Positions 1-64,000 of a stretch of 64,000 nucleotides of DNA are shown piece by piece; the stretch's first letter is position 1, and each line of letters begins with the position of its first letter. Both the position numbers and the translations under genes were made by a program. This stretch comes from Pleurocapsa sp. FMAR1. Its GTDB lineage: Bacteria > Cyanobacteriota > Cyanobacteriia > Cyanobacteriales > Xenococcaceae. Location of the stretch: NCBI RefSeq assembly GCF_963665995.1, contig NZ_OY762512.1:2542001-2606000 (forward strand), given 5' to 3'. The notes beneath the pieces were generated by a model, which ran no database searches, was not told where the DNA came from, and was given only the letters and a program-made list of their open reading frames with translations.

Positions 1-328
1 CACCGTCACCTACAAACACAGTAAGTAATATAGGAACTAATGAACAAAGTAAATAAGGCAAAAGCACAAACTGTGTCTTTTTCTTCATAAACTTTTTGTA
101 TTCAAATCTAGGGTAAAAAATATGATTGTATAAAAAACCCGAAATAAATACAAAATAAACGCTTCCATTTGAAATCAGAGAATAAAGCAGCTTTTCGGCA
201 TTAGTTGATGTATCCAAACCACCCAAACCTTGACAATGACCTAACACAATTAGAATAATTGCTATTCCTCTAAAATAATTAATTGAATTGAGAAATTTTT
301 TCTTTGTAGGTTGAGAGCTTGATACCAT
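1..328 (-). CDS. Acyltransferase family 3 protein, N-terminal part (runs off the left edge)
   Basis: The reverse strand is open from an ATG at 328 to the window edge, giving 109 residues. The N-terminus carries NYFRGIAIILIVLGHC, which matches the first membrane helix and conserved arginine/histidine of the acyltransferase-3 (OafA/NodX/YeiB-like) family. These are integral membrane enzymes that acylate cell-surface sugars or lipids. At least two further hydrophobic segments follow (around residues 48-62 and 85-105). The protein is incomplete, so substrate and full length cannot be judged. It is transcribed leftward, with about 115 bases between it and the methyltransferase-like gene on the same strand. 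Confidence 0.8.
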   Translation of the reverse strand, partial: MVSSSQPTKKKFLNSINYFRGIAIILIVLGHCQGLGGLDTSTNAEKLLYSLISNGSVYFVFISGFLYNHIFYPRFEYKKFMKKKTQFVLLPYLLCSLVPILLTVFVGDG

Positions 329-443
329 TTTCTATCTTTAAAACGGATTGTTTTATTTGATTGAATTTAAAATAACCTGAGCTAGGAATTTAGCCAAAAG
401 AATAGGAACTAATTAAATGTCTCTTATTTTTCATCATGAACGA

Positions 444-1133
444 TCACAAACTTTTTGATTTAATTACTAGCATTTTGTTGCCACCTGGTTGAAGTTCATA
501 AGGTACAGTTTTAATCATCACAGAATATCCCCAGTTGCTAAATTCAGTCATAACAAAATCTAAATAGGGAGAAGTTTCCTGCATTAATGTCAACAGCGGA
601 AATATTCTTACCTCTTGGCTAACCCTCAGCATTTCTTTGATCGAAGCGATATGAAAGTCTCGATCGCAATGTTCAGAATATAAAAACAAAAAATGAGAAC
701 ATAATGCTAAGTCGAAGCTGCGATCGGCAAAATTTAAATGGGGTAATTCCTGGTTGAGATATCTATTGTCTTGTTTTCCCTGGCTATAATCCTCTAAAAA
801 AAGCTCAAGGCTTTCGACGCGACTCTTTTTTAGGGCTTGGGGTGATGAATGATATTTCCACACCCAATTATTAGGAGTAGCAATTACCTGATCGATAATA
901 TTATCCACCACCTCATCAAATCGCTGCTTGATTTCTGCACCGTCAAACTGATAAATAGGATCGACGGAGGTAATATTTACCTCTGCTTTTGTCCCTTGGG
1001 CATTAAAGCTGGCTGGACCATCTCCTACCCCTAGAATCCTTTGCTGTAAATCCTTGGGGGAGAGGTCAAACATTTTAGTATATTCATCGAGCGATCGCCC
1101 AAAAGGAACAACTTTTGCTAATTTCATGACCAT
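444..1133 (-). CDS. Putative class I SAM-dependent methyltransferase, cyanobacterial
   Basis: The 229-residue protein has a glycine-rich GVGDGPASFNA segment near residue 36, which fits the SAM-binding motif I of class I methyltransferases. An acidic stretch, DRSFDLALCSHFLFLYS (about 137-153), resembles the motif IV/post-IV region. The C-terminus ends in a beta-strand-like segment (GYSVMIKTVPYELQPGGNKM) as in other Rossmann methyltransferases. No substrate-specific domain is recognisable. Two methionine starts are possible, at 1133 and 1127; neither has a clear ribosome-binding site. The DUF1997 gene lies just upstream on the same strand with a gap of about 24 bases, so the two are probably cotranscribed. 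Confidence 0.6.
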   Translation of the reverse strand: MVMKLAKVVPFGRSLDEYTKMFDLSPKDLQQRILGVGDGPASFNAQGTKAEVNITSVDPIYQFDGAEIKQRFDEVVDNIIDQVIATPNNWVWKYHSSPQALKKSRVESLELFLEDYSQGKQDNRYLNQELPHLNFADRSFDLALCSHFLFLYSEHCDRDFHIASIKEMLRVSQEVRIFPLLTLMQETSPYLDFVMTEFSNWGYSVMIKTVPYELQPGGNKMLVIKSKSL

Positions 1134-1157
1134 AATGGAAACTATTTTTTAATGTTT

Positions 1158-1895
1158 CTAAATAGCACATGGTTGAGATTTATTAACTTTATCAAGTTGT
1201 CTACTGCCTTTTGGTGGCATTGATAAATTATGCCTATTATGAAAATCTTGCTGTACCTTGTAGGTCAAACGAGGGGAAATTTGACGAACAATTTGTCCTA
1301 AAAGGCGATCGCCTGTAGATTGAATTAAAAATGGGGAAATTTTAGCCATAAACTGAGGGAATTCTACCTCAACGCCTAAATTTAAACTCCACCTAACTTC
1401 AGTAATACGGCTTGGGAGTGTAATCTTCTTAGGAAATAAGCCACTTTTAAAGGTATCATCCCGATCTACAGTCATCTCAGTTAATTCCATCGATGCCTGA
1501 TAATTAACCTCATATCCAGTAGAATCATACTCAGGAATAGGAATAGTCTGCATCTGATAAATATTGCCTACAGGTGAATTTAAGACCACGCCAATTTTTG
1601 GCTCTACTTCGTAACCAAACGCGCCATATTGTCCTACAGTCAAAACATAACCATTGTCTCCTAAAGGTTCAACCTTCATTGGTTGAGCGCAGCGACAAAA
1701 CCAACCTTCATGAGCATCAAGGTATTTAGCCACCGTATCTACATCGCTATACATATCCATTCGTCCGATAAAGCTGACCTCAAAGACAAATGTTTTTGAC
1801 TGTTCAAGAGAATTAATATAGTTAAGCTGCATAGAATCAGATGAAGATCCTGGTGAAAATGAATTTTGCGGGTGACTAATAAATTTGGACTGCAT
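1158..1895 (-). CDS. DUF1997 family protein
   Basis: The 245-residue soluble protein matches the DUF1997 family found in cyanobacteria and plastids. Recognisable segments are a FEVSFIGRMDMYSDVDTVAKY strand-helix start, a GYVLTVGQYGAFGYEVEPKI core and a VNYQASMELT strand. The family has a START/SRPBCC-like alternation of strands and helices and no established function. Residues 1-30 are low-complexity and serine/glutamine rich, so the true start could lie a little downstream. The gene is close upstream of the methyltransferase-like gene and diverges from the NAD(P)-binding gene at 2012. Confidence 0.75.
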   Translation of the reverse strand: MQSKFISHPQNSFSPGSSSDSMQLNYINSLEQSKTFVFEVSFIGRMDMYSDVDTVAKYLDAHEGWFCRCAQPMKVEPLGDNGYVLTVGQYGAFGYEVEPKIGVVLNSPVGNIYQMQTIPIPEYDSTGYEVNYQASMELTEMTVDRDDTFKSGLFPKKITLPSRITEVRWSLNLGVEVEFPQFMAKISPFLIQSTGDRLLGQIVRQISPRLTYKVQQDFHNRHNLSMPPKGSRQLDKVNKSQPCAI

Positions 1896-2011
1896 ACTAT
1901 TTATTTAAATTACCGTTTTAGAACATTCCCTTACTGTTAATATAATTACAATAAAGGTGTTAATTATCAGCAAAACACTTTTTTTTTGAGACAGGTGTGA
2001 TTTAGATTTCT

Positions 2012-2671
2012 ATGGGTATATTTGTTGCAGGAGCTACTGGGCAAACTGGTAAACACATTGTTAGACAGCTATTGGCAAAAAACGTCTCTGTAAAAGCACT
2101 AGTTCGCGATCTTAAACAAGCTCAGACAGTAATTCCTGAGGCTGTAGAACTAATACAAGGAGATGTTTTAAATCCAGCAACTTTTGAATCTGCTCTTTCT
2201 GATTGTAACGTCTTAATTTGCGCTACTGGGGCTAGTCCTAGTTTAGATCCTACTGGACCCTATCAGGTTGATTATCAAGGTACGAAGAATTTAGTAGATG
2301 CAGCCAAAGCTCAAGGAGTCGAGCATCTGATTTTAGTTTCTTCTTTATGTGTGTCTAAATTTTTTCACCCTTTAAATCTGTTTTGGCTAGTTCTATACTG
2401 GAAAAAGCAGGCTGAATCCTATATTCAAGCTAGCGGTATTCCCTACACAATTGTTCGACCAGGGGGATTAAAAAACGAAAACAATTCTGAGCCAGTTTTT
2501 ATGTCTGCTGCTGATACTTTATTTGAAGGTAGCATTCCCCGTGAAAAAGTTGCCCAGGTATGCGTAGAAGCAGCATTTCAGCCTGCTGCCAAATCCAAAA
2601 TTGTCGAAATTATTACTCGTCCCACAGCCCAAGAAAAAACCTGGTCACAATTATTTAGCGATATTTCTTAA
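2012..2671 (+). CDS. NAD(P)-binding SDR-like protein (atypical SDR)
   Basis: The 219-residue protein begins with a Rossmann nucleotide-binding motif, VAGATGQTGKHIVRQLL (residues 5-21), followed by VKALVRD, where the arginine suggests NADP(H) preference. The conserved segments VDYQGTKNLVDAAKAQGVEHLILVSS and YTIVRPGGL are typical of the atypical short-chain dehydrogenases of cyanobacteria and plastids (Tic62/NmrA-like group). The classical YxxxK catalytic pair is not present in its usual form; WKKQAESYIQAS occupies that region. It is more likely a redox-sensing or assembly protein than a classical dehydrogenase. The spacing to the next gene (2739) is about 68 bases. Confidence 0.75.
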   Translation: MGIFVAGATGQTGKHIVRQLLAKNVSVKALVRDLKQAQTVIPEAVELIQGDVLNPATFESALSDCNVLICATGASPSLDPTGPYQVDYQGTKNLVDAAKAQGVEHLILVSSLCVSKFFHPLNLFWLVLYWKKQAESYIQASGIPYTIVRPGGLKNENNSEPVFMSAADTLFEGSIPREKVAQVCVEAAFQPAAKSKIVEIITRPTAQEKTWSQLFSDIS

Positions 2672-2738
2672 AGTTTGGCAGCAAGATCTATAATTTCTCA
2701 TTGTTTCATTACCAAACTGTTTAATCAAGCTGCCTAAA

Positions 2739-3452
2739 ATGCAACTAAGCAACAAAGCCAAGTTTCTCTATCTTGGATGTCTAATCTTAATTTTATTGAA
2801 GTTAAGATTAGACATTAGCAAGTCTCAAGTTGATGCTCACTGGCAAACTCCTAAACAGTTATTTTCTCAGCTTTTTCAAGATTGGCGTGATAAAAACTCT
2901 CATCAAGCACCCTACGCATATAGTACAAATTTATATAGCACGCAGCCTTTAATGATGGCAGGAGGCGATCCTTACATACGAGCCTTAATGCGAACTATTA
3001 CAGCTAGTGAAGCTAACGTCAAACGACCTTATAATGTAATTTATGGCGGTCAATACGTTGACGATCTTAGCCATCACCCTGAAGTCTGTGTGCCAATTGT
3101 CGCTGGACCAAATGTAGGGCAATGTAGCACCGCTGCTGGGCGTTATCAAATGCTTGATTTTACCTGGAGTAAACAGGCTCAACTATATCATCCTCGCCCA
3201 TCGGGGATTTGGCGTTGGAAAACCTATAGCTTTGAAGCAGAATATCAAGATGCAGTGGTTTACGAGTGGTTGAGTGATTCTAACGCTTGGGGAACAGATA
3301 TTCCGCAACTTTTGCGACAGGGCAAAATTACTCAAGTATTAAAGCTGCTTTCAGGTACTTGGACTAGTTTAGGTTATGGCATAGAAACTAACTCTATGAG
3401 TGATTATTTGCCAAAAATATATCAAAATATGTTGCAGGAAGAACTCAGCTAG
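2739..3452 (+). CDS. Lysozyme-like glycoside hydrolase (GH104/GH24-type), membrane-anchored
   Basis: The 237-residue protein has an N-terminal hydrophobic helix (about 8-21) with basic residues after it, so it is probably tethered in the membrane with the enzyme domain in the periplasm. Residues 76-230 resemble phage-type lysozymes of the GH104 group. The likely acid is E91 in TITASEANV, followed by YNVIYGGQYVDD and the GRYQMLDFTW segment. Its substrate would be peptidoglycan. No phage genes are nearby, so it is more likely a cell-wall remodelling enzyme of the host. The coding start overlaps a small inverted repeat (around 2778-2812) whose effect is unknown. Confidence 0.7.
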   Translation: MQLSNKAKFLYLGCLILILLKLRLDISKSQVDAHWQTPKQLFSQLFQDWRDKNSHQAPYAYSTNLYSTQPLMMAGGDPYIRALMRTITASEANVKRPYNVIYGGQYVDDLSHHPEVCVPIVAGPNVGQCSTAAGRYQMLDFTWSKQAQLYHPRPSGIWRWKTYSFEAEYQDAVVYEWLSDSNAWGTDIPQLLRQGKITQVLKLLSGTWTSLGYGIETNSMSDYLPKIYQNMLQEELS

Positions 3453-3586
3453 TACCGTCGCGCGGAGGTAAACTGATTAAAGCGATTGAGTCTGTAAGAT
3501 ATTTGGTCAGATTACACCGATCAAGGTAAAATTTTCTCTGCAACAAATTAAATTTTCTTTAACTCTAAACAAGAAAAAAACGAACT

Positions 3587-4357
3587 ATGCTTGCCAAAAG
3601 AATATTGCCCTGTCTTGATGTCAATGCAGGAAGAGTAGTTAAAGGCGTTAATTTTGTTGATCTCAAAGACGCAGGAGATCCTATAGAACTAGCAAAAGTA
3701 TATAATGATGCTGGAGCAGATGAGCTTGTATTTCTTGACATTACTGCTACCCATGAAGATCGAGGCACGATTGTAGATGTCGTTTATCGCACGGCAGAAC
3801 AAGTGTTTATTCCTCTGACGGTTGGGGGTGGTATTCAATCCTTAGAAAATATTAAAATTTTGTTAAGAGCGGGAGCGGATAAAGTTAGCATCAATTCCGC
3901 AGCAGTTCGCAATCCTGACTTAATTAATCGTGCTAGCGATCGCTTTGGCAAACAATGTATCGTCGTGGCGATCGATGCCCGTCAACGTACCGATCTTAAT
4001 AATCCTGGCTGGGACGTATATGTACGTGGGGGCAGGAAAAATACGGGTATTGATGCGATCGCCTGGGCAAAAGAAATGGCAAAAAGAGGTGCTGGAGAAT
4101 TATTAGTAACCAGTATGGATGCCGATGGAACACAGGCAGGATATGATATCAACCTAACTCGTTCAATTGCTGAGCAAGTAGAGATTCCTGTAATTGCCTC
4201 TGGCGGGGCAGGAAACTGTCAACACATCTATGAAGCTTTAAATCAGGGTCAAGCAGAAGCTGCTCTTCTAGCTTCTCTACTACATTTTGGACAACTAAGT
4301 GTCTCAGAGATTAAAGCCTATCTGCAAGAGCGTCAAGTTCCTGTACGAATAGCTTAA
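3587..4357 (+). CDS. hisF: Imidazole glycerol phosphate synthase cyclase subunit HisF
   Basis: The 256-residue protein has the usual HisF length and a (beta/alpha)8 barrel with its two catalytic aspartates, D11 ([12 protein letters not shown]) and D130 (VVAIDARQ). It also has the phosphate-binding glycines TVGGGIQS and IASGGAG. With HisH it converts PRFAR plus ammonia to imidazole glycerol phosphate and AICAR, linking histidine and purine synthesis in the cytoplasm. No other his gene is adjacent, as is common in cyanobacteria where his genes are dispersed. The start ATG follows an A-rich leader with no strong ribosome-binding site. Confidence 0.97.
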
Positions 4358-4383
4358 TTTAATGGGCTAAAATAAGAGAAGAC

Positions 4384-4400
4384 ACCCTAAAGGGTTCAGC
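4384..4400. repeat. Short fragment of the GC-rich interspersed repeat
   Basis: CCCTAAAGGGTTCAGC sits 26 bases after hisF. The same core, a small hairpin ending in GGGTTC, recurs at 5727, 23450, 39205 and 61100 within longer copies of the repeat family. Here only the core remains. It may act as a weak hairpin downstream of hisF. Confidence 0.4.
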
Positions 4401-4541
4401 ATCAGAAAGCACTATATGCGGACAAGTATATGCGCAAGTAATTTATCACGCATCTTTAAGTAAAGCTTAAAAAAAGAAGTTTTATTCCCAATACTTAAAA
4501 ATTGTGTATTAAGATAATAAATAGTTTACATTTCGTAAAAA

Positions 4542-4724
4542 ATGCTGATTCCAATTCTCATATTTGACGTTGCTTTAGTAGCATGGTCGCTGCATCTAAT
4601 GCAATCGGCTTTGGAACAGCAAGAGTTCTCTTTAATGCTTGCTGGTACACTTGTTGCTGCATCCGCCGCTGCTATGTTGGTAGTCTATTTTATTGCTGGC
4701 AACTGTATAAGTAGTCTTAGTTAA
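4542..4724 (+). CDS. Small two-helix membrane protein, unknown function
   Basis: A 60-residue reading frame starts with ATG after an A-rich leader. It contains two hydrophobic segments (about residues 2-20 and 31-53) separated by a short polar loop, LEQQEFS. The low-charge, alanine-rich composition and good codon structure make it look like a genuine small membrane protein of the type common in cyanobacteria. I do not recognise the family. It stands alone between hisF and the tRNA gene. Confidence 0.6.
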   Translation: MLIPILIFDVALVAWSLHLMQSALEQQEFSLMLAGTLVAASAAAMLVVYFIAGNCISSLS

Positions 4725-4777
4725 TCTTCATTTTGGTTAACTCCATGATCTAGTTGTGATAATATTGTTCAAGTATT

Positions 4778-4850
4778 GGGGCATTAGCTCAGTTGGTAGA
4801 GTGCTTGCATGGCATGCAAGATGTCAGCGGTTCGAATCCGCTATGCTCCA
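4778..4850 (+). tRNA. tRNA-Ala (anticodon GGC)
   Basis: The 73-base sequence folds as a cloverleaf. The acceptor arms GGGGCAT and ATGCTCC pair with one G-U, followed by discriminator A. The D arm contains AGTTGGTAGA. The anticodon stem CTTGC/GCAAG holds the loop ATGGCAT with anticodon GGC, and the T arm has GGTTCGAATCC. The 3' CCA is not encoded. GGC reads the GCC and GCU alanine codons. Confidence 0.95.
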
Positions 4851-5101
4851 TTTGGCGTAAGGTCTAATTTTACATTGTTTGTGTAATTTAAAGTTTGTTT
4901 TTGCCGTTGTGTCAAGGCTATATTTCAAAAACTCTACGGCAAAGTAATGCTTTAAAATGGTTGTTAGACCATTTTCGTAATTTAAAAATACTAAGATTGA
5001 CGAGAGGAAATGCTCGTGGTTAATGAGCATATTCCACTCCCGTGCTGACAAATTTTGAAGAAGAAAAGCGATGCCTAGCCGAAGGGATCGCCATCTAAAT
5101 T

Positions 5102-5407
5102 GTGACTAAAAATCAAACTATGAAGATTGAAAAATTTATACAGCAAAATCCCCAACAGATAAAAAGTTATCCCCTTTCACTTCAGGCATTGTGGCATGAC
5201 TATCAAGGTGATTGGAACAGTTCTCATAAATTAATCGACCATGAGAGCGATAGTGATTGTGCTTGGGTTCATGCTTATCTGCACAGAGTTGAGGGAGATT
5301 TAGGGAATGCTCGTTACTGGTATCGCCGTAGTGGTAAACCAGAATCAAAACAGACTTTGACAGAAGAAAGGCAGCAGATAGCTCAGGCTTTATTAGAACA
5401 ATTTTAA
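5102..5407 (+). CDS. Conserved small protein of unknown function
   Basis: The protein is 101 residues from GTG at 5102, or 95 from ATG at 5120; neither has a clear ribosome-binding site. It contains the pattern ALWHDYQGDWNSSHKLID, then DCAWVHAYLHRVEGDLGN and ARYWYRRSGKP. This tryptophan- and histidine-rich arrangement recurs in a small uncharacterised family of many Gram-negative bacteria. It has no signal peptide or membrane segment, so it is probably cytoplasmic. Its 3' end overlaps the converging cation-efflux fragment by 15 bases, an arrangement that may derive from the rearrangement that truncated that gene. Confidence 0.65.
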   Translation: MTKNQTMKIEKFIQQNPQQIKSYPLSLQALWHDYQGDWNSSHKLIDHESDSDCAWVHAYLHRVEGDLGNARYWYRRSGKPESKQTLTEERQQIAQALLEQF

Positions 5408-5797
5408 AGGTTCGCCTTGACATTGATTAACTTCTACCAGTACATGAGTAAGAAAAGATATTTCATTGAGCAAGCTTTTATAGTCTTCGGGCGATCGCGG
5501 AAAATGTGTGACCAGAGAAATGGTTGTAGCCAAACGATTTTCAGCGACATAGCGGATGTGTAAGTCAGTGATTCGATTGTCGGCATCAGCTTCAATAGCA
5601 GTCATAATATCTAACCTCGTTTGCTTGTCAATCGCCCCATCAAGCAAAATAGCACCTGTATCTTGAACCAAATCATAAGACCATTTAGATATATAGCCGT
5701 ACCAAGTTAAATTAGCGGTGCGACCCCCTAAGGGTTCAACAGTTTGCTCAACGGGGGGAAGCCAAGGCGTGTTTTGGGTCAGAGTATTCTGTCCCAA
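5393..5797 (-). pseudogene. C-terminal fragment of a cation diffusion facilitator (DmeF-like), 5'-truncated
   Basis: Residues from about 29 onward (NLTWYGYISKWSYDLVQDTG) match the end of the last membrane helix and the cytoplasmic C-terminal domain of DmeF-type CDF metal exporters. This includes EADADNRITDLHIRYVAEN, TTISLVTHFPRSPEDYKSL and the terminal VLVEVNQC. The five or so preceding transmembrane helices of the roughly 300-residue family are absent. The first 28 codons are instead read through a GC-rich interspersed repeat (5716-5838). An insertion-sequence end lies immediately beyond. The fragment cannot transport metal by itself. Confidence 0.75.
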
Positions 5798-5838
5798 CAG
5801 GCGAGTGGAACAAGCCCCCGTTTAGGGGGCGTTTCCTC
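5716..5838. repeat. GC-rich interspersed repeat copy at the break point of the CDF gene
   Basis: The segment contains the family core CCCCTAAGGGTTCAACAG followed by TTTGCTCAACGGGGGG, a GCGAGTGGAA segment and a CCCCCGTTTAGGGGGCG hairpin. The same modules recur at 11455, 23449, 39196, 46128 and 61030. It replaces the 5' part of the cation-efflux gene and supplies its apparent N-terminal codons. Confidence 0.6.
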
Positions 5839-5840
5839 GA

Positions 5841-5857
5841 TGTGTCAGGCAGCCAGG
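5841..5857. mobile_element. Solitary insertion-sequence end (terminal inverted repeat)
   Basis: TGTGTCAGGCAGCCAGG here is identical over 17 bases to the terminal inverted repeats of the IS4-type element at 25491-26857. No transposase sequence is attached. The orientation corresponds to the element's right end, so the lost body would have lain toward the truncated CDF gene. It is probably a scar left by an insertion and later deletion. Confidence 0.6.
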
Positions 5858-5892
5858 ATTACTTGTCCTAAATATATCGAGCCGCTGGGAAT

Positions 5893-7560
5893 TTAAAAGG
5901 TAAAGGTAGTCCGCAGGGTAGTAATAACTAAGTCATCATTATTATTGTTGTTATCTGGATTGCTGACGTAAACAACACCAGGAGTTATGCCAACGTTATC
6001 ACTTAGCTGGTACTGATAAAAAGCTTCGACATGAAGAGACCTGTCGTTATCTTCACCAAACCCATCGGCATCAATGGTGGAACTAGATACATAAGGTTCC
6101 ATGCCAACGATGATACCGCCCAGACTGCCTTCTTTAATCAAGTCTGGGAAGGCTAAAGTTGCTGCCCAGTTCCAGATATCTTGACTACCTCGCTCTACAG
6201 TTTGCCCATCGGCAACGAAGCTAGAAAGAGTTTTTACTTTACTTAAACCACCCCAGCCACCAATCACAATGCGATCGCTCAAGGCAAAAGAAAACTGTGC
6301 GCCATAGGAATTACTAGATGTAGGTACACCACCTTCAAAAACTCCAGGAGTAGCAGGATTGAGATTTGGATTTGCTGCTCCTGTGCTGAGAGATTGAATA
6401 TTAGATAAATCGCTACCTACCCCAGTATCGCTCTGGTTATAACCATTAACGTAGGTTAGAGCAATATCGAGCTTTTCAATAGGAGTAATAGTTAGTTGTC
6501 CAATAGCACTATAAGAACCATTAAATAGACCATTGCCGTTAGTAGGATTGCTGGCGTCCCCTGCTAGATAACCCGCACTTAACTCTAATTTATCGCCAAA
6601 ATCATGAGTGATGCCCAAGCCTGACTGCGCTGGGGGATAATAAATAGGACTACGAGTACCAAAAGAAGAAATTGCACCTGAAGCCCCATCACCATCGAGA
6701 ACACTTACAGTATCAGCAATGTCATCAGCCCTCAGTCCTATCGCCCCAATCTTGACATCAGTATTTTTGCCAATCGGGCGATCGTAATACACAACTTCTA
6801 AAGATAAATTATTATCTTCAGGTTGGGCAAAAAATATTTCTCCCTCAAATGTGCCTGTGGTGTCAGAAAACGTAGGAAAATTGCCCGTAGACAGACGAGT
6901 AAAGAGTCGATCTTCACCAGTAAAGCTGCTGTTTAACTCTAAACGGGTACGGTAACCAAATACAGGCACTCGATCAATTTTATCATCACCAGTTGTGGCG
7001 ATTAGTTGCTGATTAGAACCTGCCACCACGCTAGCAAGACCAAATATTACCTGTCCCTCTAACTTGGTAGTAGTAGAAAACTGATTATCTTCTAGTACCG
7101 CAGTGCGACTCTCGATTTCGTCAACTCTGCCACCTAAAGTTGCTAACTCTGCCTCAAATTCCTGAGATAGACGATTAATGGTATCAATATCTTCTTGACT
7201 TACAGATCCCTGAGAAGCAATTAGGCGTTCAATTTGATTTAAACAGGAGTTTAAACCCGCAGCAAACTCATAACGAGTTAGGGCTTGGCTGCCCCGATAG
7301 GTTTGGTTGGGATAGCCAGCAATGCAGCCATAACGATCTACCAAACTTCTTAAGGCTTCATAAGCCCAGTCTGTAGGCGATACATCTTGTAGCTGATTGA
7401 CGTTAGTTACCTGCCCCATACCATTGCCTTTGCCTTCTTGGTCGTATTTTTCGATCTGATCGATAAGCTCGTTTGTTTCGGCTTGGGCAGGATTGCCATA
7501 AATCCCTGTAACTAAGACTGCAAGCATAATAGAAGCAGTTTGGACCAAAATATTTCTCAT
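5893..7560 (-). CDS. Iron-uptake-type outer-membrane porin with SLH domain
   Basis: The protein is 555 residues from the ATG at 7560, which is preceded by AGGA. An in-frame GTG at 7572 lies ahead of that ribosome-binding site and is less likely. A signal peptide (TASIMLAVLVTGIYGNPAQA) is followed by an SLH domain (VSPTDWAYEALRSLVDRYGC, GYPNQTYRGSQALTRYEFAA), which binds peptidoglycan. A short coiled coil (about residues 125-165) and a beta-barrel ending in LRTTFTF with the terminal phenylalanine complete it. This is the architecture of cyanobacterial OprB-like 'iron uptake porins'. A Fur-like box 30 bases upstream supports a role in, or control by, iron supply. Confidence 0.85.
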   Translation of the reverse strand: MRNILVQTASIMLAVLVTGIYGNPAQAETNELIDQIEKYDQEGKGNGMGQVTNVNQLQDVSPTDWAYEALRSLVDRYGCIAGYPNQTYRGSQALTRYEFAAGLNSCLNQIERLIASQGSVSQEDIDTINRLSQEFEAELATLGGRVDEIESRTAVLEDNQFSTTTKLEGQVIFGLASVVAGSNQQLIATTGDDKIDRVPVFGYRTRLELNSSFTGEDRLFTRLSTGNFPTFSDTTGTFEGEIFFAQPEDNNLSLEVVYYDRPIGKNTDVKIGAIGLRADDIADTVSVLDGDGASGAISSFGTRSPIYYPPAQSGLGITHDFGDKLELSAGYLAGDASNPTNGNGLFNGSYSAIGQLTITPIEKLDIALTYVNGYNQSDTGVGSDLSNIQSLSTGAANPNLNPATPGVFEGGVPTSSNSYGAQFSFALSDRIVIGGWGGLSKVKTLSSFVADGQTVERGSQDIWNWAATLAFPDLIKEGSLGGIIVGMEPYVSSSTIDADGFGEDNDRSLHVEAFYQYQLSDNVGITPGVVYVSNPDNNNNNDDLVITTLRTTFTF

Positions 7561-7589
7561 AACAATCCTCACACACTAAATAAAAACAT

Positions 7590-7608
7590 GATAATGATTC
7601 TCGTTCTC
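7590..7608 (-). promoter_or_regulatory. Fur-box-like operator upstream of the porin gene
   Basis: GATAATGATTCTCGTTCTC matches the 19-base classical Fur consensus at 15 positions, with the first nine bases perfect. It lies 30 bases upstream of the porin start codon, where it would overlap the promoter or early leader. Repression by iron-bound Fur would raise porin expression under iron limitation. Function is inferred from the sequence only. Confidence 0.6.
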
Positions 7609-7612
7609 TTTA

Positions 7613-7806
7613 TCAAGTAATGCCCAATTTATTTTGAGCTTTGATTAAGCGATCGCGAAATTGATAAGCTGCTTTGATGATTTCTCTTCGCTGAGTAGCA
7701 TCAAGACTGCTATTGGGTGGGGCAGCAACTTGACCTTCGGTAAAATCAAGGGGCAACAGAGGCGATCGCCTTTTTATAAGCTGCTGCGCTGGGATCGACG
7801 TTTTCT
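7613..7806 (-). pseudogene. Possible remnant of a gene C-terminus, unidentified
   Basis: Reading leftward, one frame gives NKLENVDPSAAAYKKAIAS and then a stop. A one-base shift continues as DFTEGQVAAPPNSSLDATQR, then EIIKAAYQFRDRLIKAQNKL, ending at a TGA at 7613. The continuous, protein-like composition across a single frameshift suggests the decayed end of a gene once following the histidine phosphatase. I cannot name the family. It could also be chance. Confidence 0.3.
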
Positions 7807-7812
7807 AGCTTA

Positions 7813-8535
7813 TTACAATTCCGTCCATTCTTCAGAAAGCATATTAGCTATGACTTCAAAACCACCGTTACTATCTGGTTTAAGCACATAAGCCATTCCT
7901 TGAGGATCGGGATAAATGCCTGTTGCTGCCTCAAATATGTCATCGTGTCCTACAATAATGTTATTAGTTCCATTTTCAGGTACGGTAGTTAGAAAAGGAG
8001 TCACGTTAGCTTTCATTTGCTCTACTTGTTCGTCGGTATAATCTTCAAAAGGCAGAAAGTTGAGTGCAGAATCTTTCTGATATTGACCAAAAGCTAAACT
8101 AGCAGTTTCCCAAGCACGACAATATTCACTGGTAGTTACTTCACCAATAGGTATTTGGGCTGCGTCGAAAGCATCGCCAATTGATATTGCTTGTTGCCAG
8201 CCTTCCTCACTAAGAACTCGTTGAGTTGCACAGTCATTAACATCTGCTTTAGTTTGGTCGGCGTAATCTGTCTCTGTCTGGGCGTGTCGAAAATAGATTA
8301 CATAACCACCATTTTGCAGTTCGCTCAATAGTTCTTCATTACTCATTTTGTCTTGGAAATCGGCATTTGCCTGTTCTCCAGGACTAAGTTTTGTCTCACC
8401 TTCCCCGCCTTCCCCACCTTCTGCCATCAAGAAATTGCTTACTTCTCTTGATTCATCGGCATTGACTATTGCAGTACCAGATAGACCAAGAGTAGTAGCT
8501 AAACCAAGTGCTAAAAATAATTTTGCAGATTTCAT
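7813..8535 (-). CDS. Histidine phosphatase superfamily protein, exported
   Basis: The 240-residue protein has a signal peptide (KLFLALGLATTLGLSGTAIVNA) and a glycine/glutamate-rich linker (GGEGGEGE). A branch of the histidine phosphatase fold begins at about residue 72. The phospho-accepting histidine lies in YFRHAQTETDYADQ, where the usual RHG is RHA. TTSEYCRAWETA and the second catalytic histidine in IIVGHDD complete the active site. The enzyme should act in the periplasm on a phosphoester that cannot be predicted. A decayed reading frame follows it, and the porin gene comes after that on the same strand. Confidence 0.8.
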   Translation of the reverse strand: MKSAKLFLALGLATTLGLSGTAIVNADESREVSNFLMAEGGEGGEGETKLSPGEQANADFQDKMSNEELLSELQNGGYVIYFRHAQTETDYADQTKADVNDCATQRVLSEEGWQQAISIGDAFDAAQIPIGEVTTSEYCRAWETASLAFGQYQKDSALNFLPFEDYTDEQVEQMKANVTPFLTTVPENGTNNIIVGHDDIFEAATGIYPDPQGMAYVLKPDSNGGFEVIANMLSEEWTEL

Positions 8536-8916
8536 ATTGATAATGCTTCTTATTAGTACGCAGACTTTTAAGAATACATTTAATGAAAAATATTGTCAAC
8601 AAGTAGCAAATTTCTGGTTGAAACCTACGCACCAAGTTATACCGTTTTTATTTATGTTGGCTACAAATGACTGACTGGGAGACTAGGGGTCTAGGGGACG
8701 GGGAGAAAAATTTGTAGCAGCAATTTTTAGAATTGGTATTGCTGATATAAGTACCAAGCCAGAATTGATTAGTATATTCTAAGCTCAAATAAAACGATTG
8801 AATATGTATGGACTAAGATGTGAGGACAATCTCTCTATTAGTATGCAGTAGATCACACCATCTGGTGTTGAGCATATTTAGGATGTAATCAGTTGAATTA
8901 AAAAGAGTTTATCAAC
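8536..8916. other. Intergenic region, 381 bases
   Basis: This gap separates the leftward phosphatase gene from a small rightward reading frame. It contains a purine-rich GACTAGGGGTCTAGGGGACG stretch (around 8680-8700) and a short hairpin, CACCATCTGGTG (around 8858). I see no gene or RNA in it. Confidence 0.5.
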
Positions 8917-9048
8917 ATGATTACTAACCACAAATACCAGACTCGTTTATATAAGCACAACAATTGGACTTTTCTGCCAACTGCTTTTAGTGCTTTGGCA
9001 GGGGTCGGTCTAGGGCTGATAATTGGCAATTGCTTAGGTTGGCTTTAA
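8917..9048 (+). CDS. Possible 43-residue single-helix membrane peptide
   Basis: An ATG at 8917 opens a 43-codon frame. It has a polar, basic N-terminus (NHKYQTRLYKHNNW) and one hydrophobic, glycine-rich helix (AFSALAGVGLGLIIGNCLGW) to the C-terminus. The composition resembles genuine small cyanobacterial membrane proteins. It has only a weak purine-rich stretch (AAAAAGAG) as ribosome-binding site. It faces the rel gene tail-to-tail with an 18-base gap. Confidence 0.4.
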   Translation: MITNHKYQTRLYKHNNWTFLPTAFSALAGVGLGLIIGNCLGWL

Positions 9049-9066
9049 ACAAGTGCCATATACCAT

Positions 9067-11313
9067 TTAGCGATCGCCTGAATTAATCACGCGACAAATG
9101 TGCAAAGTATCACTCATACTTTTAATGCCCTGGAAAATATACTCTAGCTGCTGGCGATCTCTGATATCCAAACTCAAAGAAATCAAGGCTGGCTTGTTGC
9201 GACCAGTTTTCACCCCTGCATTACGCACATTAATACCGCGATCGCTCAGACGAGCTAAAATATCTTTTAGAACTCCCACTCGATCCATTGCCTCAATTTG
9301 AATATCTACAGGGTAAGTAAAAGGCTTTCCTGCTTCTCCTTGAGTATTCCAGTTAACAGGAATAATTCGCTCTTTGGGAACTTTCTTGACGTTATGACAA
9401 CCGTGAGTATGAATTGAAATACCTCTAGAGCTTAAAGTTACTGCGCCCATAATCGATTCTCCTGGCAAAGGTTTGCAACATCCTGCGATATGATAGAGCA
9501 TTCCCTCCACGCCAATGATTGGCGATTTTCCCTTGTCTCTAACATTGTTTGATGTGTAGTTAGAAATCTCCACATCTTCTTCGGAGATAATTTCTGCCTC
9601 TTCTATGGGCTGCTGCTCTTTGACAATATCTCGCCAGCGATTAACTACATGGTTTTGAGTAATTTCGCCATATCCCAAAGCAGCAAGCAAATCTTCTACA
9701 GAATGATAGTTACAGCGTCGTGCCACAGCTTGCATTGTCTCAGACTTGAGCAAAGCCTCAAAACCACTTTTGCCCATTTCTTTTTCTAATAAATCTCTAC
9801 CTCTAATGATATTTTCATCACGATGCGATCGCTTGTACCATTGACGGATACGGTTACGAGCGGTTGGAGAGACAACAAAGTTGAGCCAGTCTAAACTAGG
9901 ACGACTATTTTTCTGGGTGACAATCTCGACAATATCGCCGTTTTCTAAGGGTTTTGACAGCATCGACCAGCGACCATTAACCCTTGCCCCCTTCATGTGA
10001 TTGCCAATTTCACTATGAATACGATAGGCGAAATCAACAGGGCTTGCTCCTTGAGCGAGAGAGATGACATCGCCGTCAGGAGTAAATACATAAACATCAT
10101 CTTCAAAGAGATTGTCTTTGACGCACTCCATATATTCTTGAGCGTCATTAAGATCTTTTTGCCATTCTAATAGCTGACGTAGCCAGGTAAATTTGGTATC
10201 CTCAGAAGATAGCTCTGGATTGCTTGTGCCTGTCTCTTTATATTTCCAGTGAGCAGCAATCCCGTACTCGGCTATTTGGTGCATTTCCAGGGTACGAATT
10301 TGAATCTCAATCGGACGACCATTTAAGCCAACTACAGTAGTGTGTAAAGACTGATAGCGATTGGGTTTAGGTAGACCAATATAGTCTTTGAAACGTCCTG
10401 GAATGGGTTTGAAAGCATCATGAACTACCGCCAAGGCGCGATAACATTCTTCGTTGGTTTCTACAATAATTCTAAAAGCAGCAATGTCATAGATTTGATT
10501 AAATTCCTTTTGCTGTCGCTGCATTTTTTGATAAATGCCGTAAAGATGTTTCGGTCGTCCCTCTAGCTCTATTACGTTAACTTTTAGCTGTTCTAAGCGC
10601 GATCGCAATGTTTCCGTAACTTGAGTAATTCTAGCTTCGCGATCGGTTCTTCTCTCGGCAATTAACGTCTTAATTTCTTCATAATCATCTGGTTCTAGGT
10701 ATTTAAAGCATAAATCTTCTAGTTCCCACTTAAAGCGACCAATACCTAGTCTATTTGCCAAAGGAGCGAAAATTTCTCTGGTTTCTTGACTTATACGTCG
10801 CTGTTTTTCTGGCTTTAGATGATCTAGAGTCCTCATGTTATGCAGTCTGTCTGCTAGTTTGACTACAATTACGCGAATATCCGTTGCCATTGCCAAAAAC
10901 ATTCGTCGAAAGTTTTCAGCCTGACGTTCAGTAGTGCTAGAAAAGTTAAATTTTGATAGCTTGGTTACTCCTTCAACTAGCTGCCTTACCTGTCCCCCAA
11001 ACATTTCTTCAATTTCTTCTGGGGTTACTTCGGTATCTTCCACCACATCATGAAGAAAACCCGCAGCAATAGTTACACTATCTCCGCCCAAATTACGTAA
11101 TAAACTAGCTACTGCTATGGGATGGGCAATATAGGGCTCTCCCGACTTACGAAGCTGTCCCTCGTGTAACTTATAAGCGAAATTAAATGCACGGCAAATT
11201 AAAGTTGCATCTGGATCTGAGTGGTCTGAATGCTGATTGAGCAAACATTCTTCTAACCAGCGAGGAAGCTCAACTTTGTTAGATTTACTTTCTATGATAG
11301 AAATAGCGGTCAT
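9067..11313 (-). CDS. spoT: Bifunctional (p)ppGpp synthetase/hydrolase (Rel/SpoT)
   Basis: The 748-residue protein is full length. An HD hydrolase domain (about 40-200) has the catalytic HDVVEDT. The synthetase domain contains GRFKDYIGLPKPNRYQSLHT; the RxKD form is typical of bifunctional Rel/SpoT rather than synthetase-only RelA. A TGS domain (VYVFTPDGDVISLAQGAS), a zinc-finger-like CCKPLPGESIMG segment and a C-terminal ACT domain (MDRVGVLKDILARLSDRGIN) follow. It makes and degrades the stringent-response alarmone in the cytoplasm. Cyanobacteria usually carry one such enzyme. It appears to be transcribed alone. Confidence 0.96.
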   Translation of the reverse strand: MTAISIIESKSNKVELPRWLEECLLNQHSDHSDPDATLICRAFNFAYKLHEGQLRKSGEPYIAHPIAVASLLRNLGGDSVTIAAGFLHDVVEDTEVTPEEIEEMFGGQVRQLVEGVTKLSKFNFSSTTERQAENFRRMFLAMATDIRVIVVKLADRLHNMRTLDHLKPEKQRRISQETREIFAPLANRLGIGRFKWELEDLCFKYLEPDDYEEIKTLIAERRTDREARITQVTETLRSRLEQLKVNVIELEGRPKHLYGIYQKMQRQQKEFNQIYDIAAFRIIVETNEECYRALAVVHDAFKPIPGRFKDYIGLPKPNRYQSLHTTVVGLNGRPIEIQIRTLEMHQIAEYGIAAHWKYKETGTSNPELSSEDTKFTWLRQLLEWQKDLNDAQEYMECVKDNLFEDDVYVFTPDGDVISLAQGASPVDFAYRIHSEIGNHMKGARVNGRWSMLSKPLENGDIVEIVTQKNSRPSLDWLNFVVSPTARNRIRQWYKRSHRDENIIRGRDLLEKEMGKSGFEALLKSETMQAVARRCNYHSVEDLLAALGYGEITQNHVVNRWRDIVKEQQPIEEAEIISEEDVEISNYTSNNVRDKGKSPIIGVEGMLYHIAGCCKPLPGESIMGAVTLSSRGISIHTHGCHNVKKVPKERIIPVNWNTQGEAGKPFTYPVDIQIEAMDRVGVLKDILARLSDRGINVRNAGVKTGRNKPALISLSLDIRDRQQLEYIFQGIKSMSDTLHICRVINSGDR

Positions 11314-11454
11314 AGATTTTAAGATTATAAGTAAGTGTGTAAGGACGAGATAAAGTGAAAAAACCTTTGATTTATGCTATTTTCGCCGAAACATTTTAAA
11401 TCTGATTTGGATAGCTTAAATAACAGCCATACGCTTAAGGGTGATAAATCACTG

Positions 11455-11590
11455 GACGTGGAATATGCTGCTTGCACCCTCGACAGTCGCTTTATGTCGG
11501 TGAAACCGCCCACCGCGCTGTCTCGCAAAGCAGCATCGAGAAGCATTCCCTTGCGCCTATCGGCGACGCGGGGTCTTCTCTCATTTCCGC
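11455..11590. repeat. GC-rich interspersed repeat copy
   Basis: This GC-rich island in AT-rich intergenic DNA includes CTCGACAGTCG, TCTCGCAAAGCAGCATCGAG, AAGCATTCCCTTGCGCC and CGGCGACGCGGGGTCT. The last two modules recur in inverted orientation at 20838-20912, and AGCATTCCCTTGC recurs in the palindrome at 61282. Reading frames across it are not coding. The flanking 11314-11454 and 11591-11771 are AT-rich without recognisable genes. Confidence 0.7.
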
Positions 11591-11771
11591 CCACTAAAGT
11601 AAAGTATGGACTAAGCTTGCTACCCGTTTTGTTACTGAGATATAAAATTAAGTGTATTTCTCAAAAGGTAAATATCTATTTGGGTAAGGTATTTTTTCAG
11701 ATGTTAAACCAACTAAAAAGTCAAGCCCATTTACTGTAATTTTATCTTATCTTAAAATTATAAAGCTAATA

Positions 11772-12134
11772 ATGTTGCCTGCATCACATAATCGAGCATA
11801 TCAGGATTTCTCAAATTTGTTAACCAAGTTCAGCGGCTTCTTAATTAATTCTGAAGAACAGGTTGACCAATTGCAGCTAAAACAGAAGTTTCAGCATTTA
11901 CAGTCATGGTTTGATGGGAATATTGCCGATCTTGAGAGTGATAACTTAGAACAAGATGTTATTTCTCGATGGCAATCGGTACAAACCGAAATTAAGCGTG
12001 AATTTAAGTTATTAGCTACAGATATTTTGTTTTTGACTTCTGCACGCCAAAGCTCTACTCTTGATAAACGATTACGAAGTATCAAAGGGCGAGTTGCTAA
12101 ATTACTTAGTTATTGTCAAATAATGAATAGTTAA
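11772..12134 (+). CDS. PatD-like protein (heterocyst-frequency-control family), tentative
   Basis: The 120-residue protein is all-alpha in character, rich in Leu, Gln and Ser, with no membrane segment. The start LPASHNRAYQDFSNLLTKF, the middle KFQHLQSWFDGNI and the end DKRLRSIKGRVAKLLSYCQ resemble the PatD family. PatD modulates heterocyst frequency in filamentous cyanobacteria but is also present in species that form none. The assignment rests on remembered pattern only. If correct in a unicellular host, the protein must have another role. The gene stands alone. Confidence 0.45.
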   Translation: MLPASHNRAYQDFSNLLTKFSGFLINSEEQVDQLQLKQKFQHLQSWFDGNIADLESDNLEQDVISRWQSVQTEIKREFKLLATDILFLTSARQSSTLDKRLRSIKGRVAKLLSYCQIMNS

Positions 12135-12328
12135 AATCTAAATTGATATTGAATAATTGCTTGTATTATATCTATAACTTATTGCAAAAATTTAATCTAT
12201 GTTTTAGATAAGATGTATAGTCATTCCCATTAATTTAATAGTAGCTTTGTATTGATAACAAGATTAAATATTACTTACTACTTTTTTGAAGATTGCGATT
12301 GTTGCTATTGAGAATGACTATAGTTTAT

Positions 12329-13459
12329 TTACCCATGCTGTAAATTGACAAACCAATCAAGAGTTCGAGGATTAACCCAGCCTTTTTGAGTGATGATTTC
12401 CCCAAATTTGCGATTAGTTAAAGATTGCTGCTGTAAAGTATGGTTAATTTGTTCGGGTAAAAGAAGTCCTGCATTGTTTAAATAGTCTCCTAAACGCAGT
12501 TTACTGTGGGAGTGAACTAGCGTTGGTAGCTCATTTACAAAAAAGCCAACTGTTTTTGAAGGAAGATAACCTTCTTGAATTAAAATTTCGCCAAAGCGAT
12601 AATTTGCGTATTGTTGTTGAAGTTTTAGAGTCTGTCTAATACTTTGGGGAGATAACAAACCAGCCTGGAGTAGAAGTTCTCCTAAAGGCAAATTTTCCGT
12701 TTGCAGTTGAGGCGAAAATCTATATTGATTAAATCGTTGTTTTCCTACTAGGTAGAATAAAGGTAGACTATCAACTAAATATCTTTTCCAGAGGCGGTTG
12801 GGTTCGCTAGAAAGGCGATATAGCCATTCTAAACCCATCTCGCTCATTATTTTAGGCGATCGCTTGACATTTCCTGCTTCAAAGTCAATGGTTGCGCCAA
12901 TAGCCAGAAATATTTTTATTTTAGGCAATTGATCTCGGTACTTAGCAATCCATTTTTCTTGTTTGGGTGCGCCAACTCCCACGGCTAAAACGGTGGCATC
13001 AGAATGATTAATCCGTTCAATAATAGCTTGGCATTCCTTTTCATCTTGTTCAAAGCCGAAAGAAGGAGAATGAGCGGCTACTACTATTTCTCTGCCCACT
13101 TTTTGATTAATATTAAATAATGCTTGTTGAGCAATTCCTTCTTTGGCACCTAAAAGAAATATGCGAACATCTTCGTTATCTTTGTTGTATTCATAAAAGG
13201 CGGGAAATAAATCAGAACCCGAAATTTTTTCTTTGATTGGACTACCTAATAACAAAGAAATATATTGCATAACTTTGCTATCACAAACTCGATAATCTGC
13301 ATGATAATAAGCCTTGAGCAATTCGCGATCGCTTTGTATCTTAACTAAATGATCGACGTTAGGAGTCACTACAACCCCACCGTTAATATTCAGATCTTGT
13401 AACAACTCAGCAGTAGTGATGTTGTGAATCGATACATTTAAAAAATCAACTATATCCAT
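12329..13459 (-). CDS. WecB/TagA/CpsF glycosyltransferase fused to two MshEN-like modules
   Basis: Residues 1-245 are a WecB/TagA/CpsF (GT26) glycosyltransferase: VVVTPNVDHLVK with the conserved TxNxDH, SGSDLFP, AVGVGAPKQEKWI and GLEWLYRLSSEPNRLWKRYL. Such enzymes add N-acetylmannosamine-type sugars to lipid-linked glycans at the inner membrane. Residues 258-309 and 321-374 are two repeats of the MshEN/GspE-N type. The second contains RLGDYLNNAGLLLPEQINHT, the spacing of the c-di-GMP-binding RLGxxL motif; the first has PLG in place of RLG. The family usually ends near residue 250, so the roughly 120-residue tail is an addition. Allosteric control by c-di-GMP is inferred. Confidence 0.85.
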   Translation of the reverse strand: MDIVDFLNVSIHNITTAELLQDLNINGGVVVTPNVDHLVKIQSDRELLKAYYHADYRVCDSKVMQYISLLLGSPIKEKISGSDLFPAFYEYNKDNEDVRIFLLGAKEGIAQQALFNINQKVGREIVVAAHSPSFGFEQDEKECQAIIERINHSDATVLAVGVGAPKQEKWIAKYRDQLPKIKIFLAIGATIDFEAGNVKRSPKIMSEMGLEWLYRLSSEPNRLWKRYLVDSLPLFYLVGKQRFNQYRFSPQLQTENLPLGELLLQAGLLSPQSIRQTLKLQQQYANYRFGEILIQEGYLPSKTVGFFVNELPTLVHSHSKLRLGDYLNNAGLLLPEQINHTLQQQSLTNRKFGEIITQKGWVNPRTLDWFVNLQHG

Positions 13460-13547
13460 TTTTATCGTAGTACTTTAATTGGTTAGGATAGAGCAGTAAA
13501 TTGCTCGTAGGTAAATAAATAATAAGTAAATTAAAAGCTTAAAATAA

Positions 13548-13588
13548 AAGAAGCTAGATTCACCTAATAAGCGAAATTCTAGCTTCTT
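13548..13588 (-). terminator. Probable intrinsic terminator of the inositol-phosphate synthase gene
   Basis: An 11-bp perfect inverted repeat (AAGAAGCTAGA/TCTAGCTTCTT) encloses a 19-base loop. On the minus strand it is followed by the T-rich TTTTATTTTAAG. It lies about 70 bases after the stop codon of the leftward gene at 13657. Confidence 0.65.
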
Positions 13589-13656
13589 AATGTTTGTTAG
13601 CAATTGATCGAAATCACTAACTCTATTACTTTTCTTGATCGGCAATCATTCATCGT

Positions 13657-14754
13657 TTAATGTTCATTGATAAAAGCTTCAGTCATTTGATAGGCTTCGT
13701 CATCGGTAAACTGTTGAGGGGGATGCTTCATAAAATAGGCAGAAGGAGGAGTTAAAACGCCACCAATACCTCGATCTAAGCCTAATTTACAGCAACGAAT
13801 AGCATCGATGACAACCCCTGCCGAATTAGGAGAATCTTCTACGGAAAGTCTCATCTCCAGGTTCATTGGCACATCGCCAAATAGTTTACCTTCAATGCGG
13901 ATAAACGCTACTTTATTATCTTTTTGCCAGGGTACATAGTCACTGGGCCCAACATGAATATTTTCATCTTCTAGGCGTTTGGCAATTACTCCCTGTACAG
14001 CTTCAGTCTTAGACTCCTTTTTAGAATCTAAGCGAGAGCGATCAAGCATATTGCGAAAGTCTGTATTACCGCCAGTATTTAGCTGATAGGTACGCTCAAT
14101 CTTAACTCCGCGCTTTTTACAAAGATCGACTAAAGTACGATGGCTAATAGTTGCGCCAAACTGAGATTTAATATCATCGCCAATAATCGGAATATTGTGA
14201 TGCTTAAATTTATCTGCCCATAATGGATTGCTGGCAATAAATACAGGAATACAGTTAACAAAGCCTACTCCTGCATCCAAAGCACATTCAGCATAAAACT
14301 CTACAGCCTCTTGTGAACCAACAGGAAGATAGTTAACCAAAACTTCTGCTTCAGACTGTTTGAGACTGTTGACTACATCTGCTTTTGACTGTTCTGGGCG
14401 ATCTCCGATCACAAAAGTGTATTTCTCATCAGCACCGTTCATGTGGTCTGCCACACCGTCTAACACTGCTCCCATTTCCACTGTAACTGCCGTTTTGGGG
14501 ACGTTTTCACAAAAAACAGTTGTACAGTTGGGAGGAGCAAAAATTGCCTCAGCAACATCTTTTCCTACTTTTCGTTGGTCAATATCAAAAGCAGCAACTA
14601 CCTGAAGATCGTAAGGCTTGTAGCCACCGATCTCCCAGTGCATTAAGCCGATCGCCTCAGCCTCTTTTTTGCCTCGATAATATTCAATTCCTTGGATAAG
14701 TGAACTAGCACAGTTCCCTACACCGACAATTGCAATTTTTACGCTCCCCACCAT
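13657..14754 (-). CDS. ino1: Inositol-3-phosphate synthase
   Basis: The 365-residue protein matches the bacterial/archaeal type of myo-inositol-1-phosphate synthase. It has an NAD-binding start (KIAIVGVGNCASSLIQGIEY), a CIPVFIASNP segment, GDDIKSQFGATISHRTLV with catalytic lysine and aspartate, YQLNTGGNTDFRNMLDRSR, and a C-terminal DAIRCCKLGLDRGIGG. It converts glucose-6-phosphate to inositol-3-phosphate in the cytoplasm for inositol lipids or compatible solutes. The gene ends in a probable terminator and diverges from the acyl-AMP ligase gene with a 70-base shared upstream region. Confidence 0.9.
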   Translation of the reverse strand: MVGSVKIAIVGVGNCASSLIQGIEYYRGKKEAEAIGLMHWEIGGYKPYDLQVVAAFDIDQRKVGKDVAEAIFAPPNCTTVFCENVPKTAVTVEMGAVLDGVADHMNGADEKYTFVIGDRPEQSKADVVNSLKQSEAEVLVNYLPVGSQEAVEFYAECALDAGVGFVNCIPVFIASNPLWADKFKHHNIPIIGDDIKSQFGATISHRTLVDLCKKRGVKIERTYQLNTGGNTDFRNMLDRSRLDSKKESKTEAVQGVIAKRLEDENIHVGPSDYVPWQKDNKVAFIRIEGKLFGDVPMNLEMRLSVEDSPNSAGVVIDAIRCCKLGLDRGIGGVLTPPSAYFMKHPPQQFTDDEAYQMTEAFINEH

Positions 14755-14824
14755 TTAACCTTCCTCCATTATTGGACTACATTATAGGAAATCTTACAGT
14801 CATTGTTTAAAAAATAATAAACGA

Positions 14825-16618
14825 ATGGTAATCAATTCCACCATAGTAGATGTTCTACTTAATAGATCGGTACACCAACCCAAGCAAACCGCCTATACAT
14901 TTTTAGCCGATGGAGAGAAAGAATCGGGTAGTTGTACTTACCAAGAATTAGATACCCAGGCAAAGGCGATCGCTGTTCAACTCCTCTCTAAAGTCAAACC
15001 AGGCGATCGAGCTTTGTTAGTCTATCCCTACACTGCTGGTTTAGAATTTATCGCTAGTTTTTTGGGTTGTCTCTATGCTGGAGTGATTGCCGTTACTGAC
15101 TATCCCCGACAACATATTAAATCTCTTAGCCAGTATCAAGATCGGATCGACAATTGTCAAGCTGGAATTATTTTAACCACCCAAGAATTTGCCGATCGCG
15201 TCAAAGGACAGTTAGTTGCTCATCCTGGCATGGCATTAAAGCTAAAGGCTTTACCCTGGATTGCTAGCGATAAAGTTGATTTGAATTTAGCATCTGGGTG
15301 GCAAAAACCAAATATCAACGGCGATACCTTAGCTTTTTTACAATACACTTCTGGTTCAACAGGAGATCCTAAAGGCGTGATGGTGACTCATGGCAACGTA
15401 CTGCACAATTCAGAGGTTATTTATCAGTCTTTTGGACACCATGATCGCACTAAAATTTTGATGTGGTTACCGATGTTTCATGACATGGGTTTAATCGGTG
15501 GCGTGATGCAGCCTTTGTATACAGGTTTACCCGCCGTGCTAATGTCTCCTATTGCTCTGGCACAAAAGCCTTTTCTTTGGCTACAGGCGTTGTCTAAATA
15601 CCAGATTACTACCAGTGGGGGTCCAAATTTTGCCTATGACTTATTGTGTCAAAAAATTACTGATGAGCAGCGAGCTAGTCTAGATCTTAGTCATTGGCAG
15701 GTAGCTTTTACTGGTGCTGAACCTGTAAGGGCAGAGACTATCGCCAAATTTGCTGAACTATACAAACCCTGCGGTTTTAAACCTGAAGCCTTTTATCCCT
15801 GTTATGGCATGGCTGAAGCCACATTATTTATCACGGGTGGTAATGCAGCAGAACGTCCTAAAGTTACTTACCTAGATAAAACAGCCCTAACTAAAGACAA
15901 AGTTGTCACCGTAACGCCAGATTATCCTAACTCAAAAGCCGTAGTTAGCTGTGGTCATACTTGGCTAGGGGATGAAATTATTATTGTTAATACCGAAACA
16001 AAAACTGAGTGTAAAAATAATCAGGTAGGGGAAATTTGGGTAACGGGGGCAGGAATTGGCAAAGGATATTGGCAAAAACCAGAACAAACAGCAGCGACTT
16101 TTCAAGCAACATTAGCTAACAAACCAAATAAAACCTACCTTCGCACAGGAGATCTTGGCTTTATAAAAGACGAGGAACTATATATCACTGGACGCATCAA
16201 AGAAATGATGATTCTTTGGGGACGTAATCATTATCCCCAACACATCGAAGAAACAGTAGAGACTTGTCATCCTGCCTTACGTGCTAATCATGGTGCAGCC
16301 TTTAGTGTGGAAGTTGGCGGGGAAGAACAATTAGTAATTGCCCAGGAAATAAATCGTGCTGACTTACGAAATCTTAATGCTGAAGAAGTCATCGGCGCAA
16401 TTCGTCTGGCAGTGGGCGAACAAAACCTGGCTAATGTCTTTGCCGTGTCTTTACTTAAAACAGGCAGCATTCCTAAAACCTCTAGCGGTAAAATACAGCG
16501 TCGCACCTGTCAAAGTATGTTCCTTGACGGCAGCTTAAATACAGTAGCGCAGTGGCAACAGTCAAAAATAGCCGATACTGATATTACAGATTTAGCAGGA
16601 CAATTTTTTAGCGATTAA
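14825..16618 (+). CDS. Fatty acyl-AMP ligase (FAAL)
   Basis: The 597-residue protein is an ANL-superfamily adenylating enzyme of the FAAL subgroup. It shows the P-loop YTSGSTGDPKGVMVTHGN, LPMFHDMGLIGGVMQPL, YGMAEATLFI, the hinge region TGDLGFIKDEELYITGRIKE and the terminal catalytic lysine in GSIPKTSSGKIQRR. FAALs activate fatty acids as acyl-adenylates and pass them to an acyl carrier protein rather than CoA. No carrier protein or polyketide synthase is fused or adjacent, so the acceptor must be encoded elsewhere. The CDP-archaeol-synthase-like gene 295 bases downstream hints at lipid metabolism. Confidence 0.9.
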   Translation: MVINSTIVDVLLNRSVHQPKQTAYTFLADGEKESGSCTYQELDTQAKAIAVQLLSKVKPGDRALLVYPYTAGLEFIASFLGCLYAGVIAVTDYPRQHIKSLSQYQDRIDNCQAGIILTTQEFADRVKGQLVAHPGMALKLKALPWIASDKVDLNLASGWQKPNINGDTLAFLQYTSGSTGDPKGVMVTHGNVLHNSEVIYQSFGHHDRTKILMWLPMFHDMGLIGGVMQPLYTGLPAVLMSPIALAQKPFLWLQALSKYQITTSGGPNFAYDLLCQKITDEQRASLDLSHWQVAFTGAEPVRAETIAKFAELYKPCGFKPEAFYPCYGMAEATLFITGGNAAERPKVTYLDKTALTKDKVVTVTPDYPNSKAVVSCGHTWLGDEIIIVNTETKTECKNNQVGEIWVTGAGIGKGYWQKPEQTAATFQATLANKPNKTYLRTGDLGFIKDEELYITGRIKEMMILWGRNHYPQHIEETVETCHPALRANHGAAFSVEVGGEEQLVIAQEINRADLRNLNAEEVIGAIRLAVGEQNLANVFAVSLLKTGSIPKTSSGKIQRRTCQSMFLDGSLNTVAQWQQSKIADTDITDLAGQFFSD

Positions 16619-16644
16619 TCTGGTTATTAGTTGTTAGTTATTAG

Positions 16645-16869
16645 TTAGCTGTTGATAACTGACGGTGGATTGGTCATTGATAATTGTTTAGTCGCGATCG
16701 CCCATTTTTGCCTTAAACTAGGATTTTCAATTAGCGTTTTAAGTTTATTAGTAAAATTAAGGCGATCGCCTGGAGTATAGAAAAATCCATTAGTACCATC
16801 TTGGATATTTTCAACTACCCCCCCTGAATTGGGCGCAATTACAAAAATTTGGGCTGCAAATGCTTCTAG
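16645..16869 (-). pseudogene. C-terminal fragment of a group 1 (GT4-type) glycosyltransferase
   Basis: The minus strand between the acyl-AMP ligase and the next gene reads LEAFAAQIFVIAPNSGGVVE, then NIQDGTNGFFYTPGDRL and ENPSLRQKWAIATKQL before a stop at 16645. This is the donor-binding end of a GT4 glycosyltransferase, with the acidic E of the E-x7-E motif region and the GGxxE segment. An in-frame TAA directly precedes it, and the rest of the protein is missing. It is a clear relic; no start codon is suggested. Confidence 0.75.
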
Positions 16870-16912
16870 TTATAGTCGCTCAAATTAAAATTAAAGCTGT
16901 TTTTTAAAATCT

Positions 16913-17464
16913 ATGATGGGCTGGACACAATTTTTTATCCCAGATACTCTAAATTTACTCTGGCTGGCTCTTAGCCTATTTTTTGCTGGCGTAATTGAAT
17001 CTTTTTTATGGAAAACTAGTTTGTTCCAAACGTTAAATATTCCTATTCAAACACAATGGTTTGGAGCAAACAAAAAGTGGCGGGGATTGATTAGTTTACC
17101 CATAGCAATGGTAGCGAGCGTTTATTTATTAAATACCATTGAAATTTTCATTCCTACCTTACCTCAATCAGCAATTTTATTTTCTAATTTTAATCTTTTA
17201 GAGTTTGGCTTATTAGTAGGATTTATTTTTAACTTATCAGAATTACCTAATTCTTTTGTCAAGCGACGTTTAGAAATACCTCCTGGAGATGAAAGCAGTA
17301 AAATATTTTATTTCATCGATCACATGGATTCCACTTATGGGGTTTTAATTCTCTGGTATTTTTATTTTCACTTTCCTCTGCACTTAATTATCACAGGCTT
17401 AATTATCACACCATTGCTATTTATGGGTGCAACAGAACTACGTAAGAAGCTGGGATTAAAATAA
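16913..17464 (+). CDS. CDP-archaeol synthase (CarS/DUF46)-like membrane protein
   Basis: The 183-residue protein has about five hydrophobic segments and the CarS/CdsA signatures WFGANKKWRGLIS, ELPNSFVKRRLEIPPGDE and FIDHMDSTYG. The last resembles the IDQxDS cytidylyltransferase motif. CarS enzymes activate a membrane lipid with CTP; bacterial homologues exist whose lipid substrate is not established. Starts at 16913 and 16916 are equally possible. It follows the acyl-AMP ligase on the same strand but with a glycosyltransferase relic in the gap, so coregulation is uncertain. Confidence 0.8.
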   Translation: MMGWTQFFIPDTLNLLWLALSLFFAGVIESFLWKTSLFQTLNIPIQTQWFGANKKWRGLISLPIAMVASVYLLNTIEIFIPTLPQSAILFSNFNLLEFGLLVGFIFNLSELPNSFVKRRLEIPPGDESSKIFYFIDHMDSTYGVLILWYFYFHFPLHLIITGLIITPLLFMGATELRKKLGLK

Positions 17465-17502
17465 TACAATTTTGCAAAAAAATGATTATAAAAAGCTTTA
17501 GT

Positions 17503-17676
17503 TTAAACCACTAAAATTAATTCTTGAACTATTTTTCCTTCAGCATCTTTAAGTTCAAGCACTGTTAAATTACCTTCAATTCTTTCTTGACATTCACATT
17601 CAGAATTAATTAAGAAATCAAGATCGGTTTTTAAAGTTTCTAGCTGACAAAATTGTAGAACAGTTAAATTATTCAT
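17503..17676 (-). CDS. Small protein of 57 residues, unknown
   Basis: An ATG at 17676 opens a 57-codon frame ending at 17505-17503. The protein reads NNLTVLQFCQLETLKTDLDF at the start and contains a CEC pair and VLELKDAEGKIVQELILVV at the end. It is acidic and soluble, with a plausible helix-strand pattern. No family is recognised. It lies 38 bases past the converging CarS-like gene and about 150 bases upstream of the region where the Dda-like helicase gene ends. Confidence 0.45.
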   Translation of the reverse strand: MNNLTVLQFCQLETLKTDLDFLINSECECQERIEGNLTVLELKDAEGKIVQELILVV

Positions 17677-17825
17677 AGTTAAACCTTGATATTTGCTTTA
17701 TTCAGACTTTATATTTGTTGTTCAAAGCTAACTCAAGCTAAAACCTATTTCTGTGATCTCATGCAGAGATTAAAGCGATCGCACAACCTCATAATATACG
17801 ATTAAAAATACAATGCTAAAGTACT

Positions 17826-19145
17826 TTAATTAATCGGTATAAAGGCTCTTACCTTGGCGCGAGTTAAGGCGGTATAAAGCATCTTCTGTAAATCTGGACA
17901 ATTTTGCATATCTTCGGTGTCCAAAAAGACATAATTTATACTAGAGCCTTGAGCTTTATGGACGGTCAAGGCATAGGCGTAAGTTATATCGTCAAACATC
18001 CGTGATAGATCGAAATATTTGTTCCACTGCTTTTTTTCTACGTAATATTTAGACTGTTCATTTTTTAGCTGTTCTCCTTCCTCGGTTAAGATAGATAAAT
18101 TCACTTCAAACCCAGCATCAGTCATGACTGGTACTGACCAATATTGATAAGCTACCTTGTCAAAAGAAAGCTGTTTAATTGATGCTGATTCAATAACAGA
18201 ACATTCTTCAGAATTATTAATTAGCACACCCCACTTATTTTTACCTTTTTGCCCAGGACGAGAACGAAATAAGGGTTTTTTGGCAATTAACCTATCTCCT
18301 GGTACATAAAGCGGTGCATCTTGACCCCATAAACGCGATCGCACAAATTTATTGGCAGATTTTGCTGTTTTATTGCGCCAAACTAGTAATCTGGCATAAT
18401 CAGGGTTAATTTTGCAATCATCAGACTGAAAATATTCAACTACTGTATCTAACCATTGCTTTCTCGGCTGACAGATAATTGTCCGATCTTCGCTGCTTTT
18501 AAAAGGATAAATAAGGCGATTATATCGAGCATCACTGCGAATCTTCTCAGCAACTACGGCTATTTCACCTTCATAACGTACAATTTCGTTTAGGGTAAAT
18601 GTTCTGTCAATATAGTCGGAAACGGCAACTACAGGCTCGTTTTCTTTAACGGGCGGTAATTGTGATTCATCTCCTACAAACACCACTTTAGTATCTATAG
18701 TTAAAGCGATCGCCTTAACTATTTCTTCAAAGTTACTACGATTGATCATCGAAAATTCATCAACGATCACCACTCCATAATCGTCAAATTTTGCTTCTCC
18801 CATGGAAGTAAATTCTTCTAAGCCAGTTTCTTCATTAATTTCTGGCTGTTGACCTAGTAATTGGGCAATAGTTTTGACCTCGATACTAACACCCATAGAC
18901 ATTGCCACCTGCATTAGGCTTTTAGCTGCTTTATTTGTTGGTGCTGCTGCTACCAACTCCAAGTTTTTAGCTCGAAGCCACTCGATAAAATGGCAAATTA
19001 AAAAGCTTTTACCTGTCCCTGCATATCCACTCAGGCGAAAGATACTTTCGTCACTTTTAACAAATGACTTTAATTGAGTTAAAGCTTGTCGTTGAGCAGC
19101 CGTTAATTGTTTTACGGAGACATTTTTAGTTTTAGATTTTGCCAT
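17826..19145 (-). CDS. Dda/RecD2-like ATP-dependent DNA helicase
   Basis: The 439-residue protein is a superfamily 1 helicase. It shows Walker A in LSGYAGTGKSFLICH (about residue 40), APTNKAAKSL (motif Ia), Walker B VVIVDEFSMI, motif III VFVGDESQLPPV and the C-terminal UvrD_C_2 segment YAYALTVHKAQGSSINYVF followed by YTALTRAKVRAF. The size is that of phage T4 Dda-type single-protein helicases rather than RecD with its extra N-terminal domain. It should unwind DNA 5'-3' in repair or fork restart. No recB/recC gene is nearby. Confidence 0.85.
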   Translation of the reverse strand: MAKSKTKNVSVKQLTAAQRQALTQLKSFVKSDESIFRLSGYAGTGKSFLICHFIEWLRAKNLELVAAAPTNKAAKSLMQVAMSMGVSIEVKTIAQLLGQQPEINEETGLEEFTSMGEAKFDDYGVVIVDEFSMINRSNFEEIVKAIALTIDTKVVFVGDESQLPPVKENEPVVAVSDYIDRTFTLNEIVRYEGEIAVVAEKIRSDARYNRLIYPFKSSEDRTIICQPRKQWLDTVVEYFQSDDCKINPDYARLLVWRNKTAKSANKFVRSRLWGQDAPLYVPGDRLIAKKPLFRSRPGQKGKNKWGVLINNSEECSVIESASIKQLSFDKVAYQYWSVPVMTDAGFEVNLSILTEEGEQLKNEQSKYYVEKKQWNKYFDLSRMFDDITYAYALTVHKAQGSSINYVFLDTEDMQNCPDLQKMLYTALTRAKVRAFIPIN

Positions 19146-19492
19146 TGCTTCAGGGCAAACGGTTATTTGCCTTACTTATTTCGCCATTGATCGCTTAACA
19201 ATTCAGCATATCCCTAATCCTCTTCTTCGATCCAGGGAATGACTACAATAAATATGTCAGGACTTAGGCAACGATATCAATTTCGCCGCACCGCAAAATA
19301 TCAAGTCTGTTTCAAGGGACTTAAAGTAAGCGATACTCCGCCTAAAAAAAGGGATATAATTTAGTCTTTGCTAGTAATTGCTATTAAGAAAGTAAAACAA
19401 ATTTTTGGTTATGTTTTGAACCGTACATAAATAAAATATGAACTCGCTACAATTAATTTAGATAGCACAATTTAAGCTCGCGGTTTTTAAAA
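19146..19492. other. Intergenic region, 347 bases
   Basis: The gap lies between the leftward helicase gene and a rightward receiver gene and must contain both promoters. It is AT-rich near the receiver gene. I see no open frame, RNA or long inverted repeat in it. Confidence 0.5.
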
Positions 19493-19903
19493 ATGTATAC
19501 TAGACGGCTGCTACTTATTGACGATAACGAAGATAATAGAATACTAGTCGAAATTGCCCTAGAAATGAACTCCGATTGGGAAGTATTAACAGCGATTAAT
19601 GGAGTAGAAGGGATTACTAAGGCAGAATTAGAACGACCTGATGTTATTCTGTTAGACTTTATCATGCCAGATTTGGATGGATTAACTGTTTGTCAGGTTT
19701 TGAAGTCTAATCTGTTTACCTGTTCGATTCCCATCATTTTTATGACAGCTATGACTCAGGCTAAGATACTTTCTGAATTAGAAACTACTTTAGCTGAAGG
19801 AACAATCATCAAGCCTTTCGATATTACCAGCCTACATTCCCAAATCATGCAAATATGCAATTTTCAGACAAATTCAGAATTGAGCGAAATACAGTTTAGT
19901 TAA
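19493..19903 (+). CDS. Single-domain response regulator (CheY-like)
   Basis: The 136-residue protein is a receiver domain only. It has the acidic pair in LLLIDDNEDN, the phospho-accepting aspartate in VILLDFIMPDLDG (about residue 54), the threonine in FMTAM and the lysine in IIKPFD. It lacks an output domain, so it signals through protein contact or acts as a phosphate relay. No kinase gene is adjacent. It precedes a Crp-like regulator gene with a gap of about 195 bases, which is not strong evidence for a pair. Confidence 0.88.
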   Translation: MYTRRLLLIDDNEDNRILVEIALEMNSDWEVLTAINGVEGITKAELERPDVILLDFIMPDLDGLTVCQVLKSNLFTCSIPIIFMTAMTQAKILSELETTLAEGTIIKPFDITSLHSQIMQICNFQTNSELSEIQFS

Positions 19904-20098
19904 CCAAAAATGATTAATTAGCGAGTTTGTGCTTTACCGTCTGCATAATGAGCGGTTTTGATCTAAATGGTTATCATAGACATACTATAATCATCTAAAC
20001 TTGTTAAAGAAAACTAACGATGTTAAATTAGAAAATTTGTTTTTCTAATTGTAGTGTTGGCATTTTTCAGCAACAGTACAATTAGAAGGAGACTTTCT

Positions 20099-20806
20099 AT
20101 GCCTCAAGATCGTTCGCGTTCTGCTAATCGTCTGCTTGCAGCTTTGCCAGAGGTTGAATATCAACGTTTGGAGCCTCACTTAAACTCTGTTTCTCTTTCT
20201 GTAGGAACGGTCTTCTACGAAGCCTCAGAAAAGATTGAAACCGTTTATTTTCCTAAGATGGCACTAATTTCTCTAGTTTCTATTTTAAGCAACGGTTCGA
20301 CTACTGAGGTTAGTTTGGTTGGCGGTACAGGAATGGTGGGGCTGCCAGTTATTTTTGGCAGTAACTTGAGTCATAGCCGTGCTGTTGTTCAAGTGCCAAA
20401 TGGTGGGATAAAAATATCTGCCCAGGTTTTAAAACAGGAGTTTGATCGCGGAGGAGAATTGCAAAAGCAGTTGCTTCTCTATGCCGATACCAGACTAAAA
20501 GAGGTTGCTCAACTAGCAGTTTGTAACCGCCATCACACAATCGAAGAACGTCTTGCTCGTTGGCTACTGACTGTTCGAGATTTAACTCAATCTGACAAGC
20601 TACCACTGACTCAGGAATTCATTGGTGATATGCTTGGAGTTCGTCGTTCTGGGGTGACCATAGCAGCGGGAATTTTACAAAAGGCAGGCTTAATTCATTG
20701 CTCCCGTGGCAAGATTAATATCTTGGATAACCAAGCTTTAGAAGATGTTTCCTGCGAGTGTTACCAGCTTTTTCACGATAACTTTTATCGGCAAGAAGAA
20801 AATTAA
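20099..20806 (+). CDS. Crp/Fnr family transcriptional regulator
   Basis: The start at 20099 is chosen for the strong ribosome-binding site AAGGAGA seven bases upstream; an upstream in-frame start at 20054 lacks one. The 235-residue protein has a cyclic-nucleotide-binding-like domain (VGTVFYEASEKIETVYFPKM, GGTGMVGLPVIFG) and a C-terminal winged helix (LTQEFIGDMLGVRRSGVTIA) of the HTH_Crp type. The residues that bind cAMP in Crp are not evident, so another or no ligand is likely. The conserved FPKMALISLVSILSNGSTTE form is common in cyanobacteria and other environmental bacteria. Confidence 0.88.
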   Translation: MPQDRSRSANRLLAALPEVEYQRLEPHLNSVSLSVGTVFYEASEKIETVYFPKMALISLVSILSNGSTTEVSLVGGTGMVGLPVIFGSNLSHSRAVVQVPNGGIKISAQVLKQEFDRGGELQKQLLLYADTRLKEVAQLAVCNRHHTIEERLARWLLTVRDLTQSDKLPLTQEFIGDMLGVRRSGVTIAAGILQKAGLIHCSRGKINILDNQALEDVSCECYQLFHDNFYRQEEN

Positions 20807-20837
20807 GTAGTCGAAACAAAGGTTAAGACAATGAATT

Positions 20838-20912
20838 TTATCTCTCGCAAAGCGGTGAGACCCCGCGTCGGCGAAAGACGCAAGGGAACGCTCACCAAGA
20901 CAGACGCAAAGG
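20838..20912. repeat. GC-rich interspersed repeat copy
   Basis: The segment TCTCGCAAAGCGGTGAGACC, CCGCGTCGGCGAAAGACGCA and AGGGAACGCTCACCAAGAC is the inverted equivalent of part of the copy at 11455-11590. It ends in a ribosomal-spacer-like GACGCAAAGGCACAAAGG, a motif also seen near 36030. It lies between the converging Crp-like and GTPase genes. Confidence 0.65.
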
Positions 20913-20974
20913 CACAAAGGGTTTTTATAGATGTCCTAATCTATAGTTCGATTGCTATAAAATATAAAGCTCGT

Positions 20975-22582
20975 TTACCAATCATCTTCAAGCTGTGCCG
21001 CCATTTCCTCAACCACTTCTAATTTCTGTGCCTCTTCCATTTCTTCAAGATCTTCCTCGCCCCAGGCTTCAGATAGAGGTTGAACTACTTTAGAGATTGC
21101 ATCTTGTACAAAGGATTTGATAAATTCATCCCGCCGACTAAGTTGAAACTGCTGCTGCACAACTTCAGTTATTCCTCCATCACCCCAATCTAAATTATGT
21201 CTAAAATACTCAATAAAGCTTTTACCAGCAATGCGAGTTAAATAAGCGGCCGAGACTGCCTGAATAGCTTTGCCCACAATATAGGTAGCAACATTAAACT
21301 GTAGGGCTTTAGCTAGAATATCCACTGCGCCCTTGACGACTCCTAAGCTTACTAGGGTTTTGCCTAAAGACAAAGCTAATTCTTTACCCTGTTCAAAATC
21401 CAACTCCACATTATAGACTCTTCCAATTTCAATTACCATCTGCGCATTAACGGCAGCAGCAGCCAGCATATCTACTACGGGAACAGGAGTTACGGCAATG
21501 ACTCCTGCACCAATCCATTGATAGCGATCGATGATTTTATCTGATTCTCTACGTCTTTGATTTTCTATTATTTTGCGGGCTTCTTCTCCTAAACGATGGG
21601 ATTGAAGCAAAATATTATCGGCAATTAAATCTTCTCCTTCTGCGCGTAATACCGCCACTAGCCTTTTGATTAAAGGTAGAATTTCCACGCTGGGTTCGAT
21701 GATTTCGCCAGTAGGTAACTGCACTGGTTGAGGGTTAGCACAGATTGCCGTAACGTCACTAGGAGGAATAAAAGGCTTTACTCTTTCTTTAAGTCTTCCT
21801 AAGATTATTTCGCGATCTTCATCAGTATAGAGATCTGTTTTATTAAATACTAAAAGCGATCGCTTGCCAATCTCTGCCAGTATCTTTAGAGGCTCATATT
21901 CTGACTGTCGTAAATCGTTATCAACGGTAAATACTAGTAGATCTGCTTCTGTGGCTAACTGTCTGGCTAGTTCTCCTCGCTCTGTCCCTGCTATTCCCGC
22001 TTCTAAGATACCAGGAGTATCTATAATTAATATTTCTCTACCCACCCCTCGCAGCTTGAGGCTATAGGTTTCTCCTTTGGTAGTTGTCCCCATAATGGGG
22101 TTAACTTCTCCTACGATCTCGCCGATTAAAGCGTTTACTAAAGAGGTTTTACCTGCCGATCCTGTACCAAAAATAACTACTTTAACTTCTCCCCGCTGTA
22201 AATCTGCCTCAATCTGCTGAGATTTATTTAATAGGGCTTTTTGAGCAATTTTGTCCTGTATTTTTCCTACGTGCTGTCTTAAAGCCTGAAGATTTTGGGC
22301 AGCTACCTGAGTTTTTTCTTCGGGTATTCTGGCTTTGATTACCTGGCGTTTGCTTTTCTTGCGCCTAGATCCCTTTCTGGTGTATTTGTTAACGTAATAA
22401 ATATATCCGCCCATCATTGAGCCAATCAAGACTATGACCAGCAGCAGCAACAAGTTAGCTAGAATTGGTGCAGTAAATGAGATCTGCATATATAGGTGAG
22501 ACAAAGATGTCACCAGCCAGATCGATAGCCCCAAAATTAGACTAAGACCAAGAAACAAAGCTACTAGACGCAACAAAGGCAT
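20975..22582 (-). CDS. Membrane-anchored GTPase with DUF697 domain
   Basis: The 535-residue protein begins with two transmembrane helices (about 5-25 and 35-60). A basic stretch (RKGSRRKKSKRQ) and a coiled coil follow. The GTPase domain has GTGSAGKTSLVNAL (G1), an MGTTTKG G2 region, IDTPG (G3) and VFNKTD (G4). The C-terminal half contains the DUF697 domain (IAVTPVPVVDMLAAAAVNAQ, GKTLVSLGVVKG) and an acidic tail. Cyanobacteria carry several such GTPases of unknown role. The 3' end converges on the repeat at 20838. Confidence 0.85.
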   Translation of the reverse strand: MPLLRLVALFLGLSLILGLSIWLVTSLSHLYMQISFTAPILANLLLLLVIVLIGSMMGGYIYYVNKYTRKGSRRKKSKRQVIKARIPEEKTQVAAQNLQALRQHVGKIQDKIAQKALLNKSQQIEADLQRGEVKVVIFGTGSAGKTSLVNALIGEIVGEVNPIMGTTTKGETYSLKLRGVGREILIIDTPGILEAGIAGTERGELARQLATEADLLVFTVDNDLRQSEYEPLKILAEIGKRSLLVFNKTDLYTDEDREIILGRLKERVKPFIPPSDVTAICANPQPVQLPTGEIIEPSVEILPLIKRLVAVLRAEGEDLIADNILLQSHRLGEEARKIIENQRRRESDKIIDRYQWIGAGVIAVTPVPVVDMLAAAAVNAQMVIEIGRVYNVELDFEQGKELALSLGKTLVSLGVVKGAVDILAKALQFNVATYIVGKAIQAVSAAYLTRIAGKSFIEYFRHNLDWGDGGITEVVQQQFQLSRRDEFIKSFVQDAISKVVQPLSEAWGEEDLEEMEEAQKLEVVEEMAAQLEDDW

Positions 22583-22712
22583 TTTACATTTATTAAAACT
22601 AAAACACGGGTATTTTACCTATGGTAACTACTTTAGATCTCTTGCACTAATCAGAAATATCGGTTGAGGCAGTTTTAATTTATAAGCTAATATAAATTTT
22701 ATTATTTACTTC

Positions 22713-23345
22713 ATGAAAAATAGCGATCGCCGTATAGCCCATACTACTTATATTTTAATCGCTTTAAATATCTTGGTATATGGTCTAGAAATAAAATTTG
22801 GAGGCAGCGAAAATCTTGTTACTTTAGAATATTTGGGTGCATTAATTCCTGAAAAAGTTCTGGCGGGTGAATGGTGGCGATTAATTGAGGCTAATTTTCT
22901 GCACTATAACTCAATTCATTTAGCGACTAATATGTTATCTCTGTTCTTTTTAGGACGTTTAGTTGAATTAAGTCTCGGTTCTAAATCTTATTTGACTATT
23001 TACTTTTTTAGCGGTGTTGGCTCGATGCTGACATTTTCTTTATTGTCCTTTAGATTGGGTTTGGACAATGTTCTTCTGGTTGGTGCTTCGGCTGCCATCA
23101 TGGGTTTGATGGGCGCAATTTTGGCAATTTCGCTTCATATCTGGTTACGCAAAAGATACTCTCCTACTGCCAAACGTCGCTTATGGCAGGTAATTTTAAT
23201 TGTTTTAGTCCAGTTTATTTTTGATAATCTGGTACCTCAAGTGAGCTTCCATAGTCATCTTTTCGGTTTTATCATTGGCTTTTTGATCAGTAGTATTTTG
23301 ATTTTTTATAAATATAATTTCAAGGAAGCAGAAGGTAATAAGTAA
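22713..23345 (+). CDS. Rhomboid family intramembrane serine protease
   Basis: The 210-residue protein has about six transmembrane helices. The catalytic serine is S126 in VGASAAIMGLMGA (GxSx form) and the histidine is H182 in FHSHLFGFIIG. The conserved EWWRLIEANFLHYNSIHLAT loop with the WR and N/H residues precedes them. Rhomboids cleave transmembrane substrates within the membrane; the substrate here is unknown. The gene overlaps the start of no other gene and is followed by a GC-rich repeat. Confidence 0.92.
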   Translation: MKNSDRRIAHTTYILIALNILVYGLEIKFGGSENLVTLEYLGALIPEKVLAGEWWRLIEANFLHYNSIHLATNMLSLFFLGRLVELSLGSKSYLTIYFFSGVGSMLTFSLLSFRLGLDNVLLVGASAAIMGLMGAILAISLHIWLRKRYSPTAKRRLWQVILIVLVQFIFDNLVPQVSFHSHLFGFIIGFLISSILIFYKYNFKEAEGNK

Positions 23346-23448
23346 GGGTGTTATTGAATCAAGATATTACATTTGAATTGATGGCGTTGCTAAATCGAAA
23401 CATAAATGTTGAACTAATGTTTGTTTCGGTGCTTAAAAAGCTGACAGC

Positions 23449-23550
23449 CCTTCGGGTTCAGCAGTTGCTCATGTGGGAAGCCCCCACCGCAAGCAGCATT
23501 TCCGCTTGCGAAGCAGCATTTCCGCTTGCAAAGACCGCACTGCTTTACTA
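23449..23550. repeat. GC-rich interspersed repeat copy with internal tandem unit
   Basis: The region starts with CCCTTCGGGTTCAGCAGTTG and continues through GTGGGAAGCCCCCACCGC. It then carries two tandem copies of the 18-base unit AGCAGCATTTCCGCTTGC separated by GA. The family core and the AGCAGCATTTCC-type module recur at 11520 and 61282. Frames across it are not coding. It separates the rhomboid gene from ilvA. Confidence 0.65.
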
Positions 23551-23648
23551 CAAATAGTAATACGATGAGCTTCATAGCTACAATCAGCAACGCCGAATTG
23601 ATAAACTTTGATAAGATCTAAGATTATCTTTACATAACCATCCCGCCA

Positions 23649-25160
23649 ATGAAATCCGATTACTTGGAGAGGATTCTTAATGCCCGCGTTTATGATGTGG
23701 CTCAAGAATCACCTCTAGAATATGCTCCCAATCTTTCTACCAGACTGGAAAATAAACTACTTTTGAAACGAGAAGATATGCAGTCTGTGTTTTCTTTTAA
23801 GCTGCGGGGTGCATATAACAAAATGGCGCAATTATCTACTGATATTTTACAACAGGGAGTGATCGCAGCTTCGGCAGGAAATCATGCTCAAGGGGTTGCA
23901 TTAGCTGCGAAACAATTAGGGACAACGGCTATTATTGTTATGCCTATCACTACTCCTCAAGTAAAGATAAATGCAGTAATTGCCCGTGGCGCGAATGTGG
24001 TTTTGCATGGGGATACTTATGATGATGCCTGCGCCCATGCTAAAGAATTGTGTGCAGAGAAAGGTTTGACTTTTATTCATCCTTTTGACGATCCTGATGT
24101 GATAGCAGGACAAGGAACAATCGGCATGGAGATTTTACGGCAGTATCAACAGCCGATTCATGCTATTTTTGTAGCGATCGGTGGTGGAGGCTTAATTGGC
24201 GGAATTTCGGCATACATTAAGCGATTACGCCCCGAAATTAAGATAATTGGCGTTGAACCCGTTGATGCCGATGCTATGTCTCAATCTTTAAAGGCTGGTT
24301 ATCGGGTATGTTTGCCAAAAGTTGGTTTATTTGCCGATGGTGTAGCGGTAAGGGAAGTAGGCGCGGAAACATTTCGCCTGTGTCAGGACTATGTAGACGA
24401 GATTATTTTGGTAAGTACGGATGATACCTGTGCTGCGATCAAAGATGTGTTTGAGGATACTCGTTCTATTTTAGAACCAGCAGGAGCATTGGCGATCGCA
24501 GGAGCAAAAGCCTATGTAGAAAGAGAAAACATCACAGGAGAAACTCTAGTGGCGATCGCCTGCGGTGCAAATATGAACTTCGATCGTCTCCGTTTTGTCT
24601 CAGAAAGAGCAGAAATTGGCGAACGACGAGAAGCCATCTTTGCTGTCACTATCCCCGAAGAAAGAGGCAGTTTTCGTCGCTTTTGTGAGTGTATTGGCAA
24701 GCGAAACCTAACTGAATTTAACTATCGCATTGCCGATGATAGCAAAGCTAATATTTTTGTGGGGGTACAAATTCAAAACCGCGCTGACGCAGTAGAAATT
24801 GTCGCAGCTTTTGAAGCTCAAGGATTTAAAATAATCGATCTAACCGATGACGAACTGGCTAAGATGCACCTGCGTCACATGGTGGGCGGGCGATCGCCTT
24901 TAGCTAATAACGAGCTACTATATCGCTTTGAGTTTCCTGAGCGTCCAGGGGCATTGGTAAAGTTTCTTAACTGCATGAGTCCTAACTGGAATATCAGTTT
25001 GTTTCACTACCGTAATAATGGTGCTGACTACGGACGTATCGCCGTAGGTATGCAAGTTCCGCCTAATGAAATGCCAGAGTGGCAACAGTTTCTTAATTCC
25101 CTAGGTTACCGTTATTGGGATGAAAGCACCAACCCTTCTTATAAACTATTTCTAAGTTGA
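23649..25160 (+). CDS. ilvA: Threonine ammonia-lyase, biosynthetic
   Basis: The 503-residue protein is a long, allosteric-type threonine deaminase. A PLP-lyase domain (1-320) carries the PLP-binding lysine in SVFSFKLRGAYNK, ASAGNHAQGVALAA and AIGGGGLIGGISAY. Two C-terminal ACT-like regulatory repeats follow (FAVTIPEERGSFRRFCECIG and YRFEFPERPGALVKFLNCM). It converts threonine to 2-oxobutyrate, the first step of isoleucine synthesis, and is expected to be inhibited by isoleucine. It stands alone, flanked by repeats on both sides. Confidence 0.95.
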   Translation: MKSDYLERILNARVYDVAQESPLEYAPNLSTRLENKLLLKREDMQSVFSFKLRGAYNKMAQLSTDILQQGVIAASAGNHAQGVALAAKQLGTTAIIVMPITTPQVKINAVIARGANVVLHGDTYDDACAHAKELCAEKGLTFIHPFDDPDVIAGQGTIGMEILRQYQQPIHAIFVAIGGGGLIGGISAYIKRLRPEIKIIGVEPVDADAMSQSLKAGYRVCLPKVGLFADGVAVREVGAETFRLCQDYVDEIILVSTDDTCAAIKDVFEDTRSILEPAGALAIAGAKAYVERENITGETLVAIACGANMNFDRLRFVSERAEIGERREAIFAVTIPEERGSFRRFCECIGKRNLTEFNYRIADDSKANIFVGVQIQNRADAVEIVAAFEAQGFKIIDLTDDELAKMHLRHMVGGRSPLANNELLYRFEFPERPGALVKFLNCMSPNWNISLFHYRNNGADYGRIAVGMQVPPNEMPEWQQFLNSLGYRYWDESTNPSYKLFLS

Positions 25161-25256
25161 CTATCTGTGAGTGACTAGTAATTAGTAACAGACACATTCA
25201 GTAAGAGCAGTAATCCAAGTAGTTGGACAAAATTAAATTCAACGTCAATACTTAAA

Positions 25257-25289
25257 GTCAGAGGTTAGAGGTCAGAGGTCAAAGGTCAG
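25257..25289. repeat. Heptanucleotide tandem repeat (GTCAGAG type)
   Basis: Four to five imperfect units of GTCAGAG/GTTAGAG/GTCAAAG follow one another after ilvA. A similar run occurs at 35755-35765 and 35792-35800. Short tandemly repeated heptamers are a known feature of many cyanobacterial genomes and are not coding. Confidence 0.7.
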
Positions 25290-25379
25290 TAATAATTAAC
25301 TGTACTTCTTTCTGTCCATGTACTTAGTAAAAACAATTGCCCATGGATAAAAGACTATTCCCAATGTCCTAACTGTCCC

Positions 25380-25490
25380 CCTCGCGCATTCCCAAGCCAG
25401 TCCGTTGCGAGGCAAAGCGTTGCGAGGGTTCCCCGCGTTGAAGCTATTGCCGAGGGTGGGCGGCTATGCCGACTTGAAGGAACTGTCGAA
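25380..25490. repeat. GC-rich interspersed repeat copy adjoining the insertion sequence
   Basis: Modules include CCAGTCCGTTGCGAGG, GCGTTGCGAGGGTTCCCCGC, GTTGAAG and GGAACTGTCGAA. The same CGCGTTGAAG and ACTGTCGA modules make up the 50-base insert inside the transposase (25843-25892). The insertion sequence begins directly at its end. Confidence 0.65.
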
Positions 25491-25524
25491 CCCCTGGCTG
25501 CCTGACACATTTATTTGAGGACAG

Positions 25525-26747
25525 TTAAACTCTTAAGCACTTTAATTCCGAAATTCTGATAAACGAAATGGCATCATAGTATTTTCTTCTAGCCTTTGAA
25601 GATGCAAAACAGGGCAAAGTATTTTGAGAAAATAAAGGTGTAGGGTCAAACAAACTACGACCTTTATGTAAAACTCCTTTGAGCCATCTGATCCCAATTT
25701 TGAGATAACTTAAACCTCTCTCCCAATGCCGATCTACTTGACTTCTAAGTCCCTTCAATTGAACTGTCATGCCATGAGTAGTCGCAAATAAAAGTGCTAA
25801 GGCTACCACCAAATATAAACGTTCCAATGCCTTGCGATCGCGACCTCGACAGTCCCTTCAACGCGGGAAACCCGCGCAACGGGCTGTCTGGCAATTTTAG
25901 ATTCTTCCAATTGAAAAGCTCCAGATTTAGAATCTAAAAATAATTCTTCAATACGAAATCTTAGAGCCTACTGCCATAAAGCTTGTAGAGTCGGGTCTTC
26001 ATCAGTAATAACAGCCCAAGGTTCTTTTGTCCCCTTGACATTGGCTAAGACAAAGTTGCTTCGGCATTCTCCATCGAGCCATAGTCCAACATTGTGATAC
26101 AAAATCGCCTCTGACTTTGGCGGATAAAGATATTTCAGTTCAATAGGATGTCTCCTTGCCCCCTGAATAGTTACGTCACAGGGTAAGCGTAGACAATAGT
26201 GCCATTGACTAGTGGTGAGCCAATTCATCAACTGATGGTTGGCAAAACCTCGGTCAGCTAGAAGCATCTCATCAGGATACTTGCGGAGTAATCTACGTGA
26301 AAATTTCAGCATGGTTTTGTATTCTTTGAATGCTACTGTTGAACTTTTATGTTCCATTACTTTCCATAAGAAAGGAATTGCCCTACCACCACAAATCACA
26401 GAAAGATGAATCATGCAGTATCGATTCCATAAAACTGTTGTATCCAGTGCCAGATAGAGGCGTTGTCCACTCCAGTTACTAATTGCCGCCATTACTAGAG
26501 GTACATACAGAGATTTGACTTTAATTCGACTGTTATGAACGAATCTTTGCCATCTTCGCTCAATACTCTGTGCTTGGTTCGCCCTACTTATCACGTAAGA
26601 TTCCCACTCACTAAGGTTAATTTTGCTGCTACATATCAGCGCGTTGATCATCCAAGCTAACGCTTTGATCTGCCTGAAATCTCTGTATGTGGAATCTTGA
26701 CTCAGTAGACTCAGCAGTTGATGATAAAGAGGGGTAGATCTTGACAT
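25525..26747 (-). pseudogene. IS4-family DDE transposase, disrupted
   Basis: The N-terminal part (26747-25968) holds the catalytic aspartates in YLALDTTVLWNR and LLADRGFANHQLM. Its frame stops at TAG (25970-25968), then continues as ALRFRIEELFLDSKSGAF. This is the YREK signature of the IS4 family with the leading tyrosine replaced by the stop. A 50-base GC-rich insert (25843-25892) then shifts the frame. The C-terminal part resumes as RDRKALERLYLVVALALLFA to the end at 25525. Reassembled, the protein would be about 390-400 residues. Two independent lesions make it inactive; readthrough alone could not restore it. Confidence 0.88.
25843..25892. repeat. 50-base GC-rich palindromic insert within the transposase gene
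   Basis: Removing exactly these 50 bases restores the transposase frame from EESKI to RDRKALERL. The insert begins ACCTCGACAGTCCCTTCAAC, has a central hairpin CGCGGGAAACCCGCG and ends in GGGCTGTCTGGC. Its modules match those of the repeat family at 25380-25490 and 11455-11590. It appears to be a small non-coding unit that moved into the element. Confidence 0.7.
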
Positions 26748-26920
26748 GGAATATAAGGCTAAAACTATTCATTTTCAGCTTCCCATAATTGCTCTACCTT
26801 TTCTTTTTTCTGACCGCATTTCGACTCTTTTAGCTACTTGTGTCAGGCAGCCAGGGGTTTCCCTTTATGGGGTCGCTCGTCTAACTGCCCTAACTGTTTA
26901 ATCAGTAATTATCAACTGTT

Positions 26921-26948
26921 CATTGTTCATTGTTCATTGTTCATTGTT
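26921..26948. repeat. Heptanucleotide tandem repeat (CATTGTT x4)
   Basis: Four perfect CATTGTT units lie over the 3' end of the converging 83-residue gene. They encode its last residues (MNNEQ) and its stop codon. A related CATTGAA run occurs at 33526-33550 after another gene. Confidence 0.8.
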
Positions 26949-27178
26949 GAATCTCGTTGCTCAAATTTCGCTGGTTTATAGCTATCAGTAGGTTTAATCG
27001 GCTCTATTTTACTGGTGTCTTGATTAATACAGCCTTCTTGGCGCTCGGCAACATATTTACAGACTCTTGCCCAGAGTCTAGTGCGATCGCCTGGCTGACC
27101 ACTACTAAAGATTACTTCGCGATCATTTTTAATCTGGACTTGGCAAACTGGACACACTTTAACGTTGTCTGAGGACAT
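26927..27178 (-). CDS. Small conserved cyanobacterial protein with CxxC motif
   Basis: The 83-residue protein has a CPVCQ pair near the N-terminus, then VIFSSGQPGDRTRLWARVCK and a further GCINQD cysteine, which could bind a metal such as zinc. The pattern is familiar from short hypothetical proteins of cyanobacteria; no function is known to me. The last residues are encoded by the CATTGTT heptamer repeat, so the original C-terminus may have been replaced. It is preceded by AGGAGGGTTC, a strong ribosome-binding site, on the minus strand. Confidence 0.7.
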   Translation of the reverse strand: MSSDNVKVCPVCQVQIKNDREVIFSSGQPGDRTRLWARVCKYVAERQEGCINQDTSKIEPIKPTDSYKPAKFEQRDSTMNNEQ

Positions 27179-27328
27179 GAACCCTCCTAAATAAATATTT
27201 TTCTTATCATAATATTTAAACCGTAGCTAATAATACTAATTAAGTGATTAAGCGATCGCTGAGAATAACTACAAAGTTTCTCACTTACTACTTGAATAGA
27301 AGCTTGCCCTGTGGGGAACTACCAGTCT

Positions 27329-28426
27329 TTAGGTAGAATTTTTTCTCTCTGCCCGTTTACGTTTCTCAATAATTGCCATAGCAATTAGGGCAATAATGGT
27401 TAAAGGTATAACCACAAAAAGCATAATGTTGGTATATACAGTTAAAGCTTTGTGATTAAGAGCATCTAAAATAAGATAAGCATTATAAGCTAGGTAATAA
27501 AATAAAAATAAAACGCCTTCGCGACGATCAATTTTTTTTCCCGAATAAAAAATTGGCAAACAGGCAAAAGCGACGGCGATCGCCACAGGAGCGTTAAACT
27601 CGATTACGCTATTGCTAACACTAATCCCATTTGGTGCGACTATCCCTGCAATACCTAGTACCGCTAAAATATTAAAAATATTACTTCCTAAGACATTTCC
27701 CACAGCAATATCTTGTTCTCCCCGAAAGCTAGCCACCATAGATGTAGCCAGTTCTGGTAAAGATGTTCCCAGGGCGACAATTGTCAAGCCAATTAATAAT
27801 TCACTCACCCCAAAACTGCGAGCAATTGTCACTGCCGATTCCACTAGCCAGCGAGAGCCTAAGATTAATAATGCTAAACCGCCCAAGATAAAAACAATAT
27901 TTTTTATCCATAGAATAGGGCTACTTGTGCCAGAAAAACTATATTCTTCGGCAAATTCATCTTGCTCTGCATCTTGCTTACTATTCTGATAAACCAAGGA
28001 AAGAGTATAGACAATACCACCAACAAACAAAATCAGACTGTCTACCCTACTAAGTTCACCATCTAAACAAAACATCCATAGCAGCAATGAAACACCAATC
28101 ATAATTGGCACATCAGAGCGAATTATTTGTTTAGTGACAATTAGTGGAGTAACAATTGACGATAAGCCTAAAATTAGCAAGACATTGCAGATATTGCTAC
28201 CAACTACGTTGCCCATGGCAATATCACCCTGTCCTCTCAAGGCAGACATGACGCTAACCGACATTTCGGGCGCGCTAGTTCCATAAGCTACAATAGTCAG
28301 CCCAATAATTAGTGGAGAAATTTTAAGAACAGCAGCAACCGTTGATGCACCCTTGACCAAGAATTCTGCACCCACTACCAGCAATACTAGTCCTGCGATC
28401 AGAGTCAAAAACGTAATCGGATTCAT
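27329..28426 (-). CDS. Sodium/calcium exchanger family (CaCA, YrbG-type) protein
   Basis: The 365-residue protein has two homologous halves of five helices each, typical of YrbG-like exchangers. The alpha repeats are YGTSAPEMSVSVMSALRGQG with GNVVGSNICNVLL, and LGTSLPELATSMVASFRGEQ with GNVLGSNIFNILA. These contain the ion-binding glutamates. It should exchange Ca2+ or another cation for Na+ or H+ across the inner membrane. The C-terminus carries one extra hydrophobic helix and a basic tail (EKRKRAERKNST). No regulator is adjacent. Confidence 0.92.
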   Translation of the reverse strand: MNPITFLTLIAGLVLLVVGAEFLVKGASTVAAVLKISPLIIGLTIVAYGTSAPEMSVSVMSALRGQGDIAMGNVVGSNICNVLLILGLSSIVTPLIVTKQIIRSDVPIMIGVSLLLWMFCLDGELSRVDSLILFVGGIVYTLSLVYQNSKQDAEQDEFAEEYSFSGTSSPILWIKNIVFILGGLALLILGSRWLVESAVTIARSFGVSELLIGLTIVALGTSLPELATSMVASFRGEQDIAVGNVLGSNIFNILAVLGIAGIVAPNGISVSNSVIEFNAPVAIAVAFACLPIFYSGKKIDRREGVLFLFYYLAYNAYLILDALNHKALTVYTNIMLFVVIPLTIIALIAMAIIEKRKRAERKNST

Positions 28427-28591
28427 AAAAGGTAGTATAAAATTTTATTCAATACTGATTAGGTTAATTTAATTCCGATTAGAGATAACAGCTAGCTAAC
28501 AACTTGTAACTATTAAACTTAAATTTCATCAGGGCTTTGCCCTTTGAAGACAGAGGGCAGAGGGCAAACCCCCTAAATTGTTTTTTAGGAG

Positions 28592-29320
28592 TTAATAAGC
28601 ACCATTATTTTTAGGAAAAACAATTACGCCGATAGTTTTATAAACAATCCAGAGATCGAGTATCCAGCTATGGCTAGTAGCGTAATATACATCTATTTTT
28701 ACTCTTTTAGGATAAGGAATATCATTTCTACCAGACACCTGCCAAAGACCAGTGATTCCTGGTCTAATTGTCAGCACAGTATTAATTTTACGACCATATT
28801 TAGGCAATTCTTCAGGAACTAAAGGTCTTGGTCCAATTACGCTCATATCTCCTCTTAACACATTCCAAAATTGAGGAAATTCATCTAAACTCGTCAAGCG
28901 TAAGAATTTACCAATTTTAGTAATTCGAGGATCTCGCTTCAGCTTAAAACTAGATTGGAACTCATGACGCATCTGATCGCAATCTTGCATCATAGTTTCT
29001 AGAACTTCGTCTGCATTGTCAACCATCGTCCTAAATTTAATACAGTTAAAAGGCTTATGGTTTTTACCAATTCTTTGTTGAACATAGAAAATTGGTCCTT
29101 GGGAATTGAGGGCAATTAACGCCATCAAAATCAAATACAAGGGAGAAAATACAATGAGAATAAAAAAAGCAAATACTATATCAAATAGACGTTTTATAAA
29201 ATTTCCGTCCAAAATAGGGAAAGATAAATTCAACCTATAAAGATTGAGAAAAGATTGAAAACCTTTTCTAACGAATCCCTGTACTACTTTGACGGAAATA
29301 AGTTGGCTGTTAGCAGTCAT
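28592..29320 (-). CDS. Undecaprenyl-phosphate sugar phosphotransferase (WbaP/ExoY type)
   Basis: The 242-residue protein is a polyprenyl-phosphate hexose-1-phosphate transferase. It has one membrane-inserted helix (KRLFDIVFAFFILIVFSPLY, about 43-62), then GPIFYVQQRIGKNHKPFNCI, KFRTM, LTSLDEFPQFWNVLRGDMSV with the catalytic DE, GPRPLVPEE and the terminal GLWQVSGRNDI. It starts assembly of an envelope polysaccharide repeat unit on lipid carrier at the inner membrane. It lacks the multi-helix N-terminus of full-length WbaP. It is followed upstream by two more envelope glycosyltransferases on the same strand. Confidence 0.93.
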   Translation of the reverse strand: MTANSQLISVKVVQGFVRKGFQSFLNLYRLNLSFPILDGNFIKRLFDIVFAFFILIVFSPLYLILMALIALNSQGPIFYVQQRIGKNHKPFNCIKFRTMVDNADEVLETMMQDCDQMRHEFQSSFKLKRDPRITKIGKFLRLTSLDEFPQFWNVLRGDMSVIGPRPLVPEELPKYGRKINTVLTIRPGITGLWQVSGRNDIPYPKRVKIDVYYATSHSWILDLWIVYKTIGVIVFPKNNGAY

Positions 29321-29414
29321 CTTACTCCTTCACACATCACACCACTTTTCCAATAATAAATCTATAAAGTCTTAATTAACAGATTATTGTTAAATAAACA
29401 GTAACTTTATAGTT

Positions 29415-30557
29415 TTAATCAGAATACTCCCATTCTTGACAACAATCTTCGATAAATTTTAGATAGGATTGTTTGAAAATTGTTGAGCTAAACTTGTTTG
29501 CCTGCAAGCGACAATTTTCTGGCTCAATTTGAGTTTGCAGTTTTTCAAAATTATTGACCGTCGCCACTAAAGCTTCTGGTTTTTGAACCTCAAAAAACAA
29601 ACCCGTACCATCTTGAGGATTTTGCCGAATATCTTTGACTGTTTCTAAAGCACCTCCTTTTCCATAGGCAATTACTGGTGTTCCACAAGCCTGCGCTTCT
29701 ACTAGAGCAATTCCAAAGTCTTCACAAGCTGCATAAACAAAAGCTTTAGCTTTGGTTATGTATTTTTGAACAATGTTATGGGGTTGCCAACCTAGCACTT
29801 GAATATTGGATTGAGCTAATTGACGTATCTCTTCTATTTGCGGTCCCTCTCCAATAATTACTAAGGGTTTTTTCAATTGATTAAATGCTTTAACAATTAA
29901 GCATATTTGTTTATAGCTTACCAGTCGAGAAATTGTCAGATAGAAGTCTTCTTTTTCTGGCTGGAAATCAAATTTTTCCAACTCAACTGGAGGATAAATT
30001 ACTTTAGCAGAACGACGGTAACAACGCCAAATACGCTTGGCTGTATGGTTGGAATTAGCAATAAAGTAATCAACTCGATTTGCCGAAATAACGTCCCATT
30101 GACGCAGACGGTGCAGGATATACCTGGCAGTTATGCCTTTGATTCCTTTTCCTTGGCGATCGCCTTTTAGATAATCAAAGGTTAGATCCCAAGCATAGCG
30201 CATTGGAGTATGACAATAACAAATGTGTAGTTGATGAGGATTAGTCAGAACTCCTTTGGCTACTGCGTGGGAAGAAGAAAGAATTATATCATAGTCATTT
30301 AGATCTAATTGCTCAATTGCTAAGGGCAGCAAAGGTAAATATTTTTGGATTCCATTACGAGCCTGGGGAAACTTTTGCAGAAATGTAGTGCCTATTTTTC
30401 TTTGATAAAGATAGCTTTCGGGGTTAACAGATTCAAAATCAATTAGAGCGTAGAGATCCGCATCGATATATTGCAAAATCTCTTTGACCACTAATTCCGA
30501 ACCCCCTGTCGCCTTGGGAGTTAACCATTCATGCACAAAAGCATATTTTAAATCCAC
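29415..30557 (-). CDS. Group 1 (GT4-type) glycosyltransferase
   Basis: The 380-residue protein has the GT4 two-domain fold. The N-terminal acceptor domain contains VHEWLTPKATGGSELVVKEI and the conserved SSSHAVAKG. The donor-binding domain contains LTISRLVSYKQICLIVKAFN and the E-x7-E motif in CEDFGIALVEAQACGTPVIA. It is expected to transfer a sugar from a nucleotide donor during polysaccharide assembly. It lies between the sugar phosphotransferase and the GT39 gene with small gaps, so the three are probably one transcription unit for an exported polysaccharide. Confidence 0.92.
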   Translation of the reverse strand: MDLKYAFVHEWLTPKATGGSELVVKEILQYIDADLYALIDFESVNPESYLYQRKIGTTFLQKFPQARNGIQKYLPLLPLAIEQLDLNDYDIILSSSHAVAKGVLTNPHQLHICYCHTPMRYAWDLTFDYLKGDRQGKGIKGITARYILHRLRQWDVISANRVDYFIANSNHTAKRIWRCYRRSAKVIYPPVELEKFDFQPEKEDFYLTISRLVSYKQICLIVKAFNQLKKPLVIIGEGPQIEEIRQLAQSNIQVLGWQPHNIVQKYITKAKAFVYAACEDFGIALVEAQACGTPVIAYGKGGALETVKDIRQNPQDGTGLFFEVQKPEALVATVNNFEKLQTQIEPENCRLQANKFSSTIFKQSYLKFIEDCCQEWEYSD

Positions 30558-30627
30558 AGTCGCTTAAGTTTAATTATAAAGTAATCATGTTGTAGGGGCA
30601 ATTCGCGAATTGTTCCTACATCTTTCA

Positions 30628-32229
30628 TCAGTAATCAGTCTGAGTAATCAATTGCCATGTTACATCATTTGGCTCATTCCCTAATGTTTTATAGGGTTTT
30701 AAATTTAATCGCTCGATAGCATCTCGATCTACCAGAAGGTATACAGGCTGATTTTGTTGCCAGTATTGCTGTAATTTATCATCTGAAGCGGGAGTGAAAA
30801 CGCGATCGCTATAAAATTCTAAAGAGGGACGAAAGTTGGGGTAAGCAGTATATATAGATTGTCGAGGAGGTGTATTTTTTTTAATCACTTCAGCAACAGG
30901 CTTAACGGGAAAAGCTTCATTTAATTCCCACAGCCAATCATTTGAATTAAATAACAGCAACAGAGCAAGATAAAAACTAGCAATTGTTACAGGAATAAAA
31001 TATGCTGAAGATCGCCACAGTAGAAGAGCAGCAATGCTTGAGCTAATAGCTACTATCAATAAAATTATAGTTAAATCTAAATTTGAACCTGAATTGAAAT
31101 AACCCCAGGCATATATACCGCTACCTACCCAACAGATTAGAGCAACCAAACTCAAGCAAATCTTCCAAGAGTAAGGAGAGCGTTTTTTTTGCCAAGCTGT
31201 GTTTAAACTAGCTCCAATAAATAACGATAATCCAGGATAGATGGGTATAACGTACCAAGGTAATTTAGTTCTCATGAGAGAAATAGCCAGCAGATAAACT
31301 CCACTCCAGGTTAAAGCTAATTTGCTCCAAGTTTGATGGCGATTCTCAACCGCCAATTTAATCCCCATAGGTACAAAAATAAGCCAAGGAAGGCTATATT
31401 TAGCAATTTCCAAAAGATAATGCCAGGGAGGGCTAGAGGCATTGTTGACAGGCTTCCAGATGCGGTTAAAGGTTTGTGTACCTAAGCTAATTCCCAAAAA
31501 TTCTGACCCGTAGTGTAGATACTGAAGTATATACCAAGCGATCGCTGGAGTGACTCCTAAAATTAAACCACTCCATAAATAAGAACTACCTAATAAGCCA
31601 GGACTATCCCAGGCGATAAAGAGAATAGCAATTCCCCCTAGCAATACTCCCATCATGATGCCTTTAGTCAGACAGATTAAACCAATTCCCAAGCCTGCAC
31701 TTAATAACCAGCGAGGTGATTTGCGTCCTCGTAATAGACACCAGATCGCCAGACAAAACCAACAGGCGATCGCCCCATCTAACATAGCTAATCTACCATG
31801 ACGGGCTACGGGCAAAAGAGTCAAATACACTAAAGCTGAAAAAATTGCTGCTAAATGAGATGAGAAAATTTCTCTGCTAATCTTATAAAGCAAAGGAACA
31901 GCTAAAGCTGACAGCAAAGCAGGAAATAGCCTAGTACTCCACTCACTTACTCCAAATGAGCGATAAGAAAAGGCAATTAGCCAATGTACTAAGGGCGGTT
32001 TGTTCCAATAAGGCTGATCGTAATTAATCGTAGGATAAAGCCAAGTATATTCTCCAGGGGAAGCACGCCAAATATTACGTGCTACTCCCGCCACAATGCC
32101 TTCATCCCAATCCCTTAGAGGCAAATTTCCTAAACCAGAAGTATAAAGAAACACCGCAGCTACAAATAAGCCCAGGAAACACAGGCGATCGCTATTTATT
32201 AACTTGTCACCATCTCTCCAACTCCCCAT
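30628..32229 (-). CDS. GT39-type (ArnT/PMT-like) membrane glycosyltransferase
   Basis: The 533-residue protein has about twelve hydrophobic segments. The N-terminal catalytic loop carries the acidic pair in LPLRDWDEGIVAGVARNIW, followed by YDQPYWNKPPLVHWL and RHGRLAMLDGAIACWF. These are the hallmarks of ArnT/GT39 enzymes that use polyprenyl-phosphate sugars on the outer face of the membrane. The acceptor may be a lipid, glycan or protein. The start is uncertain; the first 12 residues are polar, and the first helix begins at about residue 15. It heads the envelope-glycan group. Confidence 0.88.
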   Translation of the reverse strand: MGSWRDGDKLINSDRLCFLGLFVAAVFLYTSGLGNLPLRDWDEGIVAGVARNIWRASPGEYTWLYPTINYDQPYWNKPPLVHWLIAFSYRSFGVSEWSTRLFPALLSALAVPLLYKISREIFSSHLAAIFSALVYLTLLPVARHGRLAMLDGAIACWFCLAIWCLLRGRKSPRWLLSAGLGIGLICLTKGIMMGVLLGGIAILFIAWDSPGLLGSSYLWSGLILGVTPAIAWYILQYLHYGSEFLGISLGTQTFNRIWKPVNNASSPPWHYLLEIAKYSLPWLIFVPMGIKLAVENRHQTWSKLALTWSGVYLLAISLMRTKLPWYVIPIYPGLSLFIGASLNTAWQKKRSPYSWKICLSLVALICWVGSGIYAWGYFNSGSNLDLTIILLIVAISSSIAALLLWRSSAYFIPVTIASFYLALLLLFNSNDWLWELNEAFPVKPVAEVIKKNTPPRQSIYTAYPNFRPSLEFYSDRVFTPASDDKLQQYWQQNQPVYLLVDRDAIERLNLKPYKTLGNEPNDVTWQLITQTDY

Positions 32230-32279
32230 CTCCCCAGCCTCGTCAATTGGTAAATGGTAAATGATAACTGATAAATGAA

Positions 32280-32636
32280 TTACTCTGGGTATCCACTTAC
32301 CGCATCAGAGTCATTATCTCGTTTTGAACCCAATAATTCTAAGCGATCGACTTTAATAGTGGGACGCGATCGCTGTCCGCCTGTATTTTTATCTGTCCAG
32401 GTTTCAATCTTTAAAGAACCTTGAATGCCGATTAGCTTGCCTTTTTGAACATAGTTTCCCGCTATTTCCGCAGTTTTACCCCAAATTTCGAGGTTAAACC
32501 AGTCTGGCTGGTCGCTATTGCGACTACGACGATTAACAGCCAAAGGAAGCTTACACAGCATTGAACCTGACTGAAAGTGAATAATCTCAGGTGCAGCACC
32601 AGCACGACCTACTAAATTGACAACGTTAAGACTCAT
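32280..32636 (-). CDS. ssb: Single-stranded DNA-binding protein
   Basis: The 118-residue protein is an OB-fold SSB. It begins SLNVVNLVGRAGAAPEIIHF and contains LPLAVNRRSRNSDQPDWFNL, EIWGKTAEIAGNYVQKGKLI and GSLKIETWTDKNTGGQRSRP. It is shorter than E. coli SSB (about 178 residues) and lacks a long acidic tail ending in DDDIPF, as in the short cyanobacterial SSB type. It binds single-stranded DNA in replication and repair. It is 50 bases upstream of the GT39 gene on the same strand. Confidence 0.93.
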   Translation of the reverse strand: MSLNVVNLVGRAGAAPEIIHFQSGSMLCKLPLAVNRRSRNSDQPDWFNLEIWGKTAEIAGNYVQKGKLIGIQGSLKIETWTDKNTGGQRSRPTIKVDRLELLGSKRDNDSDAVSGYPE

Positions 32637-32877
32637 GGATTTTTTATATAGTACGAAGGAACTAAGACATAATTTTTAGTCTAGCAAATTATAGCCAAGT
32701 GACATCCAGACTAAACCAGGATTTTAAATTAAGGACGTAGATCTTTCAAGAATGCGATCGAAATCATTTGCGATCGCTTTTAGCTGAGTAATGATTTTAA
32801 AACATAGCTAGATCGAACCAGATAAATTCAAGTTTTCACTTTCATTGTCAGAAGTATTTAGCAACACTATTTAACCT

Positions 32878-33525
32878 ATGTTATTAATCAAATTATTTCC
32901 TAATTTTTTGGCTGGAACTACTCATAACCACCAGTTAGATAAAGCCAGAGAGAGACATCATAAATTACCCAAAACTCAACAGGACAAGTTTACTCAGTTA
33001 GCAAATCAAGACTATTCCCAGGCTTGTGCGATCGCTCAAAAGAGATATGGCGAAATAGCACAGATGTTACGAGCCGTAGTCAAAGAACGCTATACTTCTG
33101 CCGAACAAAATAAAATCAATAACATTATTATCAGTCTGATCGATATTCTTGCCAGTAAAGCCAATATTTTTCCTGACATGGATTATGAAAATATCTGGTA
33201 TACAGATCATTATGATCTAATTGAATTGGCAAGAAACATGGGAGTAGGAGATGAAACATTGCCTCATTGGCGAGAGGAGTCTAACGTACACTATCGTTAC
33301 TTAGAAATTTTTGCTGCGGATTTGGTACAAATTTTACTAGACATTGCTGAAGAGGCTTTGATAGAGGGCTATAGTTCAGGTGGTAATGTACATAAATGGT
33401 TTAAATATATTGCAAGAGAAACATTGAAATCTCGCAAACGTTTATCTCGCTATCGCCAAAAGCAAAGCGAATATCTTTTGCTATCGCCTAAAACATTGGG
33501 AATAGAAGGATGGGATAAACATTGA
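32878..33525 (+). CDS. Protein of unknown function
   Basis: The 215-residue protein is soluble and predominantly helical, with histidine- and lysine-rich N-terminus (THNHQLDKARERHHKL) and a tyrosine-rich C-terminus. Segments such as NIWYTDHYDLIELARNMGVG and LEIFAADLVQILLDIAEEAL suggest a helical bundle. I recognise no family. The stop codon lies in a run of CATTGAA heptamers that continues to the next gene, which starts 34 bases downstream on the same strand; the two may be cotranscribed. Confidence 0.6.
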   Translation: MLLIKLFPNFLAGTTHNHQLDKARERHHKLPKTQQDKFTQLANQDYSQACAIAQKRYGEIAQMLRAVVKERYTSAEQNKINNIIISLIDILASKANIFPDMDYENIWYTDHYDLIELARNMGVGDETLPHWREESNVHYRYLEIFAADLVQILLDIAEEALIEGYSSGGNVHKWFKYIARETLKSRKRLSRYRQKQSEYLLLSPKTLGIEGWDKH

Positions 33526-33553
33526 GCATTAATCATTGAACATTGAACAATTC
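33526..33553. repeat. Heptanucleotide tandem repeat (CATTGAA type)
   Basis: Imperfect CATTGAG/CATTGAA units run from the stop codon of the 215-residue gene almost to the start of the four-helix-bundle gene. It is the same class as the CATTGTT run at 26921-26948. Confidence 0.65.
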
Positions 33554-33558
33554 TAAAG

Positions 33559-33924
33559 ATGGACAAAAATAATGTTACTTATGATAAGGCATATTGCTTT
33601 GCTATCAGAATTGTTAATGCTTATAAGTATTTGATTGAAAGCAAAAGAGAGTATGTTTTGTCTAAACAATTATTAAGAAGTGGCACATCGATTGGAGCTA
33701 ATGTTGCAGAGGCTAATGGAGCAATATCTCCAGCAGATTTTTCAGCAAAAATATCTATAGCTTATAAGGAAACTTTAGAGACAAAATATTGGCTGTCTCT
33801 ATTAAAAGACACTGGTTACATAGACATAAAATCCTTTGACAGTATCTATCAAAATGCCGATGAATTAGCTAAAATTCTCTTTTCAATTTTAAAAACCACC
33901 AGAATTAAAACCAAAAAATGTTAA
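33559..33924 (+). CDS. Four-helix-bundle (S23-type) protein
   Basis: The 121-residue protein matches the S23/'four helix bundle' family. It shows a first helix with AIRIVNAYKYLIESKREYVL, the conserved QLLRSGTSIGANVAEANGA turn, and FSAKISIAYKETLETKYWLS with LLKDTGYI. Members occur in ribosomal intervening sequences, next to diversity-generating retroelements (Avd) and as lone genes. No reverse transcriptase or variable repeat is in this window, so it is a lone member of unknown role. It converges on the pentapeptide gene with a 22-base gap. Confidence 0.88.
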   Translation: MDKNNVTYDKAYCFAIRIVNAYKYLIESKREYVLSKQLLRSGTSIGANVAEANGAISPADFSAKISIAYKETLETKYWLSLLKDTGYIDIKSFDSIYQNADELAKILFSILKTTRIKTKKC

Positions 33925-33946
33925 ATGCTCGCCCTCGACAGTTTGC

Positions 33947-34843
33947 TCAATGGTGGACTGTGCCATCTGGCATAATTGTCTTGGTGAGAATCGCTCGATC
34001 AAAAACCGTATCTTCGATATCTGCTCCTGTTAAATTTGCCCCCATTAAATTGGCTTTGGTTAAATTCGTACCTCTGAGGTTGGCGTGACTTAAGTTGGCG
34101 TGACTTAAGTTGGCTTTGGTTAAATATGCCCCGCGTAACTTAGCCTGCTGTAAATCTGCGCTGGAAAGATTAGCGTAACTTAAATTTGCCCAGCGTAAAT
34201 CGCATCGAGACATACTTGCTTGTGCCAGATTGCTAGCCAAAAAATAGCTATGGCTTAGATGAGTGGCGATCGCGCTAACTCGAAAAAGATTGGCCTGATA
34301 AAAACTGGCTGACTGTACCTCAGCTTCAAAAAAGTTGGCACCCGATAGATCTGCCTGATCGAAACTAGCCCAAGCCAAATCTGTTTCACTAAGATTGGCA
34401 CGGTTGAGCTTTGCCTGCATAAAGTTCGCCTGACGTAGCTGTGCCTGTCGAATAGAAGTACCAATTAAATTTGCCCGACTAAAATTGGCACTTCGCCCTT
34501 TAACAAACCGCAGATCTGCCCCAATCAGGTTTGCTTGATCTAAATCTGCTTCAATTAAATATGCTGAGTGTAAATCTGCTCCAGTTAGGTTTGTTGCTTG
34601 GAGATTAGCATTAATTAATTCTGCCTCTTTTAAGTTTGCTCCTGTAAGGTTGGCTTTACTTAGTTGAGCGTTAGTAAAATCTGCGCCAGTTAAATTAGCT
34701 TTAACTAAATATACTTCTGGCAAGTTAACCCCGTGAAGATCGGCGTTAATTAAATCAATTTCTATTTGTCCATGACTATCTAGCCAATTGAGCCAATTAT
34801 TTGTTCCCTGTTTTAATTTGGTTAGATGTTCAAAATTTGCCAC
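33947..34843 (-). CDS. Pentapeptide-repeat protein
   Basis: Residues 30-290 of this 298-residue protein consist of about 50 consecutive A(D/N)LxX-type pentapeptides, for example LTGADFTNAQLSKANLTGAN and ANLSHANLSHANLRGTNLTK. Such repeats fold as a right-handed square beta-helix. The N-terminus (NFEHLTKLKQGTNNWLNWLD) resembles the capping segment common in cyanobacterial members. No signal peptide is present. Cyanobacteria encode dozens of these proteins and most have no known function. Confidence 0.93.
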   Translation of the reverse strand: MANFEHLTKLKQGTNNWLNWLDSHGQIEIDLINADLHGVNLPEVYLVKANLTGADFTNAQLSKANLTGANLKEAELINANLQATNLTGADLHSAYLIEADLDQANLIGADLRFVKGRSANFSRANLIGTSIRQAQLRQANFMQAKLNRANLSETDLAWASFDQADLSGANFFEAEVQSASFYQANLFRVSAIATHLSHSYFLASNLAQASMSRCDLRWANLSYANLSSADLQQAKLRGAYLTKANLSHANLSHANLRGTNLTKANLMGANLTGADIEDTVFDRAILTKTIMPDGTVHH

Positions 34844-34952
34844 TTAAATACTCACCTGCGATCGCCTTTTTCGATTATTATTCTGGTCAACACGCTGGTT
34901 AGACAAGCTGCTTCCTAAGCAGCTTGTCTAACCGTCAAAATTATTATTTTAG

Positions 34953-35594
34953 CTATTCGCTTTTCTTAGCAGTCAAGGTTTCTCTACCGCTAATATTTTC
35001 TATTGCTTCTAAGGCTGCTGCCGATCCTGCAATAATATCTCGTTCTTCTCCTCCCAAATATAGTCTGCCAAAGCTGCCTATTGAGGTTACCTTGAGAATA
35101 TTAATCAAAGCTGCTTTTTCAGCTTGGTTAGCTGCTAGGGCTGCGTAGGCTGCTGGTTGGACTTCTAAGACATATAGGGTTTGTCCTTCAAGTAACATCT
35201 GTCCACGACAGTCACGATTAATCAATTGTGCTTGGTAAGGATCGATATTACGAATAATTTGGCTAGAAACAACTCTAGGCTTTAGACCTTGGTTTTGTTT
35301 TACCCCTAATGTTTCTAAAATAGCTCTACCGGCTGCTTTAACTTCCCCCTGATTACTAGCATGAATCTCTAATAATCCATAAAGTCTTTCTACAAACTGG
35401 ACTCCTGGACGAACTACCGCCGACTTGAGAGCAACATCAGTAATACGATTGATTTCAATCCCAGGAGAAATTTCAATCCATAAAGAAGCATCTCCTGGTA
35501 GGGGTAAAAAACCTAATGCCACTGTACCAATATAAGCTGCGTGCTGGGATTGTAACCTGTCTAAATATACATAACTACGAAGTTCTACACCCAA
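34953..35594 (-). CDS. ccmP: Carboxysome shell protein CcmP (tandem BMC domains), TTG start
   Basis: The 213-residue protein corresponds along its whole length to CcmP, a tandem BMC-domain shell protein of beta-carboxysomes that forms stacked trimers with a gated central pore. Recognisable segments are [93 protein letters not shown] and [18 protein letters not shown]. The start is TTG at 35594, supported by the conserved MGVELRS N-terminus and an AGAGGG site eight bases upstream. The main ccm cluster is elsewhere, as usual for this gene. Confidence 0.95.
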
Positions 35595-36096
35595 AATATC
35601 AGCCCTCTTGCTTCAATAAAAATTTAATCTAAAAATACTTTCTAAACCATCCTCCAGCTAACCAGTTTCTGTCCTATTTTGTAAAGAGTTTAATTTAAAA
35701 ACAGCCCTAAATAATAGACCTCCTGCACGAATCAAAAATATTGGTTGAGAATGAGGTCAGAGGTGAGCAAGGTTTACCCACCGCAGCTAGTCAGAGGTCA
35801 GGAATTTAAAAATAGTATCGAAAAAATATATTCATGCAAGAAATCTAATAAGCATTCAGCAAGCTTACGTTACAAATTAGTTCGTTGTCGTTACGCAGAA
35901 AAAAGAAAAAAATCAGAGGTTAATATCTTATAGCGGTTCTTATTTGAATGAGGTACGTTTTAAAACCTTGGTTTTTGTTAATCGTTAATCGGGTGTACCT
36001 TCTTTAAATTAAGACATCTTTATGATCTCTTTGCATCTTTGCGTCTTGGCGCGAAATAGTTGTTTAACGTCTTAACCTCAACCTCTGTTTTTTCTC
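35595..36096. other. Intergenic region with short repeats, 502 bases
   Basis: The gap between divergent ccmP and the transglutaminase gene carries heptamer-type GAGGTCAGAGGTGAG and GTCAGAGGTCAGG runs (35750-35802). It also has a TTTGCATCTTTGCGTCTTGG segment (36028-36050), related to the inverted one near 20890. No coding frame is supported. The promoter(s) of both neighbours must lie here. Confidence 0.55.
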
Positions 36097-38076
36097 ATGA
36101 AACTACCACCATTTTTACTCGGTGCAACAATATTATTTTGGGGTTGGCAGACGGGTTTTTGGATTATCGCTATTCCTTTGGCAATTATTTATGAAGGCTC
36201 TAGCTATATCAACTGGCGGTGGGTTTTTACTACCGCCAATTTCCGCACCTTTTCTCATCTATGCACGGTGCTATTAGTGGGAGTGTTAATTTACCTATTT
36301 ATTAGCGATCGCTCTTTGAAGTTAGTTTTTAGCTTTTTTCAGTGGCTACCTGTAATTTGTTCACCCTTATTGATTGCTCAGGCATATTCTACCAGCGATC
36401 GCGTCGATCTTCATGCACTTTTATTTTTTAAGGAGCAAGCTAATCAGCAACAGTTTTTTGCTTTGGACTTGACCTATCCTTATTTTGCTATTTGTATCCT
36501 GGCTGCAAGTGCTGCCAATGTTCGGGAATTATCTTTTTATCTTGGCATAGTCATTTTAATTACTTTTGCCCTAAATTCTATTCGCTCCCCAAGATATTCT
36601 GCTTGGCTATTTTTAATATTATTGTTGCTAGCAACAGCTTTGGGTACAGTCGGACATATAGGACTACACCGTTTGCAAATAGCGATGTCACAAAACACAG
36701 CTAGGTTTTTGTATGGTTATTATCGACCCAAAACAGATCCTAATCAAGTTAGTACGGCAATAGGCGATATTGGCTCAGTTAAACAGTCAAATAAAATTGT
36801 ATTGCGAGTCAAACCCGCACCAGGACAAATTCCTCCCCAGCTATTACGTAGAGCTACCTATAACAGATATACATCTGGGTTTTGGGGTGCAGCTAAAGCT
36901 GAATTTAAGCCTGTTAAACCAGGAAAAGATGTTAATACCTGGCAGCTTCAAGCTAAATCTGCTCAAGCTAAAAAATTAACCATCAGTGAAAATATCGAGG
37001 ATGGTCAAAGTTTACTAAAACTGCCTGACTATAGCTTTGGGCTGGCTCAATTACCTGTGGAAAAAATTGAACAAAACCAATATGGTACGGTACAAATATT
37101 TAGCAACCAGAGTCTGTTGTCTTATCAAGTTCAATACGATCCTGATTTATCTGGGGATAGTCCTCCTACACCAGAAGACCTACAAATAACAGACGCGGAA
37201 AAACCTGCTATTAATCAAATTATCACCGAACTAAACTTAGTTAACCAATCACCTCAAGAAGTTTTAAACACCGTTAATCAATTTTTTAATCTTGAGTTTG
37301 ATTATTCCTTAGAATTAGCGCGCCAGCGACACAATAAAACTCCTTTGTCGGCTTTCTTATTAAGTCATCGCTCAGGACATTGTGAATATTTTGCCACCGC
37401 CACTGCCTTGCTATTACGAGGAGTAGGAATACCAACTCGTTATGCTGTAGGCTATTCTGTTCATGAATTAAGTAGTCTAGAGCAACAGTACATAGTCCGT
37501 AGTCGTCATGCTCATGCCTGGACGCAGGTATATATTAACGGTGAATGGCAAGCTTTTGATACAACTCCCTCTGCTTGGAGAGCGATGGAAGATAATGCTG
37601 CATCTAATTGGCAATATCTTCAGGATCTAGGCTCATTAATTTGGTTTAAATTCTCTCAAATACTGGTCATTTTCCAAAGTGCAGGAAAATTAAAGTATAT
37701 CTGGATACTGGCTTTGCCGATCGCCTTGGTTCTGAGCAGATTTATTAACCAAGGACAAAAAAGACATCTAACCATCCAGAGAATCAACCAAAAAAACTCT
37801 GTTGGGATAAGCATTGGTGCAGACTCAGAAATCTATCTCATCGAGCAAAGATTAAATAAACTAGGTATAAAACGCGATCGCGCTGAAACTTGGCAAGACT
37901 GGATCTTAAGAGTGAAAAATAATCCTGATACATCAGACAATCTCGACAATCTCGACAATCTTGACTCAATTATTAGGCTACACTACCGCTATTGTTTCGA
38001 TCCAGAAGGTATCAGCACTAAAGAGAGAGAAGAATTACATTATGCCTGTCAGATTTGGTTAGAACAAAATCAGTAA
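36097..38076 (+). CDS. TgpA-like membrane transglutaminase-domain protein
   Basis: The 659-residue protein has about six transmembrane helices in residues 1-200. A periplasmic transglutaminase-like domain follows with the triad C429 (HRSGHCEYFATATALLLRG), H473 (SRHAHAWTQVYI) and D488 (QAFDTTPS). There is then one more helix (about 542-560) and a DUF4129-like tail (YLIEQRLNKLGIKRDRAETW). It has the TgpA architecture. Such proteins probably cleave or crosslink amide bonds in the periplasm; the substrate is unknown. The MoxR ATPase and DUF58 genes that often precede it are absent. Confidence 0.9.
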   Translation: MKLPPFLLGATILFWGWQTGFWIIAIPLAIIYEGSSYINWRWVFTTANFRTFSHLCTVLLVGVLIYLFISDRSLKLVFSFFQWLPVICSPLLIAQAYSTSDRVDLHALLFFKEQANQQQFFALDLTYPYFAICILAASAANVRELSFYLGIVILITFALNSIRSPRYSAWLFLILLLLATALGTVGHIGLHRLQIAMSQNTARFLYGYYRPKTDPNQVSTAIGDIGSVKQSNKIVLRVKPAPGQIPPQLLRRATYNRYTSGFWGAAKAEFKPVKPGKDVNTWQLQAKSAQAKKLTISENIEDGQSLLKLPDYSFGLAQLPVEKIEQNQYGTVQIFSNQSLLSYQVQYDPDLSGDSPPTPEDLQITDAEKPAINQIITELNLVNQSPQEVLNTVNQFFNLEFDYSLELARQRHNKTPLSAFLLSHRSGHCEYFATATALLLRGVGIPTRYAVGYSVHELSSLEQQYIVRSRHAHAWTQVYINGEWQAFDTTPSAWRAMEDNAASNWQYLQDLGSLIWFKFSQILVIFQSAGKLKYIWILALPIALVLSRFINQGQKRHLTIQRINQKNSVGISIGADSEIYLIEQRLNKLGIKRDRAETWQDWILRVKNNPDTSDNLDNLDNLDSIIRLHYRYCFDPEGISTKEREELHYACQIWLEQNQ

Positions 38077-38275
38077 TCTAGCTCTAACCATCATTTTTGA
38101 TGTTTAACTATAATTATTGGTTGACAAAAAAAAGGATAATTATAATATCCTAATATTAACTTGAATAAACATTTATCTTTTTTATAATTAGTTAGTTCCA
38201 TTCTGCAAAATTGAGACAAAATACTGATTATTGCCAATAGAGAGTACGTATTTTAATAGTAAGAGGGAAAATCAA

Positions 38276-38494
38276 ATGCTCGCGCTTTCATTAGTGACAT
38301 TATCCGTCGCAGCGATCGCACTATATATAAGTTCTAGAATAAACGACGATGTTTTTAAGGCTGCAATTCGCTTTACGTCTGTGGCATTTTCCCTGGTAAC
38401 TCTATTATGCGCTCCCTGGATTTTAAAGTTAGGTCTGGTTTCTGTTTATGTTGCGCTCTTTAGCTTAACTTCTAGGTCAACTAAAAATTCTTGA
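38276..38494 (+). CDS. Small membrane protein, 72 residues
   Basis: The start at 38276 has the ribosome-binding site AAGAGGGA upstream; an upstream in-frame start at 38231 does not. The protein has two or three hydrophobic segments (about 2-18, 30-46 and 49-63) separated by SSRINDDVFKAA. No family function is known to me. It lies between the transglutaminase and peroxiredoxin genes, 200 and 140 bases from them. Confidence 0.6.
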   Translation: MLALSLVTLSVAAIALYISSRINDDVFKAAIRFTSVAFSLVTLLCAPWILKLGLVSVYVALFSLTSRSTKNS

Positions 38495-38636
38495 TTTTTA
38501 TCTGCTCTGCTCGGCTGTCTAAATGTTTACCTTTTGATACTTATTCCATAGTTCAAAGCGATCGCTTTGAGCATAAATCGATCTAATTACGCTAAAGTCT
38601 AAAGGTAAAAGCTAGATTTAAAAGGATTTCTCGACT

Positions 38637-39071
38637 ATGACTCTATCAGTTGGCTCAACAGCACCAGCTTTTACTACTATCGACGACCAGGGTAACAATG
38701 TTTCTCTAGCAGATTTTCAGGGAAAGATGGTTGTTCTCTATTTTTATCCTAAAGATGATACTCCTGGTTGTACAAAACAAGCTCAAAGTTTCCGCGACAG
38801 CATTAGCGAATATCAAGATAAAGACATGGTGGTACTTGGTGTCAGTATGGACGATCAGGCATCTCATCAACAATTTAAAGAGAAATATAGTTTACCTTTT
38901 ACGCTTTTGGTTGATAGCGATGGCACAATGACCAAAGCCTATGATGTTGACGGTGGTGGTCATGCCAAGCGCGTAACCTACATTATTGACGGTAATGGCA
39001 AAATTACTCACGTTGATGACAAGGTAAATACCGGTACTCATGCTGCTGATGTGTTATCAAGTATTGCCTAA
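38637..39071 (+). CDS. Peroxiredoxin Q/BCP with a single cysteine
   Basis: The 144-residue protein is a complete thioredoxin-fold peroxiredoxin of the BCP/PrxQ class. The peroxidatic cysteine is C45 in YPKDDTPGCTKQAQSFRD, with FTLLVDSDGTMTKAYDV following. The resolving cysteine that usually lies five residues later (TPGCTKEAC form) is Gln50, and no other cysteine exists. It must therefore be reduced by a mechanism other than an internal disulphide, for example glutathione or direct thioredoxin attack. It detoxifies hydrogen peroxide and alkyl peroxides, probably in the cytoplasm. Confidence 0.93.
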   Translation: MTLSVGSTAPAFTTIDDQGNNVSLADFQGKMVVLYFYPKDDTPGCTKQAQSFRDSISEYQDKDMVVLGVSMDDQASHQQFKEKYSLPFTLLVDSDGTMTKAYDVDGGGHAKRVTYIIDGNGKITHVDDKVNTGTHAADVLSSIA

Positions 39072-39345
39072 GTGAAATAAAGAATTAATTTTAATTTGGG
39101 CTAATGCTCTATCTGTGTAGTTAGATATAGCGTTAGTCCAAATTTTATTATTAGCTGATGGTCGTAAAAATAATTGCCAAATTGCGATCGCTCGGATAAC
39201 GGTTCGACCCTTAAAGGGTTCGACAAAAACAAAAGGTTTGCCCGCATATACGCGCACTAAGACGGCGTAAGCTTTACCGCCAAATTTAAAATCTTCGCTC
39301 AAAGATGTATTATATTGTCTTAGGCAAAAAGCGGAATTTTTAACA
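39072..39345. other. Intergenic region with a repeat fragment
   Basis: The 274-base gap contains a fragment of the GC-rich repeat family (39196-39220, GACCCTTAAAGGGTTCGAC, a 6-bp-arm hairpin) and a short CATATACGCGCAC segment. An open frame on the minus strand crosses it but has no recognisable protein features. I call no gene. Confidence 0.5.
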
Positions 39346-40998
39346 ATGAGATACATCTCAACAAAAGCCTATCTCAAACTTTGCGGCACACTGGCGATTA
39401 TAGCTTTAATAGGTCTGGCGACTATTGGCAATTATGGAGTCTGCGTGGATGAGGAGACTCATATAAAGAATGTTAAATATAACTACGATTTAATCACCAA
39501 AGGCGAGCCGATACCTATCGATCTCAAATACTACGGCATTATATTCGATGTCACTGCTGAAACCGTTTTTCAAGTCCAGAAAATCTTTAAGGAGGGATTT
39601 GCTTATAATCCTCTTAAAGACGATGATTTGCTCAATGGCGAACCCACCGATCGGGCTATTGCTGCAAGAATTCCAGTCAAGCATCTTCTAACTTTTTTGC
39701 TATCTCTGGTAGCTTATATTTCTGTAGCAGCAATGGTGGGAATTTTAGCTGGCTTTGAATATGCTTGGTTAGGATCGCTCAATTTAGCTCTCTTCCCTAG
39801 ATTTTGGGGTCATAGCTTCTTTAATCCGAAAGATATTCCCTTGGCAGCTATGTTTACATTAGGGACTTGGTTAGGAGCTTGCTTAGTAGATTACTATCTT
39901 AAAGCACCCAGAAAAAATATTAAATTAGGCATCAACCGTATCACTCTCTACTCCTTACTTTACGGTGTTTTAGTCGGGTTGGCTACAGGAACCAGAATTG
40001 GCGGATTTTTCTTATTGTTTTTTGTACCTCTAACTCATCTTTTAATTAGCCTGGGAATAAAAAGTATTGGTAATTTTTTACGCTTCTGGAGTTTATATGG
40101 ATTAATGTCTGTTGCTTGGATGATAACCACAGCTGTTATTCATCCTGCATCTTGGTCTAATCCAGTACGCTGGTTTGTAGAAACTTTGCAATATTTATCT
40201 AAATTTCAGTGGCCCAACACTGTTTTATTTAAAGGTCAACAGATTTTAGCCAGTTCTCTCCCGTGGGATTATCTTCCCAGATGGTTAGTGATTACTATTC
40301 CCTTAATTTTTCAAATTACGTTTCTTATCTGTTTACTGTTAATTGTCTATAAATATAAAACACTAACTAACATTCAACGGGCTTGTGTGATCTTGGTTTT
40401 GCTTCAGATATTTGTTTTACCAGGTATTGCCATCCTCAAACAATCAACTATGTATGACGGGATGCGACAATTTCTGTTTATGCTGCCAGGAATCGCCGTC
40501 TTTTCTGCTACTGCATTAGCTTGGATCTATCAAACGATATCCAGAAAAAGTTGGCAGATATTCGCTTCAGTGTTGACGATCGCCTTATTAAGTCCCATTG
40601 TTTTGGATATGATAGCTTTGCATCCCTATGAATATATTTATTTCAATCGGCTGTTTGGGGGATTGGCTGCGGCAGAAAATCAATATGAAACTGATTATTG
40701 GGGCTTGAGCGTCCGTGAAGCTATGGAGTGGCTTAATAATAATGCTGCCCCCAATGCAATAGTTGCAACTCAAAATCAATTTTTATCCAAAATATCGGCT
40801 TCTCCCAAACTTGATTTAGTTGTGGGGGATTCTAAGCAATTTTACTATGTAGCCTTACCTCGATGGGATTTTCATAGTCAATACCCTGAATGTCCAGTGG
40901 TTTATTCCGTTAAAAGACAGGGTGTTCCCTTAACCATTATCAAAAAATGTGACTATTCTGGTCACAGATTATCTATCAAAAGTGGGAAGAACAATTAG
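39346..40998 (+). CDS. GT39-like membrane glycosyltransferase, second copy
   Basis: The 550-residue protein has about eleven hydrophobic segments. An acidic pair in the first periplasmic loop (NYGVCVDEETHIKNVKYNYD) and the later PRFWGHSFFNPKDIPLAAMF fit dolichyl-phosphate-mannose-type glycosyltransferases (GT39/PMT superfamily). The C-terminal soluble part (ENQYETDYWGLSVREAMEWL) is as in other family members. It is only distantly like the ArnT-type protein at 30628. It stands apart from the glycan genes, so its target is unknown. Confidence 0.8.
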   Translation: MRYISTKAYLKLCGTLAIIALIGLATIGNYGVCVDEETHIKNVKYNYDLITKGEPIPIDLKYYGIIFDVTAETVFQVQKIFKEGFAYNPLKDDDLLNGEPTDRAIAARIPVKHLLTFLLSLVAYISVAAMVGILAGFEYAWLGSLNLALFPRFWGHSFFNPKDIPLAAMFTLGTWLGACLVDYYLKAPRKNIKLGINRITLYSLLYGVLVGLATGTRIGGFFLLFFVPLTHLLISLGIKSIGNFLRFWSLYGLMSVAWMITTAVIHPASWSNPVRWFVETLQYLSKFQWPNTVLFKGQQILASSLPWDYLPRWLVITIPLIFQITFLICLLLIVYKYKTLTNIQRACVILVLLQIFVLPGIAILKQSTMYDGMRQFLFMLPGIAVFSATALAWIYQTISRKSWQIFASVLTIALLSPIVLDMIALHPYEYIYFNRLFGGLAAAENQYETDYWGLSVREAMEWLNNNAAPNAIVATQNQFLSKISASPKLDLVVGDSKQFYYVALPRWDFHSQYPECPVVYSVKRQGVPLTIIKKCDYSGHRLSIKSGKNN

Positions 40999-41123
40999 TG
41001 CTTTATTTTCTAATATTAAATTAGGCGGATATTCAATCTTTGCATCGGCTAAGAATTTTGCTGTAGTGACTTATAGAGACAAAATATCTGCAAGACATTT
41101 AAGTTAAGTAAAAATATCAGCCA

Positions 41124-42029
41124 ATGACCTACAGACTTAAAGCTCATAAATCCGTATCCAAAGGAATCAAAAGAATTGCAAGCGAGCAAATAGAAAAAGC
41201 AATAAGTGAGTTATCTGCCACTGATGAGCTTGGCGTTGACGAAGCAGTACATCAGGTTCGCAAACGCTTAAAGAAAACTAGAGCTGTAGTTCGTTTAATA
41301 CGAGATAGTCTAGGAAAAAAATCTTATAAGCGAGAAAATGCCCGTTTTCGCGACTTGGGACGTAATTTAGCCAGTTTACGAGACGGCAAAGTGCAGATTG
41401 AAGCTTTAAATAAGTTGACTACACATTTTGCCGATATTGCGCCCGAAACCTTTACGGATATGCGCCAAGAGTTACAGGTTGATTATCGTCGAGAATATCA
41501 GCAAGTCTTAAATGAGGGGATTTTAATTTCGATCAAAAACCAATTGAAAGATGCTAAGGAGGCGATCGCTGACTGGACAATTGAAGCAAATGATTGGTCA
41601 GCGATAGATAAGAGTTTGAAGCGTATTTATCATCAAGGTTGTAAAGGTCTAGACCAAAGTAGATCCAAACCAACAGCAGAAAATTTTCATGAATGGCGTA
41701 AGCGAGTTAAATATCTTCGCTACCAGCTAGAAATTTTGAATCAGATTTGGTCTGAGGTGATGAAACAGTGGGTCGATCAAACTCATAATCTGTCTGATTA
41801 TTTGGGTGAAGATCACGATTTAGCCGTGTTAGAAGAATTGGTCTTAAGTCAGCAAGAAAGATTTGATCGTGAAGACACACTAGAGACTTTAACTGCTTTA
41901 ATCGATCGCCGTCGTCAAGAATTACAGTCAGCGGCGATATTTTTAGGCAAAAGGATTTACACGGAAAAACCAAAAGATTTTACCGCTCGCTTGGGTAATT
42001 ACTGGCAAGTTTGGCAAACAGAAATTTAA
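41124..42029 (+). CDS. CHAD domain protein
   Basis: The 301-residue protein consists of one CHAD domain. The characteristic histidine/arginine helices are seen in EAVHQVRKRLKKTRAVVRLI, RFRDLGRNLASLRD, ENFHEWRKRVKYLRYQLEIL and LSDYLGEDHDLAVLEEL. CHAD domains bind inorganic polyphosphate through basic surface helices and often associate with polyphosphate granules. No polyphosphate gene is adjacent. The transaldolase gene follows after 40 bases on the same strand and may be cotranscribed. Confidence 0.93.
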   Translation: MTYRLKAHKSVSKGIKRIASEQIEKAISELSATDELGVDEAVHQVRKRLKKTRAVVRLIRDSLGKKSYKRENARFRDLGRNLASLRDGKVQIEALNKLTTHFADIAPETFTDMRQELQVDYRREYQQVLNEGILISIKNQLKDAKEAIADWTIEANDWSAIDKSLKRIYHQGCKGLDQSRSKPTAENFHEWRKRVKYLRYQLEILNQIWSEVMKQWVDQTHNLSDYLGEDHDLAVLEELVLSQQERFDREDTLETLTALIDRRRQELQSAAIFLGKRIYTEKPKDFTARLGNYWQVWQTEI

Positions 42030-42069
42030 TTAAAAAAACTATTTAACCAGAAAAAGGAGATCCAAAATT

Positions 42070-43221
42070 ATGGCTAATAACCCACTTTTAGAAATTAAAA
42101 ATTACGGACAAAGCATCTGGATGGATAATCTTAATCGCAGTCTAATTGAGTCTGGCGAACTAGAAAAGCAAATCAAAAATTACGGACTGCGGGGTATTAC
42201 TTCTAATCCAGCGATATTTGAGAAGGCGATCGCTGGTAATCAAGTTTACGATGCAGATATTGAAGCGGAAATCAAAGCGAATAAACCAGTTAGTGAAATA
42301 TATGAATCGCTGATTTTCAAAGATATTCGTAATACTTGCGATCGCTTTAAAGAAATTTACGAACAAACTGGAGGACTAGATGGCTATGTCAGCATTGAAG
42401 TTTCACCTCACCTTGCTAGAGACACTGAAGGTACGATTGAAGAAGCAATACGGTATTACCAGGCAATCGAGCGTGAAAACGTAATGATTAAAATTCCTGG
42501 CACACCTGAAGGTTTTCCTGCCATCGAACGAGTTATAGCTGAAGGGATTAACGTCAATGTTACCCTGTTGTTTTCTGTAGAAAGTTACGAACACTCAGCA
42601 CGGGCATATATTAGCGGTTTAGAACAGAGAGTAGAAAAAGGACAACCAATTGATAAAATTGCTTCAGTTGCCAGCTTCTTTTTGAGTCGCATTGATTCTA
42701 AAATTGACGCTTGTATTGAGGAAAGACTCGAACAGATTGGTACAGAAACCCTAAACGAAGAAGTTCGCCTACGACAGATTCTCGGAAAAGTTGCGATCGC
42801 CAATGCTAAATTGGCTTATCAAAAATTCCACGAGATTATTGATAGCGATCGCTGGAAAGCCTTAGCCGAGAAGGGTGCAAACTTTCAAAGGCTTTTGTGG
42901 GCAAGTACCAGCACTAAAAATCCTGAATATAGCGACGTGATGTATGTTGAGGAACTGATAGGAGAACATACTGTTAATACTTTACCTCCTGATACCTTAA
43001 AAGCCTGTGCCGACCACTGCGATATTACCGCTAATTCTATTGAAACTAACGTCGAAGCAGCCAAGCAGTTGATAGCTAGTTTGCAAGAAAGCGATATCAA
43101 TATAGACTTAAATGAAGTGATGCAGGAATTATTAGAGGAAGGAATTGATAAATTTGTTCAACCCTTTGATTCTCTTCAGCAAACTTTAGAAGCTAAGGTT
43201 AAACAGCTTGCTGCTGCTTAA
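42070..43221 (+). CDS. tal: Transaldolase
   Basis: The 383-residue protein has the length of the transaldolase type found in cyanobacteria and actinobacteria. It begins with ENPLLEIKNYGQ-like SIWMDNLNRSLIESGEL and GLRGITSNPAIFEKAI. The Schiff-base lysine lies in VMIKIPGTPEGFPAIERVI, followed by GINVNVTLLFS, VASFFLSRID and RLLWASTSTKNPEYSDVMYV. It moves a dihydroxyacetone unit between sugar phosphates in the pentose phosphate pathway. The start is preceded by AAAAGGAG, a strong ribosome-binding site. Confidence 0.95.
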   Translation: MANNPLLEIKNYGQSIWMDNLNRSLIESGELEKQIKNYGLRGITSNPAIFEKAIAGNQVYDADIEAEIKANKPVSEIYESLIFKDIRNTCDRFKEIYEQTGGLDGYVSIEVSPHLARDTEGTIEEAIRYYQAIERENVMIKIPGTPEGFPAIERVIAEGINVNVTLLFSVESYEHSARAYISGLEQRVEKGQPIDKIASVASFFLSRIDSKIDACIEERLEQIGTETLNEEVRLRQILGKVAIANAKLAYQKFHEIIDSDRWKALAEKGANFQRLLWASTSTKNPEYSDVMYVEELIGEHTVNTLPPDTLKACADHCDITANSIETNVEAAKQLIASLQESDINIDLNEVMQELLEEGIDKFVQPFDSLQQTLEAKVKQLAAA

Positions 43222-43276
43222 TTCTTGTTTAAGACATCACAATTATCTCTTTTAAAAACTAATAACTAAACTAAAA

Positions 43277-43471
43277 ATGATTGAAGCACCTCCAGCACCT
43301 CCTAATCCCAGTCCTCAACCTGTACCAACTCCCCAACCTCAACCTGTTCCAACGCCTATTCCGCAGCCTGTACCAACTCCCCAACCTCAACCTGTTCCAA
43401 CGCCTATTCCAACGCCTATTCCGCAGCCTGTACCAACTCCCCAACCCCAACCTATTCCCCAAGCCCAGTAA
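43277..43471 (+). CDS. Proline-rich repeat mini-protein (tentative)
   Basis: From ATG at 43277 a 64-codon frame encodes an N-terminal [12 protein letters not shown] and then repeats of [16 protein letters not shown], ending in PQPIPQAQ. The DNA is built of a 48-base unit starting at 43319 and 43367 and partly repeated at 43431, with an internal 12-base duplication. A polyproline-type peptide of this sort would be extended and surface-exposed, but there is no signal peptide. Frames in the other strand also stay open because of the repeat, so coding is not proven. It starts 55 bases after transaldolase. Confidence 0.4.
43319..43457. repeat. 48-base tandem repeat (proline-rich coding)
   Basis: A 48-base unit beginning CCTGTACCAACTCCCCAACC occurs at 43319 and 43367. 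It occurs a third time in shortened form after an internal copy of the 12-base AACGCCTATTCC. Identity between the first two copies is complete over the unit, which implies recent expansion. Confidence 0.8.
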
Positions 43472-43686
43472 TTAAAGGCTGGTAATTTTTAACTTTTTAC
43501 TGATACGACAAATCCTCAGTTGGCAGCGGTTGCTGAGGATTTGGTATGGATTTAAGTAAATGTAAGTAAAACAGAGCAAAAAACTGCAACTAGAGATAGT
43601 TTCTATTGCACTTATAATCGCTCAAGCTATTAAAAGAATGTTGGCTGGCAATTTGTTTGGCGAACTTAGCTAAGTAACAATTTTTT

Positions 43687-44218
43687 CTGCTTGGCAAGCG
43701 CACGATATGTAACTTTTGCTGCTTTGGCTTTACACGAACATCCTGAATGTCTGCAAAAATTACAAACTGGGGAAGCGGAGTATTCTGAATGGTTTGTGCA
43801 AGAAGTGCGTTGATTTTATCCCTTTTTTCCGTTTGCAGCAGCTATAGTTTGTCAAGATTTTGATTGGCACGGATATCATTTTTCTCAAGGGACAAAAGTG
43901 CTGCTCGATTTATATGGTACTAATTACGATCCTCAATTGTGGTCAAACCCAGAAGCTTTTTATCCCGAACGATTTCGCGAATGGGATGAGAGCAAGTTTA
44001 ATTTTATTCCTCAAGGTGGTGAAGACTACTATACTAACCATCGTTGTCCTGGAGAATAGATCACGATAGAATTAATGAAGGTAACGCTAAATTTCTTGAC
44101 TCAATCTCTGCAATACAATGTACCTAAACAAAATTTGCAAATAAGCTTGTCAAAAATGCCGACTGCACCAAAGAGCGGGTTTATAATTAATCTGAGTTCG
44201 GAAATATCTATCCATTAG
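43687..44218 (+). pseudogene. Decayed cytochrome P450 of the CYP152 peroxygenase type
   Basis: One frame reads, from about 43713, YVTFAALALHEHPECLQKLQ and EYSEWFVQEVR, then a TGA at 43811. It continues [40 protein letters not shown] and the heme-ligand region [22 protein letters not shown] at 44057 follows, then ITIELMKVTLNFLTQSLQYN to a natural stop at 44218. Both stops fall at family positions usually Arg (CGA) and Trp (TGG), so each is one base change. These segments match fatty-acid peroxygenases (CYP152). The first half of the gene is missing. Confidence 0.8.
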
Positions 44219-44732
44219 CCAATTTTGTTTTGAGTGATATCATCATTTGCGCTTAGAAAAATAGATGATATAACTTATGTATAGCTAAATTATAATTATA
44301 CACATTGATTTGCAACGCTAGATTGTTTCTACGTTTCACGTAAATTAGTTATTATTTTGACCAATCAATAAAACTATTGAAGAGTAACAAAAAAAAGAAA
44401 CTAAAATGCGGATTGACCTATGGTCATAGATTATTGACTGAATTTATAGTCTAAAAAGAACATGACATTCAGTTTTTTAACGATAAAATCTCTCTGATAT
44501 TGCTATTTTCTTATGTTTAAATTTTATTTGTAGACGATAAAGTGATTTATTGACAGAGGAAGGCGGTCAATAGGCTTGACTGTATTTTGGTCAGCACTTC
44601 TTGTTCCATTTTTCGTTTTGATTTAATTAGGTGCTTATTTGTGAAGAGAAAAAGTTGTTGTACTGCCAAGCCATTTGTAACTTTAGCTACTCAATCTAAC
44701 CTGTGGCAATAATCGTTACCCAATAGTGGTAA
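44219..44732. other. Intergenic region, 514 bases, AT-rich
   Basis: The region lies between the P450 relic and the diguanylate cyclase gene. It is AT-rich with several short A/T runs and no sustained frame. I see no clear hairpin terminator or RNA. It probably contains the promoter of the following gene. Confidence 0.5.
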
Positions 44733-46154
44733 ATGAACAAAAATTATCAAGAAAAGCTACAAGAACGAATATTAATAGTAGACGATTTACCTGAAAACAC
44801 TAGATTGCTGTCATCTTTACTAAGTAATAAAGGTTATAGAGTTGATTCGGCTACGGATGGAAAGATGGCTTTGTCCATAATCAAGACAATAAGCCCTGAT
44901 TTAATCTTGCTTGATATTATGTTGCCTATAATGGACGGATATCACGTATGTCGCGTTTTAAAATCTCAGGCAGAAACTCAACGTATACCAATTATTTTTT
45001 TAAGCGGTTTAGACTCAGAGTACGATAAAGTTGAAGCTTTTCGAGTGGGTGCAGCAGATTATATTACCAAGCCTTTTTTTATCGAGGAAGTGGTTTTTCG
45101 CGTCCAGACTCAATTAAATATTGTTCAACAGCAAGCAAAATTTCAGCAAGGTTTAAATGAGCAAATCTCCGAAAGAAAAATTGCTGAAAGAGAATTAAAT
45201 AAATCTCGTGCTTTATTAACTGGAGTTTTAAATAGCTCTTTAGATGGGGTTGCTGCTTTTGAAGCAATTCGCGATCGCCATGGACAGATTGTCGATTTTC
45301 GCTGGTTAATTGCTAACCCAGTAGCGGCAATGACCCTGGGCAAAACAACCCAAACTCTTAAAGGCAGACGATTATTTGTCGAAGAGTCTCCTGGTCATCT
45401 ATTTGACGGGCTGTTTGAAGCATTTACTCAGGTTGTGGAAACTTGTACCGTGCTAGAAAAAGAACATTTTCACGACTCTCTTTCTCTCCCAGCTTGGTTT
45501 CATATTGTGGCGGTAAAGCTTGGTGATGGTTTTGCCATAACTTTTCGTGACATTAGCGATCGCAAACAAATAGAAGATACTCTAAAACAAACTAATTTAA
45601 GATTAACTTACCAAGCTAATATCGATAGTCTGACTCAGATAGCCAATCGTCGCCGCTTTGATGAGTATATTGCTCAGGAATGGTCGCGATGCGCCCGCGA
45701 TCGAGAATATTTATCGCTAATTTTATGTGATGTGGATTATTTTAAATCCTTCAATGATACCTATGGACACCAGGCAGGAGATAATTGTCTATATGAAGTT
45801 GCTCAAGCCATTGAACGGGCTGTTAAACGTCCTGCTGATATAGCATTTCGTTATGGGGGAGAAGAGTTTGCCGTGGTTTTACCCCATACAGAAGGAGCAG
45901 GGTCGCTTAAGGTAGCAGAAGATATTCGTAGACAAATTCAAGACTTACAAATACATCATGCTTCATCCCAAATTAGCGATATTATCAGCCTTAGCTTAGG
46001 CGTTACTAGTATTATTCCTGACCCACGCTCATCGCCCGATATTTTGATTGCTACTGCGGATGACGCTTTGTACGATGCAAAACTCAAAGGTCGCGATCGC
46101 ATTATTTATCGAACGGTAGATACGTCACAGCAGGCTCCGCCACGTCCCGCATGA
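44733..46154 (+). CDS. Response regulator with PAS-like region and GGDEF diguanylate cyclase domain
   Basis: The 473-residue protein has a receiver domain (10-130) with the phospho-aspartate D61 in LILLDIMLPIMDGYHV. A coiled-coil linker (about 131-160), a PAS-like region (165-275, SLDGVAAFEAIRDRHGQ to FAITFRDISDRKQIE) and a GGDEF domain (300-465) follow. The active site is RYGGEEFAVVL with the inhibitory RxxD (RPAD) five residues before it, so an active, product-inhibited c-di-GMP synthase is expected. The last codons and the stop lie inside a GC-rich repeat (46128-46262), so the C-terminus is probably altered, beyond the catalytic core. Confidence 0.92.
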   Translation: MNKNYQEKLQERILIVDDLPENTRLLSSLLSNKGYRVDSATDGKMALSIIKTISPDLILLDIMLPIMDGYHVCRVLKSQAETQRIPIIFLSGLDSEYDKVEAFRVGAADYITKPFFIEEVVFRVQTQLNIVQQQAKFQQGLNEQISERKIAERELNKSRALLTGVLNSSLDGVAAFEAIRDRHGQIVDFRWLIANPVAAMTLGKTTQTLKGRRLFVEESPGHLFDGLFEAFTQVVETCTVLEKEHFHDSLSLPAWFHIVAVKLGDGFAITFRDISDRKQIEDTLKQTNLRLTYQANIDSLTQIANRRRFDEYIAQEWSRCARDREYLSLILCDVDYFKSFNDTYGHQAGDNCLYEVAQAIERAVKRPADIAFRYGGEEFAVVLPHTEGAGSLKVAEDIRRQIQDLQIHHASSQISDIISLSLGVTSIIPDPRSSPDILIATADDALYDAKLKGRDRIIYRTVDTSQQAPPRPA

Positions 46155-46262
46155 AGACGAGCGACCCTCGGCTTCACCACCGCAACGCAACTGTCTCGCA
46201 ACGGGCGAGTGGAATATGCTCTCGCGGACTCCAGTCCGCGAGAGCATATTCTCGCCCCAAAA
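46128..46262. repeat. GC-rich interspersed repeat with a 19-bp-arm hairpin
   Basis: This copy overlaps the 3' end of the diguanylate cyclase gene. It contains GTCTCGCAACGGGCGAGTGG, a module shared with 5780-5800, and then a perfect inverted repeat with 19-bp arms (46212-46230 and 46233-46251, loop CC) starting GAATATGCTCTCGCGG. The hairpin could act as a terminator or RNA stabiliser for the gene, although it is not followed by a T run. Confidence 0.75.
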
Positions 46263-46946
46263 CGCGCCTTAACTTCGCGCTGCTGTGACCGTTGGTGAAG
46301 ATCGCTTCATTTATAAGTTTATATACTATTTACCTGCTGTTGAATAATCTAGAGAATAACTATGTTCTATCGATTATTTTAAATAGTTAATCTACTGCGT
46401 TCTCTGGACTGGTATTTAAATAACATATTTGTAATAAGATTATACTTACGTAAAAATTCCTAAATTCCTGTAAGATACTTGTAAATGTATAAAGATTGAG
46501 TAAACTGCATTTTCACTTAATTTTCATTAAAGATTAAGTCTACAATTTTCCCTAATGTTATCTGGCAAAATAGTAAAGCTATTTGATAATTATATTCAAT
46601 AGTAATTTATCTACAAAACATTTGGCATTGGCTTAATATTAGATTTTAAAGCGAATAAAAATCTTAGTATTTATTGTTTAATAACATTTATAAAAACAGA
46701 TAAATTTAGTAAGCATAAAAAACATGAATAAAATACATAATTTATCTTGTAAATATATTTACAATTTACTATATTGTGCAAAATATAGAGATTTCATAAT
46801 CATAAACAATGATTTTAGCTTTAAAAAAAGCCTCTAATAATATTTTAACCCAATATATACAGGCATAAAACGTAATTAGATAGCCAAAAATATATTCTAT
46901 AATCAATATTTTTATTTCTATTTAGTTATTTTACTTAATTTTGTTA
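46263..46946. other. Intergenic region, 684 bases, very AT-rich
   Basis: After the repeat the DNA is exceptionally AT-rich (46320-46940) with many A and T runs and no open frame of note. I see no RNA gene or long inverted repeat. It precedes the receiver gene at 46947 and must hold its promoter. Confidence 0.5.
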
Positions 46947-47801
46947 ATGATTAGATTATTAATAGTAGACGATCAAAATTTTACCAGGCAGGCATTACAG
47001 GCAATTTTAGAAACAGAACCAGATTTAGAAGTTGTTGGCAAAGCTATTAATGGTCATGAAGCTTTTAAATACATGGAACAATTTCAGGTTGACATTATGA
47101 TAGTTGACTTGGAAATGCCCGAAATGAGTGGTTTAACCGTAACTAAAATAACAAGTCAGCGTTTTCCCCAGACTAAAGTCATTATTCTTAGTAGTCACGA
47201 CGACGAAGATAATATAAATGCAGCAGTCGAAGCAGGAGCAAAGGGTTACTTGCTCAAAAATACTTCAGCACAAGAAATTATTGATACAATTCGGGCAATT
47301 CAAAGAGGCTATTTTCAGTTAGGACCTGGACTATTTGAAAAGCTCCTTTCTCACCTGATTAAAGAAAAAGAACAGGCTGCTGATAAGTTAGCTCAACTTG
47401 AGGATAAATACGCCCAATCAATGATTGGGCTAGAAGAAAAGATACTTGCTAAGAATGAAGCCGAAAGGCAAGAGCTATACCAAGAAATTGAGCTACAAGT
47501 TGTAAGTCTAAAACAAGATTTTCGTAAAGGTCTGGAGAATTTTCAATATCAGGTAAGTAATCAGCTACAGAGCGGTTTAAATGAGGCTAACAATAGGTTT
47601 CATAGTTCTTTTCCTGATATACAAAAAATTGAAACGCAAATAGATCATCAAAATGCAGAACAGCAAAGATATATTAATGCTTTATTTGTAGGAACTAAAC
47701 AAGCTATATCTAAATTAGAAAAGCAAATAGACTTTACTCGTCACTTTGCAATTTTTCTGAGCGTAGCATTCGTCATAGTTAACCTATTTTTTTCACGCTA
47801 G
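46947..47801 (+). CDS. Receiver protein with coiled coil and C-terminal membrane anchor
   Basis: The start is taken as ATG at 46947, two codons inside a longer frame. Residues 1-125 are a NarL-type receiver (LLIVDDQNFTRQALQAILET, phospho-aspartate D54 in IMIVDLEMPEMSG, IILSS, GYLLKNTSAQEIIDTIRAI). Instead of the usual LuxR-type helix-turn-helix, residues 135-260 are charged coiled coil. The end is a single transmembrane helix (HFAIFLSVAFVIVNLFFS, about 265-282). It should therefore act at the membrane by conformational or oligomeric signalling rather than bind DNA. No kinase is adjacent. Confidence 0.88.
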   Translation: MIRLLIVDDQNFTRQALQAILETEPDLEVVGKAINGHEAFKYMEQFQVDIMIVDLEMPEMSGLTVTKITSQRFPQTKVIILSSHDDEDNINAAVEAGAKGYLLKNTSAQEIIDTIRAIQRGYFQLGPGLFEKLLSHLIKEKEQAADKLAQLEDKYAQSMIGLEEKILAKNEAERQELYQEIELQVVSLKQDFRKGLENFQYQVSNQLQSGLNEANNRFHSSFPDIQKIETQIDHQNAEQQRYINALFVGTKQAISKLEKQIDFTRHFAIFLSVAFVIVNLFFSR

Positions 47802-47826
47802 CTTCATTTAATGGCGCTAGCTTTTC
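47797..47826 (+). terminator. Possible terminator at the stop of the membrane-anchored receiver gene
   Basis: GCTAGC at 47797 pairs with GCTAGC at 47816 around a 13-base loop, followed by TTTTC. The stem is only six base pairs and includes the stop codon, so it is a weak candidate. Confidence 0.35.
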
Positions 47827-47916
47827 GGGCGTTGCTGATTTCATGAAGTGACCCCCTAAAGATAAGGTTATTCTCATAAAAAGCGATCGCTTGCTCGCTC
47901 CGCATTATATCTTCGA

Positions 47917-48855
47917 TTATTTAAAATCAATCAAAGGACCGTAAGGAACTATGCCACTAGGATTGATATGAGGATGACTTTGATAGTAATGCAGTTTGAT
48001 ATGCTCTAAGTTGCAGGTATCTTGAACTCCAGGATATTGATAAATTCTCGTTAAATAGCTCCATAAATTAGGATAATCCCAAATATGGCGCAGATTACAC
48101 TTAAAATGTACATAATAAACCGCATCAAAGCGAAATAAGGTAGTGAACATACAGATATCTGCTTCAGTTAAAGTATCCCCACAAAGATATTTTTGTTTTG
48201 CTAGTACATTTTCCCAATAATCTAAGGCAGCAAACAATTTTTTAACTGCTTCCTCATAAGCCTCTTGGGATTTAGCAAATCCAGCTTTATAAACGCCATT
48301 ATTAATTGGATCGTAAATGTCATCGATCGCCCGATCTATTTTCTCTTGTAACTCTTGAGGATATAAATCAATTTTGTTTTGGGCTATGTCTGCAAACTCG
48401 GTATCGAACATCCGTATAATTTCGCGAGATTCATTGTTGACAATACTTGAAGTCTTTTTATCCCATAATATTGGTACTGTAACTCGCCCTGTATAGCTGG
48501 AGTCGGCGATCGCATATACTTCTCTTAGATACTTAGTATGATTGATAGTATCGGCAACCGTCCCCCGAAAGTTAGAAAATTCCCAACCGTCCGAGCCCAT
48601 CAAAGGGTCTACTGCGGAAATGCTTATGGCATCGGTTAATCCTTTCAATTGACGCATAATCAAGGTACGATGCGCCCAGGGACAGGCATAGGATACGTAT
48701 AGATGATAGCGATCGCTAACTGCGGTCAAGCCACTCGAACCATCAGCCGTAAGGCGATCGCGAAAGGTAGTTGGATTGCGCTGAAAACGCCCTTTTTTAT
48801 CCTTTTCGTACTCTTCGTTAGTCCATTGACCATTGACCATCATTCCTGTAGCCAT
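47917..48855 (-). CDS. yqjG: Glutathione S-transferase, glutathionyl-hydroquinone reductase type
   Basis: The protein is 312 residues from ATG at 48855, which has GGGGGAAA upstream; an earlier TTG is unlikely. It is an Omega/Xi-class enzyme. The catalytic cysteine lies in YVSYACPWAHRTLIMRQLKG, with VTVPILWDKKTSSIVNNES for glutathione binding and a C-terminal helical domain (GDTLTEADICMFTTLFRFDA, YHLYVHFKCNLRHI-like). It reduces glutathionylated hydroquinones or reductively deglutathionylates other quinones in the cytoplasm. The start is also supported by the common MATGMMVNGQWT N-terminus. Confidence 0.92.
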   Translation of the reverse strand: MATGMMVNGQWTNEEYEKDKKGRFQRNPTTFRDRLTADGSSGLTAVSDRYHLYVSYACPWAHRTLIMRQLKGLTDAISISAVDPLMGSDGWEFSNFRGTVADTINHTKYLREVYAIADSSYTGRVTVPILWDKKTSSIVNNESREIIRMFDTEFADIAQNKIDLYPQELQEKIDRAIDDIYDPINNGVYKAGFAKSQEAYEEAVKKLFAALDYWENVLAKQKYLCGDTLTEADICMFTTLFRFDAVYYVHFKCNLRHIWDYPNLWSYLTRIYQYPGVQDTCNLEHIKLHYYQSHPHINPSGIVPYGPLIDFK

Positions 48856-48867
48856 AGTTTCCCCCAA

Positions 48868-49695
48868 TTTAGTTACTGTTTGTCATTTAATTAGTCGCGA
48901 TCGCCTAATCGAGTTGGCTATGACATTGCAACAGCAAACGACCAAAAACAACGTTAGGCGTATTATTATAATTATTAGCTAACAAATGCTATTTTGCGAG
49001 CTTGTTGTTTAATTTAGGCAGAAATTCAACGTCATCATATTTCAGATCTTTTAATTCAATATCGGTCTGAATCATAAGTGCCATCAACAGCACTTGATTT
49101 ATTTGTTTAATTTAAAACAATACTAAATAGCATCTATAAGTAGATTTAGATTGCATAAATTCTCTAACAATAAGCAAAAAAAAACTATTTTTCAAAAATT
49201 TACTAACAATAGCAAACTACAACAAAACAGCTTTTTATCTAGCATCTATTTTCTGATAGGCTTGCATATCTTTCATAGTTTCAATCGACCTATTATTAGT
49301 AAAATGGTCTAGAAAAATATAGATTCTTGGCAGTTGAGTCCAAATTATCATCTATGAGCAAAAGACTTGAGAAATCATACTCAACTAGATGCTTACTCTG
49401 CTAAATGGTAGTCTCGGCTAATAGTAAACATTTTATACTTATCATTCTCCCATAGTGATCGTACTTTGTCGGTACTGTAGGGGACATAGGAAGCCTGAGC
49501 GTTCAAATGGCAAGTCTAACAAAACTTTTTTGCGCTTTAGAATCTACAGTTACAAGCCTTTTAAAGATAATGGTTACATTTAAAAACTGCAACTTCAAAC
49601 TAACTTTGATCGCCTTTTTTATCATCCTTTAAGTAGAGGCTGTTTTGAGATAAAGCTAATAGGATTATTAAAGTAAGAACACAATCAATTTATCC
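48868..49695. other. Intergenic region, 828 bases
   Basis: This gap between divergent genes is AT-rich. On the minus strand around 49070-48990 a 31-codon frame (ALMIQTDIELKDLKYDDVEF...) is visible but has no ribosome-binding site or match I recognise. No RNA gene, repeat or long palindrome is evident. Part must hold the promoter of the receiver gene at 49696. Confidence 0.45.
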
Positions 49696-50085
49696 ATGTC
49701 TTTAATAACAAGTAAATCAACCAAGCGTGTTTTGGTTGTCGATGATATTGCTGATAACTTATTTTTGGCGCAATTTATTTTAGAAAACCAAGGTTATGAA
49801 GTAAATACAGCCAACAGTGGAAGAGTCGCCATAACTCAGGTAGAAACAGAGAAAATTAAACCAGATTTAATTATTCTAGACTTAATGATGCCTGAAATGG
49901 ATGGCTACGAAGTAATCGAATATTTACGTAACCATCAAAAACCACCTTATATTCCTGTTTTACTAATGACTGCCGATACTAGCGTTAGTTGCGAAGATGC
50001 TTTACACGCAGGGGCAAGTGGAATAATTTATAAACCTTGGGATTTAGAACAGTTTTTGAAAAAAGTTGAGATGTTTAATGTTTGA
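49696..50085 (+). CDS. Single-domain response regulator
   Basis: The 129-residue protein is a receiver domain only. It has the acidic pair in VLVVDDIADNLFLAQF, the phospho-aspartate in LIILDLMMPEMDGYEV, the threonine in LLMTADTS and the lysine in IIYKPWDLEQF. It resembles the receiver domains attached to hybrid kinases. The remnant of a hybrid kinase lies 230 bases downstream on the other strand, which may once have supplied a partner. Confidence 0.9.
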   Translation: MSLITSKSTKRVLVVDDIADNLFLAQFILENQGYEVNTANSGRVAITQVETEKIKPDLIILDLMMPEMDGYEVIEYLRNHQKPPYIPVLLMTADTSVSCEDALHAGASGIIYKPWDLEQFLKKVEMFNV

Positions 50086-50317
50086 CCAAATGACCTCAGT
50101 TCAGATTAAGAGAATTAAACGGTTAAGGTAGCTCTTAGCTTTAAGCTTTAAGCCCTTAGCCTTTGAGCTAACTACAAAAATTAGCATAAAGATAAAGTGT
50201 AGAGATAAAACACTTTTTTGCGATCGCCTTATAGCAAGGTTGTAGCTTCAATAGAAATTTAGATTAAAGACTAAAAACTTTTTTAAATAAACTAATAAAT
50301 TTTTCAAATCTCAACTC

Positions 50318-50736
50318 TCAAGTTTGAGATTTAATTGGTTTGAGGTCAACAAGCTTACTCACTATGGCAACAAGAGCATCTACATTAAGTGGTTTAGCGA
50401 TATGTTGTTGGAAACCTGCTTCTTTTACTTGTTGCTGGTCAAATTCTGCTGCATATGCCGATAGAGCGATCGCCGTAGCTATTTGCCCCGCTACTAAATC
50501 AAAAAAGCCCTGATAATCGTCTCGTTGTAAACATTGAGCTTCTCTTGTCCCCACCAAACAAACATCGGGTAGCGCGAACTAAACATAATGCTGACTGCGG
50601 TTTTGAGACTAGGCGACCACCCTTCAATTGCCCCAATAATAGAGGTTTGCGACCAGTCATAGAATCTTACTAATTCTCCCATCAATCCACCACCAGGGAT
50701 AATTGCTGCGTATCCAGTCAATGACTCGTCTTCCAT
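50318..50736 (-). pseudogene. Collapsed hybrid sensor kinase gene (internal deletions)
   Basis: The minus strand begins with an ATG at 50736 and reads YAAIIPGGGLMGELVRFYDW and TAVSIMFSSRYPMFVWWGQE, the N-terminal region of a PAS/GAF hybrid kinase. After a frame change at about 50555 it reads DDYQGFFDLVAGQIATAIA, the end of a GAF domain. It then joins directly to LSAYAAEFDQQQVKEAGFQQ HIAKPLNVDALVAIVSKL, the last third of a receiver domain. The catalytic kinase domains and most of both sensor modules are deleted. It is a relic with at least two large deletions. Confidence 0.8.
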
Positions 50737-50863
50737 CTTTTAGTTAGCTTGATAATTATTTGAAGCTGCGCGATCGCCAAAAGCTAAATAATCAGCGATT
50801 AATCTAAAATTAATTATATGCTATGAAAATTAACTTTCCTCTAAGCTTTGGCTGTTCATTGAC

Positions 50864-51331
50864 TTATTGTGACTTCTCCCAAAGCTTCTCAGTTAATAAA
50901 ACAGTTACGTCCTGGGGAAATGGGCATAAATCGGGAAAATAAGCATCATATTCAATTTGCATATTGTCCACCGCTTCTTGATAACAATCGAAATATATAC
51001 TTGCTAAAAATCCGCTTAAACTAGGAGAGTCAGCCAAAATATCCTTCAACTTTGATTGAGTACGTCTAATAGTCACTTCCCAACCCCGATAACAATCGGG
51101 CAAAGGTACATATATACGTTTTAGAAGATGTTCAAATAAGGTAATCAAACGACTTTTTAACTCTCGTTTATCTCTTTTTCCCAAAGATTCAACCTCTTCA
51201 ATCAAATTTTCCCAATCAACTCGCTCAAATTCTTGGGCTTTTAGTTTGCTTATAGTTTCCTCAATCCAAAGCGCAAAATCCGAATCATATAGAGTTTTTG
51301 AGGTTAATTGTGTCATCGATCTTGATTCCAA
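50864..51331 (-). CDS. DUF29 family protein
   Basis: The 155-residue protein is a typical cyanobacterial DUF29 protein. It contains YDSDFALWIEETISKLKAQE, DWENLIEEVESLGKRDKREL and RLITLFEHLLKR, then SPSLSGFLASIYFDCYQEAV and a C-terminal CPFPQDVTVLL. The family is cytoplasmic, helical and of unknown function, and is often present in tens of copies per genome. A second start (Met6 at 51316) is possible. It lies alone between the kinase relic and the GGDEF-EAL gene. Confidence 0.9.
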   Translation of the reverse strand: MESRSMTQLTSKTLYDSDFALWIEETISKLKAQEFERVDWENLIEEVESLGKRDKRELKSRLITLFEHLLKRIYVPLPDCYRGWEVTIRRTQSKLKDILADSPSLSGFLASIYFDCYQEAVDNMQIEYDAYFPDLCPFPQDVTVLLTEKLWEKSQ

Positions 51332-51481
51332 ATAGTTGTATGGTTTTCCTTCGATTCTATCTAAATACTTTTTTTCCCTAGTTCTTATTTCAGCGTCTAA
51401 ACTAAAACATAAGACAAGATTACTGAAGAAAGTTGTTATTTTTAGCTTACTAGCTGTCCTTTTTGCGATCCCAAACTCAGG

Positions 51482-53362
51482 TTAGTTAGTTGTTAATTGC
51501 TTATTACTATTTATCAATAGATACTTATCTACCGCATCTTTATCTAAGAGTTTGGAAATTAGATATCCTTGTCCTCGATCGCAGTTTAAACTTTTGAGCA
51601 GATTTAGCTGAAAATTGTTTTCGATACCTGTGGCTGTAACCACCATCTTCATTTGATGAGCGATCGCAATAATTTGCTTTAACAGTAGCGTGGTCGATTT
51701 TTCCTGTTCTAAATTAGGAGTTGCTTGACCAATGTGAGCAATTAAAGAACGATCTATCGATAATTCATCAAAAGGAAAACGATGAAGGCAGGTTAGAGAT
51801 GAATAACCCGAACCGAATTTGTCTAAACAAAGTTTTACCCGACGTTTTTTTAACTCCTGCAAAATACTCAAAGTATTCTGAGGCTGTTCTAGTAATACCG
51901 TTTCGGGGATATCAAACTTAATATGTTGTCCCTGAATTTTGATTTTACGCAAAATCATATCAACCTTATCAACCAAACTAGGATGAAAAAGCTGTTTAGC
52001 CGATAGGTTGATACAAATTCCCAGGTTGTTTTGACCTTTATTATTATGTTGCCAATGTTGAATATGTTGACAAGCCTGTTTTAAAACCAAGTTACCGATC
52101 GCATTCATCAAACCCATATCTTCGGCTGTAGCGATAAAATCTTGAGGTAGAATAACTCCTTGTTGGGGATGATGCCAACGAACCAAAGCTTCTAATTCAA
52201 TAATTTGCTGGGTTGCTAAAGATATTATGGGTAGATAATAATTGACAAATTCTTGGTATTTAATTGCCTGTTTTAAGCTCATTTCCTGATTTGCCAACTC
52301 TTGATCTTCTTGAAGCTGAATATACATTTCTGGCTTAAATACCTGATAGCGATCGCCCTCTAAGTCTTTTGCTTGCTGCATGGCAATATCAGCATCGTTA
52401 AATAGACGGTCTATATCTTGATAATCTTGGCTGCCAATCACTATACCCATGTTGGCATTGATTAAGATTTTTCTTTGTTTGATCGCAAACGGAGTAGTCA
52501 GCTTTTGTCTAATTTTTTCAACTACAGCGATCGCCTCATTCACATTGCGGATCTTATCTAAGAAGATAGCAAACTCATCCCCTTCCAAGCGACTAAGTAA
52601 CGCTGAATCGGGTAAACAAGAGTCTAGTTTATGAGCGATCGCCATTAACAGTTGGTTGGTTTCGACATTACTGATGGTGCATTTAATGGTCTTAAAGCGA
52701 TCGCATTCTAATAAGATTACGGCAAAATAGTAATTAGGCTGCTGTCCCGTAACTCTCAATGCCTGCTTGAGACGACTAACAAAAGAATTACGGTTACCAA
52801 AGCCAGTGATCGGATCGTTAAGAGCCATCTTCAATAGTCTATCCTGAGCCTGCTGACGGAGATTAACTTCCTCTTGTAGCTGCTGATTGCTGTTTTCAAG
52901 TTCAGCGGTGCGCTCTTTTACTTTTTGCTCTAGTTGATTATTAAGCTCAATAATTTTGCTGTTGTTGGACTTGATGGTAATTTGATTGACAACTCTAACT
53001 ACCACCTCTTCGATTTCAAAAGGCTTATTAATGTAGTCTACGCCGCCAACTTTAAAGGCTCTTTTCTTGTTGGCAAAATTATCCAAAGCACTGATAAAGA
53101 TGACAGGAATATCTTTAGTTTGTGCATCAGCCTTGAGTTGTTCACATACCTGATAACCATCAATGTCAGGCATCTTAATATCTAATAAAATTAAATCAGC
53201 CCAACCAGATCGAGCAACTTTTATTGCTTCAAAGCCATTGTCAATACAACGAGTTTGATAACCCCGCTTATTTAAAATAGCAGCGAGTAACTCCAAATTA
53301 TCTAGAGTATCATCAACAATTAAAAGATTTGCTTGGGGTCTTTCAGTCTGATTAGTGTTCAA
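51482..53362 (-). CDS. Response regulator with degenerate GGDEF and EAL domains
   Basis: The 626-residue protein has a receiver (12-130, phospho-aspartate D61), a coiled coil (135-175), a GGDEF domain (180-345) and an EAL domain (355-620). The GGDEF signature is EGDEF at 260-264 with no RxxD inhibitory site. In the EAL domain EALVRW (391-396), N452 and E487 are kept. The DDFGTG loop is LDKFGSG (K515 for the second Asp), the later lysine of KIDRS is Ser535, and the E of the EGVE motif is Thr578. It is probably inactive in c-di-GMP synthesis and impaired or inactive in breakdown, acting instead as a sensor or binding protein. Confidence 0.9.
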   Translation of the reverse strand: MNTNQTERPQANLLIVDDTLDNLELLAAILNKRGYQTRCIDNGFEAIKVARSGWADLILLDIKMPDIDGYQVCEQLKADAQTKDIPVIFISALDNFANKKRAFKVGGVDYINKPFEIEEVVVRVVNQITIKSNNSKIIELNNQLEQKVKERTAELENSNQQLQEEVNLRQQAQDRLLKMALNDPITGFGNRNSFVSRLKQALRVTGQQPNYYFAVILLECDRFKTIKCTISNVETNQLLMAIAHKLDSCLPDSALLSRLEGDEFAIFLDKIRNVNEAIAVVEKIRQKLTTPFAIKQRKILINANMGIVIGSQDYQDIDRLFNDADIAMQQAKDLEGDRYQVFKPEMYIQLQEDQELANQEMSLKQAIKYQEFVNYYLPIISLATQQIIELEALVRWHHPQQGVILPQDFIATAEDMGLMNAIGNLVLKQACQHIQHWQHNNKGQNNLGICINLSAKQLFHPSLVDKVDMILRKIKIQGQHIKFDIPETVLLEQPQNTLSILQELKKRRVKLCLDKFGSGYSSLTCLHRFPFDELSIDRSLIAHIGQATPNLEQEKSTTLLLKQIIAIAHQMKMVVTATGIENNFQLNLLKSLNCDRGQGYLISKLLDKDAVDKYLLINSNKQLTTN

Positions 53363-53811
53363 GAAACCGTTTAGAAATGTTTTTTAGGTATGTAAATTTA
53401 TAGTTCCCGAAAATCATTTGAAGGTATCATCCATGAATGATAAGTTTAATTACCATCTAAAGTTAAATAGAAATGCTTTTTATCTATTTTTTATAAATAA
53501 GTAGATATACGTAAATAACTGCCAAATTAAAAAAACTAAAATTTGGATGTATTAATTATCCTGACTCGTCGCCAATGTTACTATGTCTGATACGGAACAG
53601 ACATAACTTTAAATTTATGCAAGACTATCGTACATAACTCAAATTAAAAGCCTTAATTAAATGATCAAGTTTTCTAAATTGATTAACTTTAATTAGGCAA
53701 CTAGATTAAGATGCTAGGTTACGTTGGGTATTGTTGAGTTTTGCCCAACTTTCTATCTCAAAAGATTTTGGTTTTAGTCATTTAAATTATTCCCAAACAA
53801 ATCCAAAATAA
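53363..53811. other. Intergenic region between divergent response-regulator genes, 449 bases
   Basis: AT-rich DNA with one small hairpin, GTTGGG...CCCAAC, around 53723-53750. No coding frame or RNA is seen. Promoters of both flanking genes must lie here. Confidence 0.5.
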
Positions 53812-54234
53812 ATGTCGTATAAAAAAGGTTATACAAATGTTCCTTATGTATTGGTTGTTGCGGATAACCAAGATGATCTATATCTCATCGGCTATATTCT
53901 AGAAGGAATGAATCTCAAATACTACGGAATTAGTGACAGCGAAAAAGTTCTAGATTTAGCAATAGATCAAACGCCTGAGTTTATTGTTCTAGATATAGTT
54001 ATGCCCAAAATCTCTGGATTTGATATTATTAGCCAGCTTAAATCTAATATATTCACTAAAGATATTCCAGTTATTGCAGTAACAGGATTGGATAGATTTT
54101 ATTATCAATCAAAAATTGCCAGCGCAGGTTTTGATGATTGTATTTATAAACCTTTTGCTTTTGAAGACTTTGAAGCCAAGCTAAAGTCTTCTTTTGTAAA
54201 GTTTAATTTTCAAGAAATATTCTTTGCTATTTGA
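53812..54234 (+). CDS. Single-domain response regulator
   Basis: The 140-residue protein is a receiver domain. It has the phospho-aspartate in FIVLDIVMPKISGFD, the threonine in IAVTGLD and the lysine in CIYKPFAFEDFEAK. The first acidic pocket segment is VVADNQDD, with Ala replacing the usual Asp at the first position of the acidic pair. Metal binding may therefore differ. It has a short C-terminal helix only and no output domain. Confidence 0.85.
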   Translation: MSYKKGYTNVPYVLVVADNQDDLYLIGYILEGMNLKYYGISDSEKVLDLAIDQTPEFIVLDIVMPKISGFDIISQLKSNIFTKDIPVIAVTGLDRFYYQSKIASAGFDDCIYKPFAFEDFEAKLKSSFVKFNFQEIFFAI

Positions 54235-54562
54235 ATCTTATTATTAAACGAATCAGTATTATCTATTTAAGCTGTTATTTTCTTTTTTTAAGTCACTTTA
54301 AACTGTTATGCTGGCTAGATTGGCAATACCCAGTTTAAACTTGGTAATAATCTACAGTTGTATTGTTTATAGCTATAGTAAAGTGTTTTTCAATTTTCAA
54401 ACCAAAAATTTTAAAAATTTATCAGTCTTTAGATAGACGATTTCCAGCAAAAGTCATGAGATATTGATATTAGTAAAAAAGTCTTTAAGAATAGTGTTTC
54501 AGTAAAGCTAAAGTCTTTTTTCATCAACATATCAACTTTCGATAAATGGCGAAAGCAAACTC
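54235..54562. other. Intergenic region, 328 bases
   Basis: AT-rich spacer before the stress-protein gene at 54563. No frame, RNA or terminator is convincingly visible. Confidence 0.5.
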
Positions 54563-55552
54563 ATGAATAGTACCTCTCACAAACGTGCTGCTGGTTTATT
54601 TCATAATCGAGACAAAGCAGAGTCGGCAGTCCACGATCTTAAAGATAGTGGCTATGATATGCACAAAGTCTCGATCATCGCCAAAGATGCTGACCAGATA
54701 GATGGTGTAGAAACTACGGAAAAAATAGGTGATAAAGCTGATGATGGTGCTACTACTGGTGCGTTAACAGGCGGTACTTTAGGCGGTATTACTGGTTTAT
54801 TAGTTGGTTTAGGTACATTAGCAATTCCAGGTGTGGGACCAATCTTACTTGCAGGAGCAGGGGCGACAACCATCGCTACGACTCTGGCTGGTGCAGGTAT
54901 TGGCGTAGCAGCAGGCGGATTAGTAGGTGCTTTGGTAGGATTAGGCATCCCTGAAGAGAAAGCCAAAATCTATACAGATAGCGTCAAAGATGGCAGCTTT
55001 CTGGTGATGGTTAATGGTACAGAGGCAGAGATTGCTCGTGCAGAGGCAATTATGCATCATCATGGTATTGAAGAATTTGGTATCTATGATGCTCCAACTT
55101 CAAATGCAGAATCAACTGTAGGTGCAAACATAGCCCACATAGATGAAGATATCAAAACCAGAACTGATATTGCTGACGGCGAAAAAATTAAACTGTATGA
55201 AGAACGCCTAACGGTTAATAAGCAACGTGCCAAAACAGGAGAGGTTTCTATTGGCAAGCGAGTTGAAACCGAAATAGCCAACATATCTGTACCTGTGGAA
55301 AAAGAGCGTCTTGTAATTGAACGCAAAAACGTCATGGGAGAAGCAATTAGTCCTGAAACTGTTCACTTTGGAGATGGGGAAACAGTAAACGTCGATCTTT
55401 ATGAAGAAACTGCCACGATTAATAAGCAAGTTTTTGTTCGTGAAGAAGTTAACGTTCACAAAGAAGTAGAGCAAGAAACTGTACAAAAGAGTGAAACTAT
55501 TCGTCGCGAAGAATTAGAGATAGACGAAGAAGGTGATGTAATCCGACACTAA
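54563..55552 (+). CDS. General stress protein: YflT-like domain, glycine-rich region and YsnF/AvaK (DUF2382) domain
   Basis: The 329-residue protein begins with a YflT/GSP17M-like domain (AAGLFHNRDKAESAVHDLKD, VSIIAKDA). A hydrophobic glycine-zipper region (about 70-130, GALTGGTLGGITGLLVGLGT) could insert in membrane or self-associate. Residues 190-329 are the DUF2382/YsnF domain with repeated strands: IKLYEERLTVNKQRAKTGEV, VPVEKERLVIERK, VDLYEETATINKQVFVREEV and VNVHKEVEQETVQKSETIRR. Such proteins accumulate during desiccation, salt or oxidative stress in several bacteria. The BON lipoprotein and PII-like genes follow on the same strand but with gaps of about 225 bases each. Confidence 0.88.
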   Translation: MNSTSHKRAAGLFHNRDKAESAVHDLKDSGYDMHKVSIIAKDADQIDGVETTEKIGDKADDGATTGALTGGTLGGITGLLVGLGTLAIPGVGPILLAGAGATTIATTLAGAGIGVAAGGLVGALVGLGIPEEKAKIYTDSVKDGSFLVMVNGTEAEIARAEAIMHHHGIEEFGIYDAPTSNAESTVGANIAHIDEDIKTRTDIADGEKIKLYEERLTVNKQRAKTGEVSIGKRVETEIANISVPVEKERLVIERKNVMGEAISPETVHFGDGETVNVDLYEETATINKQVFVREEVNVHKEVEQETVQKSETIRREELEIDEEGDVIRH

Positions 55553-55777
55553 CTCGGCTGTAAAAACACGATTGGGCAAAAGATAGAGCTAGATTCAACT
55601 TTTCAAAAATTTAATAGAACTTAAGCACCCAGTCTCAGCTTGAAACTGGTAGGGATTAAAGAATTTATTTTGCCCTTTGCTTCTAATGAAACCTTAATTT
55701 TGAATCTTCAACTTAGTTAATTCGATTACCACAATCGTTTAATCAACTGAATTTTTATTAAATTAAGAGGAAATATA

Positions 55778-56230
55778 ATGAACAAACTAATAGTATTTTT
55801 AATGGGCAGTGTTTTGCTTTTCGGTGCAGTAAGCTGTGATGCAGCCAGAACAAGCTCCGATGCTCCTACTTCTAATGATGGCAAGGTAGAACAGGCAACA
55901 AAGGTAAAAGACACTAAAGAAGACTCTAGCAATAAAACTCGCCAAAATCAGCTAAATTCTGATATTCGCGCTAGAGAACAACGCAATGATATGGCTGGCG
56001 ATCGCACTAAAAGAGCCGATGCCGATCTCGAAAGCGAAGTTAGGGCGAAGTTAGAATCTAATATCCCTCGCGCCAAGCTGACTGTCAAAGCTAATGATGG
56101 TAATCTAGTTGTTCTGGGAACAGTTCGCGATCAAAAAGAGTTTAATACCATTGAACCTTTAGCTCAAGAAATTCTTGGTGTTGATAAGGTCAATGTCGAA
56201 GGAGTTAAGATCGTAGCTACCAAATCATAA
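55778..56230 (+). CDS. BON-domain lipoprotein
   Basis: The 150-residue protein has a lipoprotein signal, LMGSVLLFGAVSC, with the acylated cysteine at about residue 20. A charged, low-complexity linker (20-80) and a BON domain follow (DLESEVRAKLESNIPRAKLT, NDGNLVVLGTVRDQKEFNTI, GVDKVNVEGVKI). BON domains bind membrane phospholipids. By analogy it should sit at the periplasmic face of the outer or inner membrane and help protect the envelope under stress. A strong AAGAGGAA ribosome-binding site precedes the ATG. Confidence 0.85.
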   Translation: MNKLIVFLMGSVLLFGAVSCDAARTSSDAPTSNDGKVEQATKVKDTKEDSSNKTRQNQLNSDIRAREQRNDMAGDRTKRADADLESEVRAKLESNIPRAKLTVKANDGNLVVLGTVRDQKEFNTIEPLAQEILGVDKVNVEGVKIVATKS

Positions 56231-56454
56231 GCAAGTCGATTGCTTTGTCAGTGATGACAGTTAGCCTGATAATATCTGTTCTCACTAGTTTTGAAAATAT
56301 AAGGATATGCCAGGCTAAGTTTGCAAATAATCTGTGACTATTCAGAATCTTTATTGGGCAGTCGCGTAAGGTATTGGCGATGCCTACGGCTAACCTCGTA
56401 ATCGCCTAAATCAGCAATAGCTTAATTATTCACACAAAATATTTGGAGTTTTCT

Positions 56455-56751
56455 ATGTCTTCTTTTAATCGAGGTACTCTCGTAACCATCATCTGTGAAA
56501 TGGTTTTACAAGACCGTTTAATTAAGTTAATGAAAACATTGAATGTTTCTGGGTATACAATTATTCCAGCACAGGGCGCAGGTAGTCATGGTAAACGGAT
56601 GGGAGATGTAGCAGGCTACAATACCAACATTGAAGTCAAAACAGTCGTTACCCCCGAAGTATCCACTCAATTGCTTGAAGATTTAGCAGACCTTGCCCAA
56701 AATCATGCTCTAATCGCCTTCAGGCAAAATGTAGAGGGTCTGTTTAATTAG
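56455..56751 (+). CDS. PII-like signalling protein
   Basis: Starting at ATG 56455, behind TTGGAG, gives a 98-residue protein with the PII trimer-forming fold. It begins GTLVTIICEMVLQDRLIKLM and has the T-loop-like stretch GAGSHGKRMGDVAGYNTNIE with KTVVTP following, and a C-terminal DLADLAQNHALIAFRQNVEG. It lacks the tyrosine/serine T-loop of classical GlnB. It belongs among PII-like proteins that bind nucleotides or bicarbonate (CPII/SbtB-type relatives). The partner transporter is not adjacent, so the ligand is unknown. Confidence 0.75.
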   Translation: MSSFNRGTLVTIICEMVLQDRLIKLMKTLNVSGYTIIPAQGAGSHGKRMGDVAGYNTNIEVKTVVTPEVSTQLLEDLADLAQNHALIAFRQNVEGLFN

Positions 56752-56837
56752 CATCAAGCGTAAAATATATAAAACAGCAACCCTAATGAGACAATAGTTA
56801 GGCTATGAATTGTGTCAACTAGTTAGATTTAGTTAAT

Positions 56838-58145
56838 ATGACAACTGCGATCGCAACTCAACTAAAATCGCTCATTGATAGTCAGACAGAATTAGTCGAA
56901 CTAAAAAATGCCGATGTCTATTGGCAAAGCAAGATAAATCAGGCAGTGATAAACGCTGACGCACCTATATACTTGCTATTTCCCAAGACTGTAGATGCTT
57001 TGGCAAAAATAGTTAAGCAGGCATCTCAAAACCAATGGCGTATTCTGATTTGCGGTAATGGCAGTAAATTAACTTGGGGTAATCTAAGCCAGGATATAAG
57101 CTTAGTAATCAGCACTCAAAAATGCGATCGCCTGATTGAACACGCCGTAGGAGATCTTACGGTAACGGCAGAAGCGGGAATGAAAATAGCGGATCTACAA
57201 GCAGTATTGCGATCGCACAATCAATTTTTACCCATCGATCCTAGTTATCCACAGACAGCTACTCTGGGAGGAATAGTCGCCACAGCCGATACTGGAAGCT
57301 GGCGACAGCGTTACGCTGGAGTGCGCGATCTGCTACTAGGATTATCTTTTGTCCGCGCTGATGGTGAAATTGCCAAAGCGGGAGGTAGAGTCGTTAAAAA
57401 CGTAGCGGGTTATGACCTAATGAAATTGTTTACTGGTGCTTATGGTACTTTGGGGCTAATTTCGCAGCTTACTTTTCGGACTTATCCTTTAATTGCCACT
57501 TCTCAAACTTTATTATTAACAGGGAAAGCAGAGCAAATCGCTCAAGCTTGTCAGACGATCCGTAATTCTGGTTTAACTCCTACTGCTTTAGATTTACTTT
57601 CGGCTACGGTGGTAGATCGATTAGGTTTAGGGAAAGATATTGGTTTAGTGATGCGTTGGCAAACCATACCAGAAAGTATTGAGCAACAGATAGAGCAAGT
57701 ACAGGCGATTGCCAAAGATTTAAGTTTAACCTACAAAAACTATCAAGATCGCTTAGAAACAGATTTATGGCAACAATGCGCCACTATCACCACAACTCCT
57801 GATTCTGATACAGCAATCACCTGCAAAATAGGTATTTCTCCCACTGCTGCCCTAAATTTTCTACAATTAAAACAGATTAGCTCGCCAAATATCGCCGTTA
57901 GAGTTCACGCAGCTAGTGGCATTGGAGAACTACAGCTAAAAAATATAGATAATCGGGCGATCGCCCAAATGCGTTCATATTGCCAACAAAACTACGGTTT
58001 TCTCACTATCCTTCATGCACCCAAATCAGTTAAACAAAAAATAGATATTTGGGGCTATACAGGCAATGCTAAACAAACTATGCAAACAATCAAAAACCAG
58101 TTCGATCCTCAGAATATTCTTAATCCTAGCCGTTTTCTTGTATAA
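56838..58145 (+). CDS. glcE: Glycolate oxidase FAD-binding subunit GlcE
   Basis: The 435-residue protein is a PCMH-type FAD-binding protein. It shows QWRILICGNGSKLTWGNLSQ, a YPQTATLGGIVATADTGSW loop, RQRYAGVRDLLLGLSFVRADG and GRVVKNVAGYDLMKLFTGAY with the FAD-binding motif. Its C-terminal region is the one typical of GlcE rather than GlcD. With GlcD and GlcF it oxidises glycolate to glyoxylate in photorespiration, passing electrons to the quinone pool. The GlcD gene is not in this window. GlcF follows 90 bases downstream. Confidence 0.88.
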   Translation: MTTAIATQLKSLIDSQTELVELKNADVYWQSKINQAVINADAPIYLLFPKTVDALAKIVKQASQNQWRILICGNGSKLTWGNLSQDISLVISTQKCDRLIEHAVGDLTVTAEAGMKIADLQAVLRSHNQFLPIDPSYPQTATLGGIVATADTGSWRQRYAGVRDLLLGLSFVRADGEIAKAGGRVVKNVAGYDLMKLFTGAYGTLGLISQLTFRTYPLIATSQTLLLTGKAEQIAQACQTIRNSGLTPTALDLLSATVVDRLGLGKDIGLVMRWQTIPESIEQQIEQVQAIAKDLSLTYKNYQDRLETDLWQQCATITTTPDSDTAITCKIGISPTAALNFLQLKQISSPNIAVRVHAASGIGELQLKNIDNRAIAQMRSYCQQNYGFLTILHAPKSVKQKIDIWGYTGNAKQTMQTIKNQFDPQNILNPSRFLV

Positions 58146-58235
58146 ATAACGATTACAAAAAGCTTAGAGCTTAAAGCTGATAGCCACGAACAGTATCACT
58201 AGCAATTTCTACCGCCAACCAGCAACGACTTTAAA

Positions 58236-59540
58236 ATGACTAACTTTGATGCTAAAAATCCTCCGAAGCCAGAATTAATAGATACCTGTGTTCATTGTGG
58301 CTTTTGTCTTGCTACCTGTCCTAGTTATCGAGTCATTGGCAAAGAAATGGATTCTCCTAGAGGCAGAATTTATTTAATGGATGCCATCAATAAGGGCGAG
58401 GCAACTATCGACATGGCAACCTCTGAGCATTTTGATTCCTGCTTAGGCTGTCTTGCTTGCGTAACTACCTGCCCCTCTGGAGTGCAGTACGACAAATTAA
58501 TCGCAGCTACTCGCCCGCAGATAGAAAGAAATCAACCCCGCAGTTTAGCCGACAGATTAATTAGAACTTTAATTTTCAATCTGTTTCCCTATCCCAACCG
58601 TCTACGCATCTTGCTTCCCCCTTTGTGGCTATATCAAAAATCAGGTTTACAAAAGTTTCTACGTAGCCAAGGAATACTTAAAAAGTTTGTTCCCCGTTTG
58701 GCAGCGATGGAGGCGATTTTACCTGCTATTACTGCTGATGCTTGGCAAGATAACTTACCCGAAGTTATACCCGCCCAAGGAAAACAACGCTATCGAGTGG
58801 GCATGATTTTGGGCTGTGTCCAGCGACTATTTTTTTCTCCTGTAAATGAAGCGACTGCCAGAGTATTAACTGCTAATGGTTGCGAAATTGTAATTCCCAA
58901 AACCCAGGGCTGTTGTGCTGCCCTGCCCGCCCATCAAGGACAAGAAGCTCAAGCCCAAACATTAGCCAGACAGATGATCGATAGCTTTATAGATCTTAAA
59001 CTTGATGCAATCATTATTAATGCAGCCGGTTGTGGACATACCCTTAAAGAATATGGTCATATTTTGGCTGATGATCCAGAATATAAAGCCAAGGCTGAAG
59101 CATTTGCCAGCCAAGTTAAAGATGTTCAAGAGTTCTTATCCTCAATAGAATTAACCGCCGAACTACACGCCGTAACCTCATCAGAAATCACAATTGTCTA
59201 TCAAGATGCTTGCCATCTTTTACACGGACAAAAAATTAGTCTTCAACCTCGTCAACTCTTAAGACAAATTCCTGGCGTTAAATTACGCGAACCTCTTGAT
59301 GCTGGCTTATGCTGTGGTAGTGCTGGCATTTATAATATGTTGCAGCCTGAAACAGCAGATGAATTAGGCAGACAAAAAGCCACCAATCTAATCAATACGG
59401 GAGCAAGTTTGATTGCTTCTGCTAATCCTGGTTGTTCTTTACAAATACAAAAGCACTTAGAGTTACAAAATTCCCAGGTTAAATTATTACATCCAATTGA
59501 ATTGTTAGACTATTCAATTCAAGGAAAAAAAATAGATTAG
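58236..59540 (+). CDS. glcF: Glycolate oxidase iron-sulphur subunit GlcF
   Basis: The 434-residue protein has two 4Fe-4S motifs at the start, DTCVHCGFCLATCPSYR and SCLGCLACVTTCPSGVQ. Two CCG domains follow (KTQGCCAALPAHQGQEAQAQ and GLCCGSAGIYNMLQPETADE), as in GlcF and heterodisulphide-reductase-like proteins. It carries electrons from the GlcD/GlcE flavins toward the quinone pool. With GlcE immediately upstream, a two-gene unit for glycolate oxidation is likely. Full length is consistent with GlcF (about 410-440 residues). Confidence 0.95.
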   Translation: MTNFDAKNPPKPELIDTCVHCGFCLATCPSYRVIGKEMDSPRGRIYLMDAINKGEATIDMATSEHFDSCLGCLACVTTCPSGVQYDKLIAATRPQIERNQPRSLADRLIRTLIFNLFPYPNRLRILLPPLWLYQKSGLQKFLRSQGILKKFVPRLAAMEAILPAITADAWQDNLPEVIPAQGKQRYRVGMILGCVQRLFFSPVNEATARVLTANGCEIVIPKTQGCCAALPAHQGQEAQAQTLARQMIDSFIDLKLDAIIINAAGCGHTLKEYGHILADDPEYKAKAEAFASQVKDVQEFLSSIELTAELHAVTSSEITIVYQDACHLLHGQKISLQPRQLLRQIPGVKLREPLDAGLCCGSAGIYNMLQPETADELGRQKATNLINTGASLIASANPGCSLQIQKHLELQNSQVKLLHPIELLDYSIQGKKID

Positions 59541-59724
59541 GTTAAAGCATAAAACCCAGTTTACAGGTTTGGCGATCGCCAGTCTTGTCATTATCTAGCA
59601 GAGTAAGTCAGCGGTCATAAGCCCTTGTATACTCTTAAAGTCCATCTTAGAAACAAAAAAGAGGTGATTTCAAGTAAAAAACGCTAATATTTTTATTAAC
59701 GATAATAAAGTTTTGTAACTAAAA

Positions 59725-60333
59725 GTGACCGCAACCTATCCTCAAGATATTTCCACCGCCTCTAGTAGTTGGTACTCCTTAAAACCAATTTGGCAAGGAG
59801 GACAAGAAACCGTCCAGCAAGGATTGCCCCATAAGCAGTTAGCACCTACATGGCAAATGCTTTTATTGGGAGATGGCTCGCCGACTCACCTTTTGCAATT
59901 ACTTACAGGCGAAAGAACTGAAGTAGACGTGATTGATATGTCTTTAATTGGTAAAAAAGACGATGGCGCACCAGAAGAAATTGAGGCGATCGCCGAACCA
60001 AGATTACGAAGACAAGTATGGTTGCGAACTGCATCAGGTCAAAGGTTAGCTTATGCTGCCTCTTGGTGGAACGCTAGTAATGTTGATGATTATCTGCAAA
60101 ATCGCTCTTTACCCGTATGGCGAAATCTTTCTACACTTCATACAGAACTTTATCGAGATGTACGAGGAGTTTATTATGGTAATTCTTCGGCTTTAGAGTC
60201 GGCTTTTGGCGAAAAAGCACCCTTTTGGGGTCGTCATTACCTTTTTTGGCACAACAGTCAACCTTTAACTTTAATATACGAGGTTTTTTCTCCCTATTTA
60301 CAGAAATATCTGGGAGAAATGACGCAAAAATAA
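59725..60333 (+). CDS. Chorismate lyase of cyanobacterial type, GTG start
   Basis: The 202-residue protein matches the cyanobacterial chorismate lyase (sll1797-like, DUF98/UbiC-like). It shows TWQMLLLGDGSPTHLLQLLT, the strand VDVIDMSLIG, LRRQVWLRTASGQRLAYAAS with the catalytic-like arginine, and FWGRHYLFWHNSQPLTLIYE with conserved residues near the end. It converts chorismate to 4-hydroxybenzoate, a precursor for plastoquinone. The start GTG at 59725 is supported by the length and the TATYPQ N-terminus; no strong ribosome-binding site is seen. Confidence 0.85.
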   Translation: MTATYPQDISTASSSWYSLKPIWQGGQETVQQGLPHKQLAPTWQMLLLGDGSPTHLLQLLTGERTEVDVIDMSLIGKKDDGAPEEIEAIAEPRLRRQVWLRTASGQRLAYAASWWNASNVDDYLQNRSLPVWRNLSTLHTELYRDVRGVYYGNSSALESAFGEKAPFWGRHYLFWHNSQPLTLIYEVFSPYLQKYLGEMTQK

Positions 60334-60461
60334 AAACATTAAGCCACTAAATCTAAATTCTTTATAATTTCTTGACCCTATCTTTACGTCCTGACCATAT
60401 ACTGACATCCAGAAAGCGCAAATTTGGCGTTTTTAATTTTATAAATCACGAGGATATTATT

Positions 60462-60797
60462 ATGGGTTTTCTTGGGAAACTGTTTGGCAGAAAAGAAGAA
60501 GATAAAGCAGCTAAAGCAGGAAAAGTTAAGGTTGCAGCAGCAGCCAAAGATAACGATATTGCCCCAGAAAAGGTTGGTTTAGATGGTCAATTTGACGAAA
60601 GCGGTTTAGCAAAGCGTGTTGCTCAAGCACTAGATGAAGCGGGAATTTCTGATAGTGTTGGACTTTGGGTGGCACAAACAGGCAGTACAGTTGTTTTAAA
60701 ATATAACCCTGATGCTGAAAGCGTTCTTTCCAAAGCAGAACAAGTTGCTAAAGGTGTAGACGGAGCAAGCGCCGTTCAAACCGTACCTAATAGCTAA
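60462..60797 (+). CDS. Small BON-like protein (LysM-less) of unknown role
   Basis: Taking the ATG at 60462, which has ACGAGGAT upstream, gives 111 residues. The N-terminus MGFLGKLFGRKEEDKAAKAG is basic and amphipathic. The rest (SGLAKRVAQALDEAGISDSV, TVVLKYNPDAESVLSKAEQV) resembles a minimal BON domain. It has no signal peptide or membrane helix. A probable terminator follows at 60842. Its closeness to the BON lipoprotein (4 kb upstream) is noted but not evidence of a link. Confidence 0.6.
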   Translation: MGFLGKLFGRKEEDKAAKAGKVKVAAAAKDNDIAPEKVGLDGQFDESGLAKRVAQALDEAGISDSVGLWVAQTGSTVVLKYNPDAESVLSKAEQVAKGVDGASAVQTVPNS

Positions 60798-60841
60798 AAA
60801 ATAAGTTAATACAAGTCCAATTATTAGAGCCGAAGGGCTTT

Positions 60842-60873
60842 GGCTATGATGTTTTTCGCATCTAGCCTTTTTT
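60842..60873 (+). terminator. Intrinsic terminator after the BON-like gene
   Basis: GGCTATGATG pairs with CATCTAGCC (nine base pairs with one bulge) around a short loop and is followed by six T residues. It lies 44 bases after the stop codon of the rightward gene. Confidence 0.7.
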
Positions 60874-61029
60874 ATTCAATAGCTATTTAACGCGAGTTCG
60901 GGATAAGAAAGAGACAAACAGATAAGCTGAAATTAACCATAAATCAGTATTTGTCTATCTCATGTTTATTAAAGACAAAATTATTTTGTTCGATTGGTGA
61001 TGTCTTGATTCAGTCGCTTAAAGTTGAGG

Positions 61030-61320
61030 AATCCGCCCAAAGCGCTTCTTGTTCAACAAAGGCGCTTTGCCTTATGTAGCTCAACGGAGGGAACCTCCCT
61101 TCGGGTTCGTGCCTTTGCTCAAGTCGGGGAACCCTTTTGGCACTTTGACGGGCGGTATAAACGTCGCAGCAAAGCTACGACGACACGCCCTCCTCAACGG
61201 GTCACACAAAGGCGCACTTCCGCATGTGCCGCAACGCAAGTGCCTCACCACCGCAACTGCTTCACCGCAACGCTATTGAAAAGCATTCCCTTGCAAGGGA
61301 ATGCTAACGGGTGTTGAACC
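61030..61320. repeat. Long copy of the GC-rich interspersed repeat, with a 24-bp perfect palindrome
   Basis: The 290-base segment is the longest copy in the window. It includes AAGCGCTTCTTGTTCAAC, CCCTTCGGGTTCGTGCC, AAGGCGCTTTGCCTTATG and GGCGGTATAAACGTCGC. It ends in a perfect 24-bp palindrome (61282-61305) beginning AGCATTCCCTTGC. Several frames stay open across it but have repeat-like, protein-unlike composition, so no gene is called. The rest of the gap, 60874-61029 and 61321-61490, shows nothing further. Confidence 0.75.
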
Positions 61321-61490
61321 ATGCGCGGGGGTCTTTCCTCTTTTCGATCTGAATCGCTTTTTGTCTGAGTTTTGAACCTAGTTGGAGAAAACAACAATTA
61401 AATATTGGTTACTGCTCTCGCCTTCGCGATCGCCAACTGAGCCTAGGTGAAATGATGACAATTCTCATTTCGTTTCATACTTCTAGATAA

Positions 61491-61583
61491 ATGAATTTAT
61501 TGAGTGGATTAATTGCCTACTCTCACTGTTCTAAAAAACCCTCAATCGCAATTGATAACTTTGCTTTGCCCGCTTCTGGTTAA
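61491..61583 (+). CDS. Possible 30-residue peptide; shares its start with the gene at 63971
   Basis: An ATG at 61491 opens a 30-codon frame, MNLLSGLIAYSHCSKKPSIA followed by IDNFALPASG and a stop. Residues 5-13 (SGLIAYSHC) nearly match the start of the right-edge gene (GGLIAYFHC), because 26 bases are shared with one difference. It has no clear ribosome-binding site, unlike the right-edge copy. It is either a truncated copy of that gene's 5' end or a short peptide gene. Confidence 0.3.
   Translation: MNLLSGLIAYSHCSKKPSIAIDNFALPASG
61504..61529 (+). repeat. Left copy of a 26-bp direct repeat flanking the SurE gene
   Basis: GTGGATTAATTGCCTACTCT and the following bases are identical at 25 of 26 positions to 63975-64000. 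The two copies are in the same orientation, about 2.45 kb apart, and enclose the GC-rich SurE gene. Both are read in the same frame as part of a coding sequence. Confidence 0.75.
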
Positions 61584-61715
61584 GCTGAACTCGCGTTAGT
61601 TAATTCCTAAGCTATGAGATTTGAACTTCATTTTATCGTTGTTTAAAACACACAAAAGTTGCATTATCACTTTTGGCATAGGACTCAGCTGTTTTTCAGC
61701 TCTTCATATTTTAGT

Positions 61716-63518
61716 TTAACTCACGTCGCCAAGTAGCGCCCCTGCTCCTGGCAGACTGCTGCCAATAGCCATCGTCGTCTCGTCAAACACGGTGGGGTCG
61801 CCGAACTCTAGTCCTAAAATATCGGCAATAGCCTGAGTGTCCGCCAAACCAGCATTGTAGTTGCCGTCAAGCGGTGTAATTGTGACCCTGTCAGCGAGGA
61901 AGTTGGAACCCTCGCTGTTAGGGTCGTCGGAAAGAACCGAATCCTCGAATGTAAAGCCGAAGGTGTCCGTGTTTCCTGGAAACGAAATCAGCTCAACGCC
62001 GACATCGAGCGCGGTAGCCTCGTCAAGCTTAGTGAAGGCAACGTCTTCGAGGCTGCCAGCAAGCGGGACATTGATATTAAGACCGCTGTCGCCTGTCAGA
62101 AAGTCCCCGTTAGCTGGTGCTGTTTCGAGCAGTGAGTCAATCACCTCGGTCGAGATGGCAGCTGCATTCTCAAACGCCGACTCCGTGCTTTCAAAGGGCG
62201 ACGACGGAAGCTCTGTCGACACAGCGATCGCAGGAATGTCGTCGTCAAAGATGGAAGTCACCACTGGAGCGATCGTTGCCGACGTGTTGGCTGTGATGCC
62301 AGTGCTAGGACCAGCGCCGACGCCCGAGACGACGAGATCTGGTGCTTCCTCCGCGAACACTTCTGGCAGCAGCACATCTAGACCGCTCGAGAGCGTCGTG
62401 TTCGGTGTGGCGTTGACGGCGAAGCTTCCAGGGGTGAACTCCTGAGCCGCCCAAGGTCCAGAAATTGTAAGTGCCGTACCCTCAAAGCTCTGATCGACGA
62501 GAGGCGCGATGACCGTGACGTTATGACCAGCTTCTAGCAGCGCGTCTCGCTGCGCGATGAGACCAGACGAATCAAAGCCGTCGTCGTTGGTCAGCAGGAT
62601 ATTAAGGGCTACATCGGAATCATCTTTCTCGTTGAAGACATCAGCGAGACGAGCCTCGAGCGTCGCACGGTCAGATTCTGAAGAGAACCAGTTGCCGTCG
62701 ATCGCCGACACGGTAATCCGATCGAGTAGAAACTGCGCGCCCTCTGAGATTGCGTTGCCAGACGATTCTTCGACGGGGATGAAATCGGATGCAAGAAAGA
62801 TTGGATCTTTGGAGTCTGGGATGTCAAAGAATTCGGTTGGTGTGCCAGATGCCCCTGGTGGCTCTACCTCAGTCGCGTCGGGATCTAGAACGATCGGAAA
62901 CATAGCCGTGGCTTCTTCGTCGATGAGCGTCATCGCTACGCCATCGAGGGTTTCCGATTCTGGCACATTAATTGAGAGACCGATGCCCTCTGGCAGGAGC
63001 GGCGCGCCTTCAGTCTGAGAAGTTTCGAGATCCTTAAGCACCTCGACCACGAACCCAGCAGAGCGCTCGAAAGCAAGATCGGGGTTCTCATTGTCGGCAG
63101 CCGACACTGCGATCGCCGGTAAGCCTTCAAACAAAGCGGCAACCGCGCCGTTGACCGTGCCTGAGATATTATTACTCGTGCCGATGTTTTCGCCCGCGTT
63201 CGTACCTGAAATGACGACGTCGATCGCCTCCCCAGGGAAGATCGCGCCGAGATCGGCTAACTCGAGTCCTGTCAAGACCGTTGGCACTACTGCGGCGTCA
63301 ACGGCGAAGCTGCTGGGTCCAAATTCTTCGGACGCTTCGATCGTAAAGGAGCTGGTCAAGGCATCTAATCCGCCGAGCGTGCTGCCCTGCGCGCTCTGCT
63401 GGGACTCTGGAGCCACGACCGCCACGTCGTGCCCAGCTGCGACAAGACCGTTAAATAGAGTTCCGATTCCGTCTGCGCCGATTCCATCGTCGTTAACGAG
63501 AAGGATGTTGAGAGACAT
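61716..63518 (-). CDS. Tandem SurE-like protein: two 5'/3'-nucleotidase modules, second degenerate
   Basis: The start is ATG at 63518 (MSLNILLVNDDG), giving 600 residues; the frame extends further upstream without support. Module 1 (1-290) has the SurE metal site NDDG (9-12) and SGTNAGENIG plus SGTVNGAVAALFEG (104-132). Module 2 (305-570) has NDDG (311-314), but the asparagine site is SGVGAGPSTG and the SGTV motif is lost, so it is probably inactive. SurE dephosphorylates nucleoside monophosphates; single copies are about 250 residues. The protein is very acidic. The gene is much more GC-rich than all neighbours, with G/C-rich third positions, which suggests recent transfer. Confidence 0.85.
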   Translation of the reverse strand: MSLNILLVNDDGIGADGIGTLFNGLVAAGHDVAVVAPESQQSAQGSTLGGLDALTSSFTIEASEEFGPSSFAVDAAVVPTVLTGLELADLGAIFPGEAIDVVISGTNAGENIGTSNNISGTVNGAVAALFEGLPAIAVSAADNENPDLAFERSAGFVVEVLKDLETSQTEGAPLLPEGIGLSINVPESETLDGVAMTLIDEEATAMFPIVLDPDATEVEPPGASGTPTEFFDIPDSKDPIFLASDFIPVEESSGNAISEGAQFLLDRITVSAIDGNWFSSESDRATLEARLADVFNEKDDSDVALNILLTNDDGFDSSGLIAQRDALLEAGHNVTVIAPLVDQSFEGTALTISGPWAAQEFTPGSFAVNATPNTTLSSGLDVLLPEVFAEEAPDLVVSGVGAGPSTGITANTSATIAPVVTSIFDDDIPAIAVSTELPSSPFESTESAFENAAAISTEVIDSLLETAPANGDFLTGDSGLNINVPLAGSLEDVAFTKLDEATALDVGVELISFPGNTDTFGFTFEDSVLSDDPNSEGSNFLADRVTITPLDGNYNAGLADTQAIADILGLEFGDPTVFDETTMAIGSSLPGAGALLGDVS

Positions 63519-63970
63519 AGCCGTCTTCTTTACTATAATGTTTTTAATAAAGCAACTTAATTCAGTTGCACAGAGTTTAAAACACAATGATTCCGAATCA
63601 AGCCGTTTTGTCTTTCAATTAACGTCCACAACGCCAAATGTTAAAGACTAATAAAAAAATATCACTGCCTGATTAAATCTAAATTAAATTAAGGTCAAGG
63701 AAAAATAGAAATATTTGTATAGAGCTATATCCCTCTTCTGCCAGTTTCCGAGAATAAAAAGCAGTAAAAGCAAAAATTAGCCATCGGGAAAATAGAAAGA
63801 AAATTGATTCATGATAGCAATTAGTCGATGAAAACCAACCAATAAAGAACCCTAAAAGACTAGCTTCGTATCGCAAATAAGCAGAACACTAGTAAAAAAA
63901 CATAGTTGATTATATAATCAATTAAATATAGAAAGAGTTAATTCCTGAGTTAGACAAGGCAGGAGTTTCA
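63519..63970. other. Intergenic region, 452 bases
   Basis: AT-rich DNA between the leftward SurE gene and a gene beginning at 63971. A hydrophobic frame of 65 codons is open on the minus strand (63876-63679) but has no ribosome-binding site and is not called. The abrupt composition change lies at about 63530, close to the SurE start. The promoters of both flanking genes must lie here. Confidence 0.5.
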
Positions 63971-64000
63971 ATGGGTGGATTAATTGCCTACTTTCACTGT
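63971..64000 (+). CDS. Start of a gene running off the right edge
   Basis: ATG at 63971 is preceded at the right distance by AGGAG, the best ribosome-binding site in this part of the window. The first ten codons read MGGLIAYFHC. The last 26 bases repeat 61504-61529. No family can be named from ten residues. A real gene is likely from the ribosome-binding site. Confidence 0.5.
   Translation, partial: MGGLIAYFHC
63975..64000 (+). repeat. Right copy of the 26-bp direct repeat flanking the SurE gene
   Basis: Identical at 25 of 26 positions to 61504-61529, same orientation. It may extend beyond the window edge. Confidence 0.75.

Follow-up and report, generated by a model that had tools for sequence, protein, structure and literature searches.

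The gene examined here encodes two SurE modules in one stand-alone chain, the second with an altered active site. In our preferred interpretation, to which we give a probability of about 0.4, it is a horizontally acquired, free-standing member of a subfamily that otherwise occurs in tandem within giant multi-phosphatase proteins. Module 1 would be a metal-dependent phosphomonoesterase (acting on nucleotides, perhaps on short polyphosphate), module 2, which lacks the metal asparagine, would be a dead partner that completes the SurE dimer within the same chain, and phosphate starvation would switch the gene on through a putative Pho box in the AT-rich upstream DNA. The role suggested by the domain company of modules of this type, together with the Pho-box match, is the scavenging of organic phosphate. 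The name "exoprotein-type tandem SurE subfamily" was coined in this analysis, and "the window" is the whole 64,000-nucleotide stretch of DNA analysed, whose numbering is used throughout (Table 1). Away from this locus the host genome, a single contig of 5,429,540 bases, also carries two ordinary SurE genes, whose open frames span 266 and 226 amino acids.

Table 1. Features of the tandem SurE locus, in window numbering
Feature	Position	Strand	Remarks
Direct repeat, downstream copy	61496..61605	.	110 bp; 90% identical to upstream copy
Tandem SurE gene	61716..63518	-	600 aa, stand-alone; open frame, two PF01975 stretches, foreign GC3 and codon use
Module 2	61719..62609	-	aa 304-600; degenerate; PF01975 match at 62022-62600, 110.2 bits (curated cut-off 22.1); SurE-like fold predicted
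Module 1	62610..63518	-	aa 1-303; metal and SGT residues retained; PF01975 match at 62925-63506, 123 bits (curated cut-off 22.1)
Pho-box-like site	63670..63699	-	three 8-bp repeats, 3-bp linkers; 152-181 nt before ATG
Direct repeat, upstream copy	63967..64000	.	continues 76 bp beyond window end, to 64076

Two SurE modules and their active sites

The initial annotation described an acidic fusion of two SurE modules, and both descriptions are borne out. On the minus strand an intact frame of 600 codons begins with the ATG at 63518 and reaches its stop at 61716, and PF01975 is matched twice in the protein, where SurE is the sole Pfam family passing its cut-off; Pfam and NCBIfam both recognise each module (PF01975, TIGR00087). 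The predicted protein has a pI of 4.05, a net charge of -89 and no cysteine, and its lysine and arginine together make up 1.7% of residues, versus 2.9 to 7.4% across 13 relatives (described below). Strong acidity is common among exported RTX proteins. No signal peptide was recognised in the protein by eye and no RTX repeats were found by Pfam at E<=1, and we count both results against a scavenging role outside the cell; export itself is conceivable, with the balance tipped somewhat against it.

Module alignments place NDDG, Ser42, SGTN with Asn107 (codon at 63198-63200), and SGT at residues 119 to 121 (63156-63164) in module 1. The annotated retention of the metal and glycine motifs in this module stands for these residues, but not for the GTPADC loop, whose aspartate is missing. 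This aspartate is absent from all 27 exoprotein-type modules that span the loop (both window modules and 25 of the relatives) and present in 37/37 canonical SurE rows. In our reading of the alignment the loop with its aspartate is a defining SurE feature, and by that reading module 1 departs from SurE at the loop and is not fully canonical. The canonical rows were chosen by a pattern requiring NDDG and SG.[NS].G.[NS], passed by 37 of the 53 loci tried, and the intact asparagine of these rows is partly due to this selection because the pattern required it.

Module 2 was said to keep NDDG and to have lost the active-site segments, and the alignments agree. NDDG and the serine are retained, but SGVG places Gly401 (62316-62318) in the position of the metal-ligand asparagine, and SAT at 413 to 415 (62274-62282) replaces SGT, so that no complete active site was seen in this half. 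In the cited passages of PMC8475336 the asparagine is strictly conserved, coordinates the metal, and orients the water. Each residue checked, the metal asparagine included, is kept in 25/25 modules of the 13 relatives (12 tandem and one single). Judged by these residues, module 2 is very probably catalytically dead; it is homologous to SurE, yet on the same residues it is not classed as an active SurE enzyme. The giant proteins keep two intact sites per pair, whereas the window protein would keep one and use its other half as a partner.

According to the parts of PMC3567009 cited here, SurE is an intertwined dimer whose active site sits close to the interface, and activity is lost in mutants with a disturbed swapped dimer. 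Because activity is tied to the swapped dimer, a tandem could build the dimer inside a single chain, and the suggestion of the initial annotation that one half is structural is plausible since SurE acts as such a dimer. We regard a covalent pseudo-dimer as evenly poised between yes and no. Structure prediction used alignments of 19 SurE sequences for the full-length protein and of 17 plus module 1 for module 2, taken from 24 located SurE stretches. The full-length alignment is weighted toward module 1, where a 24-row trial put 217 to 225 residues of each row. The full-length model (pLDDT 62, pTM 0.48) has formed cores, weak C-terminal parts, and an unreliable mutual placement of the modules, and its best PDB matches are SurE across about 200 columns. 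The module 2 model (pLDDT 73.6, pTM 0.77) aligns with solved SurE over about 270 columns, with a TM of about 0.7 by target length and an rmsd of 6 to 13 A. Because the alignments consisted of SurE, the SurE-like fold of the models is support and not proof. With one predicted live and one predicted dead site in a single chain, the gene would be a natural split of catalysis and dimer support, and the contribution of each half of the SurE dimer thus becomes directly testable by single-site mutants.

Tandem relatives in giant proteins and a plasmid-borne counterpart

Relatives were sought in even draws of 388 genomes from the class and 388 from the order, together with a family search, and 13 genomes with close SurE relatives were recovered. 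Eleven of the 388 genomes of the order draw matched at E<=1e-23, our own included, and ordinary SurE is near-universal at weaker scores (384 of 388 class-draw genomes at E<=0.001). Twelve of the 13 relatives are tandem, and all twelve lie inside large proteins of other cyanobacteria with frames of 1249 to 4421 amino acids, in which both modules are intact; no stand-alone tandem SurE was present among these 13 genomes. The claim that the tandem is a new arrangement consequently fails: tandem SurE already exists in other cyanobacteria, and the unusual part, as judged from these proteins, is that the gene stands alone and that its second half is degenerate. Among the genomes searched, this form is intact only in the present gene. 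Neither tandem SurE nor SurE within giant phosphatases was the subject of any of the titles listed from the open-licence literature, where "sure" is a noisy search word. Yeast Pby1 is likewise a SurE fusion, but with a different partner, a tubulin-tyrosine-ligase domain, and in a different kingdom.

Another phosphatase or phosphodiesterase family accompanies SurE in all 12 tandem relatives. The partners are Phytase, Phytase-like, PhoD, GDPD, and Exo_endo_phos in various sets, with Phosphodiest in one genome (G630), and 5 of the 13 relatives have RTX repeats that score above the cut-off. The largest proteins, of 4223 to 4421 amino acids in the related genomes G363, G289, and G704 (L067, L068, and L106), combine Exo_endo_phos, four Phytase-like stretches, Phytase, tandem SurE, PhoD, and two GDPD stretches. 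The lone single-module relative, a 507-amino-acid protein in G510 (L107 87-1607), carries SurE and C-terminal RTX repeats and is apparently an exported single-module SurE. The window protein resembles the tandem SurE of the 12 cyanobacterial giants in clade, two-module order, a similar loop signature, and acidity, and some of the giants also have Pho-box-like sites. It differs in being a SurE pair alone with a degenerate module 2, whereas the giants have two intact modules, other phosphatase domains, and often RTX repeats. With the SurE 5'/3'-nucleotidase family at large (PF01975, TIGR00087) it shares the fold, NDDG, and the serine, and in module 1 also the metal asparagine and SGT; it departs from that family in having two modules per chain, the second without the metal asparagine, in missing the GTPADC aspartate in both, and in being extremely acidic and stand-alone.

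In a tree of 65 rows, for which long-branch warnings were given, the window modules, a Skermanella sequence, and the modules of the giants form one clade (99/95) apart from the 37 canonical rows, and module 2 pairs with the Skermanella sequence at 100/100 support. By homology, the gene almost certainly belongs to the exoprotein type. Seven of the open reading frames compared were selected with a pattern that demanded one SG[IVT]N[EA]GE in each protein. The SurE family is described as one of intracellular nucleotidases in the cited part of PMC8475336; a tandem clade inside phosphatase-rich giants, some with Pho-box-like sites, would point instead to phosphorus scavenging.

The Skermanella sequence is WP_228421667.1, a gene of the S. 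mucosa plasmid pSM-1 (L066 12016-12765) that encodes 249 amino acids and is annotated as 5'/3'-nucleotidase SurE. It matches residues 2 to 54 (57%) and 386 to 579 (52%, E 4e-55) of the window protein, while it lacks about 331 residues of the pair, and its C-terminal end lies near the same place. The altered motif is of the same kind (GPSTGI.AN.SA), with the metal asparagine replaced by aspartate. A stop codon lies just ahead of the frame, no ATG, GTG, or TTG precedes NDDG, and an ordinary start is thus missing; the gene is probably a remnant of the same tandem protein. Since this remnant shares the degenerate motif, degeneration of module 2 is older than the window copy, and the stand-alone form probably is as well.

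Further searches covered other groups and mobile elements. No window-type gene was found at E<=1e-22 in 385 alphaproteobacterial genomes; these were drawn evenly from a larger group that contains no known positive, so the result is weak evidence of absence. A scan of named genomes returned 28 loci (E 7e-19 to 3e-5), which were presumed to be ordinary single SurE, and in the order of G214 (36 genomes) the only matches were in G214 and G109, both known already. As for carriage by viruses, an IMG/VR scan gave nine pattern matches and no relatives; nine phage records matched, none over more than 80% of the query; and among 98 plasmid records Skermanella alone covered at least 80%.

A candidate Pho box upstream of the gene

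We formulated the Pho pattern after inspecting the present upstream region and compared it with published descriptions afterwards. In the portions of the sources cited, the published cyanobacterial site is a repetitive PyTTAAPyPy(T/A) (PMC3264485), a Pho box has at least three repeats of 8 bp with 3-bp linkers (PMC1906773), and a spacing of 5 bp is given for the repeats (PMC6713934). The three-repeat form at no more than one mismatch occurs at one place in the 5.43-Mb genome, and this is upstream of the tandem SurE gene, with one mismatch; when the 500 bp upstream were shuffled 200 times, no site as good arose. The exact two-repeat form is found once in the window, again upstream of this gene and on the same strand (0.12 expected; 12 of 100 shuffles had one). 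When two mismatches are allowed, the genome has 10 further matches and a reversed-pattern control gives 10 in all, and because matches and control are equal at this level only the best site is informative; no recognised Pho genes were seen by eye beside those 10 matches.

Four of the 12 giants have an upstream site with three or fewer mismatches, compared with 1 of 71 neighbouring open reading frames (Fisher p 0.0012; 0.007 after removal of one near-identical genome); the upstream region scanned for G363 was 220 bp only. The other eight giants have 5 to 9 mismatches, and thus no good Pho box. In the host genome, 2 of 81 other open reading frames reach three mismatches, one encoding a 1289-amino-acid Phytase-like protein and the other without a recognised phosphate link. 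We note that the host genome has two large Phytase-like proteins (L139 5408-9274 and L140 3102-7583), one with choice_anch_I and the other with GDPD, and that L139 5408-9274 has a Pho-box-like site at -160 with three mismatches; no PF02333 phytase was found in this genome. Taking the pattern matches together, Pho control of the tandem SurE gene is a reasonably likely prediction, and the AT-rich, host-like DNA around the site suggests that the gene has come under host control.

Genomic setting and alternative explanations

The GC-rich, foreign composition noted in the initial annotation is confirmed. The gene has a GC content of 0.564 and a GC3 of 0.605, with its two module halves alike, versus means of 0.397 and 0.313 (maximum GC3 0.408) in the 38 other non-overlapping window open reading frames of at least 150 amino acids. 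Codon usage is likewise unequal to that of the neighbours, with a CAI-like score of 0.477 that is the lowest of 39 (0.704 +/- 0.026 in the others). The reported shift in composition at the gene ends holds insofar as GC drops to 0.32 just upstream and 0.33 to 0.42 just downstream, but a second GC-rich patch, which is non-coding, lies at 61001-61300 (GC 0.49 to 0.58 per 100 bp). Part of this patch (61097-61268) matches a second genomic site (L140 1168-1320) with 86% identity along 172 bp and is probably a dispersed intergenic repeat downstream of the gene.

A search at E<=1e-22 did not find the tandem SurE gene in any of the genus's 12 other genomes, two of which are only 81 to 82% complete. It is flanked by 110-bp direct repeats with a start-to-start spacing of 2471; the genome holds no further full copies of the repeat, and two partial matches only (52 to 53 bp at 81%). 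The neighbouring gene beyond the window end, starting at 64207, is PRK-like and is the only one of the neighbours with a match in each of the six sister stretches; the one other match is weak (33% identity, L126). Of the DNA before the PRK-like gene, only about 67 bp are shared, with 11 of 12 sister genomes, and this sharing ends about 60 bp from the upstream 110-bp repeat. In the two sister genomes whose open reading frames were listed, an mraY-like gene precedes the PRK-like gene, both names being our assumption. Read from these comparisons, the synteny break at the tandem SurE gene marks a rearrangement point. Horizontal acquisition of the gene is highly probable.

A recent acquisition could also be simple decay, with module 2 merely losing function and the whole gene having no role in the host. 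Consistent with this are the absence from all 12 other genomes of the genus, the codon use unadapted to the host, and the remnant-like state of the nearest relative, in Skermanella. However, the 600-codon frame is intact, and the Pho-box-like site within host-like DNA suggests integration into host control. Moreover, Skermanella also has the degenerate motif, with a protein identity of 53% and identities of 0.64/0.73/0.37 at the three codon positions across 191 codons. These values fit past purifying selection and make the motif old and constrained for some time. We consider decay unlikely.

A second possibility is a sensory module 2 that regulates module 1 by taking up a ligand, such as phosphate or a nucleotide, in its altered pocket. 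Module 2 retains the NDDG carboxylates and the serine, and has the motif GPSTGI.AN.SA in common with Skermanella, but this motif is known from two sequences, one of them remnant-like, and a sensing half seems quite improbable. Still bolder would be to see here a lineage of mobile, free-standing and half-dead SurE pseudo-dimers that passes between cyanobacteria and alphaproteobacteria, its dead module carrying a conserved motif of its own and serving as a built-in allosteric sensor that tunes the live phosphatase in phosphate starvation; we think this very improbable. Least probable of all is an origin by truncation, with the gene a fragment broken off a multi-phosphatase giant of the host line: modules of the same clade do sit in giants, and the family search (2 of 27 genomes matched at E<=1e-22, our own and G391) found the G391 copy within a protein of 2111 amino acids, but the gene flanks have no remnants of other giant domains when compared with six giants (best E about 0.6), a stand-alone form with nearly the same end also occurs in Skermanella, and the composition is foreign, unlike the host.

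We note that in one sister genome (G405, L120) the PRK-like match is broken, with an internal stop codon and pieces in shifted positions, possibly an error of the draft assembly.
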